Source: Candidatus Rhodoblastus alkanivorans
GTDB lineage: Bacteria > Pseudomonadota > Alphaproteobacteria > Rhizobiales > Beijerinckiaceae
Length of the DNA: 64,000 nucleotides
Assembly: GCF_022760755.1 (NCBI RefSeq)
Contig: NZ_JAIVFP010000001.1
Location: 1,071,501 to 1,135,500, forward strand
Direction: 5' to 3'
Shown: positions 1-64,000 of the stretch, piece by piece
Layout of the letters: the number at the start of each line of letters is the position of its first letter
Numbering within the stretch: position 1 is the stretch's first letter
Notes under the pieces: generated by a model
The model's input: only the letters and a program-made list of their open reading frames with translations
Told to the model about the DNA's origin: nothing
Database searches by the model: none
Position numbers and translations under genes: made by a program

Positions 1-1873
1 CCTTGACGCCGTCTTCCTTGAGCGCCGCCAAGGCGGAAGGCGTCGAGGCCTTGACCGGGTCGGCGATGGCGAAAACGCCCGCAACGCGTCCGTCAACGCC
101 AACGAAGATCGCGGTCGCGCCGTCCTCGCGAAGCCGGTCCGCCTGCGCAGCCACGCTTTCGGTTAAGATCCCTTGTTCTTCAAGGAAACGGGCGTTGCCG
201 AGAAGGACGTGGCGGCCCTCGACCGTCCCCAGCGCGCCGCGGCCGGTGGGGGAATTGAAGCCCTCGACGGGGGCGAGCTCCAATTCGCGCGCCTCGGCGG
301 CCGCGACGATCGCGCGCGCCAGCGGATGTTCGCTCGCCCGCTCCACGGAGGCGGCCAGTCGGAGCACATCCGCCTCGCCAAAGCCCCGCGCCGCGGCAAT
401 CGAGGTCACCGCCGGCTTGCCTTCCGTCAGCGTCCCGGTCTTGTCGATGACGAGCGTATCGACCTTCTCCATGCGCTCCAGCGCCTCGGCGTTCTTGATC
501 AGCACGCCGGCCCGGGCGCCGCGGCCGACGCCGACCATGATCGACATGGGCGTGGCGAGGCCGAGCGCGCAGGGGCAGGCGACGATGAGAACCGCCACGG
601 CGGCGATCAGACCATAAGAAAAGCGGGGTTCCGGACCGAAGATCGACCAGGCGGCGAAGGCGAGAACCGCGACGCCAATGACCGCCGGAACGAACCATCC
701 GGAAACCTCGTCGGCAAGACGCTGGATCGGCGCCCGGCTGCGCTGCGCTGCCGCCACGAGTTGAACGATCTGCGAAAGCATGGTGTCGCGGCCGACCCTT
801 TCGGCCTGAACGACGAGGCCGCCGCTCTGGTTGATCGTGCCGCCGATCACCCGGGCGCCGGCCTCCTTGGTGACCGGCATGGATTCGCCGGTGACCATGG
901 ATTCATCCATGGCGCTGCGCCCTTCCAGGACGATCGCGTCCGCAGGAACTTTTTCACCGGGTCGCACCCGCAGCCGATCGCCGACTTCAACGGCGTCGAG
1001 CCCGATTTCCTCTTCGCCGCCGTCCGCCTTGATGCGGCGCGCCGTTTTCGGCGCCAGATCGAGCAAGGCGCGAATGGCGCCGCTGGTGGTCTCCCGCGCC
1101 CTCAATTCGAGCACTTGCCCGAGCAGCACCAGCACGGTGATGACCGCCGCCGCCTCGAAATAGACCGCCACCGAACCATCGGGACCTCGGAAAGCCGCCG
1201 GGAAGATTTCCGGGGCGACGGTCGCGGCGACGCTATAGGTCCAGGCGATGCCCGTGCCCATGGCGATCAGGGTGAACATATTGAGCTGGCGCGTGACGAG
1301 CGACTTGGCGGCGCGCACGAAAAAGGGCCAGCCGGCCCAAAGCACGACGGGCGTGGCGAGAACAAGCTGAACCCAGTTCGAGGTCGAGCGGCTGATGAAA
1401 CGGTCGAGGTTAAACAGATGCCCGCCCATTTCGAGGAGGAAAATGGGCAAAGCGATCGCCAGGCCGAGCCAGAACCGGAGCGTCATGTCCTTGAGTTCGG
1501 GACTGGGGCCGGTTTCCGCCGTCGCGACGATGGGCTCCAGCGTCATCCCGCAAATCGGGCAGTTGCCGGGACCGGCCTGCCGGATTTCCGGGTGCATGGG
1601 ACAGGTATGGATCGTTCCCTTGGGAACTGCTTGGGCCGTCCCCTTGTTCGCATCCGGCCGCGCGTATTGCGTCGGATCCGCGATGAATTTCCCGCGGCAT
1701 CCTTCGGCGCAAAAATAATAGGTCGCGCCGCCGTGAACGGCGCTCAGCGCCTTTTGTGGATCGACCGACATCCCGCAGACAGGATCCTTCGTTCCTTCCC
1801 GATGCGCGGCCGCCTGATGCGAATGAGCGGCATGACCGGGATGGTCATGCGCGTGCGTGGTTTCTTCGCCCAT
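1..1873 (-). CDS. copA: Copper-translocating P1B-type ATPase, 3' end cut by the window edge
   Basis: This inner-membrane pump uses ATP to export Cu(I). 624 codons are visible; the C-terminus lies off the left edge. Reading from the start: a His-rich tail (about residues 7-24), a YHS domain (DPVCGM near 30, FCAEGC near 55), a CPMHPEI heavy-metal-binding motif near 90, membrane segments, the TGES actuator motif near 324, the CPC transmembrane metal site near 434 and the phosphorylated DKTGT near 478. Those motifs are diagnostic of the CopA/SilP group. The first ATG after the divergent promoter (1873) was taken as the start. It is transcribed away from the CueR-type gene and shares its operator region, which points to copper rather than zinc or cadmium. 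Specificity is inferred from CPC plus CueR. Confidence 0.93.
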   Translation of the reverse strand, partial: MGEETTHAHDHPGHAAHSHQAAAHREGTKDPVCGMSVDPQKALSAVHGGATYYFCAEGCRGKFIADPTQYARPDANKGTAQAVPKGTIHTCPMHPEIRQAGPGNCPICGMTLEPIVATAETGPSPELKDMTLRFWLGLAIALPIFLLEMGGHLFNLDRFISRSTSNWVQLVLATPVVLWAGWPFFVRAAKSLVTRQLNMFTLIAMGTGIAWTYSVAATVAPEIFPAAFRGPDGSVAVYFEAAAVITVLVLLGQVLELRARETTSGAIRALLDLAPKTARRIKADGGEEEIGLDAVEVGDRLRVRPGEKVPADAIVLEGRSAMDESMVTGESMPVTKEAGARVIGGTINQSGGLVVQAERVGRDTMLSQIVQLVAAAQRSRAPIQRLADEVSGWFVPAVIGVAVLAFAAWSIFGPEPRFSYGLIAAVAVLIVACPCALGLATPMSIMVGVGRGARAGVLIKNAEALERMEKVDTLVIDKTGTLTEGKPAVTSIAAARGFGEADVLRLAASVERASEHPLARAIVAAAEARELELAPVEGFNSPTGRGALGTVEGRHVLLGNARFLEEQGILTESVAAQADRLREDGATAIFVGVDGRVAGVFAIADPVKASTPSALAALKEDGVK

Positions 1874-1903
1874 CACCAAGGTCCTTCCCAAGTCTTAGTT
1901 GAA

Positions 1904-1934
1904 AGCGTACACCTTCCCATGGTTGGAAGGTCAA
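1904..1934 (-). promoter_or_regulatory. CueR-type MerR operator and copA promoter
   Basis: On the minus strand a -35 box TTGACC (1934-1929) and a -10 box TACGCT (1909-1904) are separated by 19 bp, the over-long spacer typical of MerR-family targets. Inside it lies a perfect dyad, ACCTTCC-N7-GGAAGGT (1911-1931), matching the known CueR operator. Copper-bound CueR would distort this spacer to activate copA; the same site sits just before cueR itself. Confidence 0.9.
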
Positions 1935-1944
1935 GGGGATGGCG

Positions 1945-2343
1945 ATGAATATTGGTCTGGCGGCGAATGAGACCGGCGTCTCGGCCAAAATGATCCGTCA
2001 TTACGAGGCGATTGGGCTGTTGCGCCCGGCCGCGCGGCGCGCAAATTCCTATCGTGATTATGGCGAGCGCGACGTCCATGACCTCAGGTTCATTCGACGC
2101 GCTCGCAAACTCGGCTTTTCGATCGAGGAAATTGGCGACCTTCTCGCATTATGGCGGGACGAAACCCGTCCAAGCAGCGAGGTTCGGCGCATCGCCATGA
2201 CGCACGTCGAGGATCTTGAGCAGCGCGTGGCCGAAGCGCAGGCGATGATTGCGACATTGCGCGCGCTGGTCAACGCATGCCCCGGCGACGCCACGCCAAA
2301 TTGTCCGATCCTTCAGGAACTTGGCGGGACGCGCCTTAAATAG
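1945..2343 (+). CDS. cueR: CueR-like Cu(I)-responsive MerR-family regulator
   Basis: Cytoplasmic copper sensor that activates the divergent copper ATPase gene. The 132-residue product has an N-terminal MerR winged helix-turn-helix (residues 1-70), a dimerisation coiled coil (about 78-108) and the metal-binding loop CPGDATPNC, whose cysteines fall at 112 and 120, the same numbers as in E. coli CueR. The C-x7-C spacing argues for Cu(I)/Ag(I)/Au(I) rather than mercury or zinc. The second ATG (1945) was preferred over 1939 because AAGGGG at 1933-1938 is correctly spaced for it and the protein then starts at the usual CueR position. The next 195 bp to position 2538 hold nothing recognised. Confidence 0.92.
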   Translation: MNIGLAANETGVSAKMIRHYEAIGLLRPAARRANSYRDYGERDVHDLRFIRRARKLGFSIEEIGDLLALWRDETRPSSEVRRIAMTHVEDLEQRVAEAQAMIATLRALVNACPGDATPNCPILQELGGTRLK

Positions 2344-2538
2344 GCAAGGACGCCCCGCTGCGCAGGCGCAAGGAGAGGAAGCGAACCGCCCTCGATCATG
2401 CTCACCAGTTGCCAGGCGCCATAAATCCGGTTCCGGTTGCGAGCATGGATTCGTGCGGTTCACGGAATTTCCGCATTCAGCGTCACTCCGGCCATTTCCG
2501 CTTCGGCGCTGGCGCCCGCTTTTGCCAACTTCTGCCGG

Positions 2539-3312
2539 TCACGATGTCGTTTGTGTCGACGGATGCGTTCCCGCGCGCTGGGGGAAGACGACGATCAGGG
2601 CAAGGATGGCGACGACGAGCACGGCGGAAGCATAATAGCGGCTCAAGGCCAGTCCCCCGAGCGCGTGCGGCTTGTCCAGAAGATCGCCGACCGTGGCGCC
2701 AAGTGGCCGGGTCAGGATGAAGGCGCCCCAGAAAAGCGCGACGCGCGAAATGCTGGTGAAATAATAGAGCGCGGCGGTCATGAGAATCGCGGCGCCGAAA
2801 ACCAGTGCGCCGCCGCCGAAACCCAAGCCGTTGGTGTCGGCCATCCAGTCGCCGAGGGCCGTGCCAAGCGTCTGCGAAAACAGGATGGTCGTCCAGTAGA
2901 AGGCCTCGACCCGTGGCGTCGTCACCGTTTCGACCGAGACGCTACCCTCCGCCCAGCGCCACACGGCCAGCGAGCTCACGAGCAGCGCGAGCAGCAGCGA
3001 CGAACCGCCGGCATAGCCGATCCCGAGCGACCGGTCGGCAAAATCGGCAAAAGTCGTGCCGACTGTGGTGGTGGCGACGATCGTCAGCCAGTAGAGGTAG
3101 GGGTTGAAGCGGCTTTCGCGAACCTGGGCGGTCACGGCCAGAACGAAAATCACGGAAAAAATCATCGTGCCGACGGCATAGCCGAGGTTCATCGACATGG
3201 TGACGGCGTCGCCGCCGGTTTCTCCGAGCGTCGTCGCAAGAACCTTGATGATCCAGAAGCCGAGCGTGACCTCGGGAACCTTGCTCAGCGCCGCTTTTCG
3301 GGCCTCATTCAT
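2539..3312 (-). CDS. COG4705-type multipass membrane protein
   Basis: A 257-residue integral membrane protein with about eight hydrophobic segments and repeated T-x-G-x-x-x-[GA]-D patterns (TLGETGGD, TVGTTFAD, TLGTALGD, PLGATVGD), the internal-repeat signature of COG4705, described as membrane-anchored proteins of unknown function. The start at 3312 was chosen because GAGG precedes it by 5 bases; an upstream extension of the frame runs through a hairpin and has no ribosome site. It is the last gene of a leftward set with a PepSY protein and a two-component system, so it is probably controlled by them. Substrate or role is not known. Confidence 0.75.
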   Translation of the reverse strand: MNEARKAALSKVPEVTLGFWIIKVLATTLGETGGDAVTMSMNLGYAVGTMIFSVIFVLAVTAQVRESRFNPYLYWLTIVATTTVGTTFADFADRSLGIGYAGGSSLLLALLVSSLAVWRWAEGSVSVETVTTPRVEAFYWTTILFSQTLGTALGDWMADTNGLGFGGGALVFGAAILMTAALYYFTSISRVALFWGAFILTRPLGATVGDLLDKPHALGGLALSRYYASAVLVVAILALIVVFPQRAGTHPSTQTTS

Positions 3313-3333
3313 GGAATGCCTCATGAATTCCTT

Positions 3334-3367
3334 GGCCTGCCTTCGCCGCGCGCGGCGAAGGCAGGCC
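3334..3367. repeat. Perfect 34-bp palindrome between PepSY and COG4705 genes
   Basis: Two 17-base arms (GGCCTGCCTTCGCCGCG and its exact complement) meet without a loop. The only intergenic space in the module is 73 bp, and the palindrome fills half of it, 21 bases upstream of the COG4705 start. No T-run follows on either strand, so it is not a standard intrinsic terminator. It may attenuate or stabilise the messenger, or be a mobile palindromic unit. Confidence 0.7.
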
Positions 3368-3385
3368 GGACATGTCGCGTCGAAC

Positions 3386-3700
3386 TCAGTCCGGATGGGG
3401 GCCTTCACGGTCGTTTTCCAGAACCTTGCCGGTCCTGGCGTCCACGCCGACCTCCTGGGTCACGGCGCCGCGCCTGATGTCGAAGGAATAGCGCAGACCG
3501 CTGCCTCCGCGCTCACGCTCGAGCTCTTCATCCGTGATCGCGCCGGGATGCGCTTTCAGGGCGATGGCGCGCGCCTCCCGGATGCCAACCTTCGCCTCTC
3601 CAGCCAATTTCTGTCCGGTAAAGGCGAACGCCGGCGGCGCAAGCGTCAACAAAACTGCGATCCCGCCAATCAGGCCCAGCCTTTTTGATGTCAGGTTCAT
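3386..3700 (-). CDS. Secreted PepSY-domain protein
   Basis: A 104-residue protein with a clear Sec signal peptide (hydrophobic residues about 10-25, cleavage after AFA), so it is periplasmic. The remainder is one PepSY domain: an N-terminal helix (VGIREARAIALKAHPG) and a strand pair ending in D-x-x-T-G-K-V-L, the usual PepSY close. PepSY domains are thought to inhibit peptidases or sense envelope state. It lies 99 bp downstream of the sensor kinase and upstream of the COG4705 gene. PepSY genes often sit beside QseBC/PmrAB-like systems, so it may be a target or input of the neighbouring kinase; that link is inferred. Confidence 0.85.
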   Translation of the reverse strand: MNLTSKRLGLIGGIAVLLTLAPPAFAFTGQKLAGEAKVGIREARAIALKAHPGAITDEELERERGGSGLRYSFDIRRGAVTQEVGVDARTGKVLENDREGPHPD

Positions 3701-3799
3701 TATTTTCTCCAGTGGCCTCCGGCCATTTGCGGCGCTTGGCCGCAGCTGCGCGAATGTCTCGCATCCGGATGATTGTGCGACAGAAGAATTAGGGGCGAA

Positions 3800-5125
3800 T
3801 TAGGCGCCGCCGGGGCGGACGGCGTCGCGCGGGAGGACGACCCGCGCGATGACGCCGCTCGTGCCGTCCGAACGGTTTTCGACGGTCAGTTCGAACCCAT
3901 GACGTTCGGCGATCCGGCGCGTGATCGCCAGACCGAGGCCCGTCCCTTCCGTATCCTGGGGAGCGCCTCGATAGAAGCGATCGAAAATACGGGTTTCGGC
4001 GCCCTTGGGCAGACCTGGCCCCGTATCGACGATTTCGACCACGGGGCGGTTATCGCGGCGAACGAGCGCGACATCGATCCTTCCGCCGGCGGGCGTGTAG
4101 CGTGTCGCATTGTCGATCAGGCTCGCGAATAGGGCGCGGACGTCCCGCTCGACGCCCTGAACCATGGCGTCGGCGGCGAATTCGATTCCAATGTCCAGGT
4201 CTTTGTCTTGCGCCAGCGGCGCGCAGTCGGCGACGCCGTCGAGCAGAAGCGCGCGCAGGTCGAACGTCTCGCTCCTGGCGGGCGGAGGTTCGTCGAGCCG
4301 AGCGAGGTCAAGAAGTTGATTGACCAACGCGCCCGCGCGCTTCACCCCCGCGGCGAGCGTGGCCACGCGCTCGTCTTGACCCGCGCCGCGGACGCCGGCG
4401 AGATTCTCGACCTGGATTTGCATGGCGGCGAGCGGGGTGCGCAGTTCATGCGCGGCGTCGGCGAGAAATCGCTTCTTCGCCTCGGTTGCAGCCTGAAGGC
4501 GCCCGATGAGTCCGTTCATGCTTTCCACGAGCGGCTTCACTTCGGTGGGAACGCCGGCAAGCGGGATTTGCTCGGTCGCAGTCGCGCTGCGCGCCGCGAT
4601 TTTTGCGGCGAGGTCGTTCAGCCGCCCGATCATGCGGTTCATCGCCCATCCCACCACCAGCCACGAAAGCGGAATGACAATGAGGATCGGCGTGGCCGCG
4701 CCGAGCGCCGCGCTGTCCGCGATTTCGGCGCGAACCGTCTCCCGCTGGGCGACCTGCACAGTCCGGGCCTGGTCGCCGACCATATAGACCCGCCACGATT
4801 CGCCGCCGGCCGAGGCATTGGTGAAGCCCGGCTTGGCCTGGCGTGGAATCCGGACATCCGGCATGGATTGATGGATCATGCGGCCGGCTCCGTCCCAGAT
4901 CGTGATCGCGAAGCGATCCTCGGGATCCTGGTCCGCGGCCGCCGGACCCGCCGCCGGCGACAGGCCCGTCCCGGCGTTCAGCGCAATCTGCCGGAGCTGG
5001 CCGTCAAAAAATTCCGCTGCCTCGCCGCGGGCGTAAACATAGGCGACGAGGATCGCGGCGAGGCCGACGATCGTCAGCAGTCCGGTCATCCAGATCAGAG
5101 CGGCGCGGCGCAGGGAGTTGGTCAT
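3800..5125 (-). CDS. Sensor histidine kinase (QseC/TctE-like)
   Basis: Membrane kinase of 441 residues that phosphorylates the response regulator encoded just upstream. It has a transmembrane helix at about 8-30, a periplasmic sensor region to about 143, a second helix at about 144-165, a HAMP-like linker, the HisKA box AHELRTPLAA with the phospho-accepting His near 226, and an ATPase domain with N-box (SLIDNATRY), G1 (VDTGPGLPKG) and G2 (GTGLGLAI). ATG 5125 overlaps the regulator's stop by four bases (ATGA), which indicates translational coupling; an upstream in-frame ATG (5143) lies inside the regulator gene. The signal is unknown, but the PepSY and COG4705 neighbours suggest an envelope cue. 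Confidence 0.93.
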   Translation of the reverse strand: MTNSLRRAALIWMTGLLTIVGLAAILVAYVYARGEAAEFFDGQLRQIALNAGTGLSPAAGPAAADQDPEDRFAITIWDGAGRMIHQSMPDVRIPRQAKPGFTNASAGGESWRVYMVGDQARTVQVAQRETVRAEIADSAALGAATPILIVIPLSWLVVGWAMNRMIGRLNDLAAKIAARSATATEQIPLAGVPTEVKPLVESMNGLIGRLQAATEAKKRFLADAAHELRTPLAAMQIQVENLAGVRGAGQDERVATLAAGVKRAGALVNQLLDLARLDEPPPARSETFDLRALLLDGVADCAPLAQDKDLDIGIEFAADAMVQGVERDVRALFASLIDNATRYTPAGGRIDVALVRRDNRPVVEIVDTGPGLPKGAETRIFDRFYRGAPQDTEGTGLGLAITRRIAERHGFELTVENRSDGTSGVIARVVLPRDAVRPGGA

Positions 5126-5781
5126 GACTTCGGGACCATCCATCCCGCGCCCCGGACATTAAGGATGACGGCCTTTCCGAACTTGCGCCGGATCGAATGA
5201 ATCAGGACGTCGACGGCGTTGCTCTCGACTTCCTCGCCCCATCCGTAAATGCGCTCTTCGATCTGAGCGCGGGAAAGGATTCGTCCCGGCCTTTCGAGCA
5301 GCGCGTGCATCAGGGCGTATTCCCGCGCTGGCAGCACCTCTGTCACCTTTTCGTAGGACATTTCATGGGTCTCGGTGTTGAGCTCCAACGCGCCTGTGGC
5401 CAGTAGAGCCGTGGCCTGACCGGCTCGGCGCCGGATCAGCGCGCGCATGCGCGCCAGCAGTTCGCGCGTCTCGAACGGCTTGACGAGATAATCGTCGGCG
5501 CCGAGATCGAGCCCGGCGACGCGGTCGTCGATATGATCGCGCGCGGTGATAATGAGCACGGGCGTGTCTATGCCTTCGCGCCGGCCCGCCTTCAGAACCT
5601 CGAACCCATCGGCGCGCGGCAATCCCATATCGAGCAGCACGATCGCATAGCCTTCGTCGCGCAAGGCCACCTCGGCCTGCGCGCCGTCGCGGACCCAGTC
5701 GACCGACATTCCCGCGGCGGAAAGCGCCGTGACCAAGCCCTTGCCAATCATCGCATCGTCTTCAATGAGCAGAACGCGCAT
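5122..5781 (-). CDS. OmpR-family response regulator (QseB-like)
   Basis: A 219-residue DNA-binding regulator. The receiver domain has the acidic pair near 8-9, the phosphorylation site Asp51 (LLDMGLP) and Lys101 (VKPF). The C-terminal half is a winged helix (Trans_reg_C) including the stretch HALLERPGRILSR and ending in VRGAGWMV. It is the first gene of the leftward module and partners the kinase that overlaps it. Its targets probably include the PepSY and COG4705 genes downstream, by analogy with similar clusters. Confidence 0.94.
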   Translation of the reverse strand: MRVLLIEDDAMIGKGLVTALSAAGMSVDWVRDGAQAEVALRDEGYAIVLLDMGLPRADGFEVLKAGRREGIDTPVLIITARDHIDDRVAGLDLGADDYLVKPFETRELLARMRALIRRRAGQATALLATGALELNTETHEMSYEKVTEVLPAREYALMHALLERPGRILSRAQIEERIYGWGEEVESNAVDVLIHSIRRKFGKAVILNVRGAGWMVPKS

Positions 5782-6056
5782 TTGTCACCAACTCTCACCG
5801 GAGGTTTCACATTCCAGCGCCGCGCACAAGACGGAAGAGACTCTCCGCTGCGACGGCAATCGAGGAGGCGTGCGGCGGACGACGTCCGCAAAGTTCATGA
5901 TTCGCTGGATAGCTCCGCCGGAGTTTCGGCCGTTTCGGGCGGTATTGCGGCCATTCGCGCGCGGGAGGCGAGCGTAGGATTACGACCGGCAGGAGCGAAG
6001 ACCATGCCGCGTCGTCGGGCGTCCATCTCATGATACGCCATGGCCGAACAGATGCC
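5782..6056. other. Intergenic region between kup terminator and response regulator
   Basis: This stretch must carry the promoter of the leftward two-component operon. No convincing gene is seen: the frames that cross it are Arg/Pro-rich and have no ribosome site. No clear -35/-10 pair could be assigned. Confidence 0.5.
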
Positions 6057-6095
6057 GAGGGTTGCCTGACGCGCCTTGCGCGTCAGGCAACCCTC
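6057..6095 (-). terminator. Strong hairpin at the 3' end of kup
   Basis: Seventeen-base arms (6057-6073 and 6079-6095) pair perfectly around a five-base loop. The hairpin begins inside the kup stop codon. There is no long T-run, so it could act as a terminator or as a 3' exonuclease block. Confidence 0.6.
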
Positions 6096-8028
6096 AAATC
6101 GTCACCTGCGCGCCCATCTCCACCACGCGATCCGACGGGATCGAGAAGAAGTCCGTGGCATTGGTCGCCTGTTTCGACAGGCTGACGAAGAGCTTGTCCT
6201 GCCAGGGCGGCATGCCGGACACCGGCGATGTTTTCAGCGTCCTTTTGCCGAGGAAGAAGGACGTGGTCATGATGTCGAATTTCACCCCGCATTTGCGCAT
6301 CAAAGCCATGGCGGCCGGCACGCGCGGGCTTTCCATGAAGCCGAAATAGAGGGTTACGCGCATGAAATCATGCGAAAGCTTCTCTATTTCGAAGCGATTC
6401 GCTTCGGAGACGCGCGGCGTCGGCTTGGTGACGACGTTCATGATCACGATGCGCTCGTGCAGCACCTTGTTGTGCTTGAGATTGTGCATCAGCGCGGACG
6501 GCGCGACATTGGGATCGCCGGTGAGGAAGACCGCCGTGCCCGGCACGCGGGTCGGCTTGGATTTTTCCATCATGCGGATGAGATCGACGGTCGGAATCGA
6601 ATCGCGATGGGTCTTCTTGCCGAGAAGGTCGGTGCCGCGCACCCATGTCCACATCACCACCATCGACAATCCGCCAAGACCGAGCGGCACCCAGCCGCCT
6701 TCGAGCACCTTGACCAGATTGGCGGCCAGGAAGGCGAGATCGACGGTGAGGAACAGGCAGATGAAGGGGATAGCGGCGACGAGCGGCCAGCGCCACAATT
6801 TCCACACCACGAAAAAGGCGAGCGCCGTGGTCACCACCATCGTGCCGGTCACCGCAATGCCATAGGCATTGGCGAGATTGTCCGAGCTGCGGAACAGAAA
6901 GACCAGCAGCAGCACGCCGACCAGCAAGGTCCGATTGACGCGCGGGACGAAAATCTGTCCTTCCGTGGTCGCCGATTTGTGCTGGATTTCGAGGCGCGGC
7001 AGCAGGCCGAGCTGGATCGCCTGGCGCGACAGCGAGAAGGCTCCCGTGATGACCGCCTGGCTGGCGATGACGGTGGCGGCGGTCGCGAGCACGACGAACG
7101 GAATGAGCGCCCAGGGCGGCGCCATCAGATAGAACGGGTCCTTGACCGCCGCGGGGTTTTTCAGCACCAGCGCGCCCTGGCCGAGATAATTCGTCACCAG
7201 CGCCGGCAGGACGAAGCACAGCCAGGCGATCTGGATCGGTCGTCGGCCGAAATGGCCCATGTCGGCGTAAAGCGCCTCCGCGCCGGTCACGGCGAGAAAG
7301 ACGAGGCCGAGGGTGACGAAGCCGGTCGCGCCATGGCCGAACAGGAATTCAATGCCCCTTATCGGGTCGAAGGCGTAGAGGATCCGCGGCGCGTCGGCGA
7401 TGTGGAAAAGCCCGAGAACCCCGATGAGGCCGAAGAAAACCACCATGATCGGGCCGAAATAGGCCGCGACCCTGGCCGTGCCGCCGCTCTGCACCACGAA
7501 CAAAGTCACCAGAATGACCACCGCGATCGGCAGGACATAGGGCTCGAAGGCGCTTGACGCGGTATTGAGGCCCTCGACCGCCGACAGCACGGAAATTGCT
7601 GGCGTGATGATGGCGTCGCCGGAAAACAGCGCCGCCCCGGCGACGCCGAGCAGGAAGATCGCCTTCGAGCCGCGGCCGAGCGCGTTCTGCGCCAGGGCCA
7701 TCAGCGACAGGGTGCCGCCTTCGCCCTTGTTGTCGGCGCGCATCAGGAAGAACACATATTTCAGGGTCACCACGAAGAACAGGGCCCAGATCAGCAGCGA
7801 AACGATGCCGATGACCTCGGATTCGATCACGCCGTCCTTCTTCATATGGTCCAACGCCGCCTTGAGGGCGTAGAGCGGGCTGGTCCCGATGTCCCCATAG
7901 ACCACGCCCATCGACCCGAGCAGCAGGGTCCAGAAGCCTTCGGGATGTTCGGAGGGAGGTTCGGCTGGCGTCCGGAGGGAGTCGGAAGAAGGGGCGACGG
8001 CGCTGGTAGGAACTGTGTCTTGCGACAT
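6094..8028 (-). CDS. kup: Kup-family potassium uptake transporter
   Basis: Inner-membrane K+/H+ symporter of 644 residues. The family signature [14 protein letters not shown] lies near residue 41, followed by about twelve hydrophobic helices and a soluble C-terminal domain of about 150 residues, as in E. coli Kup (622 aa). ATG 8028 was chosen because AGGAG lies seven bases upstream; the frame is open a further eight codons. It is a single-gene unit, with a hairpin at its end and HrpB divergently transcribed upstream. Constitutive low-affinity K+ supply is the usual role. Confidence 0.95.
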
Positions 8029-8169
8029 GGAGACTCCTGGCTGCCGCCTCAAAATTGAGGCGCTACCAAGGCAAACCTATAGACCTTTCCGTGGCGCCGG
8101 AGAAGGGGCCGGGCTTAGCCTTTCGGTTGAGCCGATTGCGACGGCCCGGAATTGCTGGCAAGAGGCGCC

Positions 8170-10680
8170 ATGATTTTCGATCCGCCGCGCTCCGCCCCCG
8201 TCCTGCCGATCGACGAGGCCCTGCCGCGCCTCGCGGAAAAACTTGAGGAAACCGAACGGGTTGTGCTGGTCGCGCCGCCCGGGGCCGGCAAGACCACGCG
8301 CGTTCCCCTCGCTCTGCTCGACGCGCGCTGGCGGGGCGACGGCAAGATCGTGGTGCTGGAGCCGCGCCGCCTCGCCGCTCGCGCCGCCGCCGAACGGATG
8401 TCGACTCTCATGGGCGACAAACTCGGCGAAACCATCGGCCTGAAGGTGCGCCTGCAATCCTTGAGCGGGCCGAAAACGCGAATCGAGGTGGTGACCGAGG
8501 GCGTTTTCGCCCGCATGATTCTCGACGACCCGTCGCTTGAAGGCGTCGCGGCGGTGCTGTTCGACGAATTCCACGAGCGTTCGCTCGACGCCGATCTCGG
8601 CCTCGCTTTGGCGCTCGACGCCCAGGCCGCGCTGCGGCCGGATTTGCGCCTTCTGGTCATGTCCGCGACGCTTGACGGCGCCCGCGTCGCGAAACTGATG
8701 CGGGACGCGCCGATCGTCGAATCGCAGGGGCGCGCTTTTCCTGTCGAGACCGTCTATCTCGGCCGCGACCCGCGCGAAAGAATCGAGGACGCCGCCGCCC
8801 GCGCCGTGCGCCGCGCGCTTGCCGAACAGCCCGGTTCGCTGCTCGTTTTCCTGCCCGGCCAGGGCGAAATCCTGCGCCTTGCCGCGCGCCTTGAGGAAAA
8901 CCTGAACGACGAGGCGATCGACGTCTGCCCGCTCTATGGCGCGATGGAGCGCGCGGCGCAGGATCGCGCCATCCGCCCCGCCGCGGAAGGCCGGCGCAAA
9001 ATCGTGCTCGCGACCTCGATCGCGGAAACCTCGATCACCATCGACGGCGTCCGCGTCGTTATCGATTGCGGCCTCGTCCGCGCGCCCCGCTTCGAGCCCG
9101 ATCTTGGCCTCACCCGCCTCGAAACCCTGCGCGTTTCGCGGGCCGCCGCCGATCAGCGGCGCGGGCGCGCCGGCCGCACCCAGCCCGGCCTGTGCTACCG
9201 GCTGTGGGAAGAGGCCGCGACCGGCGCGCTGCCGGCTTTCGCCCAACCCGAAATCCTCGCCGCCGATCTTTCGGGGCTGCTGCTCGACCTCGCCGCCTGG
9301 GGCGCGCGCGATCCGGGCGAATTGCTCTGGCTCGACCCGCCGCCCGCGCCCGCCTGCGCCGAAGCCCGCGCTTTGCTGCAAAAACTCGGCGCGCTCGATG
9401 CGATGAGCGCGATCACCACTCGTGGAAAGGCGATGCGCCGCCTGCCGCTGCCGCCGCGCCTCGCGCGCATGGCGCTTCAGGCGGAAAATTTCGGCGCCGG
9501 CGAGCGGGCCTGCGAACTTGCCGTGGTCCTGAGCGAACGGGGCCTGGGCGGCGATTCGCCCGATCTTGCCGGGCGTCTGGAGCGATTCGCCCGCGACAAT
9601 GCGCCGCGCGCCAGGGATGGCCGTCGTCTCGCCCATGGCTGGGCCCATGCGCTGCGCTCGGCCGCGCGCGAACTGGACGAAAAGAGCGCGCCGATCGCGC
9701 TCTCTCCCGGCGCCCTCATTGCTTTGGCTTTTCCCGACCGCATCGCCCGGGCGCGCGGCAAGCGCGGCGACTTTCTCATGGCCAATGGCCGGGCCGCCAG
9801 CCTCGAACCGTCTTCGCCGCTTGCGGGCGCAGCCATGCTCGCCGTGGCCGAGGTCGTCGGCCGCGCGGGCGCGAGCCAGATCGTCGCGGCGGCCGAACTG
9901 GCCGTGGATGAGTTCGAAACCTTGTTCGGGGCCGAAATCGTCGTTCGCGACGAGACGCGCTTCGACGCCGCGAGCGGCGGCCTGCGTCGCCGCGAGACGC
10001 GGCGCTTCGGCGCCTTGACCCTGGCGGAGCGCAATCTCCCGGTCGAAGCCTCGCTGGAAAACGCGCAGATGCTTGCGCGGGCCGCGGCCGCCTTCGGCCT
10101 CGACCGCCTGGGCTGGAGCAAGGCGCAAGGGCAATTGCGCGAGCGCGTCGCCTTCCTGCGCGGTGCTTTCTCAAGCGAGGGAGACAATCCCTGGCCGGAT
10201 TTGAGCGAGGCGGGGCTTGCCGAGAACCCGGAAGAATGGCTCGCGCCCTTCATCCTCGGCCGCCAGAAGCTCGACGAGATCGCCGCGGAGAATTTCGACG
10301 CCGCTCTGGCCGCGCTGATTCCCTGGGATCTGGCGCGGCGGCTGGAGGCGGAGGCGCCGACCCATTTTGTCACCCCCGCCGGCTCCGCCATCGCTCTGGA
10401 TTACGGCGGGGCGGAAGGCCCCGTTCTGGCGGTGCGGGTGCAGGAGCTTTACGGCCTGGCGATTCATCCGAGCCTCGCCGGGGGCAGGGCGCCGCTGACC
10501 CTGCATCTGCTCTCGCCGGCGCACCGGCCGATCCAGATCACCCGCGACCTGCCCGGCTTCTGGAAAGGCTCCTGGGCGGCAGTGAAAGCGGAGATGAAGG
10601 GCCGCTATCCGCGCCATGTCTGGCCGGACGATCCGGCCGCCGCCGCGCCGACGACCCGCGCGAAGCCGCGGGGAAGCTGA
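8170..10680 (+). CDS. hrpB: HrpB-type DExH-box ATP-dependent helicase
   Basis: A cytoplasmic RNA-helicase-like ATPase of 836 residues. Motifs in order: GAGKTT (Walker A, about 38-43), DEFHERS (motif II, near 132), SAT (near 164), a second RecA fold with SIAETSITIDG and QRRGRAGR (motif VI), then a helicase-associated domain and the HrpB-specific C-terminus. Length matches HrpB (about 820) and not HrpA (about 1300). ATG 8170 has AGAGG upstream; an in-frame TTG at 8152 is less likely. The cellular substrate of HrpB in bacteria is unclear. A long frame on the opposite strand is a composition artefact. Confidence 0.94.
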   Translation: MIFDPPRSAPVLPIDEALPRLAEKLEETERVVLVAPPGAGKTTRVPLALLDARWRGDGKIVVLEPRRLAARAAAERMSTLMGDKLGETIGLKVRLQSLSGPKTRIEVVTEGVFARMILDDPSLEGVAAVLFDEFHERSLDADLGLALALDAQAALRPDLRLLVMSATLDGARVAKLMRDAPIVESQGRAFPVETVYLGRDPRERIEDAAARAVRRALAEQPGSLLVFLPGQGEILRLAARLEENLNDEAIDVCPLYGAMERAAQDRAIRPAAEGRRKIVLATSIAETSITIDGVRVVIDCGLVRAPRFEPDLGLTRLETLRVSRAAADQRRGRAGRTQPGLCYRLWEEAATGALPAFAQPEILAADLSGLLLDLAAWGARDPGELLWLDPPPAPACAEARALLQKLGALDAMSAITTRGKAMRRLPLPPRLARMALQAENFGAGERACELAVVLSERGLGGDSPDLAGRLERFARDNAPRARDGRRLAHGWAHALRSAARELDEKSAPIALSPGALIALAFPDRIARARGKRGDFLMANGRAASLEPSSPLAGAAMLAVAEVVGRAGASQIVAAAELAVDEFETLFGAEIVVRDETRFDAASGGLRRRETRRFGALTLAERNLPVEASLENAQMLARAAAAFGLDRLGWSKAQGQLRERVAFLRGAFSSEGDNPWPDLSEAGLAENPEEWLAPFILGRQKLDEIAAENFDAALAALIPWDLARRLEAEAPTHFVTPAGSAIALDYGGAEGPVLAVRVQELYGLAIHPSLAGGRAPLTLHLLSPAHRPIQITRDLPGFWKGSWAAVKAEMKGRYPRHVWPDDPAAAAPTTRAKPRGS

Positions 10681-10726
10681 AATTCGCCGCCGCCCGCCGC
10701 CGCTTCGTGGGCGTCGTGGCTTCGTT

Positions 10727-10891
10727 TCAATTCTGGCGCGGCGGGTTCGGCGTTTCGGACCGCGAAGCTCGACGCTCGCTCGTCGGGGCCTGGCGATCGG
10801 GCGACGGCGCGCCCAGGACCAGTCCCGCATAAAGGCTGGGCGCGCCGTTATCGTCGAAGATCGCGCGCCAAATTTTCCGTAAAGCGCCCAT
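10727..10891 (-). CDS. Candidate 54-residue protein of unknown function
   Basis: A short frame starts at ATG 10891 with a near-ideal GGAGG seven bases upstream and ends at 10727, convergent with hrpB. The product begins MGALRKIWRAIFDDNGAPSL, continues with a hydrophobic LYAGLVLGAP stretch and ends in an Arg/Ser/Pro-rich tail of low complexity. The strong ribosome site in a 543-bp gap is the main support. No family was recognised. It could be a chance frame. Confidence 0.45.
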   Translation of the reverse strand: MGALRKIWRAIFDDNGAPSLYAGLVLGAPSPDRQAPTSERRASRSETPNPPRQN

Positions 10892-11223
10892 GGGATTCCT
10901 CCTTCGTCTCGAAGGTGTCGAAGAGTGAAATAATGTTGTGCGCTTGAATTAACAATCCGTAAAGGCCTTCGCAAAGCCCTGATCGGTCTCGAATTGCCGA
11001 GGTGAAGGCGATGCGTCAGCCGTGAATCGCGCGCTGACCGTAAGCCGCGTCGCCGGCGGAAACACGAAAAGTTTAAAGATTGGCAACCTTTGAGGAAATA
11101 AGGTGCGCTCAGGAAACACCCGAAATCTAAGTCTTCCACCCTTATGAATGCATAAACGTTCGCATTTTCTTCATGCCTTGATGGCGTTGAGATGAATGGA
11201 GAGGGTGACCAAAGAGGTATATC
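10892..11223. other. Non-coding stretch between two small divergent genes
   Basis: About 330 bp with locally lower GC, holding the 5' regions of the 54-residue (leftward) and 76-residue (rightward) candidates. No repeat, RNA gene or clear promoter pair was recognised. Confidence 0.5.
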
Positions 11224-11454
11224 ATGTATACCCACGACACGCCCGGCCGCTTCAGCTGTGAGCAACTTGAAATCTTTGCCAAGGCCGACGCCATGTTTGG
11301 AATGTCTTTTCCCTATATGAGCGAAATTCACCCATCCGCGGCGCGTCATTCTTTCAGCCTGTTCGGCCAGGTTCTGGCCCATGCGGCCAGAACGCCGCTC
11401 CGCGCCCTGGCGCGCCGCAAGGCGCCGGCCGGTCCCGTCCTCGCGCCGCGCTGA
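11224..11454 (+). CDS. Small hypothetical protein (76 aa)
   Basis: The start at 11224 has AAGAGG six bases upstream and the gene is followed, 44 bp after the stop, by a strong intrinsic terminator, so it looks like a real one-gene transcript. The product is mixed (MYTHDTPGRFSCEQ at the start, a basic tail RTPLRALARRKAP) with no signal peptide or membrane helix. The basic amphipathic C-terminus is faintly like DUF1127-type small proteins, but the match is too weak to name it. Confidence 0.5.
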   Translation: MYTHDTPGRFSCEQLEIFAKADAMFGMSFPYMSEIHPSAARHSFSLFGQVLAHAARTPLRALARRKAPAGPVLAPR

Positions 11455-11497
11455 GCGAAAGCCGGCTTCCGGTTTTCGAAATGTCGGCGCTCCAGTC

Positions 11498-11525
11498 GCC
11501 CGCGACGTCCCGTCGCGGGCTTTTT
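11498..11525 (+). terminator. Intrinsic terminator after the 76-aa gene
   Basis: A perfect ten-base stem (GCCCGCGACG / CGTCGCGGGC) with a three-base loop is followed directly by TTTTT. This is a textbook rho-independent terminator reading rightward. Confidence 0.9.
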
Positions 11526-11579
11526 GTTATGATCGCGACGCCCGGCGAGCAGCGGGCGCACATGATTGCGAGTCGCAAA

Positions 11580-11873
11580 ATGCATATTCCATCCGTCGAT
11601 CCCCTGGTCGCCGTCGGCGTGATCGCCTCGACCGCGGCGACAGACGCCGTTTACGTGCTTTTCAACGCCTCGGTCTCCGAGCGCAGGAGATTCGCCGCCG
11701 CGACCTGGAGCAGCGTGTGGTATCTTTTGTCCGCCTTCGCGGTGATCAGCTATACGTCGAACTGGATTTACGTCCTCTTCGCCGCCTCGGGGTCCTGGAT
11801 CGGCGGTTTCTTCTCGATCACCGCGCTGAACTGGATCAAAATGCGAAAGGGCGGCGCGCCGGCGACGGAATGA
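11580..11873 (+). CDS. Small integral membrane protein, unknown function
   Basis: The 97-residue product has a hydrophobic helix near residues 6-26 (LVAVGVIASTAATDAVYVLF) and two more helices after a basic loop (SERRRF), ending in a short charged tail. The start is uncertain: 11580 gives a compact membrane protein, but the frame is open back to 11481 (across the terminator stem) and another ATG lies at 11562. No Shine-Dalgarno is convincing. No named family was recognised. Confidence 0.5.
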   Translation: MHIPSVDPLVAVGVIASTAATDAVYVLFNASVSERRRFAAATWSSVWYLLSAFAVISYTSNWIYVLFAASGSWIGGFFSITALNWIKMRKGGAPATE

Positions 11874-12028
11874 GGGATCCGTCTCCTGGGAATGGCGCGG
11901 GGCGTCGGCCGGCGCGCTCGAAGACGCGAAGCCGGCTTCGACGGAAATCCCTCATAACGGCTGTCTGGCGCGGCGGCGCCCCACCCAGCGCGAGCAGGAA
12001 TCTCTAATGAATTGATTCTACGATAATT

Positions 12029-12105
<77 letters not shown>

Positions 12106-12289
12106 GTTCCGGAGCGGGTGTTTAGGGCTCGCGCGCTTTCCTGTCAATCGGAACGCGCGCCTTGGCTCATGAAAAATGGCCCATGAAACTAAACAATGAA
12201 ATCTTGCGGCGGCAAAACTTGTTCCGTCGCGCCAAAAACCCTAAAAGGCGGCGGTCCCACTCGGTCTAATCATTTGGCCCGGAGTCGCA

Positions 12290-12607
12290 ATGTCCGCCGC
12301 AGCCTTCCTCCTTCCCGTGTTCCGGGTTCTCGATATGGCCATCAACCTCTATTGGTGGGTCATCATCGTCATGGCCGTCATGTCCTGGCTGCTCGCCTTC
12401 GACGTGATCAACATGCGCAACGATTTCGTCCGCTCGGTGTGGAACGGCGTCAACGCCCTCACCGAGCCGGCGCTGCGGCCGATCCGCCGCTTCCTGCCCC
12501 CGATCGGCGGCATGGATATTTCCCCGATCGTGCTCCTGCTCCTGCTCTCCTTCATCCAGATGGAGCTGGGCCAGCTGGCGCGCAGCCTGATCGTCTCCTC
12601 GATGTGA
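12290..12607 (+). CDS. YggT-family membrane protein
   Basis: A 105-residue protein with two YggT segments. Its motifs include FDVINMRND and TEPALRPIRRFLPPIGGMDISPIVLLLLL, the family hallmark (EP-x-L-x-P-I-R-x-x-[IL]-P, then D-[IL]-S-P). YggT proteins are implicated in envelope or osmotic tolerance and, in other phyla, in membrane-protein assembly and cell-division placement. It overlaps the DUF167 gene by four bases, a pairing (yggT-yggU) conserved across proteobacteria. Confidence 0.9.
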   Translation: MSAAAFLLPVFRVLDMAINLYWWVIIVMAVMSWLLAFDVINMRNDFVRSVWNGVNALTEPALRPIRRFLPPIGGMDISPIVLLLLLSFIQMELGQLARSLIVSSM

Positions 12608-12936
12608 CCGCGCCCGCCTTCTGGACCGCCCGCGCCGACGGAATAGACCTCCATGTCCGGCTGACTCCCAAATCCTCGCGCGACGCCCTGGAAGGCGCCG
12701 AGACGCGCGACGACGGCGCCCGCGTGCTCAAGGCGCGGGTGCGCGCCGTGCCCGAGGACGGCAAGGCCAACGCCGCCCTGATCGCGCTGGTCGCGAAGAG
12801 CCTGAAAGTTCCGGCCTCGCGCGTAAAACTCGCTTCCGGCGCGGCGTCGCGGCAAAAGACCCTTTTCATCGAGGGCGACGCGGAGGCGCTGGCGGAGCGC
12901 CTCGCCGCGCTTTTTCCGGACGGTTCAACCGCCTGA
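12604..12936 (+). CDS. DUF167 (YggU) family protein
   Basis: A 110-residue cytoplasmic protein with the DUF167 core: I-D-L-H-V-R-L-T-P-K-S-S-R-D-A, then V-P-E-D-G-K-A-N-A-A-L-I-A-L-V-A-K and the S-G-A-A-S-R-Q-K-T strand. The GTG start overlaps the yggT stop (GTGA), so translation is coupled. The biochemical role is unknown. Confidence 0.88.
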   Translation: MTAPAFWTARADGIDLHVRLTPKSSRDALEGAETRDDGARVLKARVRAVPEDGKANAALIALVAKSLKVPASRVKLASGAASRQKTLFIEGDAEALAERLAALFPDGSTA

Positions 12937-13014
12937 AAGAGCGAAGGCGCCATTGCCAAGCCGCGCCGCCATGGCCTAAACGCAGAAGACAGTTCCGCGG
13001 GTCTGGGGGCAGAC

Positions 13015-14064
13015 ATGAGCAAGACCAATTCCGGCAATTTCTTCGAGGATTTCCAGCTCGGCCAGGTGATCGTCCATGCGACGCCGCGCACGGTGACGGT
13101 GGGCGACGTCGCGCTTTATACCGCGCTTTACGGCGGCCGTTTCGCCGTTCAGTCGTCTGACGCCTTCGCCCAGGCGATAGGCTATCCGAGGAGCCCGGTG
13201 GACGACCTTCTGGTGTTCCATATTGTCTTCGGCAAGACGGTGCCCGACATTTCGCTCAACGCCGTCGCCAATCTCGGCTATGCCGATTGCCGCTTCCTCG
13301 TCCCGGTCTATCCCGGCGACACCCTGTCCTCGACCTCGGAAGTCATCGGCCACAAGGAAAACTCTAACGGCCAGACCGGCGTGGTCTATGTCCGCTCGCG
13401 CGGCTTCAACCAGCATGGCGACGCCGTGCTCGAATATGTGCGCTGGGTCATGGTGCGCAAGCGCGACCCCAAATCGCCGGCGCCGGCGGAAGTCACCCCC
13501 CAGCTTCCCCGGGCGCTCGCGCCCGACCAACTCGGCGACGCCTGTCCGGTGATCGATCCGCGCAAATATGACCTCGCGCTTGCCGGTTCGCCCTTTCGCT
13601 GGGGCGATTATCTGCCGGGCGAGAAGATCGACCATGTCGACGGCATGACGGTCGAGGAGGCCGAGCACCAGCTCGCGACCCGCCTCTACCAGAACACCGC
13701 CAAGGTTCATTTCAACCAGTTCACGGAAGGGCAGGGCCGGTTCGGGCGGCGCCTGATCTATGGCGGCCATGTCATTTCGCTCGCCCGGAGCTTGAGCTTC
13801 AACGGGCTCGCCAACGCCTTCCACATCGCCGCGATCAACGGCGGGCGCCATGTCAGCCCCTTGTTCGCCGGCCTGACCGTGTTCGCCTGGACCGAAGTGC
13901 TGGAGCGCGCCGAAATCCAGGGCCGCGACGACGTCGGAGCGCTGCGCCTGCGCACCATCGCGACCAAGGATCAGCCCTGCGCGGCTCACCCCGCCAAACA
14001 GGGCGACGGCTATGATCCGAGCGTCATTCTCGATCTTGACTATTGGGCGCTCGTTCCGCGCTGA
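13015..14064 (+). CDS. mch: Mesaconyl-CoA hydratase (MaoC/hotdog family)
   Basis: The enzyme hydrates mesaconyl-C1-CoA to beta-methylmalyl-CoA in the ethylmalonyl-CoA pathway, which regenerates glyoxylate from acetyl-CoA in isocitrate-lyase-negative alphaproteobacteria. The 349-residue length and double-hotdog layout fit (first domain about 10-150, second about 185-345). Recognisable pieces are the N-terminal FFEDFQLGQVIVHATPRTVT, GRFAVQSSDAFAQAIGYPRSP and IYGGHVISLARSLSFNGL. The assignment rests on overall resemblance and length. The methylmalonyl-CoA mutase subunit at 53319-55136 belongs to the same carbon route. The gene is followed by a strong terminator. Confidence 0.82.
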   Translation: MSKTNSGNFFEDFQLGQVIVHATPRTVTVGDVALYTALYGGRFAVQSSDAFAQAIGYPRSPVDDLLVFHIVFGKTVPDISLNAVANLGYADCRFLVPVYPGDTLSSTSEVIGHKENSNGQTGVVYVRSRGFNQHGDAVLEYVRWVMVRKRDPKSPAPAEVTPQLPRALAPDQLGDACPVIDPRKYDLALAGSPFRWGDYLPGEKIDHVDGMTVEEAEHQLATRLYQNTAKVHFNQFTEGQGRFGRRLIYGGHVISLARSLSFNGLANAFHIAAINGGRHVSPLFAGLTVFAWTEVLERAEIQGRDDVGALRLRTIATKDQPCAAHPAKQGDGYDPSVILDLDYWALVPR

Positions 14065-14068
14065 AACG

Positions 14069-14101
14069 AAAAGCCCCCGCGAGCGTCTCGCGGGGGCTTT
14101 T
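14069..14101 (+). terminator. Bidirectional intrinsic terminator
   Basis: A 15-base perfect stem (14069-14083 with 14087-14101) starts with AAAA and ends with TTTT, so it can terminate both the rightward mch transcript and the leftward gene at 14125-14361. Confidence 0.9.
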
Positions 14102-14124
14102 ATGATCTCTTTCTTCGCGGCTTG

Positions 14125-14361
14125 TTAATTTCCGCCGGCGGTCAGAACGACCAGCAGGACCAGCATGGCGCCGGCGGAGGCGATGGCCAGGGCGCCGACG
14201 CCGGCGAGGCCGAAGGTTAGGCCGAGGACGACGGCCGCGGCGACGATCAGCGCCGCAATGATCATAAAGCCCTTGAGAGCGGCGGCTTCGGTATTGTCCG
14301 CATGTTCGACGGACGGGACCTCGACGACGGAAGCGTCGGCAATGAAAGCGTCGCTGCTCAT
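14125..14361 (-). CDS. Small two-helix membrane protein
   Basis: The 78-residue product has a polar N-terminus (MSSDAFIADASVVEV) and two closely spaced hydrophobic helices rich in Ala/Val/Leu/Gly (about residues 28-48 and 52-73), ending AGGN. ATG 14361 follows AGAGG at the proper distance; the frame is open further upstream without a site. The 268 bp between its start and the esterase end hold nothing recognised. No function can be assigned. Confidence 0.6.
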   Translation of the reverse strand: MSSDAFIADASVVEVPSVEHADNTEAAALKGFMIIAALIVAAAVVLGLTFGLAGVGALAIASAGAMLVLLVVLTAGGN

Positions 14362-14629
14362 GAATTCCTCTCGCTTTTGGCCTGTGGCCGGGACTGACAA
14401 AGGTGAAAACGCCGCTATTTTAAGTTGTCGACGTTTTGACACAGGGGCCCCATCGTATTCCGCGCTCATGGCGCCGCGGCCCGCAGCGATTGCCATACAC
14501 CCGCTTTCCCGAGAAAAAAAGTGGGGTCAGGAAAATTTATGCCGGCGCAAATAAATATTACGCCTCATCCGCAATGACCTGAATCAAATTTCATCACTGG
14601 CGCCTCGATGCGCGCCAGCGCTGCTCAAT

Positions 14630-15613
14630 TCATGCGCCGTTGCGTTTCAGGAACTCCCAAACCTTGCGCGCGGCGTCGAAATTATGGCCCTCGCTTGCGG
14701 GCGGAGCGGCGGGATGCGCCGTTTTCGAGCCGGTGTGAGGCGTCAGGGTCGCGATCCGCAGAAGCTCGACCGGCGTCCTGCAGCCCGCATAGGACAGGAT
14801 CGCGCCGCGCGCCCGGGCCACGCCGTGCGAATCGTGCTCGATCAGCGGACGCTCCTCGCGTTTCGCGCCGCAGCCCGCGCGCCTCGCGAACATGGCGAGG
14901 GTCTCTTCGGCGGGCAGCGCCTGGATGGAGCCGCCCACGAATCTGGCGTGGCCGCCTCCGAAGGGGACATTGGGATTGGCGACGTTATTGACGGCGATAT
15001 AGGCCGTCGGATTGCCGGCGCAATGCGCGAGATCGGCCGGCATGGCGGCGCCGAGCGTCGCGATGCCGGCGACGGAATGGCCGACGCCGCCGCAGATCGC
15101 GCGAAAGGCGAAGACCCCGCCCGATGCTTCGCCGACCAGGAAAATCTTGCGCGGGTCGCCAACGCCTGCGTTGACGAAGCGGTTGATCAGATCGTGCAGG
15201 AAGAGCGTGTCGCGGTCGGCGTTCGGCCCGGCCGCCACCGGCCAGCCGCCGGCCAGAGGCTCGGGATACAGGAAAACCGGCTTGCGCGATTCGACGATCT
15301 CCTGGAAGGCGAGGCGATGGCGCCTGACGCCGCCGTTCCTCGGACGCAGGACGATGATCAGCGGCCGGCGGCGCAGCTTCAGAGCCGCATGCTGGATGAC
15401 GACGGCGGACCGGGTGACGCCGCCCGACTGCATATAGAGCCGCGCCGACGCCAAGGCGGAGGCCGGCAGGCCCAAGGCGGCGAGGCCGTACGCGATCAGC
15501 CCCGCCGCGATCGCGGCGAAACCTCGGGCGCGCCAGCGGGCCGGCGCCCGCTCCATTTTCACGCGCCCCGACGCGAGCGCCCCGGCGCGAGCGGAAAAGC
15601 CGAACAGGAACAT
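14630..15613 (-). CDS. Secreted alpha/beta-hydrolase-like protein (LpqC/PHB-depolymerase esterase type) with displaced nucleophile
   Basis: A 327-residue protein with an N-terminal hydrophobic segment after a basic region (about residues 20-45), so exported or membrane-anchored. The body resembles the LpqC/poly(3-hydroxybutyrate) depolymerase esterases: a strand R-R-P-L-I-I-V-L-R-P, a D-x-x-F-L-H-D-L-I block, and the nucleophile turn. That turn reads GEASGG, whereas the family has G-x-S-x-G-G, so Ala sits where the catalytic Ser is expected, with a Ser one residue later. A C-terminal H-x-F-D stretch (EGHNFDAARKVWEFL) fits the catalytic His region. It may be inactive or noncanonical. The start at 15613 has GGAGA upstream. 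Confidence 0.62.
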   Translation of the reverse strand: MFLFGFSARAGALASGRVKMERAPARWRARGFAAIAAGLIAYGLAALGLPASALASARLYMQSGGVTRSAVVIQHAALKLRRRPLIIVLRPRNGGVRRHRLAFQEIVESRKPVFLYPEPLAGGWPVAAGPNADRDTLFLHDLINRFVNAGVGDPRKIFLVGEASGGVFAFRAICGGVGHSVAGIATLGAAMPADLAHCAGNPTAYIAVNNVANPNVPFGGGHARFVGGSIQALPAEETLAMFARRAGCGAKREERPLIEHDSHGVARARGAILSYAGCRTPVELLRIATLTPHTGSKTAHPAAPPASEGHNFDAARKVWEFLKRNGA

Positions 15614-15909
15614 GATATCGTCTCCAACCACCTTAGCTTTGGCTTCTTTGCATTGCGAAAGCAAGACATTCGCCTGACAGGCCCGCAAAATCGCGCCTTT
15701 CCGCGCTGGCGCGGGCCTTGCTCGGGCGGCGGGAACCCCGAATCGCCGGCCTCCAAAGCCGGCCGGCCTACATCGAAGGGCTGACGTCGAGCTCATTGCG
15801 CAGTGCACGCGTTTCCATTAGTGAGTGTTCGACCCTTGGGTTTATCTTGCGTTGCCCGGCGTTTACCGCGCCGCAAAACTGTCTCTGTCCGAACAGGAAG
15901 GGTGATTCC

Positions 15910-16317
15910 ATGGCCGATCCCAGCCCGATTCCGCTGGAGCAGCGCCGCCCGCTCTCGCCGCATCTGCAAATCTACAAATGGACGCCGACCATGGCCGCGT
16001 CCATCGCCCATCGCGCCACCGGCGTGGCGCTTTATGCGGGCACCGTCCTGCTGCTGTTCTATCTGCTCGCGGCGGCGGGCGACGCCCACAGCTTCAATTT
16101 CATCTCCGCCATTTTCGGCTCCTTCCTCGGTCAACTCGTCCTCTTCGGCTACACTTTCGTGCTGCTGCTGCATGTGATGGGAGGCCTTCGCCACGCCATC
16201 TGGGACGCGGGAGAGGGTTTCGATCCGGTATGGCGCGACAGGCTTTCGGTGGGCTCGGCCGCCTCGGCGGCGGTTCTCACCATCCTGCTGTGGATCGTCT
16301 CCTTCATCATCCGCTAA
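15910..16317 (+). CDS. sdhC: Succinate dehydrogenase cytochrome b556 subunit
   Basis: Membrane anchor of complex II that binds haem b and ubiquinone. The 135-residue protein has the SdhC opening RPLSPHLQIYKW, the signature S-I-A-H-R-A-T-G-V-A-L-Y, three membrane helices and H-V-M-G-G-L-R-H-A-I-W-D carrying the axial haem His. GGAAGGG precedes ATG 15910. It leads the sdhCDAB operon; the 296-bp upstream region should hold the promoter, though none was assigned with confidence. Confidence 0.96.
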   Translation: MADPSPIPLEQRRPLSPHLQIYKWTPTMAASIAHRATGVALYAGTVLLLFYLLAAAGDAHSFNFISAIFGSFLGQLVLFGYTFVLLLHVMGGLRHAIWDAGEGFDPVWRDRLSVGSAASAAVLTILLWIVSFIIR

Positions 16318-16328
16318 AGGCCCGCCCG

Positions 16329-16718
16329 ATGAACCAGAAAGCCACGCTTCAGACGCCCCGTTCGCGCGTAAAATATCTCGGATCGGCAAAATCCGGCACC
16401 CATCACGTCTGGATGATGCGTCTGACCTCCTTCGCGCTGCTGCCGCTCACCATCGCCTTCATCGTGGTCGTGCTTTCGCTCGCCGGGCGCGATTTCCAGA
16501 GCGCCCGCATTTTCCTCGGCTCGCCCTTTCCCTCGATCCTCATGCTGCTCTTCGTTGGCGTCGGCGTCTATCACATGACGCTCGGCATGCAGGTGATCAT
16601 CGAGGATTATATTCACGTCGAACGGACGAAAAGCCTCGCTCTGATGGCCAATATCTGCTTCGGCCTGCTGATGGGCGCGGCTTTGGTCTATGCCGTGCTG
16701 CGCCTGAGCTTCACCTGA
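16329..16718 (+). CDS. sdhD: Succinate dehydrogenase membrane anchor subunit
   Basis: Second membrane anchor of complex II, 129 residues with three helices. Typical SdhD features are the N-terminal R-V-K-Y-L-G-S-A-K-S-G-T-H-H-V-W-M-M-R-L-T and the quinone/haem region Y-H-M-T-L-G-M-Q-V-I-I-E-D-Y. It starts 11 bp after sdhC and precedes sdhA by 60 bp. Confidence 0.95.
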   Translation: MNQKATLQTPRSRVKYLGSAKSGTHHVWMMRLTSFALLPLTIAFIVVVLSLAGRDFQSARIFLGSPFPSILMLLFVGVGVYHMTLGMQVIIEDYIHVERTKSLALMANICFGLLMGAALVYAVLRLSFT

Positions 16719-16778
16719 TTTTCGCGCGGGCGAGCCCGAGCCGCCCGGCATCTGCAATTCCTGTTTGAGGGGTTTCCC

Positions 16779-18611
16779 ATGGCTTCGAACGACGCCCCGG
16801 CCAAGGCGGCCATCGGCGGCAAGGCCTATCCGGTCGTGGACCACACTTTCGATGTGGTCGTCGTCGGCGCTGGCGGCGCGGGCCTGCGCGCCACGGTCGG
16901 CTGCTCGCAGGCGGGCCTGCGCACCGCCTGCGTGACCAAAGTCTTCCCGACCCGGTCGCATACCGTCGCGGCGCAGGGCGGCGTCGCCGCCTCGCTCGCC
17001 AATATGGGTCCGGACAACTGGAAATGGCACATGTACGACACCGTCAAGGGCTCCGACTGGCTCGGAGACCAGGACGCGATCGAATATCTCTGCCGCAACG
17101 CGCCAGCAGCCGTCTATGAGCTGGAACATTGGGGCGTGCCGTTCTCGCGCACCGTGGACGGCAAGATCTATCAGCGCCCCTTCGGCGGCATGACCACCGA
17201 TTTCGGCAAGGGCCCGCCGGCCCAGCGCACCTGCGCGGCGGCCGACCGCACCGGCCACGCCATGCTGCACACGCTTTACGGCCAGGCCCTGAAGAACTCG
17301 ACCGAATTCTTCATCGAATATTTCGCCATCGACCTGATCATGGACGCGGAAGGCCGGTGCCGGGGCGTCGTCTGCCTCAAGATGGACGACGGCACGATCC
17401 ACCGTTTCCGCGCCCAGCTCGTGATCCTGGCGACCGGCGGCTACGGCCGCGCCTATTTCTCCGCGACCTCCGCCCATACCTGCACCGGCGACGGCGGCGG
17501 CATGGTTCTGCGCGCCGGCCTGCCGCTGCAGGATCTGGAATTCGTCCAGTTCCACCCGACCGGCATCTATGGCGCGGGCTGCCTGATCACCGAGGGCGCG
17601 CGCGGCGAAGGCGGCTATCTGACCAATTCCGCCGGCGAGCGATTCATGGAGCGCTATGCGCCTTCCGTGAAGGATCTCGCGCCGCGCGACATGGTCTCGC
17701 GCGCCATGACCATGGAAATCCGCGAAGGCCGGGGCGTGGGCAAGAACAAGGACCACATCTTCCTGCACCTCGACCATCTCGACCCGAAAATCCTGCACGA
17801 GCGCCTGCCCGGCATTTCGGAAAGCGCGAAAATCTTCGCCGGCGTGGACGTCACCCGCGAGCCGATCCCGGTCCTGCCGACCGTCCATTACAATATGGGC
17901 GGCATCCAGACCAATTATCATGGCGAAGTGCTCGTCAAGAAGGGCGACAACCCGGATGTCGTGGTGCCCGGCCTGATGGCGATCGGCGAGGCGGCCTGCG
18001 TCTCGGTCCATGGCGCCAACCGCCTCGGCTCCAACTCGCTGATCGACCTCGTGGTGTTCGGCCGCGCCGCTGGTCAGCGCGCCGCCGAAATCGTGAAGGC
18101 GGGCGCGAAACAGGACAATCTGCCTGATGATTCGGCCGATCTCGCCTTGTCGCGCCTCGACCATTACCGCTACGCCAATGGCGGCACGGCGACCGCCGAG
18201 CTGCGCCTGAAAATGCAGAAGGTCATGCAGAACAATTGCGCCGTCTATCGCACCGGCGAGGTTCTGGAGGAAGGCGTCAAGCTGATCCACGACGTATGGG
18301 CCGGCCGCGACGACCTGCGCGTCTCCGATCGCTCGCTGATCTGGAACTCGGACCTGATCGAAACCCTGGAGTTCGACAATCTGATCGTCCAGGCCGCGGT
18401 GACCATGGTCGGCGCCGAGAACCGCAAGGAATCGCGCGGCGCCCACGCCCGCGAGGATTTCCCCAATCGCGACGACGTCAACTGGATGAAGCACACTCTG
18501 GCGACCATCGACGACGCGGCCAAGGCCGTGAACATCGATTACCGCCCGGTGCATAGCTACACCATGAGCGACGAGGTCGCCTATATCGAGCCCAAGGCCC
18601 GCGTCTACTGA
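16779..18611 (+). CDS. sdhA: Succinate dehydrogenase flavoprotein subunit
   Basis: Catalytic subunit that oxidises succinate to fumarate with covalent FAD. The 610-residue protein has the dinucleotide fold [12 protein letters not shown], the flavinylation motif [10 protein letters not shown] with its His, the active-site H-P-T-G-I-Y-G and the catalytic R-x-G-x-N-S-L region ([17 protein letters not shown]). Length and motifs are standard. It assembles with SdhB on the cytoplasmic side of the membrane. Confidence 0.97.
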
Positions 18612-18622
18612 GGTCGAACCCG

Positions 18623-19402
18623 ATGGTTGAATTCGCTCTTCCGAAGAATTCCGTTGTCGGCTCCGGCAAAACCTGGCCGAAGCCCGTCAACGCCAAGCGC
18701 CTCACCGAATTCCGCATCTATCGCTGGAACCCGGACGACGGCCGCAATCCTTCGATCGACACTTATTATGTCGATCGCGACGATTGCGGGCCGATGGTGC
18801 TCGACGCGCTGCTTTACATCAAGAACAGCATCGATCCGACGCTGACGCTTCGCCGCTCCTGCCGCGAAGGCATCTGCGGCTCCTGCGCCATGAATATCGA
18901 CGGCGAGAACACGCTCGCCTGCACCAAGGCGATCGACGACGTGAAGGCGCCGGTCGCCATCTATCCTCTGCCGCACATGCCGGTGGTGAAGGATCTCGTG
19001 CCGGACCTGACCGTTTTCTATGCCCAGCACGCGTCGATCGAGCCCTGGCTCCATACCGAAACGCCGGCGCCGGAAAAGGAATGGCTGCAGTCGCCGCAAG
19101 ACCGCGCCAAGCTCGACGGGCTCTATGAGTGCATTCTCTGCGCCTGCTGCTCGACCTCCTGCCCGTCCTATTGGTGGAACGGCGAACGCTATCTTGGTCC
19201 GGCGGCGCTGCTGCAGGCCTATCGCTGGCTGATCGATTCGCGCGACGAGTCGACGGGCGAAAGGCTCGATTATCTGGAAGACCCGTTCAGGCTCTATCGC
19301 TGCCACACCATCATGAACTGCGCCCGCGTCTGCCCCAAGGGCCTCAACCCGGCCAAGGCGATCGCGGAAATCAAGAACATGATGATCGACCGGCAGGCGT
19401 GA
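18623..19402 (+). CDS. sdhB: Succinate dehydrogenase iron-sulfur subunit
   Basis: Electron-transfer subunit of complex II, 259 residues. An N-terminal plant-type ferredoxin domain holds the [2Fe-2S] motif CREGICGSC, and the C-terminal domain holds [11 protein letters not shown] and [17 protein letters not shown], which supply the [4Fe-4S] and [3Fe-4S] cysteines. It starts 11 bp after sdhA and ends the operon; a palindrome 46 bp further on may help define the 3' end. Confidence 0.97.
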
Positions 19403-19448
19403 TCGCGGCCGGCTTTGAAGCGAACGGGCGCTTGACAGTTGAGGCGTT

Positions 19449-19474
19449 CCCTCTCCCCGCATGCGGGGAGAGGG
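19449..19474. repeat. 26-bp perfect palindrome downstream of sdhB
   Basis: CCCTCTCCCCGCA and its exact complement are fused without a loop. This CTCTCCCC...GGGGAGAG type is a frequent intergenic palindrome in proteobacterial genomes. It lies between the convergent sdhB and GNAT genes, where it could stop transcription or protect a 3' end. The remaining 19475-19568 shows nothing else. Confidence 0.65.
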
Positions 19475-19568
19475 CTTAAAGCAAACGGCTGGAACGCGCG
19501 GCCCTTGTCGGCGGCGCCAGCGTCTGTTGCGTGACGTTCGGGAATGCCGCTTGAATGGCCGCTTGGCG

Positions 19569-20228
19569 TCAGGCCCGCGGCTGCATCGAGAAGACGCGGG
19601 TCTGCAGGTCGAGCATGGCGGTGGCGAAGCTCGTCGCATTATCGGCGAACTCGCCCCAGACCGAGGCCGGGGTCGGCTCGCGCGCCACCAGCCTGCCGGT
19701 CATGTCGTCGGTCTCGAAGCGCAGATCGGCCTCGAATTTCTTGGCCAAAGCCTGCATCGCCACATTGCTGGCGAGACACGACATATAAAGCGCGTCGGCG
19801 CGGCGGTTGCGCGCGGCGCGCACGATGCGCGACATCAGTTCCGAGCCGACGCCACGGCGGCGCCAGTCCTTCTCGACGCTGAAGGCGGCCTCGACCGACC
19901 CGCCGATGATATTGTTGCCGACCGCCCGCAATTCGCCAGCGCCGCGCAATGCGCCATCGACATAATAGCCATAGATCACATCGTCGATGCCGAAGCAGCG
20001 CTCGGCGTAACGGATCAGAAACTCGTCGTTGACCGACATTGCGAAGCGATCGTACCGGCTTTTGGCGTCCAGCCGCAACAAATGCTCCCGAAAAGCCGAG
20101 AGATCGGCCGGCCATAATCTGCGGATGACGCCGCCATGGATCATCATCTGTTCCATAGGGGTTTTCCTATCTTTCCGCGGCGCACCGCCGCTGTTGCTCC
20201 GACCCTCCGAAGACGCTTCCTCGTTCAT
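19569..20228 (-). CDS. GNAT-family N-acetyltransferase
   Basis: A 219-residue acetyl-CoA-dependent transferase. The GNAT core is visible: a beta strand G-A-G-E-L-R-A-V, then A-A-F-S-V-E-K-D-W-R-R-R-G-V-G-S-E-L, where R-R-G-V-G-S is the acetyl-CoA pyrophosphate loop, followed by A-L-Y-M-S-C-L-A-S-N-V-A-M-Q-A-L-A. The substrate is unknown. ATG 20156 (start MEQMMIHGG) with AGGAAAA upstream is an alternative start nearer the domain. It ends the leftward parvulin-argJ-mutT series, a gene neighbourhood common in Hyphomicrobiales. Confidence 0.85.
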   Translation of the reverse strand: MNEEASSEGRSNSGGAPRKDRKTPMEQMMIHGGVIRRLWPADLSAFREHLLRLDAKSRYDRFAMSVNDEFLIRYAERCFGIDDVIYGYYVDGALRGAGELRAVGNNIIGGSVEAAFSVEKDWRRRGVGSELMSRIVRAARNRRADALYMSCLASNVAMQALAKKFEADLRFETDDMTGRLVAREPTPASVWGEFADNATSFATAMLDLQTRVFSMQPRA

Positions 20229-20430
20229 GTCCCTAATATGCTGCAGCGCAATAAAAAGTTCAAGCCCTAACTTTAGGCAAGTGAGTCATTGAAATAACAC
20301 AGTAAAAACCATTTTCTTTGTTTTGCCCTATTCGCGCCACATCCTTGAATGGAGGGTTAACGCGGCTTTAATGCTGCAATGCGAAAAGCTCTTAGGCTCG
20401 GCGGTCTGAATAAAAGGTGAATGGCCGCCG

Positions 20431-20832
20431 TCAGTCCAAAAGCTCGATCAGGGCCGGAATCAGCGGCGCGTCGGCCGGCGGCATGGGAATGTCGCGCAAT
20501 TTCCGCGGCGCCAGCCATTTCAGCGCCTGTCCCTCGCGCGGGACCACCATTCCCTCCCAGCGCCGGCAGACAAACAGCGGCATCAGGAGGTGAAAATCCT
20601 CATAGGCATGGTTGGCGAAGGTGAGCGGCGCGAGGCAGGGCGCCTTGACCTCAATCCCTAACTCCTCGCGCAATTCGCGAATCAGCGCCTGTTCAGGCCG
20701 CTCGCCGGGGTCCAGTTTGCCGCCGGGGAATTCCCACAGGCCGGCAAGCTGCTTGCCTTCGGGCCTTTGCGCCACCAGCACCCGATCATCGGCGTCGATC
20801 AGCGCCGCCGCGACGACAAGAAGTAGTTTCAT
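20431..20832 (-). CDS. mutT: Nudix hydrolase, MutT type (8-oxo-dGTP diphosphatase)
   Basis: Hydrolyses oxidised purine nucleotides to prevent transversions. The 133-residue protein contains a complete Nudix box, G-G-K-L-D-P-G-E-R-P-E-Q-A-L-I-R-E-L-R-E-E-L-G-I (about residues 37-60), with the metal-binding R-E-x-x-E-E core, and the preceding G-L-W-E-F-P-G found in MutT. It starts 44 bp after argJ on the same strand. Other Nudix substrates cannot be excluded. Confidence 0.9.
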   Translation of the reverse strand: MKLLLVVAAALIDADDRVLVAQRPEGKQLAGLWEFPGGKLDPGERPEQALIRELREELGIEVKAPCLAPLTFANHAYEDFHLLMPLFVCRRWEGMVVPREGQALKWLAPRKLRDIPMPPADAPLIPALIELLD

Positions 20833-20876
20833 TCGCTCACGCGCCCCTTCGGGCGGCGCTCCTTACCTATCAAGCA

Positions 20877-22124
20877 TCAGGACCGGTAATCGCCGTTGAT
20901 CGCCACATATTCCTTGGTCAGGTCGCAGGTCCAGACCGTCGCCTCGCCCTTGGCCAGACCGAGATCGGCGCGAATCACGATCTTGTCCTGTTTCATGGCC
21001 GCGCTCGCCGCCGCCTCGTCGTAATCCGGGTCGCGCCGGCCCTCGTGGGCCACGCGAATGTCGCCGAACCAGATCGACAGCAGGTCGCGCTCGGCCTTTT
21101 CGCCGGCCTTGCCGACGGCCATCACCACGCGGCCCCAATTGGCGTCCTCGCCCGCGGCGGCCGTCTTCACCAGAGGCGAATTGGCGATGGAAAAGGCGAT
21201 TTTTTTCGCCGCCTTGTCGCTCTCGGCCCCGGTCACCCGCACCTCGATGAATTTGCGGGCGCCTTCGCCGTCGCGCGCCACCTGCTGCGCGAGATCGAGC
21301 AGAACGGCGTCGAGCTTCTCGGCGAAATCCTTCAGGCTCTTGCCGTTGGCCTTTTTGGCCTTTTTCTGCCCGCGCTTTTCGGCGGCGCCGGTGGCGAACA
21401 GCATCAATGTGTCGGAGGTCGAGGTGTCGCTGTCCACCGTCACCGCGTTGAACGTGCTCTTCACGCCCTTCGACAGCAGCTTCTGCAGCGCCTCGGCGGA
21501 GATGGCGGCGTCGGTGAAGACGTAAGCCAGCATGGTCGCCATATTGGGCGCGATCATGCCGGCGCCCTTGGCCATGCCGTTGACCGTCACCTCCACCCCG
21601 TCGATCGTCGCCGTGGCGGTCGCGACCTTGGGGAAAGTGTCGGTGGTCATGATGGCGCGGGCCGCGTCGAGCCAGCCGCCGGGCCGCGCTTGCGCCGCCA
21701 GGCGCTCCAGCACGTCGTCGAATTTCGAGGCGTCGAGCGGTTCGCCGATCACGCCGGTCGAGGCCAGAAAGATTTCGTCCTCCTTGGCGCCGACGGCCTT
21801 GGCGGCGAGCCGCGCCGTCATTTCCGTCGCCTCGCGGCCGGCCTTGCCGGTAAAGGCGTTGGCGTTGCCGGAATTGACCACCAAAGCGCGGGCGCGGCCG
21901 TGGCGCAATTTGTCGCGGCACCAGTCCACCGGCGCCGAGGGGCATTTGGACGTGGTGAAAACCCCGGCGACCGTCGCGCCCTCGTCGAAGACCGCGAGCA
22001 GGACGTCGGTGCGGCCCTGATAGCGGATGCCGGCGGCGCCGGCGGCGAGGCGCACGCCCTCGATCGGCGGCGGTTCGGCGAATTTTTTCGGCGCGAGCGG
22101 AGAAACGGCGGCGGCGGCGGCCAT
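20877..22124 (-). CDS. argJ: Bifunctional ornithine acetyltransferase / N-acetylglutamate synthase
   Basis: Transfers acetyl from N-acetylornithine to glutamate in the cyclic arginine pathway. The 415-residue precursor is self-cleaved before the Thr of the conserved A-T-M-L; here it is seen as [14 protein letters not shown]. Also present are [10 protein letters not shown] (substrate site), A-S-T-G-V-I-G-E and the C-terminal N-G-D-Y-R-S. Start 22124 follows AAGGGA; the frame is open a further 20 codons. It sits between the parvulin and mutT genes on the same strand. Confidence 0.96.
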
Positions 22125-22538
22125 GATCTGGTCCCTTCGATATGGGTCGCGCGGATTAGTCGTCGGCTTCGCCGCGGCCGTCAAGTCGCATTGGCGTCGT
22201 TCCAGTTCATCGATGGACTATTTTTGATCGCGTGGCGCTTCGCCGACGATCCTGCCCCAAATGAAAGGCCTCGCCCGCCGATCGGCCTGGTTTCGATCCA
22301 TAATTGAAACCGGGAGCCATTGCGGGCGTCGGATCGCGCCCCATTCGTCGCCTGCCGCCGAAATGGCTCGCCAGGCCCTGTGGCTTCGCCGCGGCTCGCT
22401 CGCATCGATGGCGTGTGCGACGAAAGCCTCGAAGTGAAGCGCCGCCATGACAGGAGAGGCGGCGCCGATTGACAAACGACGCCCCTCCGCAAGGAGGAGC
22501 GTCGTTCATTTTCCTCGGAGAGCGGCCGAGCGCCGATC
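22125..22538. other. Intergenic region upstream of argJ with a terminator-like hairpin
   Basis: A 414-bp gap. At 22475-22506 a 14-base stem with one mismatch and loop GCAA lies 32 bp beyond the parvulin stop and would fold on the leftward transcript, so the parvulin and argJ genes are probably separate transcripts. The rest should hold the argJ promoter but no clear elements or genes were seen. Confidence 0.55.
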
Positions 22539-23450
22539 CTATTTTGTCGGCGCCGCTTCGGTTTTGGCCGCCGCGCCGGCAGGCGCCGCCTCGGGCTTGG
22601 CCGCAGCAGCGGCGGGAGGCGCGTCGGTCCGGGTGATCTTGGCGCTGTCGCGCAGCTTCAGGATCGCCTGGCTCTGGGCGCGCTGGGCGACGAAATGCTC
22701 AAGCTGGTCGCGAACCTGGGCCATCGGCGGGAAGGGCTTTTCACGCTTCGCCAGCACCTTGATGACATGCCAGCCGAACTGCGTCTTGACCGGAGGCGAA
22801 ATCTGCCCGGGCTGGAGCTTGAAGGCGGCTTCGGCGAATTCCGGCACCATGCGATCCTTGGTGAACCAGCCGAGGTCGCCGCCCTTGGACCCGGGATCCT
22901 TCGACAATTGGTCGGCGAGCTTGCCGAAATCCTCTCCGGCCTTCAGGCGCTTCTCGACGTCCTCGGCCTCTTTCTCGGTCGGCACCAGAATGTGGAGGGC
23001 GTGGACTTCTTCTTCCGGCTTCTGGGCCTTGGCGGCCTCGTCATAGGTGGTCTTGAGCGCCGCCTCGGTCGCGCTGGTCTTGGCGATCTGGCCGAGATAG
23101 GACTCCATCAGCAGCTTTTCGCGATAATAGGCCATCTTCTGCTTGAAGTCCGGCGTCTGGTCCAGCTTGTCGGCGAGCGCCTTCTGGGTGACCAGCTTGA
23201 GATCGATGAGATAGTCCATCAGCGCCTTTTTGCGGGCGGCGTCGTTCATCTGGCGGGGGAGGGTCGAGCCGACGTCCTCCTGCGCCTGGGCGTAATCCTG
23301 CGCGGTGATCGGCTCGCCATTGACCGTGGCCAGCACCTTGCCCGGGTCGCTGGGCGCTTCGGCGAACGCGGGCGCTGCCGCCGCGACACAGAGCGAAAGA
23401 GCGAGCGCCGCGCGGCGAACGCCCTGAAGAGGGGAGTGAAAGCGAGCCAT
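22539..23450 (-). CDS. Periplasmic parvulin-type peptidyl-prolyl isomerase
   Basis: Folding factor for envelope proteins, 303 residues. It has a signal peptide (about 1-30, cleaved after AFA), an N-terminal SurA-like chaperone helix region (V-N-G-E-P-I-T-A-Q-D-Y-A), a central parvulin domain (E-E-V-H-A-L-H-I-L-V through F-G-W-H-V-I-K-V) with G-G-D-L-G-W-F, and an Ala/Pro-rich C-terminus. It resembles PrsA/PpiD-like foldases found upstream of argJ in many alphaproteobacteria. Confidence 0.92.
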   Translation of the reverse strand: MARFHSPLQGVRRAALALSLCVAAAAPAFAEAPSDPGKVLATVNGEPITAQDYAQAQEDVGSTLPRQMNDAARKKALMDYLIDLKLVTQKALADKLDQTPDFKQKMAYYREKLLMESYLGQIAKTSATEAALKTTYDEAAKAQKPEEEVHALHILVPTEKEAEDVEKRLKAGEDFGKLADQLSKDPGSKGGDLGWFTKDRMVPEFAEAAFKLQPGQISPPVKTQFGWHVIKVLAKREKPFPPMAQVRDQLEHFVAQRAQSQAILKLRDSAKITRTDAPPAAAAAKPEAAPAGAAAKTEAAPTK

Positions 23451-23599
23451 TGGGTGTTCTTGCTCCAGAATGCGGCGGTCGGCGGCGCACGGCCGCGGGC
23501 GGGCGCCTTTCTGCCCGAAAAAGGCGCTGGCGACAAGCGTCGCGACATTGCCGGCGGATGAACTCTGGTTTAGATGAGGGACAGAAAAAGGTCTCGAGA

Positions 23600-23836
23600 A
23601 TGTCTCAGAACAAATCCATCAACTGGACCAACGCGCGCACATTGGTCGCATTGGCCATTCTGGTCGGCACGGAACTGGTCGGCGCCTCCTGGGCGGCGGG
23701 CTGGGCGCTCGGCGGCATTTTCCAACTCGGCGCGATCTATGCGCGCGCCTTCGAACTGTTCTTCATCGTCATCGGCTTCGTCGGGCTTTATTACTTCATG
23801 CGCACGGCGGCCGCCCACGAGCCCTTCCGGCGCTGA
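23600..23836 (+). CDS. Small two-helix membrane protein (78 aa)
   Basis: The protein starts MSQNKSINWTNARTLVALAI and has two hydrophobic helices (about residues 12-34 and 42-63) that carry conserved-looking glycines, ending in H-E-P-F-R-R. It is divergent from the parvulin gene. The ribosome site is weak, and the frame remains open upstream to 23450. No named family was recognised. In the 154 bp that follow, a six-base stem (ACGCCG-CTTT-CGGCGT) lies at about 23927-23942. Confidence 0.6.
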   Translation: MSQNKSINWTNARTLVALAILVGTELVGASWAAGWALGGIFQLGAIYARAFELFFIVIGFVGLYYFMRTAAAHEPFRR

Positions 23837-23990
23837 ATTCGACCTTTCCGGACGCATGAAGGAATAATCCTAAGACATTTCTCTCCCGCGCAAAGCTCCG
23901 TTCCTGCTTCGCCTCGATTGACAGGAACGCCGCTTTCGGCGTCAAACCGCATTGTCGTTCCGTCGCGTTGCGGCAAAATTGGACCTATCG

Positions 23991-24995
23991 ATGAGCCAGA
24001 CCTCTCTCACCGATCGCGTGACGCCGATCGAGGCCGGCGGCGAAATCGTCGGCGCCGGTTTCCTGGGCCGCGTCCCGGCCTTGGCCCTTGCCGACGGACA
24101 CGTGCTTCTCGCGGAAATCGGCGCCGAACGCCGGATCAAGGCCCATGAGGACGGGGCGATCCTCGTCGCGGTCTGCGATGGCGGGAAATTCTATACGGGC
24201 GGCGACGACGGCGCGGTCGCGGCGACGGATGCGGCCGGCTCGGTCGAAATTCTGGCGCGCGAAAAAGGCTGGATCGACGCCTTGACCTGCCGGGCCGATG
24301 GCGCGCTCGCCTGGTCGAACGGCAAGAATGTCCGCGCCCGCGACGCCAAGGGCGAGATCAAGCATTGGACCGCGCCGTCCTCGGTGCGCGGCCTCGCCTT
24401 TTTTCCCAAGGGTTTCCGCGTCGCCGTCGCTCATTACAATGGCGTGAGCCTGTGGTTTCCCAATACGGCGGCCGCGCCGGAGACGCTGAACTGGAAGGGC
24501 TCGCATCTCGACGTCGCGGTTTCGCCCGACGCCCGCTACGTCGTCACCTCGATGCAGGAGAATTCTCTCCACGGCTGGCGGCTCTCGGATCGCAAGGACA
24601 TGCGCATGACCGGCTATCCGGCCAAGACGCGGTCCTTCGCCTGGTCGCATGACGGCTTGTGGTTCGCGACCTCGGGCGCGGACGGCTGCATCGTCTGGCC
24701 CTTTTCGGGCAAGGATGGCCCGATGGGCCAGCCGCCGCGCGAATGCGGCGTGCGGCCCAATGTTCTGGTGACCGCGGTCGCCTTCCATCCCAAGGCCCTG
24801 GTCGTCGCGGTCGGCTATGACGACGGCTGGATTCTTCTGGTGCGCTTGTCGGACGGCGGGGAAATCCTGGCGCGCCGCACCGAAGCCGACGCGCCGCGCG
24901 ACGCCATCGCCGCGCTCGCCTTCGACGCGAATGGCGGCAGGCTTTTGTTCGGCGCCAAGAGCGGCTGCGCGGGCATTCTCGACTTTCCGTCCTAA
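23991..24995 (+). CDS. WD40-repeat beta-propeller protein
   Basis: A 334-residue cytoplasmic protein made of repeated strands with WD40-like endings: F-Y-T-G-G-D-D-G-A-V-A, L-A-F-F-P-K-G-F-R-V-A-V-A-H-Y-N-G-V, V-A-V-S-P-D-A-R-Y-V-V-T, F-A-W-S-H-D-G-L-W-F-A-T-S-G-A-D-G and V-A-F-H-P-K-A-L-V-V-A-V-G-Y-D-D-G. A seven-bladed propeller is likely. Close homologues are annotated in many Hyphomicrobiales without a function. It is probably an assembly scaffold; partners are unknown. Confidence 0.85.
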   Translation: MSQTSLTDRVTPIEAGGEIVGAGFLGRVPALALADGHVLLAEIGAERRIKAHEDGAILVAVCDGGKFYTGGDDGAVAATDAAGSVEILAREKGWIDALTCRADGALAWSNGKNVRARDAKGEIKHWTAPSSVRGLAFFPKGFRVAVAHYNGVSLWFPNTAAAPETLNWKGSHLDVAVSPDARYVVTSMQENSLHGWRLSDRKDMRMTGYPAKTRSFAWSHDGLWFATSGADGCIVWPFSGKDGPMGQPPRECGVRPNVLVTAVAFHPKALVVAVGYDDGWILLVRLSDGGEILARRTEADAPRDAIAALAFDANGGRLLFGAKSGCAGILDFPS

Positions 24996-25154
24996 AGCTC
25001 GGTTCAGACGGCGTTTTGTGATTTAGTTCAATCGAAAACGAAAAAAGCGGCGCCAATTTTCGGCAAAGCGCTTTAGGATGACGACGGAAGGCGCCTCGCC
25101 ACGAGCCGCGCCCTTTTGAATCTCGAGTCCCGTCGAATCCAGATCGAGTGTGTC

Positions 25155-26795
25155 GTGATCGATAGCGAAAACTTGCCGCAACCCGAGGGCGAAGCGGCGG
25201 TCGAGCCCAAGCCAGAACCTGCGCCGGCCGCCGAAGCGCCCGCGCCCGAGGCGAAGCCCGCCGCCCCCGCCGGCGCGCCGCAGGAAGTCGAAGTGAAATT
25301 CATCACCGACGCCGCCGGCTTCGCCGCCGCGCTCGCCTCGCCTATGCTTAAGGTCGAAGGCCCGAGCCCGGCGCGCAAGCTGACCTCGATCTATTTCGAC
25401 ACGCCGAACGGAGAGCTGAAAAAGCGCAAAATGGCTCTGCGCCTGCGCCGCAGCGGGCGCGCCGCCCCGGTCATGACCCTGAAATGGCCGCTGCAGACGG
25501 CGGGCAATGTGTTTTCGCGCGGCGAAATCGAAATTCGCGCGACGAAAATGGAGCCCGACATCGGCCTGTTCGACGCCGACATCGGCGAAGGCCTGCGCCA
25601 GATCGTCGGCGAGGCGCCGCTGGAGGCGAAATATGAAACCCGCGTCAGCCGGATCGCCCGCCTGATCACGAGCGGCATGGCGTGCATAGAGGTCGCCTTC
25701 GACGAAGGAATCATCCGCGCGGGCGAGCGCGAATTGCCTTTGCGCGAGGTCGAACTGGAGCTGAAATCCGGTCCGCCGCAGGATCTTTACGATTTCGCCG
25801 CCACGCTCGCCGAAAATCTTCCCCTGCGGCTCGACACGATCAGCAAGGCCGAGCGCGCCACGCATTTTTCCGAAGGGACGACGCCCAGGCCCGTCAAGGC
25901 CAAGCCCGCCGATCTGCCGCCGGACGCCAATCTCGACGAGGCGACGGCGCGCATCATCCTCGGCGCCATCGACCATTATCTCGTCAACTGGGCCTCGTTG
26001 CGCGCCAGCGACGATCCTGAATCGATCCATCAGATGCGCGTGGCGCTGCGCCGCCTGCGCTCCGCGCTCGGCATGCTCAAGCGCGCCATTCCCTGCCCGG
26101 AATTCGAGGTTTTTCGCGAGGAGGCCAAGGATCTCGCCAGCGCGCTCGGTCCGGCGCGCGACAGCGACGCCCTGCGCGAATTGATCGAGGACGGGCCGAT
26201 GGGCCATTTCGGCGACAAAAAGGATTTCGCGCCGCTGCTCGACGCGCTTGAAGAGCGCCGCGCCGCGGCTTACGCCGATTCGCGCGCGCTGATCGAATCG
26301 CCGCGCCCGAGCGTTTTCGTCCTGCGGCTTTCCGCCTTCGTCGCCCGGCGCGGCTGGCGCAACGCCGTGAGCGGCCCGGAATTGTCCCGGCTCACCGAGC
26401 CCGTCGCGGTCTTCGCGGCGCAAGCGCTCGACCGCGTCCACAAGCGCGTGCGCAAGCGCGGCAAGAAACTCGTCACTTTGCCCGACGAGCAGCGCCATCA
26501 GGTTCGCATCGCCTTGAAAAACCTGCGCTATGGCGGCGAATTCTTCGCCGCCTGTTTCAACGAGGCGCGCGACGCCACGCCCTTTTTGCGCGCGGCGGCC
26601 AATCTCCAGGGCCTGCTCGGCGCCCATAATGACGCCGCCAGCGCCGACCATTTCCTCTGCCAGTCGCATGCGACCGAAGCGGCGCGCGCGGCGGGCGTCG
26701 TGTCGGGCTGGTACGCCCGCGGCGCCATCATCGCCGACGAAAACCTCGCCAGGGAATGGAAGCGCTTCAAGAAAATCCGTCCGTTCTGGAAGTGA
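25155..26795 (+). CDS. CYTH and CHAD domain protein (inorganic triphosphatase/polyphosphate-associated)
   Basis: A roughly 546-residue protein. After a Pro/Ala/Glu-rich N-terminal tail (to about 50) comes a CYTH tunnel domain beginning E-V-E-V-K-F, with R-K-L-T-S-I-Y-F-D-T-P and alternating charged strands, typical of triphosphatases. Residues about 270-545 form a CHAD domain with its two helical repeats marked by conserved His/Arg: I-H-Q-M-R-V-A-L-R-R-L-R-S-A-L and H-Q-V-R-I-A-L-K-N-L-R-Y-G. CHAD domains bind polyphosphate. The start is uncertain: GTG 25155 was chosen, and the frame is open from TTG 25116. Confidence 0.88.
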   Translation: MIDSENLPQPEGEAAVEPKPEPAPAAEAPAPEAKPAAPAGAPQEVEVKFITDAAGFAAALASPMLKVEGPSPARKLTSIYFDTPNGELKKRKMALRLRRSGRAAPVMTLKWPLQTAGNVFSRGEIEIRATKMEPDIGLFDADIGEGLRQIVGEAPLEAKYETRVSRIARLITSGMACIEVAFDEGIIRAGERELPLREVELELKSGPPQDLYDFAATLAENLPLRLDTISKAERATHFSEGTTPRPVKAKPADLPPDANLDEATARIILGAIDHYLVNWASLRASDDPESIHQMRVALRRLRSALGMLKRAIPCPEFEVFREEAKDLASALGPARDSDALRELIEDGPMGHFGDKKDFAPLLDALEERRAAAYADSRALIESPRPSVFVLRLSAFVARRGWRNAVSGPELSRLTEPVAVFAAQALDRVHKRVRKRGKKLVTLPDEQRHQVRIALKNLRYGGEFFAACFNEARDATPFLRAAANLQGLLGAHNDAASADHFLCQSHATEAARAAGVVSGWYARGAIIADENLAREWKRFKKIRPFWK

Positions 26796-27483
26796 TTTGT
26801 CGATAGCGCCGGGTGAATGCGTCGCGGGGGCGGCGACGCGCTCAACCTCCGCGCCCCGCCTTCGCCGACCGGGGCGTCGATCGCCCGCCTGCCGAATGGA
26901 GCCATGCTCAAGATTCTCGGCTGCAGGAACACGCGCGGCCAGAAATGGCGCCGCGTCGAACGCGCGGAAGAACCGTCGGCGCATGGCTAGTGGTGAAAAT
27001 CAGACGCTTGGCGCCCCACGGCGATGACCGCGTTCGGCTCTTAGCCGTCATCCGCAGGATGTTCAGCGACGGTCTCAAGTCGACCCCGAGCGGTCGGTCG
27101 GCATCGTCGTGCGAACTGCTGGAATTGCCCCTGAACTTGCCGTTGCCTTCCCCGCTCGCTTTCAAGCCTGCGCCATAGCGCTGTCAGCCAAGGCCGGGGT
27201 CATTGCGAGGAGCGAAGCGACGAAGCAATCCACGCTGCGGCTCGCTCGACGGGTGGATGGCTTCGCTGCGCTCGCAATGACGGCGGAGAGAAACGGGCGC
27301 GGCGGCGACTAGTTTGGGGAATTCGTATCACGTCGCCGCAACCCAACGGCACGTCGTCGCGATGGATTATTTCCGCGGGTCGCCTACCGAACCAGGATCA
27401 TGCTAAAATCCCGGCCAAGCCGCGCATGAACATGAGCGGCGATCGAGGCGTCCCGAAAGCCGATTCAAAATTGTGGCCGCGCC
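26796..27483. other. 688-bp non-coding region
   Basis: Apart from the repeat at 27199-27281, this region shows no supported gene: frames crossing it lack ribosome sites and recognisable domains. It probably carries the promoter of the DUF3833 gene. Confidence 0.5.
27199..27281. repeat. Dispersed inverted-repeat unit (GTCATTGCGAG...CTCGCAATGAC)
   Basis: Eleven-base ends GTCATTGCGAG and CTCGCAATGAC are exact inverted copies, and the inner parts GAGCGAAGCGA and TCGCTGCGCTC/GGATGGCTTCGCTGC are also imperfectly complementary, giving a long hairpin of 83 bp. This type (GTCATTGCGAGGAGCGAAGCGACGAAGCAATCC-like) recurs in many bacterial genomes. A decayed half-copy is present at 45608-45637. Confidence 0.75.
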
Positions 27484-28011
27484 ATGTCGCATTTCGCTCA
27501 TCCATCGCGCTTTGCGGTCCTCTTACTTGTATCGCTTGTCGCTTCTCCCGCGTTCGCGCGGGAAAAATCGAGCGCCCTGAAGACTTTCCTCAGCGGTCAT
27601 CTGACGGCCACAGGACAATTCCACAATTATCTCGACGGCTCGACGCGCGGCGTGCGGGTCAACCTCCACGGGGCGCCCTATGGAGCCGCATTCAGACTTG
27701 TCGAGGACTCGGTCTATTCCGACGGCGAGAAGCAGCACAGGGTCTGGAGGTTTTCGAAGGTCGGCGATGGGCTGTACGTTGGCCAGCGCTCCGACCTGAT
27801 CGGCCACGCGACGGTCGAAACGCATGGCAATAGGATCGACATCGCCTATCGCGCCCGCGTCCCGACGAAGGATGGCAAAATCCACGACCTGGATTTTAAG
27901 GAAACCTTCGTGTTCATGCAGTCCGGGACGGCCGATTACCGGCTGAAGGTGTCGCTCGGGCTCATTCCCGTGGGCCAAGCGCATCTGGCCGTTCGGAAAC
28001 TGCCCCGTTGA
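27484..28011 (+). CDS. Secreted DUF3833-family protein
   Basis: A 175-residue protein with a signal peptide (hydrophobic FAVLLLVSLVASPAFA, cleavage near 25). The body follows the DUF3833 pattern: F-L-S-G-H-L-T-A-T-G-Q-F start, S-D-G-E-K-Q-H-R-V-W-R-F, a G-x-R-S-D-L-I-G-H-A strand, G-N-x-x-x-I-A-Y and a C-terminal V-G-Q-A-H-L-A-V. DUF3833 proteins are periplasmic and may resemble lipocalins; function is unknown. It lacks the lipobox Cys seen in many relatives. Gene order gives no further clue. Confidence 0.75.
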   Translation: MSHFAHPSRFAVLLLVSLVASPAFAREKSSALKTFLSGHLTATGQFHNYLDGSTRGVRVNLHGAPYGAAFRLVEDSVYSDGEKQHRVWRFSKVGDGLYVGQRSDLIGHATVETHGNRIDIAYRARVPTKDGKIHDLDFKETFVFMQSGTADYRLKVSLGLIPVGQAHLAVRKLPR

Positions 28012-28495
28012 CGAAGCCCGGCTTAATTTTCACGCCCTGGGGTTGCGGTGACAGTGCGCTTGATTGATCGTTTCGTGGGCTGTCAGCGTAGCAAGGCGGC
28101 GTCGGGATGCGCGGCGCGTCGGAAAGCCAGATTGGCCGCTTCGAGACGCGCTGGCTTGCCGCTCCCGGTCTAGAGCCAAGACGCGCCATGGCGTTAGAAT
28201 GGGGGATTGGGGCATTCCGGCGACGCAAGACGAAACCCCCAAATTATTGTCGGCATCACGCACTGCGTCGCTAGGTGCCGCCGTCCGCTTCTCGGCGTGT
28301 TTCTTCCCTTCCGCCTATGCCCGCTCTCCGCCCGTCGTTGCCCTTGCGCCACAGTCGACGAACTTCCACTTCCCGCCGTTCTGGGTCATTCATAGCCGGA
28401 AACCAAGCGTCAGATTTCGACCCCTAGCTCAATGGACGCTACCTGCAAGAGGCGAGCGCGGCGCCGGCGGGATCGAAGCCCGAAGCCGTAGTTGC
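28012..28495. other. 484-bp region without a supported gene
   Basis: Lies between the convergent DUF3833 and ATP-grasp genes. Frames crossing it lack ribosome sites and domain features. A tRNA-like string near 28420-28485 was examined and not accepted. Confidence 0.5.
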
Positions 28496-29653
28496 TCAAT
28501 CCTCGATCCTATGGGGGATGAAGCGCGAGCGGTTCGACGTGACGGGCGAGACGTCCTCGCGAATCCCGAGCCCTGCCGGCTCGTCGCCGACCAGCCAGCA
28601 GCCGCAGACCGGGTAATGGCCGTCGAAAGCGGGCAGGGGGTTGAGCGCCTGGCGCACGAAACGGCCGCCATAGGCGAGGTCCGGCCCGGTGACGACCTGC
28701 GCGCCGTCATGCAGTTCGACATTGCCGCCCTCACGCGAAAACAAGGGTTTTCGCGCATAACACGCTCCCAGTTCGGCGGCGCGCTTGTCGTCCTCGAAAA
28801 AGCAGGGCAGCAGATTGGGATGTCCCGGCGCCATCTCCCAGGCGAGCGCCAGCATGCCCTTGTTGGAAAGCAGCATCTTCCACGCCGGCTCGATGAAACG
28901 CGCGTCGCCCATTTCCGGGGCGCGGCCAAAAGTCTCGTCGAACATCCATTCCCACGGATAAAGCTTGAACATCAAGCCGATGTCGCGGCCCAAACGATCG
29001 ACAAAACCGCGCCCGCGCTTCAGCCCGATGTCGCGCATGTCGATCAGCCGGGTTTGCAGGCCTGCCTGGCGCGCGCATTCCTCGAGATAGGCGGTGGTTC
29101 CGGAATCCTCGACGCTGTCTCTCATGCAGGCGAGATGCAGAAAATGTCCGCCGCCGACGCGCATCAAACGCGCGATCAGCTTTTCATGCAGCGAATTGAA
29201 CTGGTCGGCGTCCTTCGGCAGATCGCCCGAGGCGATCAACTGCTCCAGCCAGAACCATTGCACAACCGAAGACTCGAACAGGCTGGTCGGGGTGTCGGCG
29301 TTGAATTCGAGAAGTTTTGGCGCCGACCTGCCGTCATAGGCCAGATCGAACCGGCCATAGAGCGTGGGGTCGCGCCGGCGCCAGCTTTCGGCGATCACGT
29401 CGCGGGCGTGGTCGGGAACGCCAAGCCTTGCCATCATGCGCTCGGTGACCATGATCCGGCGCATGAGTTCATGGCATAGGCCGGCGAGTTCGGCCGCCGC
29501 CTTTTCGAGATCGTCCTCGATCTCGCGGCGCGAAAAGACATAGCGGACGGATTCGTCCCAATATTTTTCGCCGTCGTCATAAGCAAAGGCGAAACCGATT
29601 TTTTCCGCCTGTTCCGCGAAATCCGGGCGGACGGGCGAAGGCTCCCGCCGCAT
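28496..29653 (-). CDS. Glutathionylspermidine-synthase-like ATP-grasp ligase (YjfC/YgiC type)
   Basis: A 385-residue cytoplasmic ligase resembling the C-terminal synthetase domain of glutathionylspermidine synthase. Visible features are P-K-L-L-E-F-N-A-D-T-P-T-S-L-F-E-S (metal/ATP-binding E and N), F-K-L-Y-P-W-E-W-M, I-E-P-A-W-K-M-L-L-S-N-K-G (ATP-grasp Lys) and G-R-F-V-R-Q. No amidase (CHAP) domain is attached, as in YgiC/YjfC. The start at 29653 overlaps the stop of the upstream gene by one base (TGATG). Family members would ligate an amine to a peptide or protein C-terminus; no substrate is established. Confidence 0.86.
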   Translation of the reverse strand: MRREPSPVRPDFAEQAEKIGFAFAYDDGEKYWDESVRYVFSRREIEDDLEKAAAELAGLCHELMRRIMVTERMMARLGVPDHARDVIAESWRRRDPTLYGRFDLAYDGRSAPKLLEFNADTPTSLFESSVVQWFWLEQLIASGDLPKDADQFNSLHEKLIARLMRVGGGHFLHLACMRDSVEDSGTTAYLEECARQAGLQTRLIDMRDIGLKRGRGFVDRLGRDIGLMFKLYPWEWMFDETFGRAPEMGDARFIEPAWKMLLSNKGMLALAWEMAPGHPNLLPCFFEDDKRAAELGACYARKPLFSREGGNVELHDGAQVVTGPDLAYGGRFVRQALNPLPAFDGHYPVCGCWLVGDEPAGLGIREDVSPVTSNRSRFIPHRIED

Positions 29654-30051
29654 CAGCCGCCCCAGCCGTGAAAGCCGCCGAAGGAGCCGCCGTGCGCGCC
29701 GCTCTCGCCGATCGCGCCGAAGCCGCCGAAAGAAACGCCATGCCAGCCGGAGTTGCTGGACCTGCGCCAATAGCCGGTTCCGCCATGGCTACCGCCGCTC
29801 GAATGACAGGCGGGGGCGTTGGGATCGTTGGGGTCGCGATTCCGGCAGTCGTTGCGCAGAGCCTGGAGCAGGGCGAGGCCGCCTATGGTCGCCACGCCGC
29901 AGGCGCCGAGAGCCACCGCGATAGAGCGCAGGCGCCTTCCATCAGGCGGGGTCGCGCCTTCGAGACCTTCCGGCGCGTGGGTGACGACCGGCGGCGGCTC
30001 GATTCTTTGCGGCAGGTTGCGCCGGCCGAAATGTTTTGGCTTTTGAACCAT
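29653..30051 (-). CDS. Gly/Ser-rich membrane-anchored protein, YjfM/YgiB-like position
   Basis: A 132-residue protein with a basic N-terminus, one hydrophobic segment (about residues 44-62, VALGACGVATIGGLALL) and a long C-terminal region rich in Gly, Ser, His and Trp (repeats such as SFGGFG and GGSFGGFHGWGG). Two cysteines flank N-D-P-N-A-P-A. Its place between a DUF350 gene and an YjfC-like ligase, and its Gly-rich tail, match the DUF1190 (YjfM/YgiB) slot, but sequence similarity is weak. The Gly-rich C-terminus is a plausible ligase substrate; this is inference. Confidence 0.6.
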   Translation of the reverse strand: MVQKPKHFGRRNLPQRIEPPPVVTHAPEGLEGATPPDGRRLRSIAVALGACGVATIGGLALLQALRNDCRNRDPNDPNAPACHSSGGSHGGTGYWRRSSNSGWHGVSFGGFGAIGESGAHGGSFGGFHGWGG

Positions 30052-30052
30052 G

Positions 30053-30493
30053 TCAGGGGCTCATGCAGGCGGCGAACAGCAAGCCCGAGGCGATCGAGAC
30101 CGCAGCGACCCAATAAGCCGCGGCGAGCGCATTTTGCGCGATGGCCTGCGACAGGCCCGGATGGAAAAGCCGCGCCACTCCATAGGCCACGAACTGGCTG
30201 GCCATGGCGACGAGGCCCCAGACCATGAATTCGGCCGCGCTCCTGGTATTGTGGATCGCCCCGGCGAGCGCGAGGGCGAAGCCGATCAGCGCGCCCCCGA
30301 AGGCGAGGCCGGCCGAGGCGTTGTGCTGGCGCACGATCAGGTCGAATTCGTCATGGGGCGTCAGCCGTGTGTAGATCAGCCCGAACAGGGCGCAATAGCC
30401 GACCGCGCCGACGAAATAGGCCAGAAATGCGAGGAGACCGGAAAAAAGTTCGGGCAAGGGCGACTCCGCCGAAAAGCCGAGGATGCGAAACAA
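30053..30493 (-). CDS. DUF350 (YjfL-like) membrane protein
   Basis: A 146-residue protein of four hydrophobic helices arranged as two repeats, with the DUF350 centre Y-T-R-L-T-P-H-D-E-F-D-L-I and N-A-S-A-G-L-A-F-G-G-A-L-I-G-F-A-L-A. It is the first gene of a leftward three-gene operon (DUF350, Gly-rich protein, ATP-grasp ligase) with gaps of one base or less, so the products very likely act together at the membrane. The intergenic 30494-30618 to the sirtuin gene holds both promoters. Confidence 0.85.
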   Translation of the reverse strand: MFRILGFSAESPLPELFSGLLAFLAYFVGAVGYCALFGLIYTRLTPHDEFDLIVRQHNASAGLAFGGALIGFALALAGAIHNTRSAAEFMVWGLVAMASQFVAYGVARLFHPGLSQAIAQNALAAAYWVAAVSIASGLLFAACMSP

Positions 30494-30618
30494 CGGGAAT
30501 CAACCAATGGATCGAGGATAGACGACGCCGGGGCGCCGGACAATCGCGGTCGATCCCATTTGCCGCCTGTCCCCGCGCGTGATTTACTGCGCTCAAGCGT
30601 TGAACCAGACGGGCCGCC

Positions 30619-31350
30619 ATGACCGGAAAGCCTGAACGCCGCCTCGTCGTCTTTTCCGGCAGCGGCATTTCCGCCGATTCCGGCCTCGACACCTTCCGCA
30701 CTTCCGGCGGAGAAAGCCTGTGGGCGCAATATGACCCGGAAGTGGTCTGCAATTTCGAATGCTGGGAAGAGAACTTTTCTCTCGTCCACGAATTCTATTC
30801 GCGCCGGCGCGAGGAACTCGGCAAGGCCGCGCCGAATAGAGCGCATTTTCTCGCGGTCGAATGGGAGAAACGCTATAATGCCGAACTGATCACCCAGAAT
30901 GTGGACGATCTGTTCGAGCGCGCCGGCGCGCGCTACGTCATGCATGTCCATGGCTTCCTCACCGCCATGCGCTGCACGTCCTGCGGCGCGCAATGGCTGT
31001 TCGGCTACCGGCGCTTCGCCCCGGAAGCCGACCGCTGCCCCAGATGCGGGCGGCTGGAGAGCGTGAAGCCCAATGTCGTCTTCTTCAACGAGCCGGCGCC
31101 GCGCTATGCCGAAATGTGGCGCAGCCTGGAGAGCCTGACCGAGGACGACGTGCTGATCGCCATCGGCACTTCCGGCCTGGTTCTGCCGATCGGCCAGATC
31201 GCCCGCCGCTGCCCGGCGACCACCATCCTGTCCAATCTCGAATCCGCCGTAAGCCCGCGCGACGACGATTTCGACCATGTCGTCCACGGCCACGCCGCCG
31301 AAATCGCGCCAAAGCTCGACAAGCTCGTCGCCGACCTGATGCGGAGGTAA
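30619..31350 (+). CDS. SIR2-family NAD-dependent protein deacylase
   Basis: A sirtuin of 243 residues that removes acyl groups from lysines using NAD+. Motifs: S-G-S-G-I-S-A-D-S-G (NAD loop), T-Q-N-V-D-D-L, the catalytic His in V-H-G-F, zinc cysteines CTSC and CPRC, and V-F-F-N-E-P-A-P. It lacks the A-x-x-x-Y-x-x-R residues of desuccinylases in the usual place, so deacetylation is a fair guess. ATG 30619 gives full length. It stands alone between the DUF350 operon and the efflux operon. Confidence 0.92.
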   Translation: MTGKPERRLVVFSGSGISADSGLDTFRTSGGESLWAQYDPEVVCNFECWEENFSLVHEFYSRRREELGKAAPNRAHFLAVEWEKRYNAELITQNVDDLFERAGARYVMHVHGFLTAMRCTSCGAQWLFGYRRFAPEADRCPRCGRLESVKPNVVFFNEPAPRYAEMWRSLESLTEDDVLIAIGTSGLVLPIGQIARRCPATTILSNLESAVSPRDDDFDHVVHGHAAEIAPKLDKLVADLMRR

Positions 31351-31649
31351 GGGCCGCGATCGGTCATGGCTTCCTTGCGCGGCCTCGTCAGCGGCGGGAT
31401 CGGGGGCGAAGCCGCGGCCGGGAAAGAACGGTGGATCGCTCCGCCCGCCTGTTCAACAAGGCGACAAATCGCTTTAAGAGCATTGACGAGCCAATCACAG
31501 GCGATCTGAAACGGCGGCGTTCCCGTCAAAACCGGCTTTCCCTTTTTCCGCGCGCCGTTTTAGATTGCTTTTTCATGATTCCTGGGTCGTCGCGGTCCGA
31601 TTCGCCGCGATTGCGCTTGACCGCGCCCCGCCTGATCGCCGAGCCCGGT
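31351..31649. other. Upstream region of the RND efflux operon
   Basis: About 300 bp without a supported gene. It should hold the promoter of the efflux operon; part (31575-31649) may be the 5' end of the TolC-like gene if the earlier ATG is used. No operator for a metal regulator was recognised. Confidence 0.4.
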
Positions 31650-33077
31650 ATGCGCGCCGCCCGCCACGTCCTGATCCTCTTTGCTGTGGCTGCGCCGCTC
31701 GGCGGCTGCGAAAGCTACCGGCCGGCGCCGATCTCGGCCGCGCGCAGCGCCGCGGCCCTCGACGCAAGGTCGCTCGGCGATCCCCGGCTGCAAACATTCA
31801 TCGCGGCGGCGGAATCCGCCTCTCCCGCGAACGGCGGCGCGGGGGCCTGGGGCCTGGACAAGCTGACTCTGGCGGCGCTCTATTATCATCCCGATCTCGA
31901 CATCGCGCGCTCGAAACTGGCCGAAGCGCGCGCCGGCGTCGTGACCGCCGCGACGATTCCCAATCCCACCCTGAGCTTCGAGGAGCTGAGCTACAACGCC
32001 AGCCTCGCGACGCCTTCGCCCTGGGTGGCGGCGCCGATCGTCAATTTCCTCATCGAGACTTACGGCAAAAGGGAATTTCGCACCGCGCGGGCGTCGCATC
32101 TGGTGGAAGCGGCGCGCGAGGATGTCGCCACGGCCTCGTGGCAGGTGAGAGGCAGGGTCCGCAACGCCCTCATCGACCTGTCGGCGGCGAAGCGGCGATC
32201 GACCCTGCTGCAGCAAAGGCTGGCGCTGCAAAATGAGCTCGTGACCCTGCTGGAGCATCGGCTTTCAGCCGGCGCGGTCTCGTCGCTCGATCTTGCCCGC
32301 GAGCGTATCGCCCGCGACAGGGCCGAGCTGGAGGCGCGCGACGCCGAAGGCCGGCTCGCGGAGGCGCGAAACGCCCTCGCCGCCGCAATCGGCGTCCCGG
32401 CCGCCGCCCTGGATGGCGTCGATCTTTCTTTCACGGCGCTGGAACATCCCGCGCCGCCCAAGGCGGCGGCGCTCGGCTCGCTGCGGCGCGAGGCGCTCGT
32501 CGGCCGCAGCGACGTCCAGTCCCTGCTCGCCGATTATGCCGCGGCCGAATCCGCCCTCGCCCTGCAGGTCGCCAGCCAATATCCCAATCTGAAGCTTGGT
32601 CCCGGCTATATCTACGATCAGGGGCAGAGCAAATTCATGCTGCTGCCCGAGACCGAACTGCCGATCTTCAACCAGAACCAGGGGCCGATCGCCGAAGCCA
32701 AGGCGCGGCGGGCGGCGGCGGCGGCGCGTTTCACGGCGCTGCAAACGCGCATTCTCAATCAGGTCGACGGCGCGGCGGCGCGCTATTTCGCGGCGGCGCG
32801 CGCTTTCGACGCCGCAAAGGCCCTGGCGGATCGGGCCGCGGCCCGCCAAAGCAGCGTCGAACATGCCTTTCGCGCCGGGGAGATCGACCGCCCGAGCTTG
32901 CTGACCGGCGAAATCGAAGGCGCGACCGCCAAACAGTCGCTGCTCGACGCCGAGGTCCAGCGCCTGCAAGCTTTGGGCGGCCTCGAAGACGCGCTGCAGC
33001 ATCGCTTTCTCGCCGCCTCCGCGCCGCTTCCGGTCGTTCGGGCCGATCCCCGCCGGCCCGTGGAGGGCCGTTCGTGA
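31650..33077 (+). CDS. TolC-family outer-membrane efflux lipoprotein
   Basis: Outer-membrane channel of a tripartite efflux system, 475 residues. The start at 31650 gives a lipoprotein signal, MRAARHVLILFAVAAPLGGC, with lipobox LGGC and Cys20. The body has the TolC/CusC helix repeats: L-Y-Y-H-P-D-L-D-I-A-R-S-K-L-A-E-A-R-A-G-V near 90 and Q-Y-P-N-L-K-L-G-P-G-Y near 310, plus long Ala-rich coiled coils. An in-frame ATG at 31575 is an alternative. It overlaps the adaptor gene by four bases (GTGA). Confidence 0.88.
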   Translation: MRAARHVLILFAVAAPLGGCESYRPAPISAARSAAALDARSLGDPRLQTFIAAAESASPANGGAGAWGLDKLTLAALYYHPDLDIARSKLAEARAGVVTAATIPNPTLSFEELSYNASLATPSPWVAAPIVNFLIETYGKREFRTARASHLVEAAREDVATASWQVRGRVRNALIDLSAAKRRSTLLQQRLALQNELVTLLEHRLSAGAVSSLDLARERIARDRAELEARDAEGRLAEARNALAAAIGVPAAALDGVDLSFTALEHPAPPKAAALGSLRREALVGRSDVQSLLADYAAAESALALQVASQYPNLKLGPGYIYDQGQSKFMLLPETELPIFNQNQGPIAEAKARRAAAAARFTALQTRILNQVDGAAARYFAAARAFDAAKALADRAAARQSSVEHAFRAGEIDRPSLLTGEIEGATAKQSLLDAEVQRLQALGGLEDALQHRFLAASAPLPVVRADPRRPVEGRS

Positions 33078-34135
33078 GCGCCGCGCGCCCGCTCCCTTGG
33101 CGCCGCGCTTTGGCCGTCGTCGTCGTCGGCGTCGCGGCAGGCGCGGTCCTCGCCCCGCATTATCGGAATTTCGTCGCCGCCCACGCCGACGAGGCCGAGG
33201 CCGTCGTCAAGGCGCCGTCGCGCGTTTTCGTGCGCAAAGGGATCGTGACCCTCGTCCTCGACGAGGCGGCGCAGCGCAAGAGCGGCATTGCAACCGCCGC
33301 CGCGCCGCCGCCGCTGGCGGAAGAATCCCTGTCCGCCTATGGCGCGGTTCTCGACGCCGCGCCGCTCATCGAACTCAACGGCCGCTATCTCGAGGCCGGG
33401 GCGCAGCTGAAAATGGCGCAGGCGAAACTGGCGGTGACGCGCACGGCTTATGAGCGGGCCAAAACGCTCTACAAGGACCGGCAGAATGTTTCTGCCGCGC
33501 AAATGCAAACCGCCGAGGGCGATTTCGAGGCGGCGGGCGCCGAGCTCGCCGCGGCCCGCGCTCGGCTTGCGGCCGTCACGGCGACGGTCGCGCAATCCTG
33601 GGGGCCGGTTCTCGGAGAGGCCCTCATCGATGGCGGGCCGCTGATCCAGGATCTGATCCAGCGGCGCGTCTTTCTGGTGAAAGCGACCCTGCCGCCCGGC
33701 GCGAGCCTGGCCCATCCGCCGGTGGCGGCGAGCGCCGAACTCCCCGGCGGGAAGAAAATCAGGCTCGATTTCGTCTCGGCGGCGACGGCGGCCGACCCGC
33801 GCCTCCAGGGCGAAGCCTTTTTCTACCGGACGCCGGCGGGCGACGGCGCGCTGCCGGGGCTGAACCTGATCGTGTCGCTGCCCCGGGCGGGCGGCGTCCA
33901 GGGCGCGGTCGCGCCCGAATCCGCCGTGGTTTGGCTGCACGGCAAGGCCTGGCTCTATCTCCGCGTCAAGCCCGACGCCTTCATCCGGCGCGAGATCGCG
34001 CCGCTCCGCGCGGCGCCCCACGGCGGCTATCTCGTCGCCGGCCTGAAGCCGGGCGCCCAAATCGTCGTCATCGGCGCGCAAATGCTGCTGTCGGAGGAGT
34101 TTCGCGCCGAGGCGACGGCCGGCGACGAGGATTAG
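33074..34135 (+). CDS. RND periplasmic adaptor (HlyD/CusB-like) protein
   Basis: A 353-residue membrane-fusion protein linking the RND pump to the TolC-like channel. It has an N-terminal membrane anchor (about 10-28), a short helical hairpin (about 110-175, T-R-T-A-Y-E-R-A-K-T-L-Y-K-D-R-Q-N-V-S), a beta-barrel domain and a membrane-proximal domain (V-A-G-L-K-P-G-A-Q-I-V-V-I-G). No signal for a particular metal is evident. The GTG start overlaps the channel gene and the pump follows by two bases, so the three are one operon. Confidence 0.86.
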   Translation: MSAARPLPWRRALAVVVVGVAAGAVLAPHYRNFVAAHADEAEAVVKAPSRVFVRKGIVTLVLDEAAQRKSGIATAAAPPPLAEESLSAYGAVLDAAPLIELNGRYLEAGAQLKMAQAKLAVTRTAYERAKTLYKDRQNVSAAQMQTAEGDFEAAGAELAAARARLAAVTATVAQSWGPVLGEALIDGGPLIQDLIQRRVFLVKATLPPGASLAHPPVAASAELPGGKKIRLDFVSAATAADPRLQGEAFFYRTPAGDGALPGLNLIVSLPRAGGVQGAVAPESAVVWLHGKAWLYLRVKPDAFIRREIAPLRAAPHGGYLVAGLKPGAQIVVIGAQMLLSEEFRAEATAGDED

Positions 34136-34137
34136 CC

Positions 34138-37100
34138 ATGGCGCGCGTCACGGGCCCGCAGGCGGCCGTCATCCGCTTCGCCCTGCGCTTTCGCGGCGTC
34201 GTCATCGGCCTCGCCGCCTTGTTCGTCGCCTATGGCTTTTACGCCCTGGGCCACGCGACCTATGACGTCTTTCCCGAATTCGCGCCGCCGGAAGTCAGCA
34301 TCCAGACCGAGGCGCCGGGCCTGTCGCCGCAACAGGTCGAAAGCCTGGTCACCCGCCCCATCGAAGCCGCCGTCGAGGGCGCGGCGGGACAGAAAAGACT
34401 GGTGTCGAATTCGATTCAGGGCCTGTCGGTCATCACGGTCTTTTTCGATCCCGAGACCGACATTCATCTCGACCGGCAATTGGTGGCGGAGCGTCTGACC
34501 CAGGTCGCGGGGCAATTGCCGAATGGCGTCAAGGCGCCGGTCATGACGCCCCTCACCACCTCGACCGAATTCGCGGTCGTCGCCGGCCTGACCTCGTCGC
34601 GTCAGACTTTGATGCGGCTGACGTCGATCGCCAAATGGACGATCACGCCGGCGCTCACGGCGGTTCCCGGCGTCGCCGACGTCGAAATTTTCGGCGGCCA
34701 GACCAGATCGACGCAAATTCTCGTTCATCCCGACAAATTGATCCGTTTCGGCCTCGGGATGGACGACGTCCTGGCCGCCGCGCGGCAGGCGGCGGGCGTG
34801 CGCGGCGCGGGCTTCCTCGGCACGCCCAACCAGCGCATCCTCATCCAGCCGGAGGGCCAGTCCATCACCCCGGACGAGCTTGCCAACGTCGTTCTCGCCC
34901 GCCACGCCGGCGTCAGCGTGACCATCGGCGACGTCGCCGACGTGGTCGCCGCCCCGGAGCCGAGCATCGGCGGCGGCGCGGTCATGGGCGAGCCAGCCGT
35001 GGTCATGAACGTCACCGAGCAATATGGCGCGAACACGCTCGAAGTGACCCGGAACCTCGACAAGGCCTTCGCCGCCTTGCGCCCGGCGCTCGCGCGCGAA
35101 GGCGTCACGCTGCACGACCGGCTGTTTCGCCCCGCCGACTTCATCGCCACCGCCACCGCCAATCTGCGTTCGGCGCTGCTCATCGGCGCCGTGCTGGTGG
35201 TGATCGTCCTGTTCCTGTTCCTGTACGATCTGCGCACGGCGGCGATCTGCTGCACCGCGATTCCCCTGTCGCTGCTCGCCGCCGTCGCCGTCCTGCAACG
35301 GGCCGGGATCACCCTCAACACCATCACCCTCGGCGGCCTCGCGATCGCGCTCGGCGAAGTCGTCGACGATGCCGTCGTCGTCGTCGAGAACGTCACGCGG
35401 CGGCTGCGCGACAACGGCCGGCGCGCCGATCCCCTTCCCGCCGCGCGCGTCGTGCTGGAGGCGACGCTGGAAGTCCGCAGCGCCGTCATTTACGCGACCT
35501 TCGCGGTCATACTGGTGTTCCTGCCGGTCGCGACCATTTCCGGCGTCGGCGGCCGCATGTTCGGGCCGCTGGCGACGACCTATATCGCCGCCGTCCTCGC
35601 CTCGCTCATCGTCGCCATCAGCGTGACCCCGGCGCTCGCCCTCGTCCTCCTGCGGCATCACACCCAGGAGCGCGAGCCGCCGGCGATGGTCTGGAGCCGG
35701 CGCGTCTATGAATCGATCCTGCGCCGCGTCGCCCGCGCGCCGCTTCTGGCGGTCGGGGTCTCGGTGGCGGCGACTCTCGCGGGACTTTCGCTCCTGCCCC
35801 TGTTCGGCGCGACTTTCCTGCCGGAACTTCACGAAGGCCATTTCGTCGTCCATATGACGGCGACGCCCGGCACGTCGCTGGGCGAATCCATGCGCATGGG
35901 CGCGCGGGTGACGGCGGCGCTGGAAAAGCTCCCGATCGTCGGCGTCATCTCGCAGCGCGCCGGCCGGGCCGAACTGACCGCCGACACCCATGGCGTGCAT
36001 CAAAGCGAGTTCGAGGTCGTCCTGAGAAAGACGACGGGCGCCGGAGCCGAGACGGCCAAGCCCGAAATCCTCAAGGCCCTTTCGGATTTTCCCGGGGTGG
36101 CGATCTCGGTCAACACCTTCCTGACCGAGCGCATCGACGAGACTTTTTCCGGCTATGCGGCGCCTTTCGCCGTCAATGTCTTCGGCGAGGATCTCGACGC
36201 CATCGACGCGACGGCGCGAAAAGTCTTCGACATTCTGCGGCAGGTTCCGGGCGCGGCCTCGGTCGAGATCCAGTCGCCGCCGGGCCTGCCGCAACTCGCG
36301 ATCAAGCTGCGCCGCGCAAGCCTCACCCGCTGGGGCGTCGATCCGATGACGGTCCTCGATACCGTGAGCGCGGCCTCTCAAGGCGTGGTGGCCGGACAGA
36401 CCTATGAAGGCGACCGCGTCTACAACCTCATCGTCAAACTGGCGCCGTCCAGGCAGGACGGCGTCGCGGCGCTCGGCGGCCTGCCGGTGCGGGCGCGCGA
36501 CGGCGCCTATATTCCCTTGCGGCTGGTGGCCGACATCGAGCCGACTTCCGGCTATTACCGCATCCAGCACCAAGGCGGGCGGCGCCTGCAAACGGTGACG
36601 GCGGATGTCGAAGGCCGCGCCTTGTCGGCCTTCGTGGACGAAGCCAAGGCGCGGCTCGACGCCGCGGTCAAGCCGCCGAAAGGCGTCTATATCGAATTTT
36701 CGGGCGCGGCCGAGGGGCAGGCGCAGGCGCGGCGCGACCTCGCCGTCAAAGCTCTGTTCGCCGCGCTCGGCATCGTCATTCTGCTGTCGATCGTCACCCG
36801 GAACTGGCGCAACCTTCTGCTGGTCCTGGTCAATCTTCCCTTCGCGCTGGTGGGCGGACTTTTCGCGGCTTTCCTGTCCGGCGGGGTCCTGTCGCTCGGC
36901 TCGCTCGTCGGCTTCGTGACTTTGTGCGGCATCACCTTGCGCAATTCCATGATCATGATCTCCCATTTCGCCCATCTGGTCGAAGTCGAGGGACGGCGAT
37001 GGGGGCCGGAAACCGCCATCGCCGGCGCTTCCGACCGGCTGTCGCCGATCCTGATCACCTCCTTCGTTACCGGGCTCGGGCTGCTGCCGCTCGCCGTCGG

Positions 37101-37278
37101 CATGAACGCGCCCGGCCGCGAAATCGAAGGCCCGATGGCCATGGTGATTCTCGGCGGCCTGATCACCTCGATGGCCCTCAATCTGCTCGTCCTGCCCGCC
37201 CTGGCGCAATTATACGGACGCTTCGAGCCGAAAACGGCCGAGGAGGAACTGGAAGAAAGCGAAGCAGCGTCCTTCTGA
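34138..37278 (+). CDS. RND heavy-metal/multidrug efflux pump (CzcA/CusA family)
   Basis: Inner-membrane proton-driven pump of 1046 residues with two transmembrane halves and two large periplasmic loops. Typical RND features: Y-D-V-F-P-E-F-A-P-P-E-V-S-I-Q-T near 45, G-E-V-V-D-D-A-V-V-V-V-E-N in TM4 (about 405-417) with the DD charge-relay acids, and G-M-N-A-P-G-R-E-I-E-G-P-M-A near 990. The short first helix region and the V-D-D-A-V-V form place it in the HME (metal) clade, CzcA-like. The substrate (Cu, Ag, Zn, Co, Ni) cannot be told. It is the last gene of the operon. Confidence 0.9.
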   Translation: MARVTGPQAAVIRFALRFRGVVIGLAALFVAYGFYALGHATYDVFPEFAPPEVSIQTEAPGLSPQQVESLVTRPIEAAVEGAAGQKRLVSNSIQGLSVITVFFDPETDIHLDRQLVAERLTQVAGQLPNGVKAPVMTPLTTSTEFAVVAGLTSSRQTLMRLTSIAKWTITPALTAVPGVADVEIFGGQTRSTQILVHPDKLIRFGLGMDDVLAAARQAAGVRGAGFLGTPNQRILIQPEGQSITPDELANVVLARHAGVSVTIGDVADVVAAPEPSIGGGAVMGEPAVVMNVTEQYGANTLEVTRNLDKAFAALRPALAREGVTLHDRLFRPADFIATATANLRSALLIGAVLVVIVLFLFLYDLRTAAICCTAIPLSLLAAVAVLQRAGITLNTITLGGLAIALGEVVDDAVVVVENVTRRLRDNGRRADPLPAARVVLEATLEVRSAVIYATFAVILVFLPVATISGVGGRMFGPLATTYIAAVLASLIVAISVTPALALVLLRHHTQEREPPAMVWSRRVYESILRRVARAPLLAVGVSVAATLAGLSLLPLFGATFLPELHEGHFVVHMTATPGTSLGESMRMGARVTAALEKLPIVGVISQRAGRAELTADTHGVHQSEFEVVLRKTTGAGAETAKPEILKALSDFPGVAISVNTFLTERIDETFSGYAAPFAVNVFGEDLDAIDATARKVFDILRQVPGAASVEIQSPPGLPQLAIKLRRASLTRWGVDPMTVLDTVSAASQGVVAGQTYEGDRVYNLIVKLAPSRQDGVAALGGLPVRARDGAYIPLRLVADIEPTSGYYRIQHQGGRRLQTVTADVEGRALSAFVDEAKARLDAAVKPPKGVYIEFSGAAEGQAQARRDLAVKALFAALGIVILLSIVTRNWRNLLLVLVNLPFALVGGLFAAFLSGGVLSLGSLVGFVTLCGITLRNSMIMISHFAHLVEVEGRRWGPETAIAGASDRLSPILITSFVTGLGLLPLAVGMNAPGREIEGPMAMVILGGLITSMALNLLVLPALAQLYGRFEPKTAEEELEESEAASF

Positions 37279-37394
37279 TCGCGTTCGCCCGCCATGAGCG
37301 CGGCGGTGCGGACGTTTTGACAGGTTTTCGACGCAAGCCTATAAGCCGTGGCTCCGCCAGGGCCCAAAGATTACAGCCAGCCGGAGCCGATGCG

Positions 37395-38042
37395 ATGACG
37401 TTGCGCAGCATGAATCTGGACGCTTTCCGGGCGACGCCCCTGACCCGCGAGCCGTTCGAGTTCCTCGCCGTCCCCAATTTCCTCAACCCGGAAGCCTGCG
37501 CCGAGATCAATCGCGACTATCCGAAGATCGGCGAGAGCGGCAGTTTTCCGGTCGCCCAGCTTTCCTTCGGCCCGGCCTTCCAGAATTTCCTCGATGAGAT
37601 GGCGAGCGACGAATTCCGCGCCGCCTTCGCCGAGAAATTCGACGTCGATCTGACCGGGCGGCCCCACACCATCACTGTGCGCGGCCGCTGCAGCGCCAGG
37701 GACGGCCGCATCCATACCGACACCAAGAGCAAGATCCTCACCCTGCTGATCTATATGAATCCGGAATGGGAACATGCCGGCGGACGGTTGAGGCTGCTCA
37801 AATCCAACGCCGGTCTGGACGATCCGATCATGGAGGTCCCGCCCGCCGCCGGCACTCTGCTCGCCTTCAAGAGGTCGGACAATTCCTGGCACGGCCACAA
37901 GCCGTTCGAGGGCGAGCGCCGGGTCATCCAGTTCAACTGGGTGACGTCCGAAGGCGACCGCCGCATCGCCATGCTGCGCCATCATCTCTCGGCCAAGTTC
38001 AAGCGCCTGTTCGGCAAGACGCCGGAACAGCCCTACGCCTGA
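37395..38042 (+). CDS. 2OG-Fe(II) oxygenase superfamily protein
   Basis: A 215-residue enzyme of the prolyl-hydroxylase-like 2-oxoglutarate/Fe(II) fold. The iron triad is visible as H-T-D (in R-I-H-T-D-T-K-S-K, near 98-100) and the distal H in S-W-H-G-H-K-P (near 164), with the 2OG-binding Arg in G-E-R-R-V-I-Q-F-N-W. An N-terminal segment (L-A-V-P-N-F-L-N-P-E-A-C) matches the family. The target is unknown; the neighbouring glycosyltransferase at 38429-39475 suggests a cell-surface glycan or peptide role, only as inference. Confidence 0.85.
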   Translation: MTLRSMNLDAFRATPLTREPFEFLAVPNFLNPEACAEINRDYPKIGESGSFPVAQLSFGPAFQNFLDEMASDEFRAAFAEKFDVDLTGRPHTITVRGRCSARDGRIHTDTKSKILTLLIYMNPEWEHAGGRLRLLKSNAGLDDPIMEVPPAAGTLLAFKRSDNSWHGHKPFEGERRVIQFNWVTSEGDRRIAMLRHHLSAKFKRLFGKTPEQPYA

Positions 38043-38304
38043 CCCCCAGGCCATCGGCGCCCGAAAGCGCTGGGGCCTGCACGCCGTGGTTGTGGAGTGT
38101 GCGGAAAAAAGTGAAAAAGCAACGGTTTTCACACCGAAATCGCGCGATTCCGATGAGAATATGAGCCGTTTCCGGCTTTTTTCCACACCGGTCGAATCAC
38201 GCAATCAAAGGTTGTGGCGACCAAATCCGCCATGCCGCACGCCGTAATTTCCACGGCCTTTTCAAAGCATTAGCCGAGAGCGCCCGACCGCTGCGCGAAA
38301 AAAT

Positions 38305-38320
38305 TGTTTCACATGAAACA
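38305..38320. promoter_or_regulatory. parS-like palindrome
   Basis: TGTTTCACATGAAACA differs at one central position (A for G) from the widely conserved ParB-binding parS, TGTTTCACGTGAAACA. It lies in a non-coding region away from any parAB genes visible here. One match in 64 kb could be chance, but a 15-of-16 match to a palindrome is unlikely. Confidence 0.5.
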
Positions 38321-38359
38321 AAACGAGAACATCCGTTGGGCAGAAAAATCAACCGGCGC

Positions 38360-38398
38360 AATTTCCACTTTTTCCAATTTCCACTTTTTCCAATTTCC
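38360..38398. repeat. Tandem 16-bp repeat (2.4 copies)
   Basis: The unit AATTTCCACTTTTTCC occurs twice head-to-tail, followed by a partial third copy AATTTCC. It lies 31-69 bp beyond the glycosyltransferase stop codon, so it may be within that gene's 3' region. Confidence 0.8.
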
Positions 38399-38428
38399 GC
38401 CTTTCGGCTCCGCCGCCTCCCGGCGGCT

Positions 38429-39475
38429 TTATTCATCCGCCCAGATTTTCCGATAGACGCCGATGATTTCCGCGACCTCGCGGTCGCGGTTGAAGGCGTC
38501 CATCACCCGCGCCCGCGCCCGTTCGCCGATCCCTTCGATCCTTTCAGGCTCGCGCATCAGCGGCTCGATCGAGGCGGACAGGGCGTCCACGTCGCCGGTC
38601 GGGGCCAGCACCCCGGTCACGCCGTCCTCGATCACCAGTTCCGCCGCGCCGGCGCGGGTCGCCACCACCGCATTGCCCGCCGCCATCGCCTCCAGCATGG
38701 TCAGGCCGAAACCCTCGACCCGCGAGGCGAAAACATAGATCGAAATGCGCTGGTACCACGCCGGCACCTCTTGAATCGGCAATTCGCCGAGAAAGCGGAT
38801 GCGGTGCGAAAGGCCGGCGGCGGCGATATCCGCTTTCAGCCTGTCCACGAAAGGCGCGTTGTCCACCGTGATCAGGCCGACGATGACGGCGGTGAAATCG
38901 GGATATTTCGGCAGCAGCCGCAGCATGGCGGCGACGAAAAGGTCGATGCCCTTCTGCTTGCGCACCCGGCCGAAGACGCCGATCCCATATTTGCCCGGCA
39001 GGCCCGTCGCGGCGAAGGCGGCGGCGCGATCCTGCGGCGGCTTGTAGGCGTCGAGATCGATGCCGTGATGGATGACGGTCGCCGGGCGTTCGAGGAAAGA
39101 CGCCGAAATCTCGCTGGTGGCGATGATCTCGTCCATCCGCGCGATCAGGAACCGGGTGAAGGCGGTATGGCGGCGCTGGCCGGCCGAATTGAAAATGAGC
39201 GCGAAGCGCCAGCCGAGCCATTTGAGCAGCAGGCCGACAACCATTTCGTCATTGCGGCGCGCGTGCCAGATGCGGGCGCGGTGGCGCTTTGGCGGTTGGA
39301 AGCGCAGACGCAGCAGGTCGAGAATGGAGAGGCGGGCAATGCCCTCCGGCGCGTCGGGGCCGAACCAGACGGCGTCGCGCTTCCGAGCGATCAGCGGCGC
39401 GATCGTGCGGTTGACCGCGGTGCCGCCCGAATAGCGGAAGCTCAGATTGGGAATGATGACTTCTATCTCGTCCAA
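38429..39475 (-). CDS. Family-4 glycosyltransferase, LpcC-like (LPS core)
   Basis: A 348-residue GT-B enzyme. The N-terminus I-E-V-I-I-P-N-L-S-F-R-Y-S-G-G-T resembles LPS-core mannosyltransferase LpcC of rhizobia; the C-terminal half has G-V-F-G-R-V-R-K-Q-K-G-I-D (nucleotide-sugar contact), and the E-x7-E motif E-G-F-G-L-T-M-L-E near 278. The likely start is TTG 39475 with GAGG upstream: it yields the expected length, whereas the frame extending to 39688 adds an Arg-rich segment with no homology. It likely adds a sugar to lipid A-core on the cytoplasmic face of the inner membrane. Confidence 0.78.
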   Translation of the reverse strand: MDEIEVIIPNLSFRYSGGTAVNRTIAPLIARKRDAVWFGPDAPEGIARLSILDLLRLRFQPPKRHRARIWHARRNDEMVVGLLLKWLGWRFALIFNSAGQRRHTAFTRFLIARMDEIIATSEISASFLERPATVIHHGIDLDAYKPPQDRAAAFAATGLPGKYGIGVFGRVRKQKGIDLFVAAMLRLLPKYPDFTAVIVGLITVDNAPFVDRLKADIAAAGLSHRIRFLGELPIQEVPAWYQRISIYVFASRVEGFGLTMLEAMAAGNAVVATRAGAAELVIEDGVTGVLAPTGDVDALSASIEPLMREPERIEGIGERARARVMDAFNRDREVAEIIGVYRKIWADE

Positions 39476-39740
39476 AATCCGGTCCTCGACGGGCTGTTCC
39501 GGCGCCCGTCGGGGGCGAATAAACCATCGGCGGCATTTGCGAAACCCGCTTAATGGGCGAGGCCGCCTTTCGCGGAAGTAGGGGAAAATTTCCCGAAAAT
39601 CCCGGGATTGTTTGAACTGTGCGGGATGGACGGCCAATGTTAAGAAAGGCGGGTCCTCCCAGGGACACGAAGGTTTGTTCCGAAACATGCCCGGCTGACG
39701 AGCGATTTTCCGTCCACGCGGCGGAAAATCGCTCTTTTCG

Positions 39741-40352
39741 TCAGGACTTCTGCGCTTCGAGCGCCGCCCGCATCAGATCCATCGAGGTGCGCGCGCCGAG
39801 CTTGGTTTTCAGCGCGGTGCAATTATTCGCGATCGTCTTGTAGGAGACGCCGAGCTTGTCGGCGATGGCGCCCATGGTTTCGCCGGCGGCGAGCAGGCGC
39901 ACGATTTCGAGCTCACGCTGCGAAAGCTGCGCCAGCTTCTTGTCGAATTGGGCGAAGGCCATTTTCTGCGCCAGATCGCCGGGCAGATAGGTCCCGCCGG
40001 CCCAGACTTTTCGCAGGGCGGCGACGAAAAGGGAAGGATCGTCGTTCTTGGCGACATAGCCCTTGGCGCCGACCTTGATGGCGCGGGCGGCGAAGGCCGG
40101 GTCGTCGTTCATGCTGAACATGACGATGCGCGCCGCCGGGTCCTGGGCGAGGACGCGGGTCGCGAGTTCGAAGCCCGACACGCCGGGCAGGTTGATGTCG
40201 ATCACCGCAACGTCCGGCGCTTGCGCGCCATAGGCGGCAAGGCCCGATTCGGCGTCACAGGCGTCGAAGACTTCCATGTCCGGCTCGGCCGAAAGCAGGG
40301 CCTTGCAGCCGGAAACGACGACCGGATGGTCATCGACGATCAGAACGCGCAT
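39741..40352 (-). CDS. NarL/FixJ-family response regulator
   Basis: A 203-residue regulator with an N-terminal receiver domain (M-R-V-L-I-V-D-D-H-P, phospho-acceptor Asp in V-A-V-I-D-I-N-L-P) and a C-terminal LuxR-type helix-turn-helix (L-S-Q-R-E-L-E-I-V-R-L-L-A-A-G-E-T-M-G-A-I-A-D-K-L). GGGAGG stands seven bases before ATG 40352. No kinase gene is adjacent, so it is an orphan in this window. Its targets are unknown. Confidence 0.9.
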   Translation of the reverse strand: MRVLIVDDHPVVVSGCKALLSAEPDMEVFDACDAESGLAAYGAQAPDVAVIDINLPGVSGFELATRVLAQDPAARIVMFSMNDDPAFAARAIKVGAKGYVAKNDDPSLFVAALRKVWAGGTYLPGDLAQKMAFAQFDKKLAQLSQRELEIVRLLAAGETMGAIADKLGVSYKTIANNCTALKTKLGARTSMDLMRAALEAQKS

Positions 40353-40438
40353 GACGCGGCCTCCCTTCCGCGCTGAAACATGCGTTACACAGCGCGCAGG
40401 CGCAAGGCGCCGCTCGCGCGGGAAAAACGCCGAAGGTC

Positions 40439-40468
40439 TTGCCAAAAGGCGCGAAATCCCGTTATTAG
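40439..40468 (+). promoter_or_regulatory. Candidate promoter of the leucine leader/leuA transcript
   Basis: TTGCCA (40439-40444; five of six to TTGACA) and TATTAG (40463-40468; four of six to TATAAT) with an 18-bp spacer. It would start transcription about 45 bases upstream of the leader peptide. No competing pair is better placed. Confidence 0.45.
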
Positions 40469-40517
40469 AATTGTTCGTCCAAGTTTAGAGCCGCCCGTGT
40501 CCTTTGACGCTGACCAG

Positions 40518-40619
40518 ATGCTGACGATGAAAGCCGGCGCTTTTCGCCCGGCGGCGTCGGCGCGCGCGCTCGCCGGAAATTTGCGCTCGACGCTTCTTCT
40601 TCTCCTTAGCAACCCCTGA
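40518..40619 (+). CDS. leuL: Leucine-rich leader peptide (attenuator of leuA)
   Basis: A 33-codon peptide ending R-S-T-L-L-L-L-L-S-N-P before TGA contains five consecutive leucine codons (CTT CTT CTT CTC CTT). Ribosome stalling there when leucyl-tRNA is scarce would let the downstream RNA fold differently. ATG 40518 or ATG 40527 (30 codons) may be the start; the ribosome site is weak at both. It lies 138 bp upstream of leuA, whose product makes leucine. This kind of leader is known for leucine operons; the particular sequence was found by reading. Confidence 0.8.
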   Translation: MLTMKAGAFRPAASARALAGNLRSTLLLLLSNP

Positions 40620-40660
40620 GGGCCGGCCGGGCGTCGCCTGGGCGCTCAGGGGTGATTTCG
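40613..40660 (+). promoter_or_regulatory. Attenuator hairpin region before leuA
   Basis: CCCCTGAG (40613-40620, overlapping the leader stop) and CTCAGGGG (40645-40652) are exact inverted copies, with GC-rich alternatives between (GGCCGGCC). They can form mutually exclusive stems as expected for transcription attenuation controlled by the leader. A T-run is poor (TGATTTCG), so the terminating form is not certain. Confidence 0.55.
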
Positions 40661-40757
40661 CCGCAAGCCTTTACCGGCCCCGGCGCCGCACGCCGTCAAG
40701 CGCAACAGAACGGACGATGCGGAAGAGCCAAGGGGCGTCAATCGTCAGGAAAAGCCG

Positions 40758-42332
<1,575 letters not shown>

Positions 42333-42337
42333 TCCGG

Positions 42338-42368
42338 AGCGCCGCCCGCGGCGCTCGCGGGCGGCGCT
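42338..42368 (+). terminator. Intrinsic terminator-like hairpin after leuA
   Basis: Thirteen-base perfect stem (AGCGCCGCCCGCG, 42338-42350, with 42356-42368), loop of five, then TTTCCC. The short T-run is weak, but the stem is very stable and begins six bases beyond the leuA stop. Confidence 0.75.
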
Positions 42369-42440
42369 TTCCCACGGACTTGAACTCGGCCCTGGCGTCT
42401 TCGCTCCGGCGTCCTATCTAAGGGACGTCCGGAGGCTGTC

Positions 42441-42812
42441 ATGATCGGATTTCTGCTTCGCGCCGCCATCGTTGCGCTCGGTCTCTGGGTGGCTTCGCGC
42501 ATTGTCCCGGGGATTGGTTTCAATTCGACCGAAACCCTGGTTTTGGCGGCGATTTTGCTCGGAATCGCCAACGCCATCGTCCGGCCGGTCCTGATCGTCC
42601 TCACCCTCCCGATCACGATTCTGACCCTCGGGCTGTTCCTTCTGGTCGTTAACGGTCTGATGATCGAGCTTGTCGCGCATCTGCTTGACGGTTTCGTCGT
42701 CAGTGGTTTTGGCGCGGCGATCCTGGCTTCGCTGGTGGTCACCATCGTAAGCTGGGTCGTCTCCTGGTCGGTCGGACCGAGCGGTTTCGAAGTCATGGTC
42801 GTGAGGCGCTGA
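42441..42812 (+). CDS. Phage-holin-family (PF04020-like) membrane protein
   Basis: A 123-residue four-helix membrane protein. The motif N-A-I-V-R-P-V-L-I-V-L-T-L-P-I-T-I-L-T-L-G-L-F is the hallmark of the phage holin family 4 / DUF360 group, which is widespread on bacterial chromosomes and not necessarily lytic. GGAGG precedes ATG 42441. No lysis or phage genes flank it, so a housekeeping membrane role is more likely. Confidence 0.85.
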   Translation: MIGFLLRAAIVALGLWVASRIVPGIGFNSTETLVLAAILLGIANAIVRPVLIVLTLPITILTLGLFLLVVNGLMIELVAHLLDGFVVSGFGAAILASLVVTIVSWVVSWSVGPSGFEVMVVRR

Positions 42813-42947
42813 CGCGTTCCGAGCATATTTTATTTGGCGCGCCGTGAGAAAAGCCGGCTGTCGGCTGTTCAGGTAAAGGCTGTGTAAGATTCAGCATGTA
42901 GTGTCCTGCCGGTTTGCCCTCTCGCAAACGGGTCGGGGGACGCGCTT

Positions 42948-43859
42948 ATGGAATATGTGTTTTCCTTTCTGGTCTCCGTCGTCGCCTTTTTGGCGTTGAT
43001 GGCGGCTTTGGGGAGCTTTTTCACCGTCCAGACCGCGCAGGTCGCGGTCATCACCCGCTTCAACCGCTATTTGCGGGTCGCCCAGGCCGGATTGAACTGG
43101 AAGGTTCCCTTCATCGACAAGGTCGACGGAAGGTTGAGCCTGCGCGTCGAACAATTGTCGCTGACCATGGAGACCAAGACGAAAGACAATGTCTTCGTCA
43201 CCATTCCGATCTCCGTCCAGACCCGGGTGCGGCCGGAAAAGGCCTATGAGGCTTATTACGCCTTGGCCGATCCCCAGGCGCAGATTCAGTCCTATGTCGA
43301 ACAGGTCGTGCTCGGCCATGTGCCCGGTATGATGCTCGACGAGGTTTTCGCCAGCCAATCGAGCATAGCCGCGGCGGTCAAGCATGAGCTCGACGTCGAT
43401 ATGGCCGGGTTCGGCTATGAAATCGTCAATGTCCTGGTCACCGACATTATTCCCGACGCCAAGGTCAAATCGGCGATGAACGACATCAACGCCGCCCAGC
43501 GCGAGCAGGTCGCGGCGGCGGCGCGCGGCGAGGCCGACAAGATTCTGGTCGTGAAAAAGGCCGAGGCCGAAGCCGAGAGCAAGGCGCTGCAAGGCCAGGG
43601 CATCGCCAATCAGCGCAAGGCGATCATCGACGGCCTGCGCGGTTCGATCGAGGAGTTCCAGAAATCGGTCGGCGACGCCAGCGCCAAGGAGGTCATGCAG
43701 CTCGTGCTGGTGACCCAATATTTCGACACGCTCAAAGCGATCGGCGAACAGGACAAGACCAACACCTTGTTCATCTCCCATGCGCCGGGCGCGGTGCAGT
43801 CTTTCTCGGAACAGATGCTCCAGGCGATCACCGCGAACGAGGCGCGAAAGCAGGCGTGA
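42948..43859 (+). CDS. SPFH/band-7 domain membrane protein
   Basis: A 303-residue protein with one N-terminal transmembrane helix (about 4-25) and an SPFH domain: V-A-V-I-T-R-F-N-R-Y-L-R-V-A-Q-A-G-L-N-W, then T-K-T-K-D-N-V-F-V-T-I-P-I, and a long charged coiled coil after about 185 (N-D-I-N-A-A-Q-R-E-Q-V-A-A-A-A-R-G-E-A-D-K). It resembles HflC/stomatin-type scaffolds that form membrane microdomains or hold proteases. The gene ends eight bases from the convergent YARHG gene. Confidence 0.9.
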   Translation: MEYVFSFLVSVVAFLALMAALGSFFTVQTAQVAVITRFNRYLRVAQAGLNWKVPFIDKVDGRLSLRVEQLSLTMETKTKDNVFVTIPISVQTRVRPEKAYEAYYALADPQAQIQSYVEQVVLGHVPGMMLDEVFASQSSIAAAVKHELDVDMAGFGYEIVNVLVTDIIPDAKVKSAMNDINAAQREQVAAAARGEADKILVVKKAEAEAESKALQGQGIANQRKAIIDGLRGSIEEFQKSVGDASAKEVMQLVLVTQYFDTLKAIGEQDKTNTLFISHAPGAVQSFSEQMLQAITANEARKQA

Positions 43860-43867
43860 GCCTGGCC

Positions 43868-44201
43868 TCAGCGCGAGCAGCCCTTGCCGCGCTCGACCGC
43901 TTGAATGGTCGGGACATTGGCGCGCTCGAAACGATTGAGCGGGACGTCGCGCACGTCGTCATAGCGGCAGCCGGCGTTGCCGAAGGTCCGGATGGCGCGC
44001 GGCGTCGTGAAGCAATAGCCGTGCTCCTTGTAGATCGAATTGCGCATCACATAGAGGAATTCGCAATTTGGTCCGTCATACAGGTCTTGGGCGCGAAAAA
44101 AATTGCGGTCGGTGCAGCCGAACACATCGTAACAATCGGCCCGTGCAGCCCCCGCGCCGAGGCAGAGCGCGGCGGCGAGGAGGGCGGGCGAGCGGACGCA
44201 T
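43868..44201 (-). pseudogene. YARHG-domain secreted protein with frameshift in the signal peptide
   Basis: Downstream of about 44160 the frame encodes a cysteine-rich domain beginning DCYDVFGCTDRNFFRAQDLY and ending G-K-G-C-S-R, a YARHG-type exported domain. In that frame upstream codons give a hydrophobic stretch ALLAAALCLGAGAARA, but no start codon before a TAA. The natural start, ATG 44201 with GGAGG at ideal spacing, is in another frame and reads MRPLARPPRRRALP. Deleting one C in GCCCGCCCTCC would join them as MRPLARLLAAALCLG, a perfect signal peptide. So it is either a real frameshift or a sequencing error. A shorter GTG start near 44125 would lose the signal. Confidence 0.7.
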
Positions 44202-44319
44202 GGCGTCCTCCCCGTCGGAACATTGGGCCAAGCTTAGTCCTTCGCGTCTGGCAAGACAAATGGGCAATCGCCTGTTCGCGGATTTGCGCAAGAGCTTCGG
44301 CTCCGTTACAACATTCGCG

Positions 44320-44475
44320 CGACGGTTCCTTCGGGAAGAATAGGGAACGGGGTGAAAATCCCCGGCTGCCCCCGCAACTGTCAGCGGCGAGCTTTTGCCA
44401 TTTTGACCACTGGAGCGATCTGGGAAGGTCGGTTGAAGCGTTAGACCCGCGAGCCAGGAGACCTGCCGTCGCCGT
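44320..44475 (+). promoter_or_regulatory. Cobalamin riboswitch upstream of a cobalt transporter
   Basis: The leader contains the ordered cobalamin-riboswitch blocks: GGTTCC...GGGAACGGGGTGAAAATCCCCG, the B12-box-like GCTGCCCCCGCAACTGT, and AGCCAGGAGACCTGCC near 44452-44467. It ends about 45 bases before ATG 44521. Adenosylcobalamin binding would lower expression of the downstream transporter. Confidence 0.93.
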
Positions 44476-44520
44476 CGTCCCATAGGGGCCGGCGAACATA
44501 CCGGCGCATACGAGGGTGTT

Positions 44521-45570
44521 ATGCAGGGTCTTTCCCAATTCTTCGCAGGGCGCGGGCCGCTGCGCCAAAAACTTTATCTTTTGTTCGGCGGGCTCGTGTT
44601 CGCCAATGTCGCCGCATGGGCCTGGGCTCTGGCGGTTTTTCACGATCGCCCCGTGCTGCTGGGCTCGGCGGTGCTGGCTTTTTCGCTCGGCCTGCGCCAT
44701 GCGGTGGACGCCGACCATATTGCGGCGATCGATAATTCCACCCGCAAATTGATGCAGGAAGGCCAGAGGCCGGTCGCGGTCGGCCTGTTCTTCTCGCTCG
44801 GCCATTCGACCGTCGTTGCTCTGCTGTCGATCGCCGTCGGCTTCGCGACGGCGACGATCAGCGCGCATTTCGCGCAGTTCAAATCCATCGGCTCCGTCAT
44901 CGGAACCAGCGCCTCGGCTTTGTTCCTGCTTCTGCTGGCTTTGTTCAACCTTCTGGTCTTCCTGTCGGTCTGGAAGAGTTTTCAGGCCTTGCGGCGCGGC
45001 GAAAGAGTCTCGGACGAGGATTTCGACCTCCTGCTCAACCAGCGCGGCTTTCTGTCCCGCCTGTTCCGCCCGGTCTTCGCCATGGTGCGCAAAAGCTGGC
45101 ATCTCTATTTCGTCGGCTTGCTGTTCGGCCTCGGCTTCGACACGGCGACCGAAGTGGCTTTGTTCGGCATTTCCGCGACCCAGGCCGCCAATGGCGCGTC
45201 TTTCGCGAATCTGCTGGTCTTTCCGGTCCTGTTCACCGCCGGCATGTCGCTCGTCGACAGCGCCGACGGCGCCCTTATGCTCGGCGCCTATGGTTGGGCC
45301 TATATGAAGCCGGTGCGCAAAATCTATTACAACCTCACCATCACGGCGGTTTCGGTTCTCGTCGCCCTCGCTGTGGGTGGGATCGAGACTTTGGGTTTGA
45401 TCGGCAACAAATTGGAGCTGCACGGGGCCTTCTGGGACGCCGTCGGCGTGCTCAACGATAACTTCGGCCTGCTCGGCTATGGCATCATCGGTCTCTTCAT
45501 CGCAAGCTGGCTGATTTCGATCGCCATCTACCGGCTCAAGGGTTTTGACAGACTCGAAGCCGAAGTTTAG
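44521..45570 (+). CDS. NiCoT-family nickel/cobalt transporter, probably cobalt
   Basis: Inner-membrane permease of 349 residues with about eight helices. The family signature R-H-A-V-D-A-D-H-I-A-A-I-D-N-S-T is in helix II (residues about 59-74) and L-G-F-D-T-A-T-E follows in helix V. Control by a cobalamin riboswitch (44320-44475) indicates that Co2+ for B12 is the physiological substrate, though NiCoT proteins may carry Ni2+ too. The start is 45 bp after the riboswitch. It lies close to the cobC/cobD genes. Confidence 0.92.
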   Translation: MQGLSQFFAGRGPLRQKLYLLFGGLVFANVAAWAWALAVFHDRPVLLGSAVLAFSLGLRHAVDADHIAAIDNSTRKLMQEGQRPVAVGLFFSLGHSTVVALLSIAVGFATATISAHFAQFKSIGSVIGTSASALFLLLLALFNLLVFLSVWKSFQALRRGERVSDEDFDLLLNQRGFLSRLFRPVFAMVRKSWHLYFVGLLFGLGFDTATEVALFGISATQAANGASFANLLVFPVLFTAGMSLVDSADGALMLGAYGWAYMKPVRKIYYNLTITAVSVLVALAVGGIETLGLIGNKLELHGAFWDAVGVLNDNFGLLGYGIIGLFIASWLISIAIYRLKGFDRLEAEV

Positions 45571-45607
45571 GCGAACGCCCCTGCTGTTGCGCAGGCTCGC
45601 TCTGAGT

Positions 45608-45637
45608 TGGATTGCTCTGCTGCTCTCGCGATGACGG
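45608..45637. repeat. Decayed half-copy of a dispersed repeat
   Basis: TGGATTGCTCTGCTGC followed by TCTCGCGATGACGGCG matches the right half of the repeat at 27199-27281 (GGATGGCTTCGCTGCGCTCGC then AATGAC) with a few changes. It fills the 74-bp space between the convergent NiCoT and cobC genes. Confidence 0.55.
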
Positions 45638-45644
45638 CGCCGTG

Positions 45645-46685
45645 CTATGGATTTGCTTTGTGGATGGACGCCAGGACATCGGCGAGCCTTCCGAAATCGG
45701 CGTCGCCGTCAGGCGCGCCGAAGCGCAGCCAGTCCGGCCTTTCCGCGAAGGGTCGGGTCAGCACGCCCGCATCGCACAGGCGCAGGAAAATCTCGCGCGC
45801 CGTGTCATGGCGCGCCAGGCGGAACAGCGGCGTTCCGCCGAGGATTTCGAACCCGGCGCCGCGCAGGAGCGCGTCGAGCCGGGCGCAATCTTCCGCGAGG
45901 CGCGCGGCGCTTTCGGTCAACCAGGCGTCATCCTGATAGGTCTCGATCCCGATTTCGACCGCGACCCCGCTCACCGCCCAGGGGCCGAGCGCGGCGCGCA
46001 TGCGCTCGACCGGGGCGCGGTCGCCGAGGGCGAAGCCCAGCCGCAGGCCGGCAAGGCCAAAAGTCTTGCCGAAGGACCGCAAGACGATCAGGCCCGGCGC
46101 CGGGGGCAGCGGCGCGACACTGTTTTCGCGCGGCAGGAAGTCCATGAAAGCCTCGTCCACGATCAGGCTTCTGCCGCGCATCCCCATGTCATGGGCGAGG
46201 GCGTTCAGCGCGCCCGCGTCGCACAGGCGGCCGTCCGGATTGTTCGGATTGACGACGATAGCGGCGTCGGCGCCTGCCAGTTCGTCGAGCTTTCGGCAGG
46301 TTGTGACCTCGGCGCCGCTCGCGGCCCAGACGCGGGCGTGTTCCGAATAAGTGAAGCCCAATACGGCGATTTTCTTCGCGCCGACGACGCGCGGAAGGAG
46401 CTGGATCAGCGCCTGCGTCCCCGGGGCGGCCACGATTCCCGCCGCCGGATCGGCTCCAAAGCTTTGCGCCGCCGCCTCTTCCAGCGCCGCGATGCGTTCG
46501 GCTTCGGGCAGGCGGGCGTAAGCCTTCATGTCCGGCGGCGTGAAGGGATAGGGCGTCGGATTGATCCCGGTGGAGAGATCGAGCCAGGGTTCCGGCGCAT
46601 GGGGGAACAGGCGGCGCGCGGCGGTGAGCCCGCCGCCGTGATAGGCTAGCGCGCCCACGTCAGAACGAATCGCCCCATCGCTCAT
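45645..46685 (-). CDS. cobC: Threonine-phosphate decarboxylase (CobC), class-I aminotransferase fold
   Basis: PLP enzyme that makes aminopropanol phosphate for the cobalamin nucleotide loop. The 346-residue product has H-G-G-G-L at the N-terminus, L-D-L-S-T-G-I-N-P-x-P-Y, N-P-N-N-P-D-G and the PLP lysine in R-S-F-G-K-T-F-G-L-A-G. It is transcribed away from cobD and their ATGs overlap on opposite strands (CATG, 46683-46686). Proximity to cobD and the cobalt transporter supports the role over generic aminotransferases (alternative: histidinol-phosphate aminotransferase-like). Confidence 0.9.
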   Translation of the reverse strand: MSDGAIRSDVGALAYHGGGLTAARRLFPHAPEPWLDLSTGINPTPYPFTPPDMKAYARLPEAERIAALEEAAAQSFGADPAAGIVAAPGTQALIQLLPRVVGAKKIAVLGFTYSEHARVWAASGAEVTTCRKLDELAGADAAIVVNPNNPDGRLCDAGALNALAHDMGMRGRSLIVDEAFMDFLPRENSVAPLPPAPGLIVLRSFGKTFGLAGLRLGFALGDRAPVERMRAALGPWAVSGVAVEIGIETYQDDAWLTESAARLAEDCARLDALLRGAGFEILGGTPLFRLARHDTAREIFLRLCDAGVLTRPFAERPDWLRFGAPDGDADFGRLADVLASIHKANP

Positions 46686-47658
46686 GTTCTCCGCCTATTC
46701 CCTTGAGCTGGCCTTCGCCGCGCTGCTCGTCGAAGCCCTTTTCGGCTATCCTGCGCCGGTTTACGAGGCCATCCGCCATCCGGTGAACTGGATCGGCGCC
46801 CTTATCGCGCGGCTGGAGCAAATGCTCAACCGGGCGGATTTGCCCGACGATGCGCGCAAGGCGGCGGGCGTGCTGGCGCTTCTCGTCACGCTCGCGGCGA
46901 GCGTGCTGGCCGCCGGCATTGTGACCGACTGGACGCCGAAAAACGGGTTCGGCTTCCTTTTGCTCGCTGTCGTCGCGTCGTCGCTCGTCGCCCAGCGCAG
47001 CCTGCACGACCATGTCGCGGCCGTGGCCGAGGCCCTGGAGCGTGAAGGGCTCGAAGGCGGGCGCGCCAAGGTGGCGAAGATCGTCGGCCGTGACGTCGCC
47101 GCGCTCGACGCCGCCGGCGTCGCGCGCGCGGCGGTGGAAAGTCTGGCGGAGAATTTTTCCGACGGCGTGGTCGCCCCGGCCCTGTGGATCGCAGCCTTCG
47201 GCCTGAAGGGCGGCGCGCTCTACAAGGCGGTCAATACCGCAGATTCGATGATCGGCCACAAAAATGCGCGTTATCTCGAATTCGGCTGGGCGGCGGCGCG
47301 TTTCGACGATCTCATCAATCTGCCCGCCTCGCGGCTGGCGGTTCTGTGGCTCATCCTCGCCGCCGCCTTTACCCGCGGCGCGGAGTGGCGCGACGCCTGG
47401 ACCGCGGTCCGGCGCGACGCGCCAAAACATCGCTCGCCCAACGCCGGCTGGCCGGAGGCGGCGATGGCCGGCGCGCTCGGCTTCAAACTCGCTGGCCCGC
47501 GTGTCTATGGCGGCATGGCGGTGGACGACGTTTACATGGGCGACGGCCGCGCCGCGCTCGATGCCGCCGACATCCGCCGGGCGCTCACCCTTTACCGCCG
47601 CGCCTGCGCGGCGCAGATGCTCGCGCTCCTGCTGCCTTTGGCGGCGCTGGCGCGCTGA
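46684..47658 (+). CDS. cobD: Adenosylcobinamide-phosphate synthase (CobD/CbiB)
   Basis: Membrane enzyme that attaches aminopropanol phosphate to adenosylcobyric acid. The 324-residue protein has several hydrophobic helices and family motifs: R-H-P-V-N-W-I-G near residue 32, A-V-E-S-L-A-E-N-F-S-D-G-V-V-A-P, K-A-V-N-T-A-D-S-M-I-G-H, and C-terminal N-A-G-W-P-E-A-A-M-A-G-A-L. Its partner CobC is encoded head-to-head. The name cobD here follows aerobic-pathway usage. Confidence 0.92.
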   Translation: MFSAYSLELAFAALLVEALFGYPAPVYEAIRHPVNWIGALIARLEQMLNRADLPDDARKAAGVLALLVTLAASVLAAGIVTDWTPKNGFGFLLLAVVASSLVAQRSLHDHVAAVAEALEREGLEGGRAKVAKIVGRDVAALDAAGVARAAVESLAENFSDGVVAPALWIAAFGLKGGALYKAVNTADSMIGHKNARYLEFGWAAARFDDLINLPASRLAVLWLILAAAFTRGAEWRDAWTAVRRDAPKHRSPNAGWPEAAMAGALGFKLAGPRVYGGMAVDDVYMGDGRAALDAADIRRALTLYRRACAAQMLALLLPLAALAR

Positions 47659-47666
47659 TCTTTTCC

Positions 47667-48887
47667 CTATTTCTGCGCGGCGGCCTCGACCGGCGCGGCG
47701 GTCTGGACCGATCCGGCGGCCGGCGCCGACGAAGCGGCGGGCGGCGGCAGGGCTTCGGTGGTGATCTGGCCGGGCGGCGGGCGCGGTGTGCGGTCGGCGC
47801 CGGCGTCGATCACGCTCTGCACGTTGGCGTCGGCCGGGCGCGGCTTTTCGATCCGCGCTCCGATCTGGCGCACGACCTGCGGCGCGTCGGCGTAAACGTC
47901 ATGGCCGATGAAATTGGTGGAGAGGCTTGATATGTCGTAAACGCCGACGCCGAGGTTCTGGATCAGCTCGCGGTCGTGGTCCGAACCGGGATCGAGCGAG
48001 CCGAGGCGGCGGTCGCCCTGAAGGCTCGCCGAAAGCTGCAATGCGCGGTCGTTCTTGGAGACATAGACCGAAAAATGGGAAGGATCGAGCGGTTCGAGTT
48101 GCTGGCGAAACACCGAGAGATCGATGTCCGGCGCCGCCAGCATGACATTGCCGAGCTTGCCGTGCAGGTCGGGCGAACCGGAAAGAGCCGCTTCGTTCAG
48201 AGCCTCCATCGTCAGCCAGGTTCCCATGGAATGGGCGATGATCTGGACGCGCCCGACGCCAGGCGTCGCCGCGATCGTTTCCAGCAGTTTGCGGCAGGCG
48301 TCGCGCGAGGCCATGGCGCTTTCCTTGTCCGCGCCATAGGCCAGAAGCTGCGCCTTGGAGGGCCAGGTGAACAGAACCGGGACGCCGCCGAATCTGGTGT
48401 CCACCACGATCTGCGCCAGCCGGAAGCGGGCGTCGTCGAGCGAGGTGTTGAAGCCATGGACATAGACCAGCACGTCGCGATTGACGCCGATCCGTCCCGA
48501 AAGCTGCGCCGCGAGCTGCTCGCGGAAGGCGGAGGCGTCGAGGTCGCTCTGCCGGCTCACCACGAAATGATGTTCGGGATTGGCGCCGCCGAAGGCCGGC
48601 CGTTCGATGGCGCCCGGCTTGTGGTCGGGCGGAACGGAAATGAAATCGAGCGCATAGCGCGCCTTGGCGCCGGGCGTGAGTTCGTTCGAACGATCGCCGC
48701 CCCGGCGGGTCGAGGCGACGAAAATTGCGACATTATAGGCCCTTTGCTCCTGCCCGCCACCGAACAGGGCGCCGACGCCGCCGAAACTGAAATTGAATCC
48801 GTCGCCGGCGAACGCCGCGCTTCCCGGCGCCGTGACCAGAACCAGAACGGCCGCCGCCGCCCGCAAGAGTTTGAACTTCCGCCGCAC
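47667..48887 (-). CDS. Exported DUF900 alpha/beta-hydrolase
   Basis: A 406-residue protein with an N-terminal signal region (hydrophobic A-A-A-A-V-L-V-L-V-T-A, cleavage near 28) and a DUF900 hydrolase body: V-F-V-A-S-T-R-R at the start of the domain, V-Y-V-H-G-F-N-T-S oxyanion strand, and the nucleophile elbow I-I-A-H-S-M-G-T-W (Ser near 210). A long Pro/Ala-rich C-terminal tail (after about 350) is of low complexity. Serine esterase or lipase activity is likely; the substrate is unknown. Confidence 0.8.
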   Translation of the reverse strand: MRRKFKLLRAAAAVLVLVTAPGSAAFAGDGFNFSFGGVGALFGGGQEQRAYNVAIFVASTRRGGDRSNELTPGAKARYALDFISVPPDHKPGAIERPAFGGANPEHHFVVSRQSDLDASAFREQLAAQLSGRIGVNRDVLVYVHGFNTSLDDARFRLAQIVVDTRFGGVPVLFTWPSKAQLLAYGADKESAMASRDACRKLLETIAATPGVGRVQIIAHSMGTWLTMEALNEAALSGSPDLHGKLGNVMLAAPDIDLSVFRQQLEPLDPSHFSVYVSKNDRALQLSASLQGDRRLGSLDPGSDHDRELIQNLGVGVYDISSLSTNFIGHDVYADAPQVVRQIGARIEKPRPADANVQSVIDAGADRTPRPPPGQITTEALPPPAASSAPAAGSVQTAAPVEAAAQK

Positions 48888-49106
48888 TTTTCATTCCCTC
48901 GCCGCAACCGGGGTGCTGCAACGCAGCAAGCGCCCACGAGATTAATCAAAGGTAAATCGCACGCGCCTTTTTCAAACATGGGTGATCGCCCAGAAAGGCG
49001 GCGAGAATGGGACCTTTGGAAAACGCACGGCGATCGGGGATTTAGGGCGGCCTTCGAGCGGATGCGAAGCGCCGGCTCCATCTGATCAAGAGACGACCTA
49101 GATGGG
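48888..49106. other. Intergenic region before the IS cluster
   Basis: The region must contain the promoter of the leftward DUF900 gene. No convincing gene or promoter pair was seen. Foreign DNA probably begins near 49107, where a subterminal repeat of the IS1111-like element is found. Confidence 0.45.
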
Positions 49107-49313
49107 GTAACGGGCCGCCGCCAATGCGGTCTGGCGGGAAGAGGTGGTCGTCCTTCAAAATGATGGTGTGAACAACGGAGTCGGGCTTTGACCTGCTCCA
49201 AACATCATTGAGGGACGACCATGGATTATTATGCTGGAATTGATGTCTCATTGGAAGCGTCGAGCGTTTGCGTGGTCGATTCTGACGGCCGGATCGTGCG
49301 CGAGGCGAAAGTG

Positions 49314-49318
49314 CTGAG
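49314..49318. repeat. Target-site duplication CTGAG, left copy
   Basis: CTGAG at 49314-49318 is repeated at 50659-50663 immediately beyond the right end of the IS3 element. Removing the element and one copy restores an uninterrupted transposase frame (AAAGTGCTGAG then CGAGCCTGAAATG), which confirms the insertion. Confidence 0.88.
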
Positions 49319-49330
49319 TGTTGTAGCCCC

Positions 49331-50188
49331 TTAAGTTTCGGACAGACACTCTCCGGCTTCGGCGGCCAAGCGATCCGCGATGAACTCGCGGGGTGAACGA
49401 TAGCCAAGCGCGCGATGCGGATGGCGTGTGTTGTAATGCTCGAACCACGACGGCAGCAAGCGGATCACGGTTTCGGCGTCCGGCAGTGGCGACACGCGCG
49501 CGTAATCGCGTTTGATCGTGCGGACGAAGGCTTCGGCCATTCCATTCGATTGGGGGCTTTCGACCGGCGTGGTCAGCGGCTCAAGGCCGATTTCGCGGGC
49601 AAAATGTTTCGTGTCGCCAGCGATGTAGCAAGACCCGTTGTCGGTCAGCCATTCGATCGGGCTGGGCAGGCGATTGACCGGGCCAAAGCGATATTCGACG
49701 GCGCTGACCATCAGGTCGCGGATGTCCTCGCCCTTGACGCCCGCCGTCGTGGCGACATGGCCGAGGGCTTCCCGGTCGCAGCAATCAAGCGCGAAGGCGA
49801 CGCGGACTTTTTCGGCATTGTCGCAAGCGATCTCGAAGCCGTCGGAACACCAACGCAGGTTGGAGCGCAGAACGGCGATCTTGCCGTCATGCCGGCGGTT
49901 TTCGCCGCCGCCGGCATGACGTTGAAGCAACAGGCCGTGCGCCCTCATCACCCGATAAACCCGCTTGCGGTTGACCGGCGCCGCGCCCTCGGCGCGTCTT
50001 TTGCGGCGCAGGTCGGCCCACACGCGGGCGTAGCCCCAGGACGGCTGTTCGGCGATGATCCCCTTGATCTCGCAGAGCAGATCGTCTTCCGGCAGGGGCG
50101 GTCGGCCCATGCGTTTGGCCGCGCCGCCGGCAATGCGCGCGGCGACATTCGAGCGGGCGACGCCGAGGGTTTCGCAGACGGCCTTCAT
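49331..50188 (-). CDS. IS3-family transposase OrfB (DDE integrase)
   Basis: A 285-residue catalytic subunit with an HTH_21-like N-terminus ([12 protein letters not shown]) and an rve-type core: F-A-L-D-C-C-D, L-T-D-N-G-S, and [16 protein letters not shown], giving the DDE triad with K/R spacing typical of IS3. It starts at ATG 50188, overlapping the orfA stop (ATGA). Main use is probably as an OrfAB fusion made by frameshifting at the A7 run. Confidence 0.92.
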
Positions 50189-50598
50189 CGCGAACCGTCC
50201 CGTGGATTGAGCGTCGGCAGCGACAACGACCGCAACATCCGTTTTTTTGAGCCTACGGCGACTTCAAGCGCCTCTTTGAGGATTTCGGCCTCCATCGACT
50301 TCTTGCCGAGCAGGCGCTGCAGTTCGCGCACCTGGTCGACCAAAGCCCTGTAGGCGGACGCCGGAACGACGTCCTCCTCGGCCTGCGTCGCGGTCAGGGC
50401 GCCTTGGTTCGCCAGCCGCCGCCAGGTGAACAGCTGATTGGGGGCGATGCCGTGACGGCGCGCGACAAGGCTAACCGTCATGCCCGGCTCCATCGTCTCG
50501 GCAATGATCGCCAATTTCTCCGCCGACGTGCGCCGACGCCGTCGTTCTCGGCCCGGCAGGACCTCACTCTTCGGATTGTCACCAGTCATAAACACCAC
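50185..50598 (-). CDS. IS3-family transposase OrfA (helix-turn-helix)
   Basis: A 137-residue DNA-binding protein with an HTH_Tnp_1 domain ([24 protein letters not shown]) followed by a leucine-zipper-like coiled coil ([20 protein letters not shown]). Ends in frame 0 at 50185, four bases into orfB. A seven-A run near its end allows -1 slippage into orfB. Confidence 0.9.
50242..50248 (-). other. A7 slippery site for programmed -1 frameshifting in the IS3 element
   Basis: On the coding strand TCA AAA AAA CGG contains seven consecutive A. A -1 slip moves reading to ACG GAT GTT..., which continues without a stop through G-R-F-A-M-K-A-V-C into orfB. This is the usual device of IS3 elements for making the OrfAB transposase. 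Confidence 0.75.
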
Positions 50599-51613
50599 AT
50601 TACTCCTACCTCTTAGCGAAGTGGGAGTGCCTGTCCGGCGACTTACGGGGCTATTTCACTGAGCGAGCCTGAAATGTTGATCGCATGGTTTGGCGGGCTT
50701 GGTGTTGGGCTTTCCCGGATCGGACTGGAGGCGGGTCCGTTGTCGCAATGGCTTTACGCGGCGATGAAAAAGGCAGGCTTGGCGGTGGAGCTTTTGGAGA
50801 CGCGCCATGTGCGCGACGCCTTCAAGGCGATGCCGGTCAAAACCGACCGCAAGGACGGGCGCGGGATTGCGCAATTGATGCGGCTTGGCTGGTTCCGTTC
50901 GGTTCACTGCAAGTCGATGTCGGCGCAGGAGGTTCGCGCTTTGCTGACCGCGCGCAAACTGGTCCAGTCGAAGCTGATCGACATGGAGATGAGCCTGCGC
51001 GGAATATTGCGCGGTTTTGGCCTTAAGGTCGGGGCGACGAAGCCAAACCGGTTCGGCGGCCGGATTGAGGAACTGGTCGCGGGCCATGCGACATTGGAGA
51101 CCGTCGCCAGGGCGCTGCTGGCGGCGCATGAGGTTTTGCTGCGTGAGTTGAAGGGGTTTGAGAAGCGCGTGCGGACGATGGCGCGCGATGACAAGCGGGT
51201 GGCGGCTATTGATGTCGGCGCCAGGCGTCGGCGTCGTCGTGGGGCTGACCTATGTCGCGGCGATCGACGATCCCGGCCGGTTCAAGTCCTCCAAACAGGT
51301 GGGGCCGCATTTTGGACTGACGCCAAAGAAATATCAGTCCGGCGAAAAGGACATCAGCGGCCGGATCAGCAAGATCGGCGACGCCTCGGTGCGCACGGCT
51401 CTTTACGAGGCCGCTCATATTATTCTGACGCGGCCGATCAAGGGAGCGAGCACGCTGAAAAGCTGGGCGATGAAATTGGCCAGGCGGGCGGGAATGAAAA
51501 AGGCGAAGGTGGCGCTGGCGCGCAAGCTCGGCGTCATCCTGCACCGGATGTGGGTCGATGGAACCCCGTTCGCAGGCGAGCCGGCCGGCGCGCTCAGGCC
51601 TGCGTCCGCATAG

Positions 51614-51852
51614 GAGGATACGAGAAACAGTTTTCGGGCGGGTCGCAACACCAGCCTTCCCGAAGCGAAGTCCCTTCGCCGGGACGATGGACGAGGTCAG
51701 ACCGTGGAATGCTCCGTGGCGGCAACGACCACGCGCAACTAGATTGGCCGGCCTCATCCTCATCTAATCCCATCAGGTGGCGGCCATGCGCCGACCACGG
51801 ACAGAAGAGTGACCCGGCGAGAGGATAGCGCAAAACGGGATTGACTAACCGA
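51614..51852 (+). ncRNA. Candidate bridge-RNA region of the IS1111-like element
   Basis: About 240 bp separate the end of the transposase from the right subterminal repeat, whereas the left end has only about 105 bp. IS1111-group elements are reported to encode their target-recognising bridge RNA in this 3' end. Several short complementary strings exist, but no fold was computed, so the RNA itself is unproven. The IS itself is broken, so any RNA may be a remnant. Confidence 0.35.
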
Positions 51853-51865
51853 GGCCCGTTACAGA

Positions 51866-51966
51866 AGAGCATTCTTCCGATTCGGAACGAACGGAAAATG
51901 CTCTGGCTCATTGTTTTAACGCATATTCTTATCCAAAAAGTCTGCAACTTTTTGGGAATATGCTCT
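51866..51966. repeat. Rhizobial-type double palindromic intergenic repeat
   Basis: Two adjacent hairpins: AGAGCATT...AATGCTCT (51866-51904), and GCATATTCTTATCCAAAAAGT with ACTTTTTGGGAATATGC (51921-51963) around CTGCA, with GGCTCATTGTTTTAACG between them. This arrangement resembles the common AGAGCATNNTC palindromic repeats in Hyphomicrobiales genomes. It forms the spacer between the IS and the DUF1003 pair. Confidence 0.7.
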
Positions 51967-52522
51967 AGCTCTTTGCCGCCACGCGGTCGCGCGCCTCGAC
52001 GGTCAGCGCTTCGATGCGCTCCCCCAATTGATAGACGTTGTGGGTCAAAGCGATGTTGTGCTGCGCCAGTTCGTTGATCCGCTCGGTCAATTTGTTGTTC
52101 AGCTCCAGCATTTCGACTAGGAGGCAGGTCTGCTTGCGCATCTCCTCCTGGCGGTCCTCGCTGATCTTGTGGAGTTCCTCGCGATGCAGGGCGTCGGCCT
52201 CGCTATGCGCCTTGTCGCGGTCGGCCTGCCTTGTCTGCGCCAGCAGGATCAGCGGCGCCGCATAAGCGGCCTGGAGAGAAAAGGCGAGATTGAGCAGGAT
52301 GAAGGGATAGATGTCGAAATGGGTCCAGCCGGCGAGATTTATTCCCATCCAGGCCACGACGATGACGGACTGCCCGATCAGAAAGGTCGGCGTGCCGAAG
52401 AAGCGGGCGAAGCCCTCGGCTTTGAGTGCGAACCAGTCGTCGCCGAAGACGGAGTTGAGATGGGCGTGGGGGACGTGAAAGCGCCAGTAATGCCCTCCGG
52501 ACAATTTCTGCGAATCGCTCAC
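51965..52522 (-). CDS. DUF1003-family membrane protein, copy 1
   Basis: A 185-residue protein with a soluble N-terminus (F-G-D-D-W-F-A-L-K-A-E), a membrane helix (I-V-V-A-W-M-G-I-N-L-A), the DUF1003 signature F-D-I-Y-P-F-I-L-L-N-L-A-F-S-L-Q-A-A-Y-A-A-P-L-I-L-L-A-Q and a long C-terminal coiled coil (R-D-K-A-H-S-E-A-D-A). GTG 52522 was chosen because AGGAGG precedes it; the frame is open to 52561. It is a close paralogue of the next gene on the same strand; function unknown. Confidence 0.88.
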   Translation of the reverse strand: MSDSQKLSGGHYWRFHVPHAHLNSVFGDDWFALKAEGFARFFGTPTFLIGQSVIVVAWMGINLAGWTHFDIYPFILLNLAFSLQAAYAAPLILLAQTRQADRDKAHSEADALHREELHKISEDRQEEMRKQTCLLVEMLELNNKLTERINELAQHNIALTHNVYQLGERIEALTVEARDRVAAKS

Positions 52523-52606
52523 GGCGAACTCCTCCTGATCCAAATTCAGCCGGCCCGCCACGGCCGGGCGTTGTTTTGCGACACCGGGGCTCGGCTGCGA
52601 CGCCCT

Positions 52607-53167
52607 TCAGGCCTTCGCCGCCGACAGACGGTCGCGGAGATCGACGGTCAGGGCCTCGATGCGCTCCGCCAGCTCATGGACGGCGCCGGTCAAGGCGATG
52701 TTCTGCTGCGCCAGATTATTGATCTGTTCGGTCAATTTGTTGTTCTGGGCCATCATATCGACCAGGAGACAGGACTGCCGGTGCATTTCCTGCTGGCGTT
52801 CGTCGCTGACCTTGTGAAGTTCCTCGCGATGCAGGGCGTCGGCCTCGCTATGAGCCTTGTCGCGATCCGCCTGCCTTGTCTGCGCCAGCAGGATCAGCGG
52901 CGCCGCATAGGCGGCCTGGAGCGAAAAGGCGAGGTTGAGCAGGATGAAGGGATAGACGTCGAATTTGGTCCAGCCCGCGAGATTGATTCCTATCCAGGCC
53001 ATGACAATCACGGTCTGCGCGATCAGAAAGGTGGGCGTGCCGAAGAAGCGGGCGAAGGCCTCGGCCCTGAGCGCGAACCAGTCGTCGCCGAAAACCGAGT
53101 TGAGATGGCCGTGCGGGACGTGAAAGCGCCAAGGCCTGCGGTCCGCTATGGATTGCAATTCGCTCAT
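52607..53167 (-). CDS. DUF1003-family membrane protein, copy 2
   Basis: A 186-residue near-copy of the gene just downstream: identical blocks include V-F-G-D-D-W-F-A-L, P-F-I-L-L-N-L-A-F-S-L-Q-A-A-Y-A-A-P and A-Q-T-R-Q-A-D-R-D-K-A-H-S-E-A-D-A, with the C-terminal coil more diverged. ATG 53167 was taken over a long frame that extends into the mutase upstream region. The two genes are separated by 84 bp, so they probably arose by tandem duplication. Confidence 0.88.
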   Translation of the reverse strand: MSELQSIADRRPWRFHVPHGHLNSVFGDDWFALRAEAFARFFGTPTFLIAQTVIVMAWIGINLAGWTKFDVYPFILLNLAFSLQAAYAAPLILLAQTRQADRDKAHSEADALHREELHKVSDERQQEMHRQSCLLVDMMAQNNKLTEQINNLAQQNIALTGAVHELAERIEALTVDLRDRLSAAKA

Positions 53168-53318
53168 GGGAAGCCTCTTCCGTAATTTCGCGCAACATGC
53201 CACAGGCGCGGCGGGGACCGCCATCGCCTTCTCCGGCGGCCCGCGCCTTCGACAAAGGACATCTGGCGCCGCAGCGCGCAAAATGGCAAAAGGGCTCAAA
53301 CGCTTCAGGAGACCAAGC

Positions 53319-55136
53319 ATGGCAGCGACCGAGCAAGCCGCGCCCTTCACCGACGCCTTCCCCGCCGCATCCAAGGAGCAATGGCGCCAGAAGGTTGAAG
53401 CCACCCTCAAAGGGGCGCCGCTGCAGAAGCTCGTTGGCAGGACCTATGATGGTTCGGACGTCCAGCCGCTCTATCCTCGCGCAGCCGGGAAGCCCCGCGC
53501 CTTCCGCGCCGCGGGCGACTGGTCGGTTGTCGCCCGCCTCGACCATCCCGAGGCCGCCGCCGCCAATGACCTCGCCCTGACCGATCTCGAAAACGGCGCC
53601 GACGGGCTGCAGATCGTCTTTGCCGGCTCGCTCGGCGCCTGCGGCTTCGGCCTCAAGGACAGCGCGGCTTTAGGCGCGGCGCTCGATGGCGTTCATCTCG
53701 ACGCCGGCCTGCGCGTCGTGCTCGACCTCCCGGCCGAAGGGCAGGCGCCGGTCGCGGCTCTGCTCGATCTCGTCGCCGCGCGCGGCTATGATCCCGCAAA
53801 ACTCGACATTTCCGTCGGGCTCGATCCGATCGGCGCGGCGGGAGCGCGCGGCTCCGCGCTCGACTGGAGCCGGGAGGGGCCGAAACTCGCGGAACAGGCG
53901 AAAAATCTCGCCGCAAAAGGCTTTGCCAAAAACCTGATCTGCGCCGACGGCCGCGTGGTCCATGCCGCCGGCGGCTCGCCCGCCCAGGAACTGGCCTTTG
54001 CGCTGGCCTCCGCCCTCGCCGCGCTCCGGGCGCTGGAAGCGGCCGACGTCGATCTCGACGACGCGAGAAAAATGATCGAATTCCGCCTCGCCGCCGACGC
54101 CGACGAATTTTTGACCATCGCCAAGTTCCGCGCTTTGCGCCGGCAGTGGGCGGGGATCGAGCGCGCCTGCGGCCTCGAAGCGAAGCCCATCCGCATCCAT
54201 GCCGAAACCGCGTGGCGGATGATGACGCGGCGCGATCCCTGGGTGAACCTGCTGCGCGCCACTGTCGCGGTGTTCTCGGCCGGGCTCGGTGGCGCCGATT
54301 CGGTCTCGGTCCTGCCCTTCACCCAGGCGCTCGGCCTGCCAGACGCCTTCGCCCGCCGCCTCGCCCGCAACACCCAGCTGGTGCTTCTGGAAGAGTCCAA
54401 TCTCGGCAAGGTCGCCGACCCCGCCGCGGGCGCCGGGGGGCTCGAGGCTTTGACCGATGCTTTGGTCGAGCGCTCCTATGCCCTGTTCCAGGATGTCGAG
54501 AAAACCGGGGGCCTGCCCAGGGCGCTCGAAAGCGGCGCCTTTCAGGCGGAGGTGGCGAGGACGGCGGAAAGCAGGACGACCAATGTCGCGCGCCGCAAGG
54601 AGGCGCTGACCGGCGTCAGCGAATTTCCCGACATCCACGAGAAACAGGTCGCTGTGCTTTTGCCCGCGCCGGCTGCGCCTGCGGCGGGCGAAAAGGCGCT
54701 GGCGCCGCATCGCGTCGCGGAGCCTTTCGAGGCCTTGCGCGACCTGGCTGAGTCGCATTCTTCGCGGCCGAAAATTTTCCTCGCCAATCTCGGTCCGGTC
54801 GCGGCCTTTACTGCCCGCGCCACTTTCGCCAAGAATTTCTTCGAGGCGGGCGGCATTGAGGCGCTCGGCAATGACGGCTTCGCCGACGGGGCCGCGCTCG
54901 CCGAGGGTTTCAAGGCCAGCGGCGCCAAGCTCGCGGTGCTGTGCTCCTCCGACACGGTCTATGCCGAGAGAGGACTGGAGGCGGCAAAAGCCCTCGCCGA
55001 GGCCGGGGCGCATCTTTATCTCGCCGGGCGTCCCGGCGAGATGGAGACGCAATGGCGCGCGGCCGGCGTCCGCAATTTTATCTTCGTCGGCGCCGATGTG
55101 CTGACGCAATTGCGCGAGGCTTTGCAGGCGGCGTGA
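53319..55136 (+). CDS. mutA: Methylmalonyl-CoA mutase small (non-catalytic) subunit
   Basis: Partner of the B12-dependent large subunit, which interconverts methylmalonyl-CoA and succinyl-CoA, a step of propionate use and of the ethylmalonyl-CoA pathway. The 605-residue protein has a TIM-barrel-like domain (I-H-A-E-T-A-W-R-M-M-T-R-R-D-P-W-V-N-L-L-R near 290) and a degenerate cobalamin-binding fold at the C-terminus that lacks the D-x-H-x-x-G motif, as expected for the small subunit. AGGAG stands eight bases before ATG 53319. The large subunit gene is not in the window. Confidence 0.9.
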   Translation: MAATEQAAPFTDAFPAASKEQWRQKVEATLKGAPLQKLVGRTYDGSDVQPLYPRAAGKPRAFRAAGDWSVVARLDHPEAAAANDLALTDLENGADGLQIVFAGSLGACGFGLKDSAALGAALDGVHLDAGLRVVLDLPAEGQAPVAALLDLVAARGYDPAKLDISVGLDPIGAAGARGSALDWSREGPKLAEQAKNLAAKGFAKNLICADGRVVHAAGGSPAQELAFALASALAALRALEAADVDLDDARKMIEFRLAADADEFLTIAKFRALRRQWAGIERACGLEAKPIRIHAETAWRMMTRRDPWVNLLRATVAVFSAGLGGADSVSVLPFTQALGLPDAFARRLARNTQLVLLEESNLGKVADPAAGAGGLEALTDALVERSYALFQDVEKTGGLPRALESGAFQAEVARTAESRTTNVARRKEALTGVSEFPDIHEKQVAVLLPAPAAPAAGEKALAPHRVAEPFEALRDLAESHSSRPKIFLANLGPVAAFTARATFAKNFFEAGGIEALGNDGFADGAALAEGFKASGAKLAVLCSSDTVYAERGLEAAKALAEAGAHLYLAGRPGEMETQWRAAGVRNFIFVGADVLTQLREALQAA

Positions 55137-55257
55137 CTTTTTTGCGGCGCCCGGGAAAATTTCGCGCCGGGTGAAGCATATGATGCTTTGCATTTGGCGC
55201 GAAGCATGCGACCGAACCCCCGTTCCGTTTATGGCTGCTGCCCCGGGAGTTCGGTCC

Positions 55258-55611
55258 GTGCGCGCGAAATTCCTTGCCGCTGGTTTGCTTCTGCTATCGT
55301 CCTTTTCCGCCGCCGCCCAGTCGAGTCATGACGGGCGCTGGAGCGTCGACGCCGAGACCACCGTCGGCAATTGCCAGCGCACGGCCCAATCGGTGGTGAC
55401 GGTCAAGGATAACCGCGTCGTTGGCGTCGGTGCGCAAGGCGTCCAGGCCTGGGGCTATATCGACGACACGAACACCGTCGTCGTCCGCCTCACCCAGGGC
55501 GACCATGTCCTGCGCGCCGACGGCGCCGTCAAGGGCGATAGGGCCTCCGGCCCCTGGTCGTCCAACACCGATTTCTGCGGCGGCCGCTGGACGGCGCACA
55601 AGATCGACTGA
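55258..55611 (+). CDS. Small secreted protein, unknown function
   Basis: From GTG 55258 (GGGAG upstream) the product is 117 residues with a signal peptide (hydrophobic F-L-A-A-G-L-L-L-L-S-S-F-S-A-A-A, cleavage after AQ). The mature part begins S-S-H-D-G-R-W-S-V-D and contains G-N-C-Q and F-C-G-G-R-W, two Cys likely forming a disulfide, with repeated beta-strand patterning (R-V-V-G-V-G). No named family was recognised. ATG 55231 is an alternative start. Confidence 0.6.
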   Translation: MRAKFLAAGLLLLSSFSAAAQSSHDGRWSVDAETTVGNCQRTAQSVVTVKDNRVVGVGAQGVQAWGYIDDTNTVVVRLTQGDHVLRADGAVKGDRASGPWSSNTDFCGGRWTAHKID

Positions 55612-55648
55612 CGCTTGCGGGCGCGGCGCCGGGCGTTATGTTGAACAA

Positions 55649-56602
55649 ATGAACGAGTCCGGCCAGCCCCCTGAAAAGACCCGCGAAAGTTTGGACGAGG
55701 CGCCGCGCTTCGATCTCGCCTTCGACGCGTCTGCCGGGCGGCTTCTGCGCGTCTCGCCTCTGGTCCGGCGCATCGTCGCGCCCAATCCGGGGCCTTTCAC
55801 CTTCACCGGAACCTGCACCTACGTCATCGGCGAGGGCGAAGTCGCCGTGGTCGATCCGGGCCCGGATCTGCCGGCCCATGTCGAGGCGCTGCTGGACGCC
55901 CTCAAGGGCGAAAAGGTCGCGGCGATCGCCGTCACCCACACCCATCGCGACCATTCGCCCGCCGCCCGCCATCTGCAACAGGCGACCGGCGCCGAAATCA
56001 TCGGCTGCGCGCCGCATCATTCCGCCCGCGACCTGGTTTTGGGCGAAATCAACAAACTCGACGCCGCCAACGACCTCGACCACAAGCCCGACCGGGCGCT
56101 TGCCGACGGCGACGTCTGGCAGGGAGCCGGTTTTGCCTTGCGCGCCGTGGCGACCCCCGGCCACACCATGAATCACGTCTGTTTGGAACTGGTCGAGGAA
56201 AAGGCTCTTTTCACCGGCGACCATATCATGGGCTGGTCCACCTCGATCGTCGCTCCGCCCGACGGCGCCATGCGGCTTTACATGGACTCGCTCGAAAAGC
56301 TGCGCGCTTACGACCATGACGTCTATTGGCCGGGACATGGCGGGCCTGTGACCCAGCCGCAGCGTTTTGTGCGCGCCTTGCTCCATCATCGTCGCGCGCG
56401 CGAAAAATCCATTCTCGCCGCGCTCGGCGGCGGCGCGCTCGCCGTGCCGGAGATTGTGGAAAAAGTCTATGAAAAACTCGATCCGCGCCTCATTGGCGCG
56501 GCGGCGCTCTCGACCTTCGCCCATCTCGAAGATCTTTTCGCCCGCGGGCTCGTTCAGACGGAAGCGCCGCCGCAGCTTGGCGGGCGCTTCCGCCTCGCCT
56601 GA
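55649..56602 (+). CDS. Metallo-beta-lactamase-fold hydrolase (LACTB2-like)
   Basis: A 317-residue cytoplasmic hydrolase. The zinc motif is H-T-H-R-D-H (near 103), with further ligands in G-H-T-M-N-H and T-G-D-H-I-M-G, and a P-G-H-G-G-P strand. The C-terminal part (V-E-K-V-Y-E-K-L-D-P-R-L-I) is the winged-helix-like tail found in LACTB2 and related nucleases. Ends at the same point as the convergent DUF1499 gene. Substrate unknown; nucleic acid or thioester are possibilities. Confidence 0.85.
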   Translation: MNESGQPPEKTRESLDEAPRFDLAFDASAGRLLRVSPLVRRIVAPNPGPFTFTGTCTYVIGEGEVAVVDPGPDLPAHVEALLDALKGEKVAAIAVTHTHRDHSPAARHLQQATGAEIIGCAPHHSARDLVLGEINKLDAANDLDHKPDRALADGDVWQGAGFALRAVATPGHTMNHVCLELVEEKALFTGDHIMGWSTSIVAPPDGAMRLYMDSLEKLRAYDHDVYWPGHGGPVTQPQRFVRALLHHRRAREKSILAALGGGALAVPEIVEKVYEKLDPRLIGAAALSTFAHLEDLFARGLVQTEAPPQLGGRFRLA

Positions 56603-57451
56603 TCAGTCGGAACTGTCTTGGTCCGAAAGCGCGTCGCTCAGCTTGCCGATCAGACTGGCCCCGGCGCCCAGATCGTTGGGCAGATAGCGGGTCGCAGCCC
56701 GCATGTCGACGACGGTCTCGTCATCGCCCGGACCCAGGCGAATGGCGATCGCCACCGGCAGATGAAGGGCGGGAGAAAAGGCGAGCGCCTCGATATGGCC
56801 TTCCGGCCTTTTGGCGCCGCCCGGCTGGATTTCGTCGAGAATTTTCCAATGCAAGCCCTGCACTGCCTCGTGGGTGGCGCGGAAGGCCTCATCCATTTCC
56901 ATGTCGAGCGTGATCGAAGCAACATCGGGATAGGCGGCGAGTTGCCCCTGCCCACGCGCGGAATTGAACGGCGCAGGAGTCCAGCCGCCGCGCGCCGCGA
57001 CGACCTCGGGCGTGGTCAGGAAGGCCGGCGGATCGTCGACATCGGTGGAAATATCGGCGAGCCAGGGAGGAGAGCCGGCGGAATAGATCAGCCAGGCCGG
57101 ATAGGGCAGGAGCAGGCTCACCAGCGCCAGGGTCGTGACAATGCGCGACACGCCGCGCCGTCCCCGGACCCAGATCGAGGCCGACGCGGCGAGGGCGACA
57201 ACGATCGCCAACGCCGCGAACGAGACCGCCGCCAGAAAGAAGAACAGCCCGACGCCTGGATCGGGGACCGAATTGGGGCGGAAGGTCAGAACTGCGAAAA
57301 AGCGCGCCAGCGCCCCGCGCGCATGGGCGGCGACCAAAGCGAGGACGGCTAAAGCCAAGGACGATTTGGCGAGTTTGGTCGAGAGGATCGCCAGGCGCGA
57401 CTCCGGCTCCTCGACATTCAGGCGCCGCAAGGCGCTGTCCATTCCACCCAT
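56603..57451 (-). CDS. DUF1499-family membrane protein
   Basis: A 282-residue protein with an N-terminal segment, three hydrophobic helices (about residues 22-40, 60-83 and 94-115) and a C-terminal DUF1499 domain ([16 protein letters not shown]...[10 protein letters not shown]). Its stop TGA shares a TGATCA palindrome with the stop of the convergent hydrolase gene, so the two coding regions abut. ATG 57451 is the best start, ATG 57442 is an alternative. Function unknown. Confidence 0.8.
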
Positions 57452-57582
57452 GTCCCGCCAATCGCCCAAATCGCGCTGTTTCCGTGGTATCGCGGCCCGG
57501 GCCGGGACGCAAGAGCCGCCGATTTGGCCTTTCACGCGCTTTGGGGTTAGAAATCGGCTTTCCTTCCGACGAACCGGCCACC

Positions 57583-58692
57583 ATGTCGCACAATACATTC
57601 GGGCATCTCTTCCGCGTCACCACTTTCGGCGAGAGCCACGGTCCTGCGCTTGGCTGCGTCGTGGACGGCTGCCCCTCGCGCATCCCGCTCGAAGCGGCGG
57701 AAATCCAGAAATACCTCGACCTGCGGCGCCCGGGTCAATCGCGCTTCACCACCCAGCGCCAGGAGCCGGACGCGGTGAAAATCCTCTCCGGCGTGATGAC
57801 CGGCGACGATGGCGCGCAGATGACCACCGGGACGCCGATCGCGCTGATGATCGAGAATACCGACCAGCGCTCGAAGGATTACGGGGAGATCAAGGATTCC
57901 TATCGCCCTGGCCACGCCGATTATGTCTATGACGTCAAATATGGATTCCGCGATTATCGTGGCGGCGGGCGGTCTTCGGCGCGCGAAACCGCGGCGCGGG
58001 TGGCGGCGGGAGCCGTGGCGCGAAAAATCATTCCCGGCGTGAAAATCCGCGCCGCTCTTGTGCAGGTCGGGGCGAAAAAGATCGATCGTTCGCGCTGGGA
58101 CTGGGACGAGGTTTCGCGCAACCAGCTGTTCTGCCCCGACCCCGTCGCGGCGGTCGAATGGGCGGATTATCTCGACGACATTCGCAAAGCCGGCTCCTCG
58201 ATCGGCGCGGTGCTGGAGGTCGTGGCCGAGGGCGTCCCGCCCGGCTGGGGCGCGCCGATCTATGGCAAGCTCGACGCCGATCTCGCGGCGGCGCTGATGT
58301 CGATCAACGCCGTCAAGGGCGTGGAGATCGGCGACGGTTTCGCCTCCGCCGAACTGACCGGCGAGGAAAACGCCGATGAAATGCGCGCCGGCAACGACGG
58401 GCCGGCTTTTCTGGCCAATCACGCCGGGGGCATTCTCGGCGGCGTTTCCACCGGCCAGCCGATCGTCGCGCGTTTCGCGGTCAAGCCGACCTCCTCGATC
58501 CTCACTCCCCGCCGCTCGGTGGACCGCTATGGCGCCGAGGTGGAGCTGCGCACAAAAGGCCGCCACGACCCCTGCGTCGGCGTGCGCGCCGCTCCGATTG
58601 CGGAAGCCATGGTCGCCTGCGTGCTGGCCGACCATTTCCTGCGGCATCGCGGCCAGCAGGGCGGGGGACATGCCTGGCCTTTTACGCGGTGA
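57583..58692 (+). CDS. aroC: Chorismate synthase
   Basis: Last step of the shikimate pathway, converting EPSP to chorismate with reduced FMN. The 369-residue protein carries the family signatures G-E-S-H-G-P-A-L-G near 15, Y-R-P-G-H-A-D near 107 and R-S-S-A-R-E-T near 130, with C-terminal G-G-H-A-W-P. A full-length enzyme; the 132 bp upstream would hold divergent promoters for aroC and the DUF1499 gene. Confidence 0.96.
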
Positions 58693-58698
58693 AACGGA

Positions 58699-59475
58699 TC
58701 ACGGCGTCGTTTTCACCACACCAACCATCGGCCCGAGCGGCACGGCGAAATCGTTGCGGCCGAGATTGGGCGCGTAAAGCGCGGAAACCGAGCCGTCGAG
58801 GAAGAGGGCGTTGTTGCATCGGAGCACGTCGCGGAACAGCCCGGCGAATTGATGGAAAGTCACAGGCTGGTTCGAAATGGCGAAAAGCACTTCGCCCGCG
58901 CGGCCGATGCCGACGCCGTTCCTGATCTTTTCGGACACGCCGTCGGCGTTGATGCGCGGGTGAATGTGGCCGTTGACCACCAGCATCGGGCCGGACTGGG
59001 AGGCGTATGCCGCATGGGGCCGCTGGCTCAGGAACTGCGAGGTCTCCATCACCCCCGCATAGCCTGGGCCGAAATAAAACACGCCATTGGGCTTGAGATG
59101 GAAATTGCCGGACCCGGAGCGGGTGTTCGCGCGCTTCATCTCGACGCCCTTCTCTATATAGAGGCCGATGGGCGCCTGTTTGTCATTATACATGCCGGCG
59201 TTCATCGCGAAGACCAGTTTTTCCCCCGGCGCCAGCGTGGCCGCGGCGGCCGCGAAACTCCCCAAGGGCTGGCCATTCGGCCCCCGCCAGAACAGGCGCA
59301 GGTCGTCTGTCTTCGGATCGAAGCGGCAGATCGTATAGGACCGGTCCTCCGCCCTGAGATCGGCGCAGGGCGCGGCGATCGCCGGCGGAGCGAAAGGGAA
59401 AGGAAACGCCCCAGCGGAAGGGGCCAGCAGCAAGGCCAGGCCGACACCAGCGCCAAAACTAAAAATGTTCCGCAT
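58699..59475 (-). CDS. Exported DUF2233 (phosphodiester glycosidase-like) protein
   Basis: A 258-residue protein with a signal peptide (about 1-23, cleavage after AGA). The NAGPA/DUF2233 fold is shown by V-F-A-M-N-A-G-M-Y, S-G-S-G-N-F-H-L-K-P-N-G-V, A-S-Q-S-G-P-M-L-V-V-N-G and A-L-F-L-D-G-S-V-S. Members cleave phosphodiester-linked sugars. The gene is convergent to aroC and divergent from the HTH-RibBA gene, sharing its 59-bp promoter region. Confidence 0.82.
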   Translation of the reverse strand: MRNIFSFGAGVGLALLLAPSAGAFPFPFAPPAIAAPCADLRAEDRSYTICRFDPKTDDLRLFWRGPNGQPLGSFAAAAATLAPGEKLVFAMNAGMYNDKQAPIGLYIEKGVEMKRANTRSGSGNFHLKPNGVFYFGPGYAGVMETSQFLSQRPHAAYASQSGPMLVVNGHIHPRINADGVSEKIRNGVGIGRAGEVLFAISNQPVTFHQFAGLFRDVLRCNNALFLDGSVSALYAPNLGRNDFAVPLGPMVGVVKTTP

Positions 59476-59491
59476 CTTTCTCCCGACAGAA

Positions 59492-59508
59492 TTTTAGCAT
59501 TGCTAAAA
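59492..59508. promoter_or_regulatory. Palindromic operator between DUF2233 and HTH-RibBA genes
   Basis: TTTTAGCA and TGCTAAAA flank a single T: a perfect 17-bp dyad, 26 bp upstream of the RibBA fusion start and 16 bp upstream of the DUF2233 start. A half-site TTTAGC follows at 59520-59525. Such short TAGCA-N-TGCTA dyads suit small helix-turn-helix repressors. The fused HTH domain of the adjacent gene is an obvious candidate binder; this is inferred. Confidence 0.65.
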
Positions 59509-59534
59509 ACCCAATTTCCTTTAGCTTCTCTTCC

Positions 59535-60842
59535 ATGAAGCTGGCGGATTGGTTGCGCAAATCCGGCGTGAGCCGGGTCGAGTTCTCGCGGCGGCTTGGC
59601 CTGACGCCCGGCGCCGTGACCCAGCTCTGCAATCAGCAAAGCGTCTGGATGTCGCGCGAGACGGCCCAGGCCATCGCGCGCGAGACTCGCGGCGCGGTGA
59701 CGCCGAACGACTTTCTGCCTGAGGTCGGCGACGAGGACAAGGGAGGGGGCCAGGTGAGCCATCAAGCGACGCATTCGGTGACCCAAGCCATAGAGGCGAT
59801 CAAGCGCGGCGAAATCGTCGTCGTGACCGACGACGACGACCGCGAGAACGAAGGCGATCTGGTGATGGCGGCGAGCCTGTGCACGCCGGAGAAAATGGCC
59901 TTCATCATCCGAAATTGCTGCGGCATCGTCTGCGCGCCCTTGAGCGGGGTCGAGGCGCGGCGCCTGCATCTGACGCCGATGGTGGCCGAAAACGACGCGC
60001 CGCTCGGCACCGCCTTCACCGTTTCCGTGGACGTCAAGCACGGTCTGACCACCGGCATCTCCGCCGAACAGCGCGCCAATACCGTGCGGGGGCTCGCCAA
60101 CAACAATCTCGGCGCCAATGATTTCGTCCGTCCCGGCCATGTCTTTCCGCTGGTCGCGCGCGAGGGTGGGGTGCTGATGCGCTCCGGCCATACCGAAGCC
60201 GCGGTCGATCTCTGCACGCTCGCCGGCCTGCCGCCGATCGGCGTGATCTGCGAACTCGCCAATGACGACGGTACGGTGATGGTCGGGCCTCAGATCGCCG
60301 GCTTCGCCGAGAAACACAATCTCAGGCAGATTTCGGTGGCGGACCTCATCGCCTATCGCCAGGCGCGCGAAAAACTTGTGGAAAGGGTCGCCGCCTTCCC
60401 TGTGCAGACGCGCTTCGGCGAATTCGCCGGCTACGCCTATGTCACGCCTTTCGATTCGGTCCAGCATTTCGCCCTCGTCGCCGGCGAGATCGGCGAGGGC
60501 CGCGACATTCCGGCCCGCCTCCATCGCGCCGACATTCTCGGCGACGTGTTCGGTGGCGGCCTTGCGATCAATTCCGCGCTCGAATCCTTCGCCGGGCACG
60601 GACGCGGCGTGCTGGTCTATCTTCGCGACGGCGCCGCCGGCGTGCCGGCCAATCTCGTCGGCCAGCAGGAGACGGGATCCCAGACCGAGCGCGCCCGCAA
60701 TTGGCTCGACATCGGCGTCGGCGCCCAGATCCTGCGCGATCTCGGGGTTTCCTCGATCCGCCTGCGCACCAAGGCGCCGCGCAAATATGTCGGCCTTTCG
60801 GGCTTTGGCATCGAAATCACCGGCACGGAGGACGGCTATTGA
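59535..60842 (+). CDS. ribBA: RibBA-like riboflavin enzyme with N-terminal helix-turn-helix domain
   Basis: A 435-residue fusion. Residues 1-65 form a YdaS/Cro-like helix-turn-helix (M-K-L-A-D-W-L-R-K-S-G-V-S-R-V-E-F-S-R-R, then T-P-G-A-V-T-Q-L-C). About 75-280 is 3,4-dihydroxy-2-butanone-4-phosphate synthase with the D-D-D-D-R-E-N-E-G-D-L acids, R-S-G-H-T-E-A and C-x-x-x-x-x. The C-terminus aligns with GTP cyclohydrolase II but lacks its zinc cysteines (H-R-A-D-I-L-G-D-V-F-G-G-G in place of a C...C-D-C segment), so that step is probably lost. An in-frame GTG at 59754 with GGGAGG upstream could yield a domain-free enzyme; ATG 59535 has no clear ribosome site. Confidence 0.85.
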   Translation: MKLADWLRKSGVSRVEFSRRLGLTPGAVTQLCNQQSVWMSRETAQAIARETRGAVTPNDFLPEVGDEDKGGGQVSHQATHSVTQAIEAIKRGEIVVVTDDDDRENEGDLVMAASLCTPEKMAFIIRNCCGIVCAPLSGVEARRLHLTPMVAENDAPLGTAFTVSVDVKHGLTTGISAEQRANTVRGLANNNLGANDFVRPGHVFPLVAREGGVLMRSGHTEAAVDLCTLAGLPPIGVICELANDDGTVMVGPQIAGFAEKHNLRQISVADLIAYRQAREKLVERVAAFPVQTRFGEFAGYAYVTPFDSVQHFALVAGEIGEGRDIPARLHRADILGDVFGGGLAINSALESFAGHGRGVLVYLRDGAAGVPANLVGQQETGSQTERARNWLDIGVGAQILRDLGVSSIRLRTKAPRKYVGLSGFGIEITGTEDGY

Positions 60843-61450
60843 CGGACGACGCCGAGGCGCAGCGCCATCGCGAGAAAATGGCGAAGCGAAAGCAGGTTCA
60901 GGACGGCGAGGTCGCCGGCAAGACGATCGAGTCCAAGGGCCTGCTGATCGTCCACACCGGGCCGGGCAAGGGCAAATCCACCGCCGCCTTCGGCCTCGTC
61001 CTGCGCGCGCTCGGCCATGGCTGGAAGGTCGGCGTCGTCCAGTTCGGCAAGGGCGCCTGGGAGACCGGCGAGCGCAAGGCGCTGGAGCGCTTTTCCGATC
61101 TGGTCAGCTGGCACACGCTCGGCGAAGGTTTTACCTGGGAGACGCAGGACCGCGCCCGTGATATCGCCGCCGCCGCCCGCGCCTGGGACAAGGCGAGGGA
61201 GCTGATGGCCGATCCGGACATCAAGCTTCTGGTTCTGGACGAGCTGAATATCGCCTTGCGCTACGAACATCTGCCGTTGGAGGAGGTGGTCGCGGCGCTC
61301 AGTCGCCGCCGGCCGGACCTGCACATCATCGTCACCGGCCGCAACGCCAAGCCGGAGATGATCGCCTCCGCCGATCTCGTCACCGAAATGCAGGCGACCA
61401 AGCACCATTTCGCCGCTGGCGTGAAAGCGCAGCAGGGAATCGAATTTTGA
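60839..61450 (+). CDS. cobO: Cob(I)yrinic acid a,c-diamide adenosyltransferase
   Basis: Adenosylates the corrin cobalt using ATP in cobalamin synthesis. The 203-residue protein contains the P-loop [18 protein letters not shown], and [10 protein letters not shown], all CobO/CobA hallmarks. TTG 60839 is taken as the start: it overlaps the RibBA stop (TTGA) and gives the normal length; an internal ATG (60878) would be 13 codons shorter. The close overlap suggests cotranscription with the RibBA fusion. Confidence 0.93.
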
Positions 61451-61481
61451 GAACGGCCGCCAATGTCGCAGGTGTCCGGCC

Positions 61482-62936
61482 GTGACTCGCGCGCTGATGT
61501 TTCAGGGCACGGGTTCGGATGTCGGCAAGTCGCTGCTGGTTGCCGGGCTTTGCCGCGCTTTCGCCCGGCGCGGCCTGAAGGTGCGGCCTTTCAAGCCGCA
61601 GAACATGTCGAATAATGCCGCGGTGACGGCGGATGGCGGCGAGATCGGGCGCGCCCAGGCGCTGCAGGCGCGCTCCTGCCGCGTCGCGCCGAGCATCCAT
61701 ATGAATCCGGTGCTGCTCAAGCCGCAGAGCGAAATCGGCGCGCAGGTCGTGGTTCAGGGCAAGATTTTTGCAACCGCCAAGGCGCGCGATTATCAGGCGT
61801 TGAAACCGCAGCTCGCGGGCTTTGTCGCGGATTCCTTCGCCCGGATGCGCGGCGAGGCCGATCTCGTCCTGGTCGAGGGCGCAGGCAGTCCGGCCGAGGT
61901 CAATCTCCGCAGGGGCGATATCGCCAATATGGGTTTCGCCAGGGCCCATGACGTTCCGGTCGTGCTGATCGGCGATATCGACCGCGGCGGGGTCATCGCC
62001 CAGATCGTCGGCACGAAAGCCGTGCTCGACCCCGACGACGCCGCTTTGGTGCGTGGTTTCGTCGTCAATAAATTTCGCGGCGACGCCAGCCTGTTTGCCG
62101 AGGGCATGGCGCTGATCGCGCAAAAGACCGGCTGGTCGGCGCTCGGCCTCGTGCCCTTTTTCGCCGACGCCCGGCGCCTGCCGGCGGAAGACGCCGTCGC
62201 ACTCGCGCAACGGGAGCGGCCGAACGGCGCGGGAAAAATCGTCGCCGTTCCGCTGCTCGCCCATATCAGCAATTTCGACGATTTCGACCCGCTGAAACTG
62301 GAGCCGGGCGTCGATCTGCGCCTCGTCCCGCCTCAAGAGCCTTTGCCGCTTAGCGATCTCGTCATTCTGCCGGGAACCAAGGCGACAATAGCCGACCTCG
62401 CCTTTTTTCGCGCACGGGGCTGGGACGTCGATCTCCTCGCCCATGCGCGGCGCGGCGGGAAAATTTTGGGAATCTGCGGCGGCTATCAGATGCTGGGCAA
62501 AACGATCGCCGACCCGCTCGGCGTCGAGGGGCCGCCGGGCGAAGTCGAGGGGCTGGGCCTGCTCGACGTTGCGACCGAACTGACCGGCGAAAAGATTTTG
62601 CGCGCCTGCGAAGGCGTTTCCCTTGCGGAGAAGGCGGCTTTTTCAGGCTATGAAATGCATGTCGGCGCGACCACCGGGCCGGATTGCGCGCGACCGATGC
62701 TGCGCTTTGCGGATGGCCGCGCCGATGGCGCCGTTTCAGCGAGCGGCGCGATCCGCGCCTGCTATGTCCATGGCCTCTTCGCCCACGAGGCGCAGCGCGC
62801 CGCGCTCTTGCGCTGGATCGGCGCCGAGCCGTCGAGCCTCGCCTATGAAGTGGAAATCGATCGCGTGCTCGATGCTCTCGCCGATCATCTTGAGCAGCGC
62901 ATCGACCTCGAAGCGCTGCTCGAATTGGCGCGATAA
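61482..62936 (+). CDS. cobQ: Cobyric acid synthase
   Basis: Amidates four side chains of adenosylcobyrinic a,c-diamide using glutamine. The 484-residue protein has an N-terminal dethiobiotin-synthetase-like ATP domain ([18 protein letters not shown]) and a C-terminal class-I glutamine amidotransferase domain with the nucleophile in G-I-C-G-G-Y-Q-M-L and H in Y-V-H-G-L-F. GTG 61482 is 31 bp after cobO, so the two are probably one transcript. Confidence 0.95.
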
Positions 62937-62943
62937 TCCGTTC

Positions 62944-64000
62944 TCACTTCATCCCCCCGGTGATCCCGCGCAGAATCTCGCGGGCGATGGCTGACCCGAC
63001 GGTGCGGGCGGCCGAGGTCGCCGCCGAGCGGACCGCCGATTGAGCCACCGACGGTCTCTTGCCATGCGATCGGAACAGGTCCTGGAGACCGGCGCCGATT
63101 TGCGACAGCAGGCCGCCTTCCCCCTCATTATTGGTCCCGACAGGGGCGCCCGACGTGCGCGACTGCGCCCGCGCCTGAAGCATTTCGAAGGCCGATTCGC
63201 GATCCACCGCAACGTCATATTTGCCCTTGAAGGGGCTGGACTCCTGGACTTCCTGCAATTCGGCGTCGGTGATCGGACCGACGCGCGACACGGGCGGGGC
63301 AATTTTTACGCGTGTGACCATGGCTGGCGTTCCCGAGCCCTCCAGCATCGAAACCAGAGCTTCGCCGACATTCAGCTTGGTGATGACGTCGGCCGTGTCG
63401 AGCGCCGGGTTCTGCCGAAAGGTTTCTGCGGCGGTCTTCACCGCCTTCTGGTCGCGCGGGGTGAAGGCGCGCAAGGCGTGCTGGGCGCGGTTGCCGAGCT
63501 GGCCGAGCACGACCTCGGGCACGTCGAGCGGGCTTTGCGTTACGAAAAAGACTCCGACGCCCTTGCTTCGAATCAGCCGCACCACTTGTTCGATCGCGCG
63601 CAGCAGCGCTTTCGGCGCGTCGTCGAACAGGAAATGGGCCTCGTCGAAGAAGAATACGAGTTTCGGCTTGTCGGGATCGCCGACCTCGGGCAACCGGACG
63701 AACAGTTCGGACAAGAGCCAGAACAGGAAGGTCGCGTATAGATTGGGGCTGCGGATCAGTTTTTCCGCTTTGAGAATATGGATGAAGCCGCGCCCGTCGA
63801 TGTCGGGCTTGAGCAGGTCCATGATGTCCAGCGCCGGCTCGCCGAAGAATTTGTCGGCACCCTGGTTTTCGAGCACCAGCAATTGCCGCTGGATCGCGCC
63901 GACCGAGGCCGCGGAGACGTTGCCGTAGCGCTGCTGGAGGTCGGAGGCGTTCTCCGACACGAAGGCCAGCATGGCGCGCAGGTCCTTGAGGTCGAGCAAA
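62944..64000 (-). CDS. HerA-like ATPase (DUF853), 5' end cut by the window edge
   Basis: 352 codons are visible; the start, including the Walker A region, lies off the right edge. The sequence has L-D-L-K-D-L-R-A-M-L, the Walker B F-F-F-D-E-A-H-F-L-F-D, an arginine-finger region (I-R-S-K-G-V-G-V-F-F-V-T-Q-S-P-L-D-V-P) and a C-terminal Ser/Thr-poor helix tail. DUF853 proteins belong to the HerA/FtsK translocase class; role unknown. It is convergent with cobQ, seven bases apart. Confidence 0.85.
   Translation of the reverse strand, partial: LLDLKDLRAMLAFVSENASDLQQRYGNVSAASVGAIQRQLLVLENQGADKFFGEPALDIMDLLKPDIDGRGFIHILKAEKLIRSPNLYATFLFWLLSELFVRLPEVGDPDKPKLVFFFDEAHFLFDDAPKALLRAIEQVVRLIRSKGVGVFFVTQSPLDVPEVVLGQLGNRAQHALRAFTPRDQKAVKTAAETFRQNPALDTADVITKLNVGEALVSMLEGSGTPAMVTRVKIAPPVSRVGPITDAELQEVQESSPFKGKYDVAVDRESAFEMLQARAQSRTSGAPVGTNNEGEGGLLSQIGAGLQDLFRSHGKRPSVAQSAVRSAATSAARTVGSAIAREILRGITGGMK

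What the first reader, a model, noticed from the sequence alone, without database searches (positions are those of the whole stretch)
59492..59760. Riboflavin enzyme fused to a DNA-binding domain, beside its own palindrome
RibBA here carries a small YdaS/Cro-like helix-turn-helix at its N-terminus, and a perfect dyad TTTTAGCA-T-TGCTAAAA lies just upstream. This suggests an enzyme that represses its own gene (and perhaps the divergent DUF2233 gene) in addition to making the riboflavin precursor. A second start, GTG 59754 with a very strong GGGAGG, would give the enzyme without the HTH, while ATG 59535 has no clear ribosome site. So one gene could give a regulator-enzyme and a plain enzyme. The GTP cyclohydrolase II half has lost its zinc cysteines, so it may be a sensor rather than an enzyme.
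Basis: partly seen in the sequence, partly recalled or inferred. Interest (0 to 1): 0.78.

Follow-up and report, generated by a model that had tools for sequence, protein, structure and literature searches.

The report
Vitamin enzyme fused to self-repressor
In many soil and plant-associated bacteria the enzyme that starts vitamin B2 synthesis carries a DNA-binding head that appears to switch its own gene off, and the gene seems built to make the enzyme both with and without that head.

Summary
In detail: an in-frame Cro/YdaS-like HTH (59535-59720) is fused to RibB plus a degenerate RibA half (the known RibBX type), with a perfect dyad at 59492-59508. It is not local to this Rhodoblastus genome. 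All 80 loci kept from a GTDB scan are fused in frame to RibB; at least 70 of 397 order genomes (8 families) carry the fusion. The dyad, TTYAGYNNNRCTRAA, lies upstream of 109 of 116 distinct fusions (at most 1 mismatch) and of 0 of 36 RibBX genes lacking this HTH. Its bases follow the HTH: recognition-helix Gln30 mostly goes with TTTAG/CTAAA, Ala/Gly30 with TTCAG/CTGAA. Two different HTH heads found in its place lie beside other dyads. In 84 of 116 a copy covers the -35 region; box spacing fits a leaderless mRNA, which would explain the missing ribosome site. An internal start 19-26 codons before the RibB motif is kept in 114 of 116, strongly Shine-Dalgarno-led in 89. Best reading: an autorepressor-enzyme made together with a plain enzyme. 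Nothing was tested at the bench; the effector is unknown. The dead RibA half is a known RibBX trait; DUF2233 is a Rhodoblastus-only neighbour. My searches turned up no paper on the fusion.

The parts
59492..59508 (.). operator dyad TTTTAGCATTGCTAAAA, predicted binding site of the HTH of the same protein
   Evidence: conserved form TTYAGYNNNRCTRAA upstream of 109 of 116 distinct fusions at <=1 mismatch, 0 of 36 RibBX genes without this HTH
59500..59505 (+). -35-like box TTGCTA, inside the right half of the dyad
   Evidence: profile of 68 dereplicated upstream regions has T 0.91, T 0.68, G 0.47 at -35 to -33 from the ATG
59522..59527 (+). -10-like box TAGCTT, 16 bases after the -35-like box, 7 bases before the ATG
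   Evidence: TA enriched at -12/-11 in the profile; in the window it lies one base further upstream
59535..60842 (+). HTH-RibBX gene (435 aa); predicted leaderless, A of ATG 59535 being at or near the transcript start
59535..59720 (+). Cro/YdaS-like HTH domain (aa 1-62)
59607..59633 (+). recognition helix (aa 25-33), with Gln30 whose identity follows the operator base
59741..59746 (+). internal Shine-Dalgarno GGGAGG, 7 bases before GTG 59754
59754..60842 (+). internal frame from GTG: RibBX without the HTH (362 aa)
59784..60356 (+). RibB (DHBP synthase) domain, aa 84-274; the only PF00926 match in the genome
60381..60824 (+). X domain: degenerate GTP cyclohydrolase II without zinc cysteines, aa 283-430
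58699..59475 (-). divergent DUF2233 gene; neighbour in Rhodoblastus only, not needed for the system

Best explanation
The gene encodes a bifunctional repressor-enzyme. The N-terminal Cro-like HTH binds TTYAGYNNNRCTRAA dyads at its own promoter, most often over the -35 box, and blocks transcription, so the cell's only DHBP synthase limits its own synthesis. The mRNA starts at or next to the ATG (leaderless), so the HTH form is translated without a Shine-Dalgarno. A second, Shine-Dalgarno-led start just before the RibB domain gives plain RibBX from the same mRNA. Because RibB enzymes are dimers (recalled), the two forms can mix. Shown by sequence: the fusion, the dyad and its co-inheritance and co-variation with the HTH, the promoter-like spacing, the kept internal start. 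Inferred: binding, repression, leaderless transcription, two proteins. Unknown: whether a flavin or another ligand, perhaps through the X domain, tunes the repression.
For: Fusion in 80 of 80 kept HTH loci (of 203 found) and at least 70 of 397 order genomes, 26 of 142 genera, 8 families. Operator at <=1 mismatch: 41 of 46 type-1 fusions versus 0 of 28 HTH-less, 0 of 6 type-2, 0 of 2 type-3; 9 independent tree pairs, 7.3 the same way, 0 the other, median p 0.016; 20 of 20 from seven other families. Recognition helix, 109 distinct: Gln30 with TTT-type in 56, TTC-type in 6, mixed in 8; Ala/Gly30 with TTC-type in 36, TTT-type in 0, mixed in 1; positions 30 and 26, both in the helix, rank first and second of 60 for mutual information with operator class (before removal of duplicates). 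Other HTH heads come with other dyads. Leaderless spacing. Internal start in 114 of 116, duplex <= -6 kcal/mol in 89, against 314 of 4639 control windows. One TTTAG/CTAAA site per Rhodoblastus genome, at ribBX, 11 of 11. Purifying selection on the HTH.
Against: No binding, expression or protein data. Seven of 116 distinct fusions have no operator at <=1 mismatch; in the tree set these are L140, L141, L143, L096, L125 of 46. The copy over the -35 region is good (<=1 mismatch) in 84 of 116; 24 have only a distal good copy, 18 of these with a weak copy (2-3 mismatches) near -40, and 1 has only a copy by the start. Two of 116 lack the internal start (L207, L143, both family f23). Six Gln30 proteins sit beside the TTC-type operator, and the tree-corrected test of that link has only 6 pairs (4.8 same, 0 opposite, median p 0.06). 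Of 6 type-2 fusions 1 has an internal start codon, without a strong Shine-Dalgarno, so two products are not essential to the idea. The head is scattered on the tree (12 changes): it has been lost, or gained, many times and is dispensable. Position over -35 suggests repression but does not prove it.
Confidence: 0.75

Rival explanations
1. The dyad is read by another regulator (or is a terminator of the upstream aroC), and the HTH is only a structural or dimerisation add-on.
For: Many XRE proteins exist per genome (recalled); the dyad follows aroC in most named loci (aroC found upstream in 63 of 80).
Against: Dyad and HTH change together on the tree, the dyad bases follow recognition-helix residues, and other HTH heads stand beside other dyads. 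A terminator would need no fixed distance to the HTH start codon; dyad starts cluster at about -41, -67 and -77.
Confidence: 0.08
2. The protein binds the dyad but activates, or does both, for example through the distal operator copies near -67 and -77.
For: 52 of 116 distinct fusions have a good distal copy and in 24 of them it is the only good one upstream of the start region; nine of the 20 loci are of that kind. Distal distances differ by about one helical turn. I raised this rival from 0.10 to 0.13, and lowered the best explanation from 0.78 to 0.75, after counting this.
Against: In 84 of 116 a good copy lies at -47 to -36, over the -35 box, the classical place of a repressor, and 18 of the 24 distal-only cases keep a weak copy there.
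Confidence: 0.13
3. Only the plain enzyme from the internal start is made; the HTH frame is a relic or a leader.
For: HTH start has no Shine-Dalgarno (median -1.7 kcal/mol); the internal start is at least as good as starts of unfused ribBX (mean -7.9 against -5.8).
Against: HTH under purifying selection, in frame in 80 of 80 kept loci, promoter placed for leaderless translation, co-variation with operator.
Confidence: 0.04

Closest known systems
RibBX (Brutinel 2013; Nouwen 2021; not read, known to me only as cited in PMC10012899, passages read)
   Same: Active RibB domain plus a degenerate RibA half that lacks critical zinc-binding and ring-opening residues; separate RibA elsewhere. The Shewanella X domain is reported there to regulate RibB activity by an unknown mechanism.
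   Different: No DNA-binding domain, operator or second start is mentioned in the passages read.
Archaeal RbkR (Rodionova 2017, not read; table row in PMC8305020 seen)
   Same: Listed as bifunctional, gene regulator and enzyme of the riboflavin pathway; a relative without the N-terminal HTH is listed as enzyme only.
   Different: Riboflavin kinase (recalled and from the search terms) in archaea; here DHBP synthase in bacteria. The two HTH families were not compared here, and the only operator found here is the protein's own.
Group II biotin protein ligase BirA and other 'trigger enzymes' (abstract openings of PMC4016012 and PMC6391492 in the listing; the rest recalled)
   Same: N-terminal DNA-binding domain plus vitamin enzyme in one chain, acting as repressor.
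   Different: Here an internal start separates enzyme from regulator and the mRNA looks leaderless; I know of neither in BirA (recalled).
FMN riboswitch (RF00050)
   Same: A usual bacterial control of riboflavin genes (passages of PMC13028884).
   Different: None found in this genome; 14 of 70 fusion genomes have one against 135 of 327 others, and in the 7 of those 14 whose place was listed it lies on another contig than ribBX.
Wolbachia wBmxR1/wBmxR2 (PMC3518464, passages read)
   Same: Transcription factors that bind a rib gene promoter in an alphaproteobacterium.
   Different: Separate proteins, reported to activate and not to bind their own promoters.

Membership tests
RibBX | RibB domain with the DDxDREN active-site motif | tested here: met
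   TDDDDRENEGD present; PF00926 E 2e-80; residues 5-198 of the 198 given align to solved RibB
RibBX | C-terminal RibA-like half without zinc cysteines, separate RibA in the genome | tested here: met
   alignment; RibA of 366 aa with the cysteines around G000:C1:1671225
RibBX | no GTP cyclohydrolase II activity; X affects RibB activity | not testable with these tools
   needs enzyme assay
Cro/C1-type (XRE) HTH regulators | five-helix HTH fold | tested here: met
   AlphaFold pLDDT 89; Cro 3bd1, YdaS 8co2 and lambda repressor 1lmb among Foldseek matches, TM 0.70-0.79 to query, though no E-value below 0.07; 13 of 14 members match HTH_3 at E<=1, best 1.8e-6
Cro/C1-type (XRE) HTH regulators | dyad operator at the own promoter | tested here: met
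Cro/C1-type (XRE) HTH regulators | sequence-specific DNA binding | not testable with these tools
   supported by co-variation only
Pfam YdaS_toxin (PF15943) | score over the curated cut-off | tested here: not met
   19.4 of 30 bits
RbkR | riboflavin kinase domain | tested here: not met
   the only enzyme domains found in Pfam are DHBP_synthase and GTP_cyclohydro2
FMN-riboswitch control | RF00050 in the genome | tested here: not met
   0 matches in G000 (strict filters, weak matches could be lost)

The most novel reading that the evidence does not exclude
A self-contained vitamin thermostat: the dead RibA half senses a flavin or GTP-derived ligand and tunes operator binding, while the balance between leaderless translation (repressor-enzyme) and Shine-Dalgarno-led translation (plain enzyme) sets how much repressor is mixed into RibB dimers, tying vitamin B2 supply to the state of the ribosomes.
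Probability: 0.2. Interest if true: 0.88.

Novelty: new variant of a known kind. Interest (0 to 1): 0.76.

Why it matters
It would give a mode of riboflavin control for alphaproteobacteria, many of which here showed no FMN riboswitch. It predicts operators gene by gene, offers a case of protein-DNA co-evolution inside one gene, and joins a leaderless start with a conserved internal start as a way to make regulator and enzyme from one frame. It also suggests a testable role for the X domain of RibBX.

Tried and rejected
A 'replacement of the FMN riboswitch' story was considered. Riboswitch and fusion are negatively associated (14 of 70 against 135 of 327 genomes) but not exclusive, many fusion-less relatives lack the riboswitch too (11 of 60 genomes have it, 0 of the 23 with the fusion), and tree dependence was not removed; so it is not claimed.

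A regulon beyond ribBX was looked for by pattern searches. Each of 11 Rhodoblastus genomes has one TTTAG/CTAAA site, at ribBX. The looser TTYAGYNNNRCTRAA gives 31 sites in the 11 genomes against 49 for the reversed control; one genome, G001, has 5 against 0, and its other four sites were not looked at. No wider regulon is claimed.

DUF2233 as a second target: the gene is beside the dyad in 10 of 10 Rhodoblastus loci and in none of the other 70, so the dyad does not exist for it.

A full-length AlphaFold model has low confidence in the RibB/X part (mean pLDDT 67), so no ligand pocket was read from it. The heads of type 2 and 3 are not unrelated to type 1, as I first thought: all score in Pfam's HTH_3/HTH_26 group, with weak profile similarity to type 1 (hhalign probability 33 and 2 percent). 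The label 'S24-repressor-like' for type 2 is recalled, from no call. The type-2 dyad, TTGCG-N5-CGCAA, was read by eye from the same six loci on which it was then scored, so its shuffle values are optimistic, and in two of the six (L136, L137) the best single site is not unusual (0.17). Type-3 dyads rest on two loci: TGGAATTAAATTCCA in L150 was found by script, GGAAACAATTTCC in L034 only by eye (the script's criterion found none). The operator motif was taken from the first relatives seen; apply a slightly wider form, chosen, also to loci fetched later, with HTH-less genes as control.

Rows: the 134 type-1 rows hold duplicates, since Rhodoblastus and others came from two collections; one search counts 116 distinct ones (not independent of each other). 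The GTDB scan used one peptide pattern, GAVTPNDF, and kept the best 80 of 203. One of the 80, L111, stops at 239 aa, inside RibB. The independent-pairs test used 82 loci (68 of the 80 named loci and the later 20 were not in it); one search used 102. In one search the list of places was cut, so no family-wide count is taken from it. Three of 80 loci were left out because a search pattern missed them; they are. In some searches mixed operators were dropped. Shuffles are first-order Markov samples, not exact shuffles.

Full report
What is there. At 59535 begins a 435-codon frame with an N-terminal HTH (aa 1-62), a RibB domain (84-274) and a RibA-like domain (283-430). The perfect dyad TTTTAGCATTGCTAAAA at 59492-59508 is unique in the window and, below 3 mismatches, in the 4.35 Mb genome. 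The genus is Rhodoblastus, judged by contigs of the same length and position in the unnamed same-genus genomes and the named records. The RibA-like half has lost the zinc cysteines (alignment to 4i14); the genome keeps another RibA, 366 aa, which has them. PF00926 matches once in the genome, here. So this is the organism's only DHBP synthase found, of the RibBX type described earlier in Proteobacteria (passages of PMC10012899).

The fusion is widespread. Of 60 related genomes, 23 align with the HTH from residue 1, including all 11 of the genus. A scan of GTDB genomes with an alignment of 14 HTH domains (peptide pattern GAVTPNDF) found 203 relatives and kept 80; all 80 are fused in frame to RibB, one of them (L111) ending early. 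Titles name Rhodoblastus, Microvirga, Methylobacterium, Chelatococcus, Pseudochelatococcus, Alsobacter, Bosea, Methylocapsa, Methylocella and Roseiarcus. A search of 397 genomes of the order found at least 70 with HTH plus RibB in one match, in 26 of 142 genera and 8 families (the E-value cut makes this a lower bound). On trees of the RibBX part alone the HTH is spread from base to tips, with 12 changes needed: most simply an old gain with repeated losses, though repeated gains are not excluded. The HTH is under purifying selection (dN/dS 0.03-0.18, 10 pairs).

The dyad belongs to the HTH. In distinct fusions, TTYAGYNNNRCTRAA lies within 150 bases upstream with 0 mismatches in 93, 1 in 16 and 2 in 7 of 116. 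In a set of 82 tree rows it is found at <=1 mismatch in 41 of 46 with this HTH and in 0 of 28 without an HTH, 0 of 6 with a type-2 HTH and 0 of 2 with a type-3 HTH; 9 independent tree pairs give 7.3 the same way and none the other (median p 0.016). Twenty fusions from seven other families, fetched afterwards, have it 20 of 20. Five tree rows do not (L140, L141, L143, L096, L125). L129-L132, HTH-less genes that the tree places with Microvirga flocculans, have lost the dyad too.

The dyad follows the recognition helix. The AlphaFold model places the recognition helix at residues 25-33. Among 109 distinct fusions with an operator, Gln30 goes with TTTAG/CTAAA in 56, with TTCAG/CTGAA in 6 and with mixed halves in 8; Ala or Gly30 goes with TTCAG/CTGAA in 36, mixed in 1 and TTTAG/CTAAA in none; His30 and Leu30 occur once each. 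Of 60 HTH positions, 30 and 26 carry most information on operator class (duplicates included, mixed operators left out). After correction for descent the signal keeps its direction but is short of pairs: 6 pairs, 4.8 the same way, 0 opposite, median p 0.06.

Other heads, other dyads. One group carries instead a different HTH (type 2; L027, L032, L136-L139; one branch, support 98/83) and two lone genomes a third kind (type 3; L034, L150). All are members of Pfam's HTH_3/HTH_26 group with only weak similarity to type 1. Type 2 has two copies of a TTGCG-N5-CGCAA-like dyad, at -34 to -38 and -68 to -81 (six of six loci, 0 to 2 mismatches; read from the same loci, and not unusual for the best single site in two of them), and type 3 has GGAA-type dyads just before the start, one of the two seen only by eye. 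That a different head stands beside a different dyad argues again for self-binding, on few loci. Type 2 is rare: 1 of 397 order genomes.

Promoter and starts. A profile of 68 dereplicated upstream regions, aligned on the HTH start codon, shows TTG at -35 to -33 and TA at -12/-11 and no Shine-Dalgarno; operators start mainly at -38 to -43, then near -67 and -77, rarely at -23. The spacing of a standard promoter thus puts the transcript start at the ATG: a leaderless mRNA is the natural reading. In 22 of 25 Microvirga loci only three codons separate the ATG from an in-frame stop, which fixes that start. A good operator covers the -35 region in 84 of 116 distinct fusions; 24 have only a distal good copy, 18 of these with a weak copy near -40; 1 has only one by the start, 7 none. 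Hence repression is the likelier action, but not certain. An in-frame start codon 19-26 codons before the RibB motif DDxDRE is kept in 114 of 116 distinct fusions, with duplex energy <= -6 kcal/mol in 89, against 314 of 4639 control windows in the same frames; the HTH start reaches that in 3 of 116. Internal starts are at least as strong as the starts of unfused ribBX (mean -7.9, 33 of 34 fused, against -5.8, 27 of 28 unfused). Type-2 fusions have a start codon there in 1 of 6, with no strong Shine-Dalgarno.

Neighbourhood. Within the 3 kb flanks held, aroC lies upstream in 63 of 80 loci; DUF2233 in 10 of 10 Rhodoblastus and in none of the other 70; CobO and CobQ downstream only in Rhodoblastus (4 and 7 of 80). 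In the window CobO may start at TTG 60839, overlapping the ribBX stop, so the autoregulated transcript may reach cobalamin genes there.

Mechanism and limits. I conclude that HTH-RibBX represses its own promoter and that the same mRNA gives RibBX without the HTH. This rests on comparative sequence evidence; no binding, transcript or protein was measured. Which signal, if any, changes repression is open. The X domain is a candidate because in Shewanella it is reported to regulate RibB activity (PMC10012899 passage), but nothing here tests that.

Known or new. RibBX, XRE autorepressors, vitamin enzymes with DNA-binding heads (BirA) and the archaeal regulator-kinase RbkR are known kinds. I found no paper on an HTH fused to RibB in searches, which cover only openly licensed PMC papers; Brutinel 2013, Nouwen 2021 and Rodionova 2017 were not read. 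I therefore rate it a new variant of a known kind.

Noticed in passing
L027, L032, L136-L139 (type 2) and L034, L150 (type 3): Two other kinds of HTH domain stand at the head of RibBX in place of the Cro-like one, beside other dyads.
   Followed up: partly
60839-62936: CobO (possible TTG start inside the ribBX stop) and CobQ follow ribBX; cobalamin genes may share the autoregulated transcript, and FMN is a precursor of the B12 lower ligand (recalled).
   Followed up: partly
L208:964-2064: The genome's RibA has a long N-terminal part without the DDxDREN motif, which looks by eye like a decayed RibB: the mirror image of RibBX, each protein keeping one live half.
   Followed up: no
58699-59475: DUF2233 gene diverges from ribBX with 16 bases between its ATG and the dyad; the arrangement is Rhodoblastus-only, so the dyad could serve it too there.
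   Followed up: partly
G288, G361, G439, G530, G536, G562, G585: Some fusion-bearing genomes also have an FMN riboswitch, on another contig than ribBX; which gene it controls was not looked at.
   Followed up: no
L129-L132: Genomes placed by the tree with Microvirga that lack both the HTH and the dyad: a natural knock-out for comparison.
   Followed up: partly
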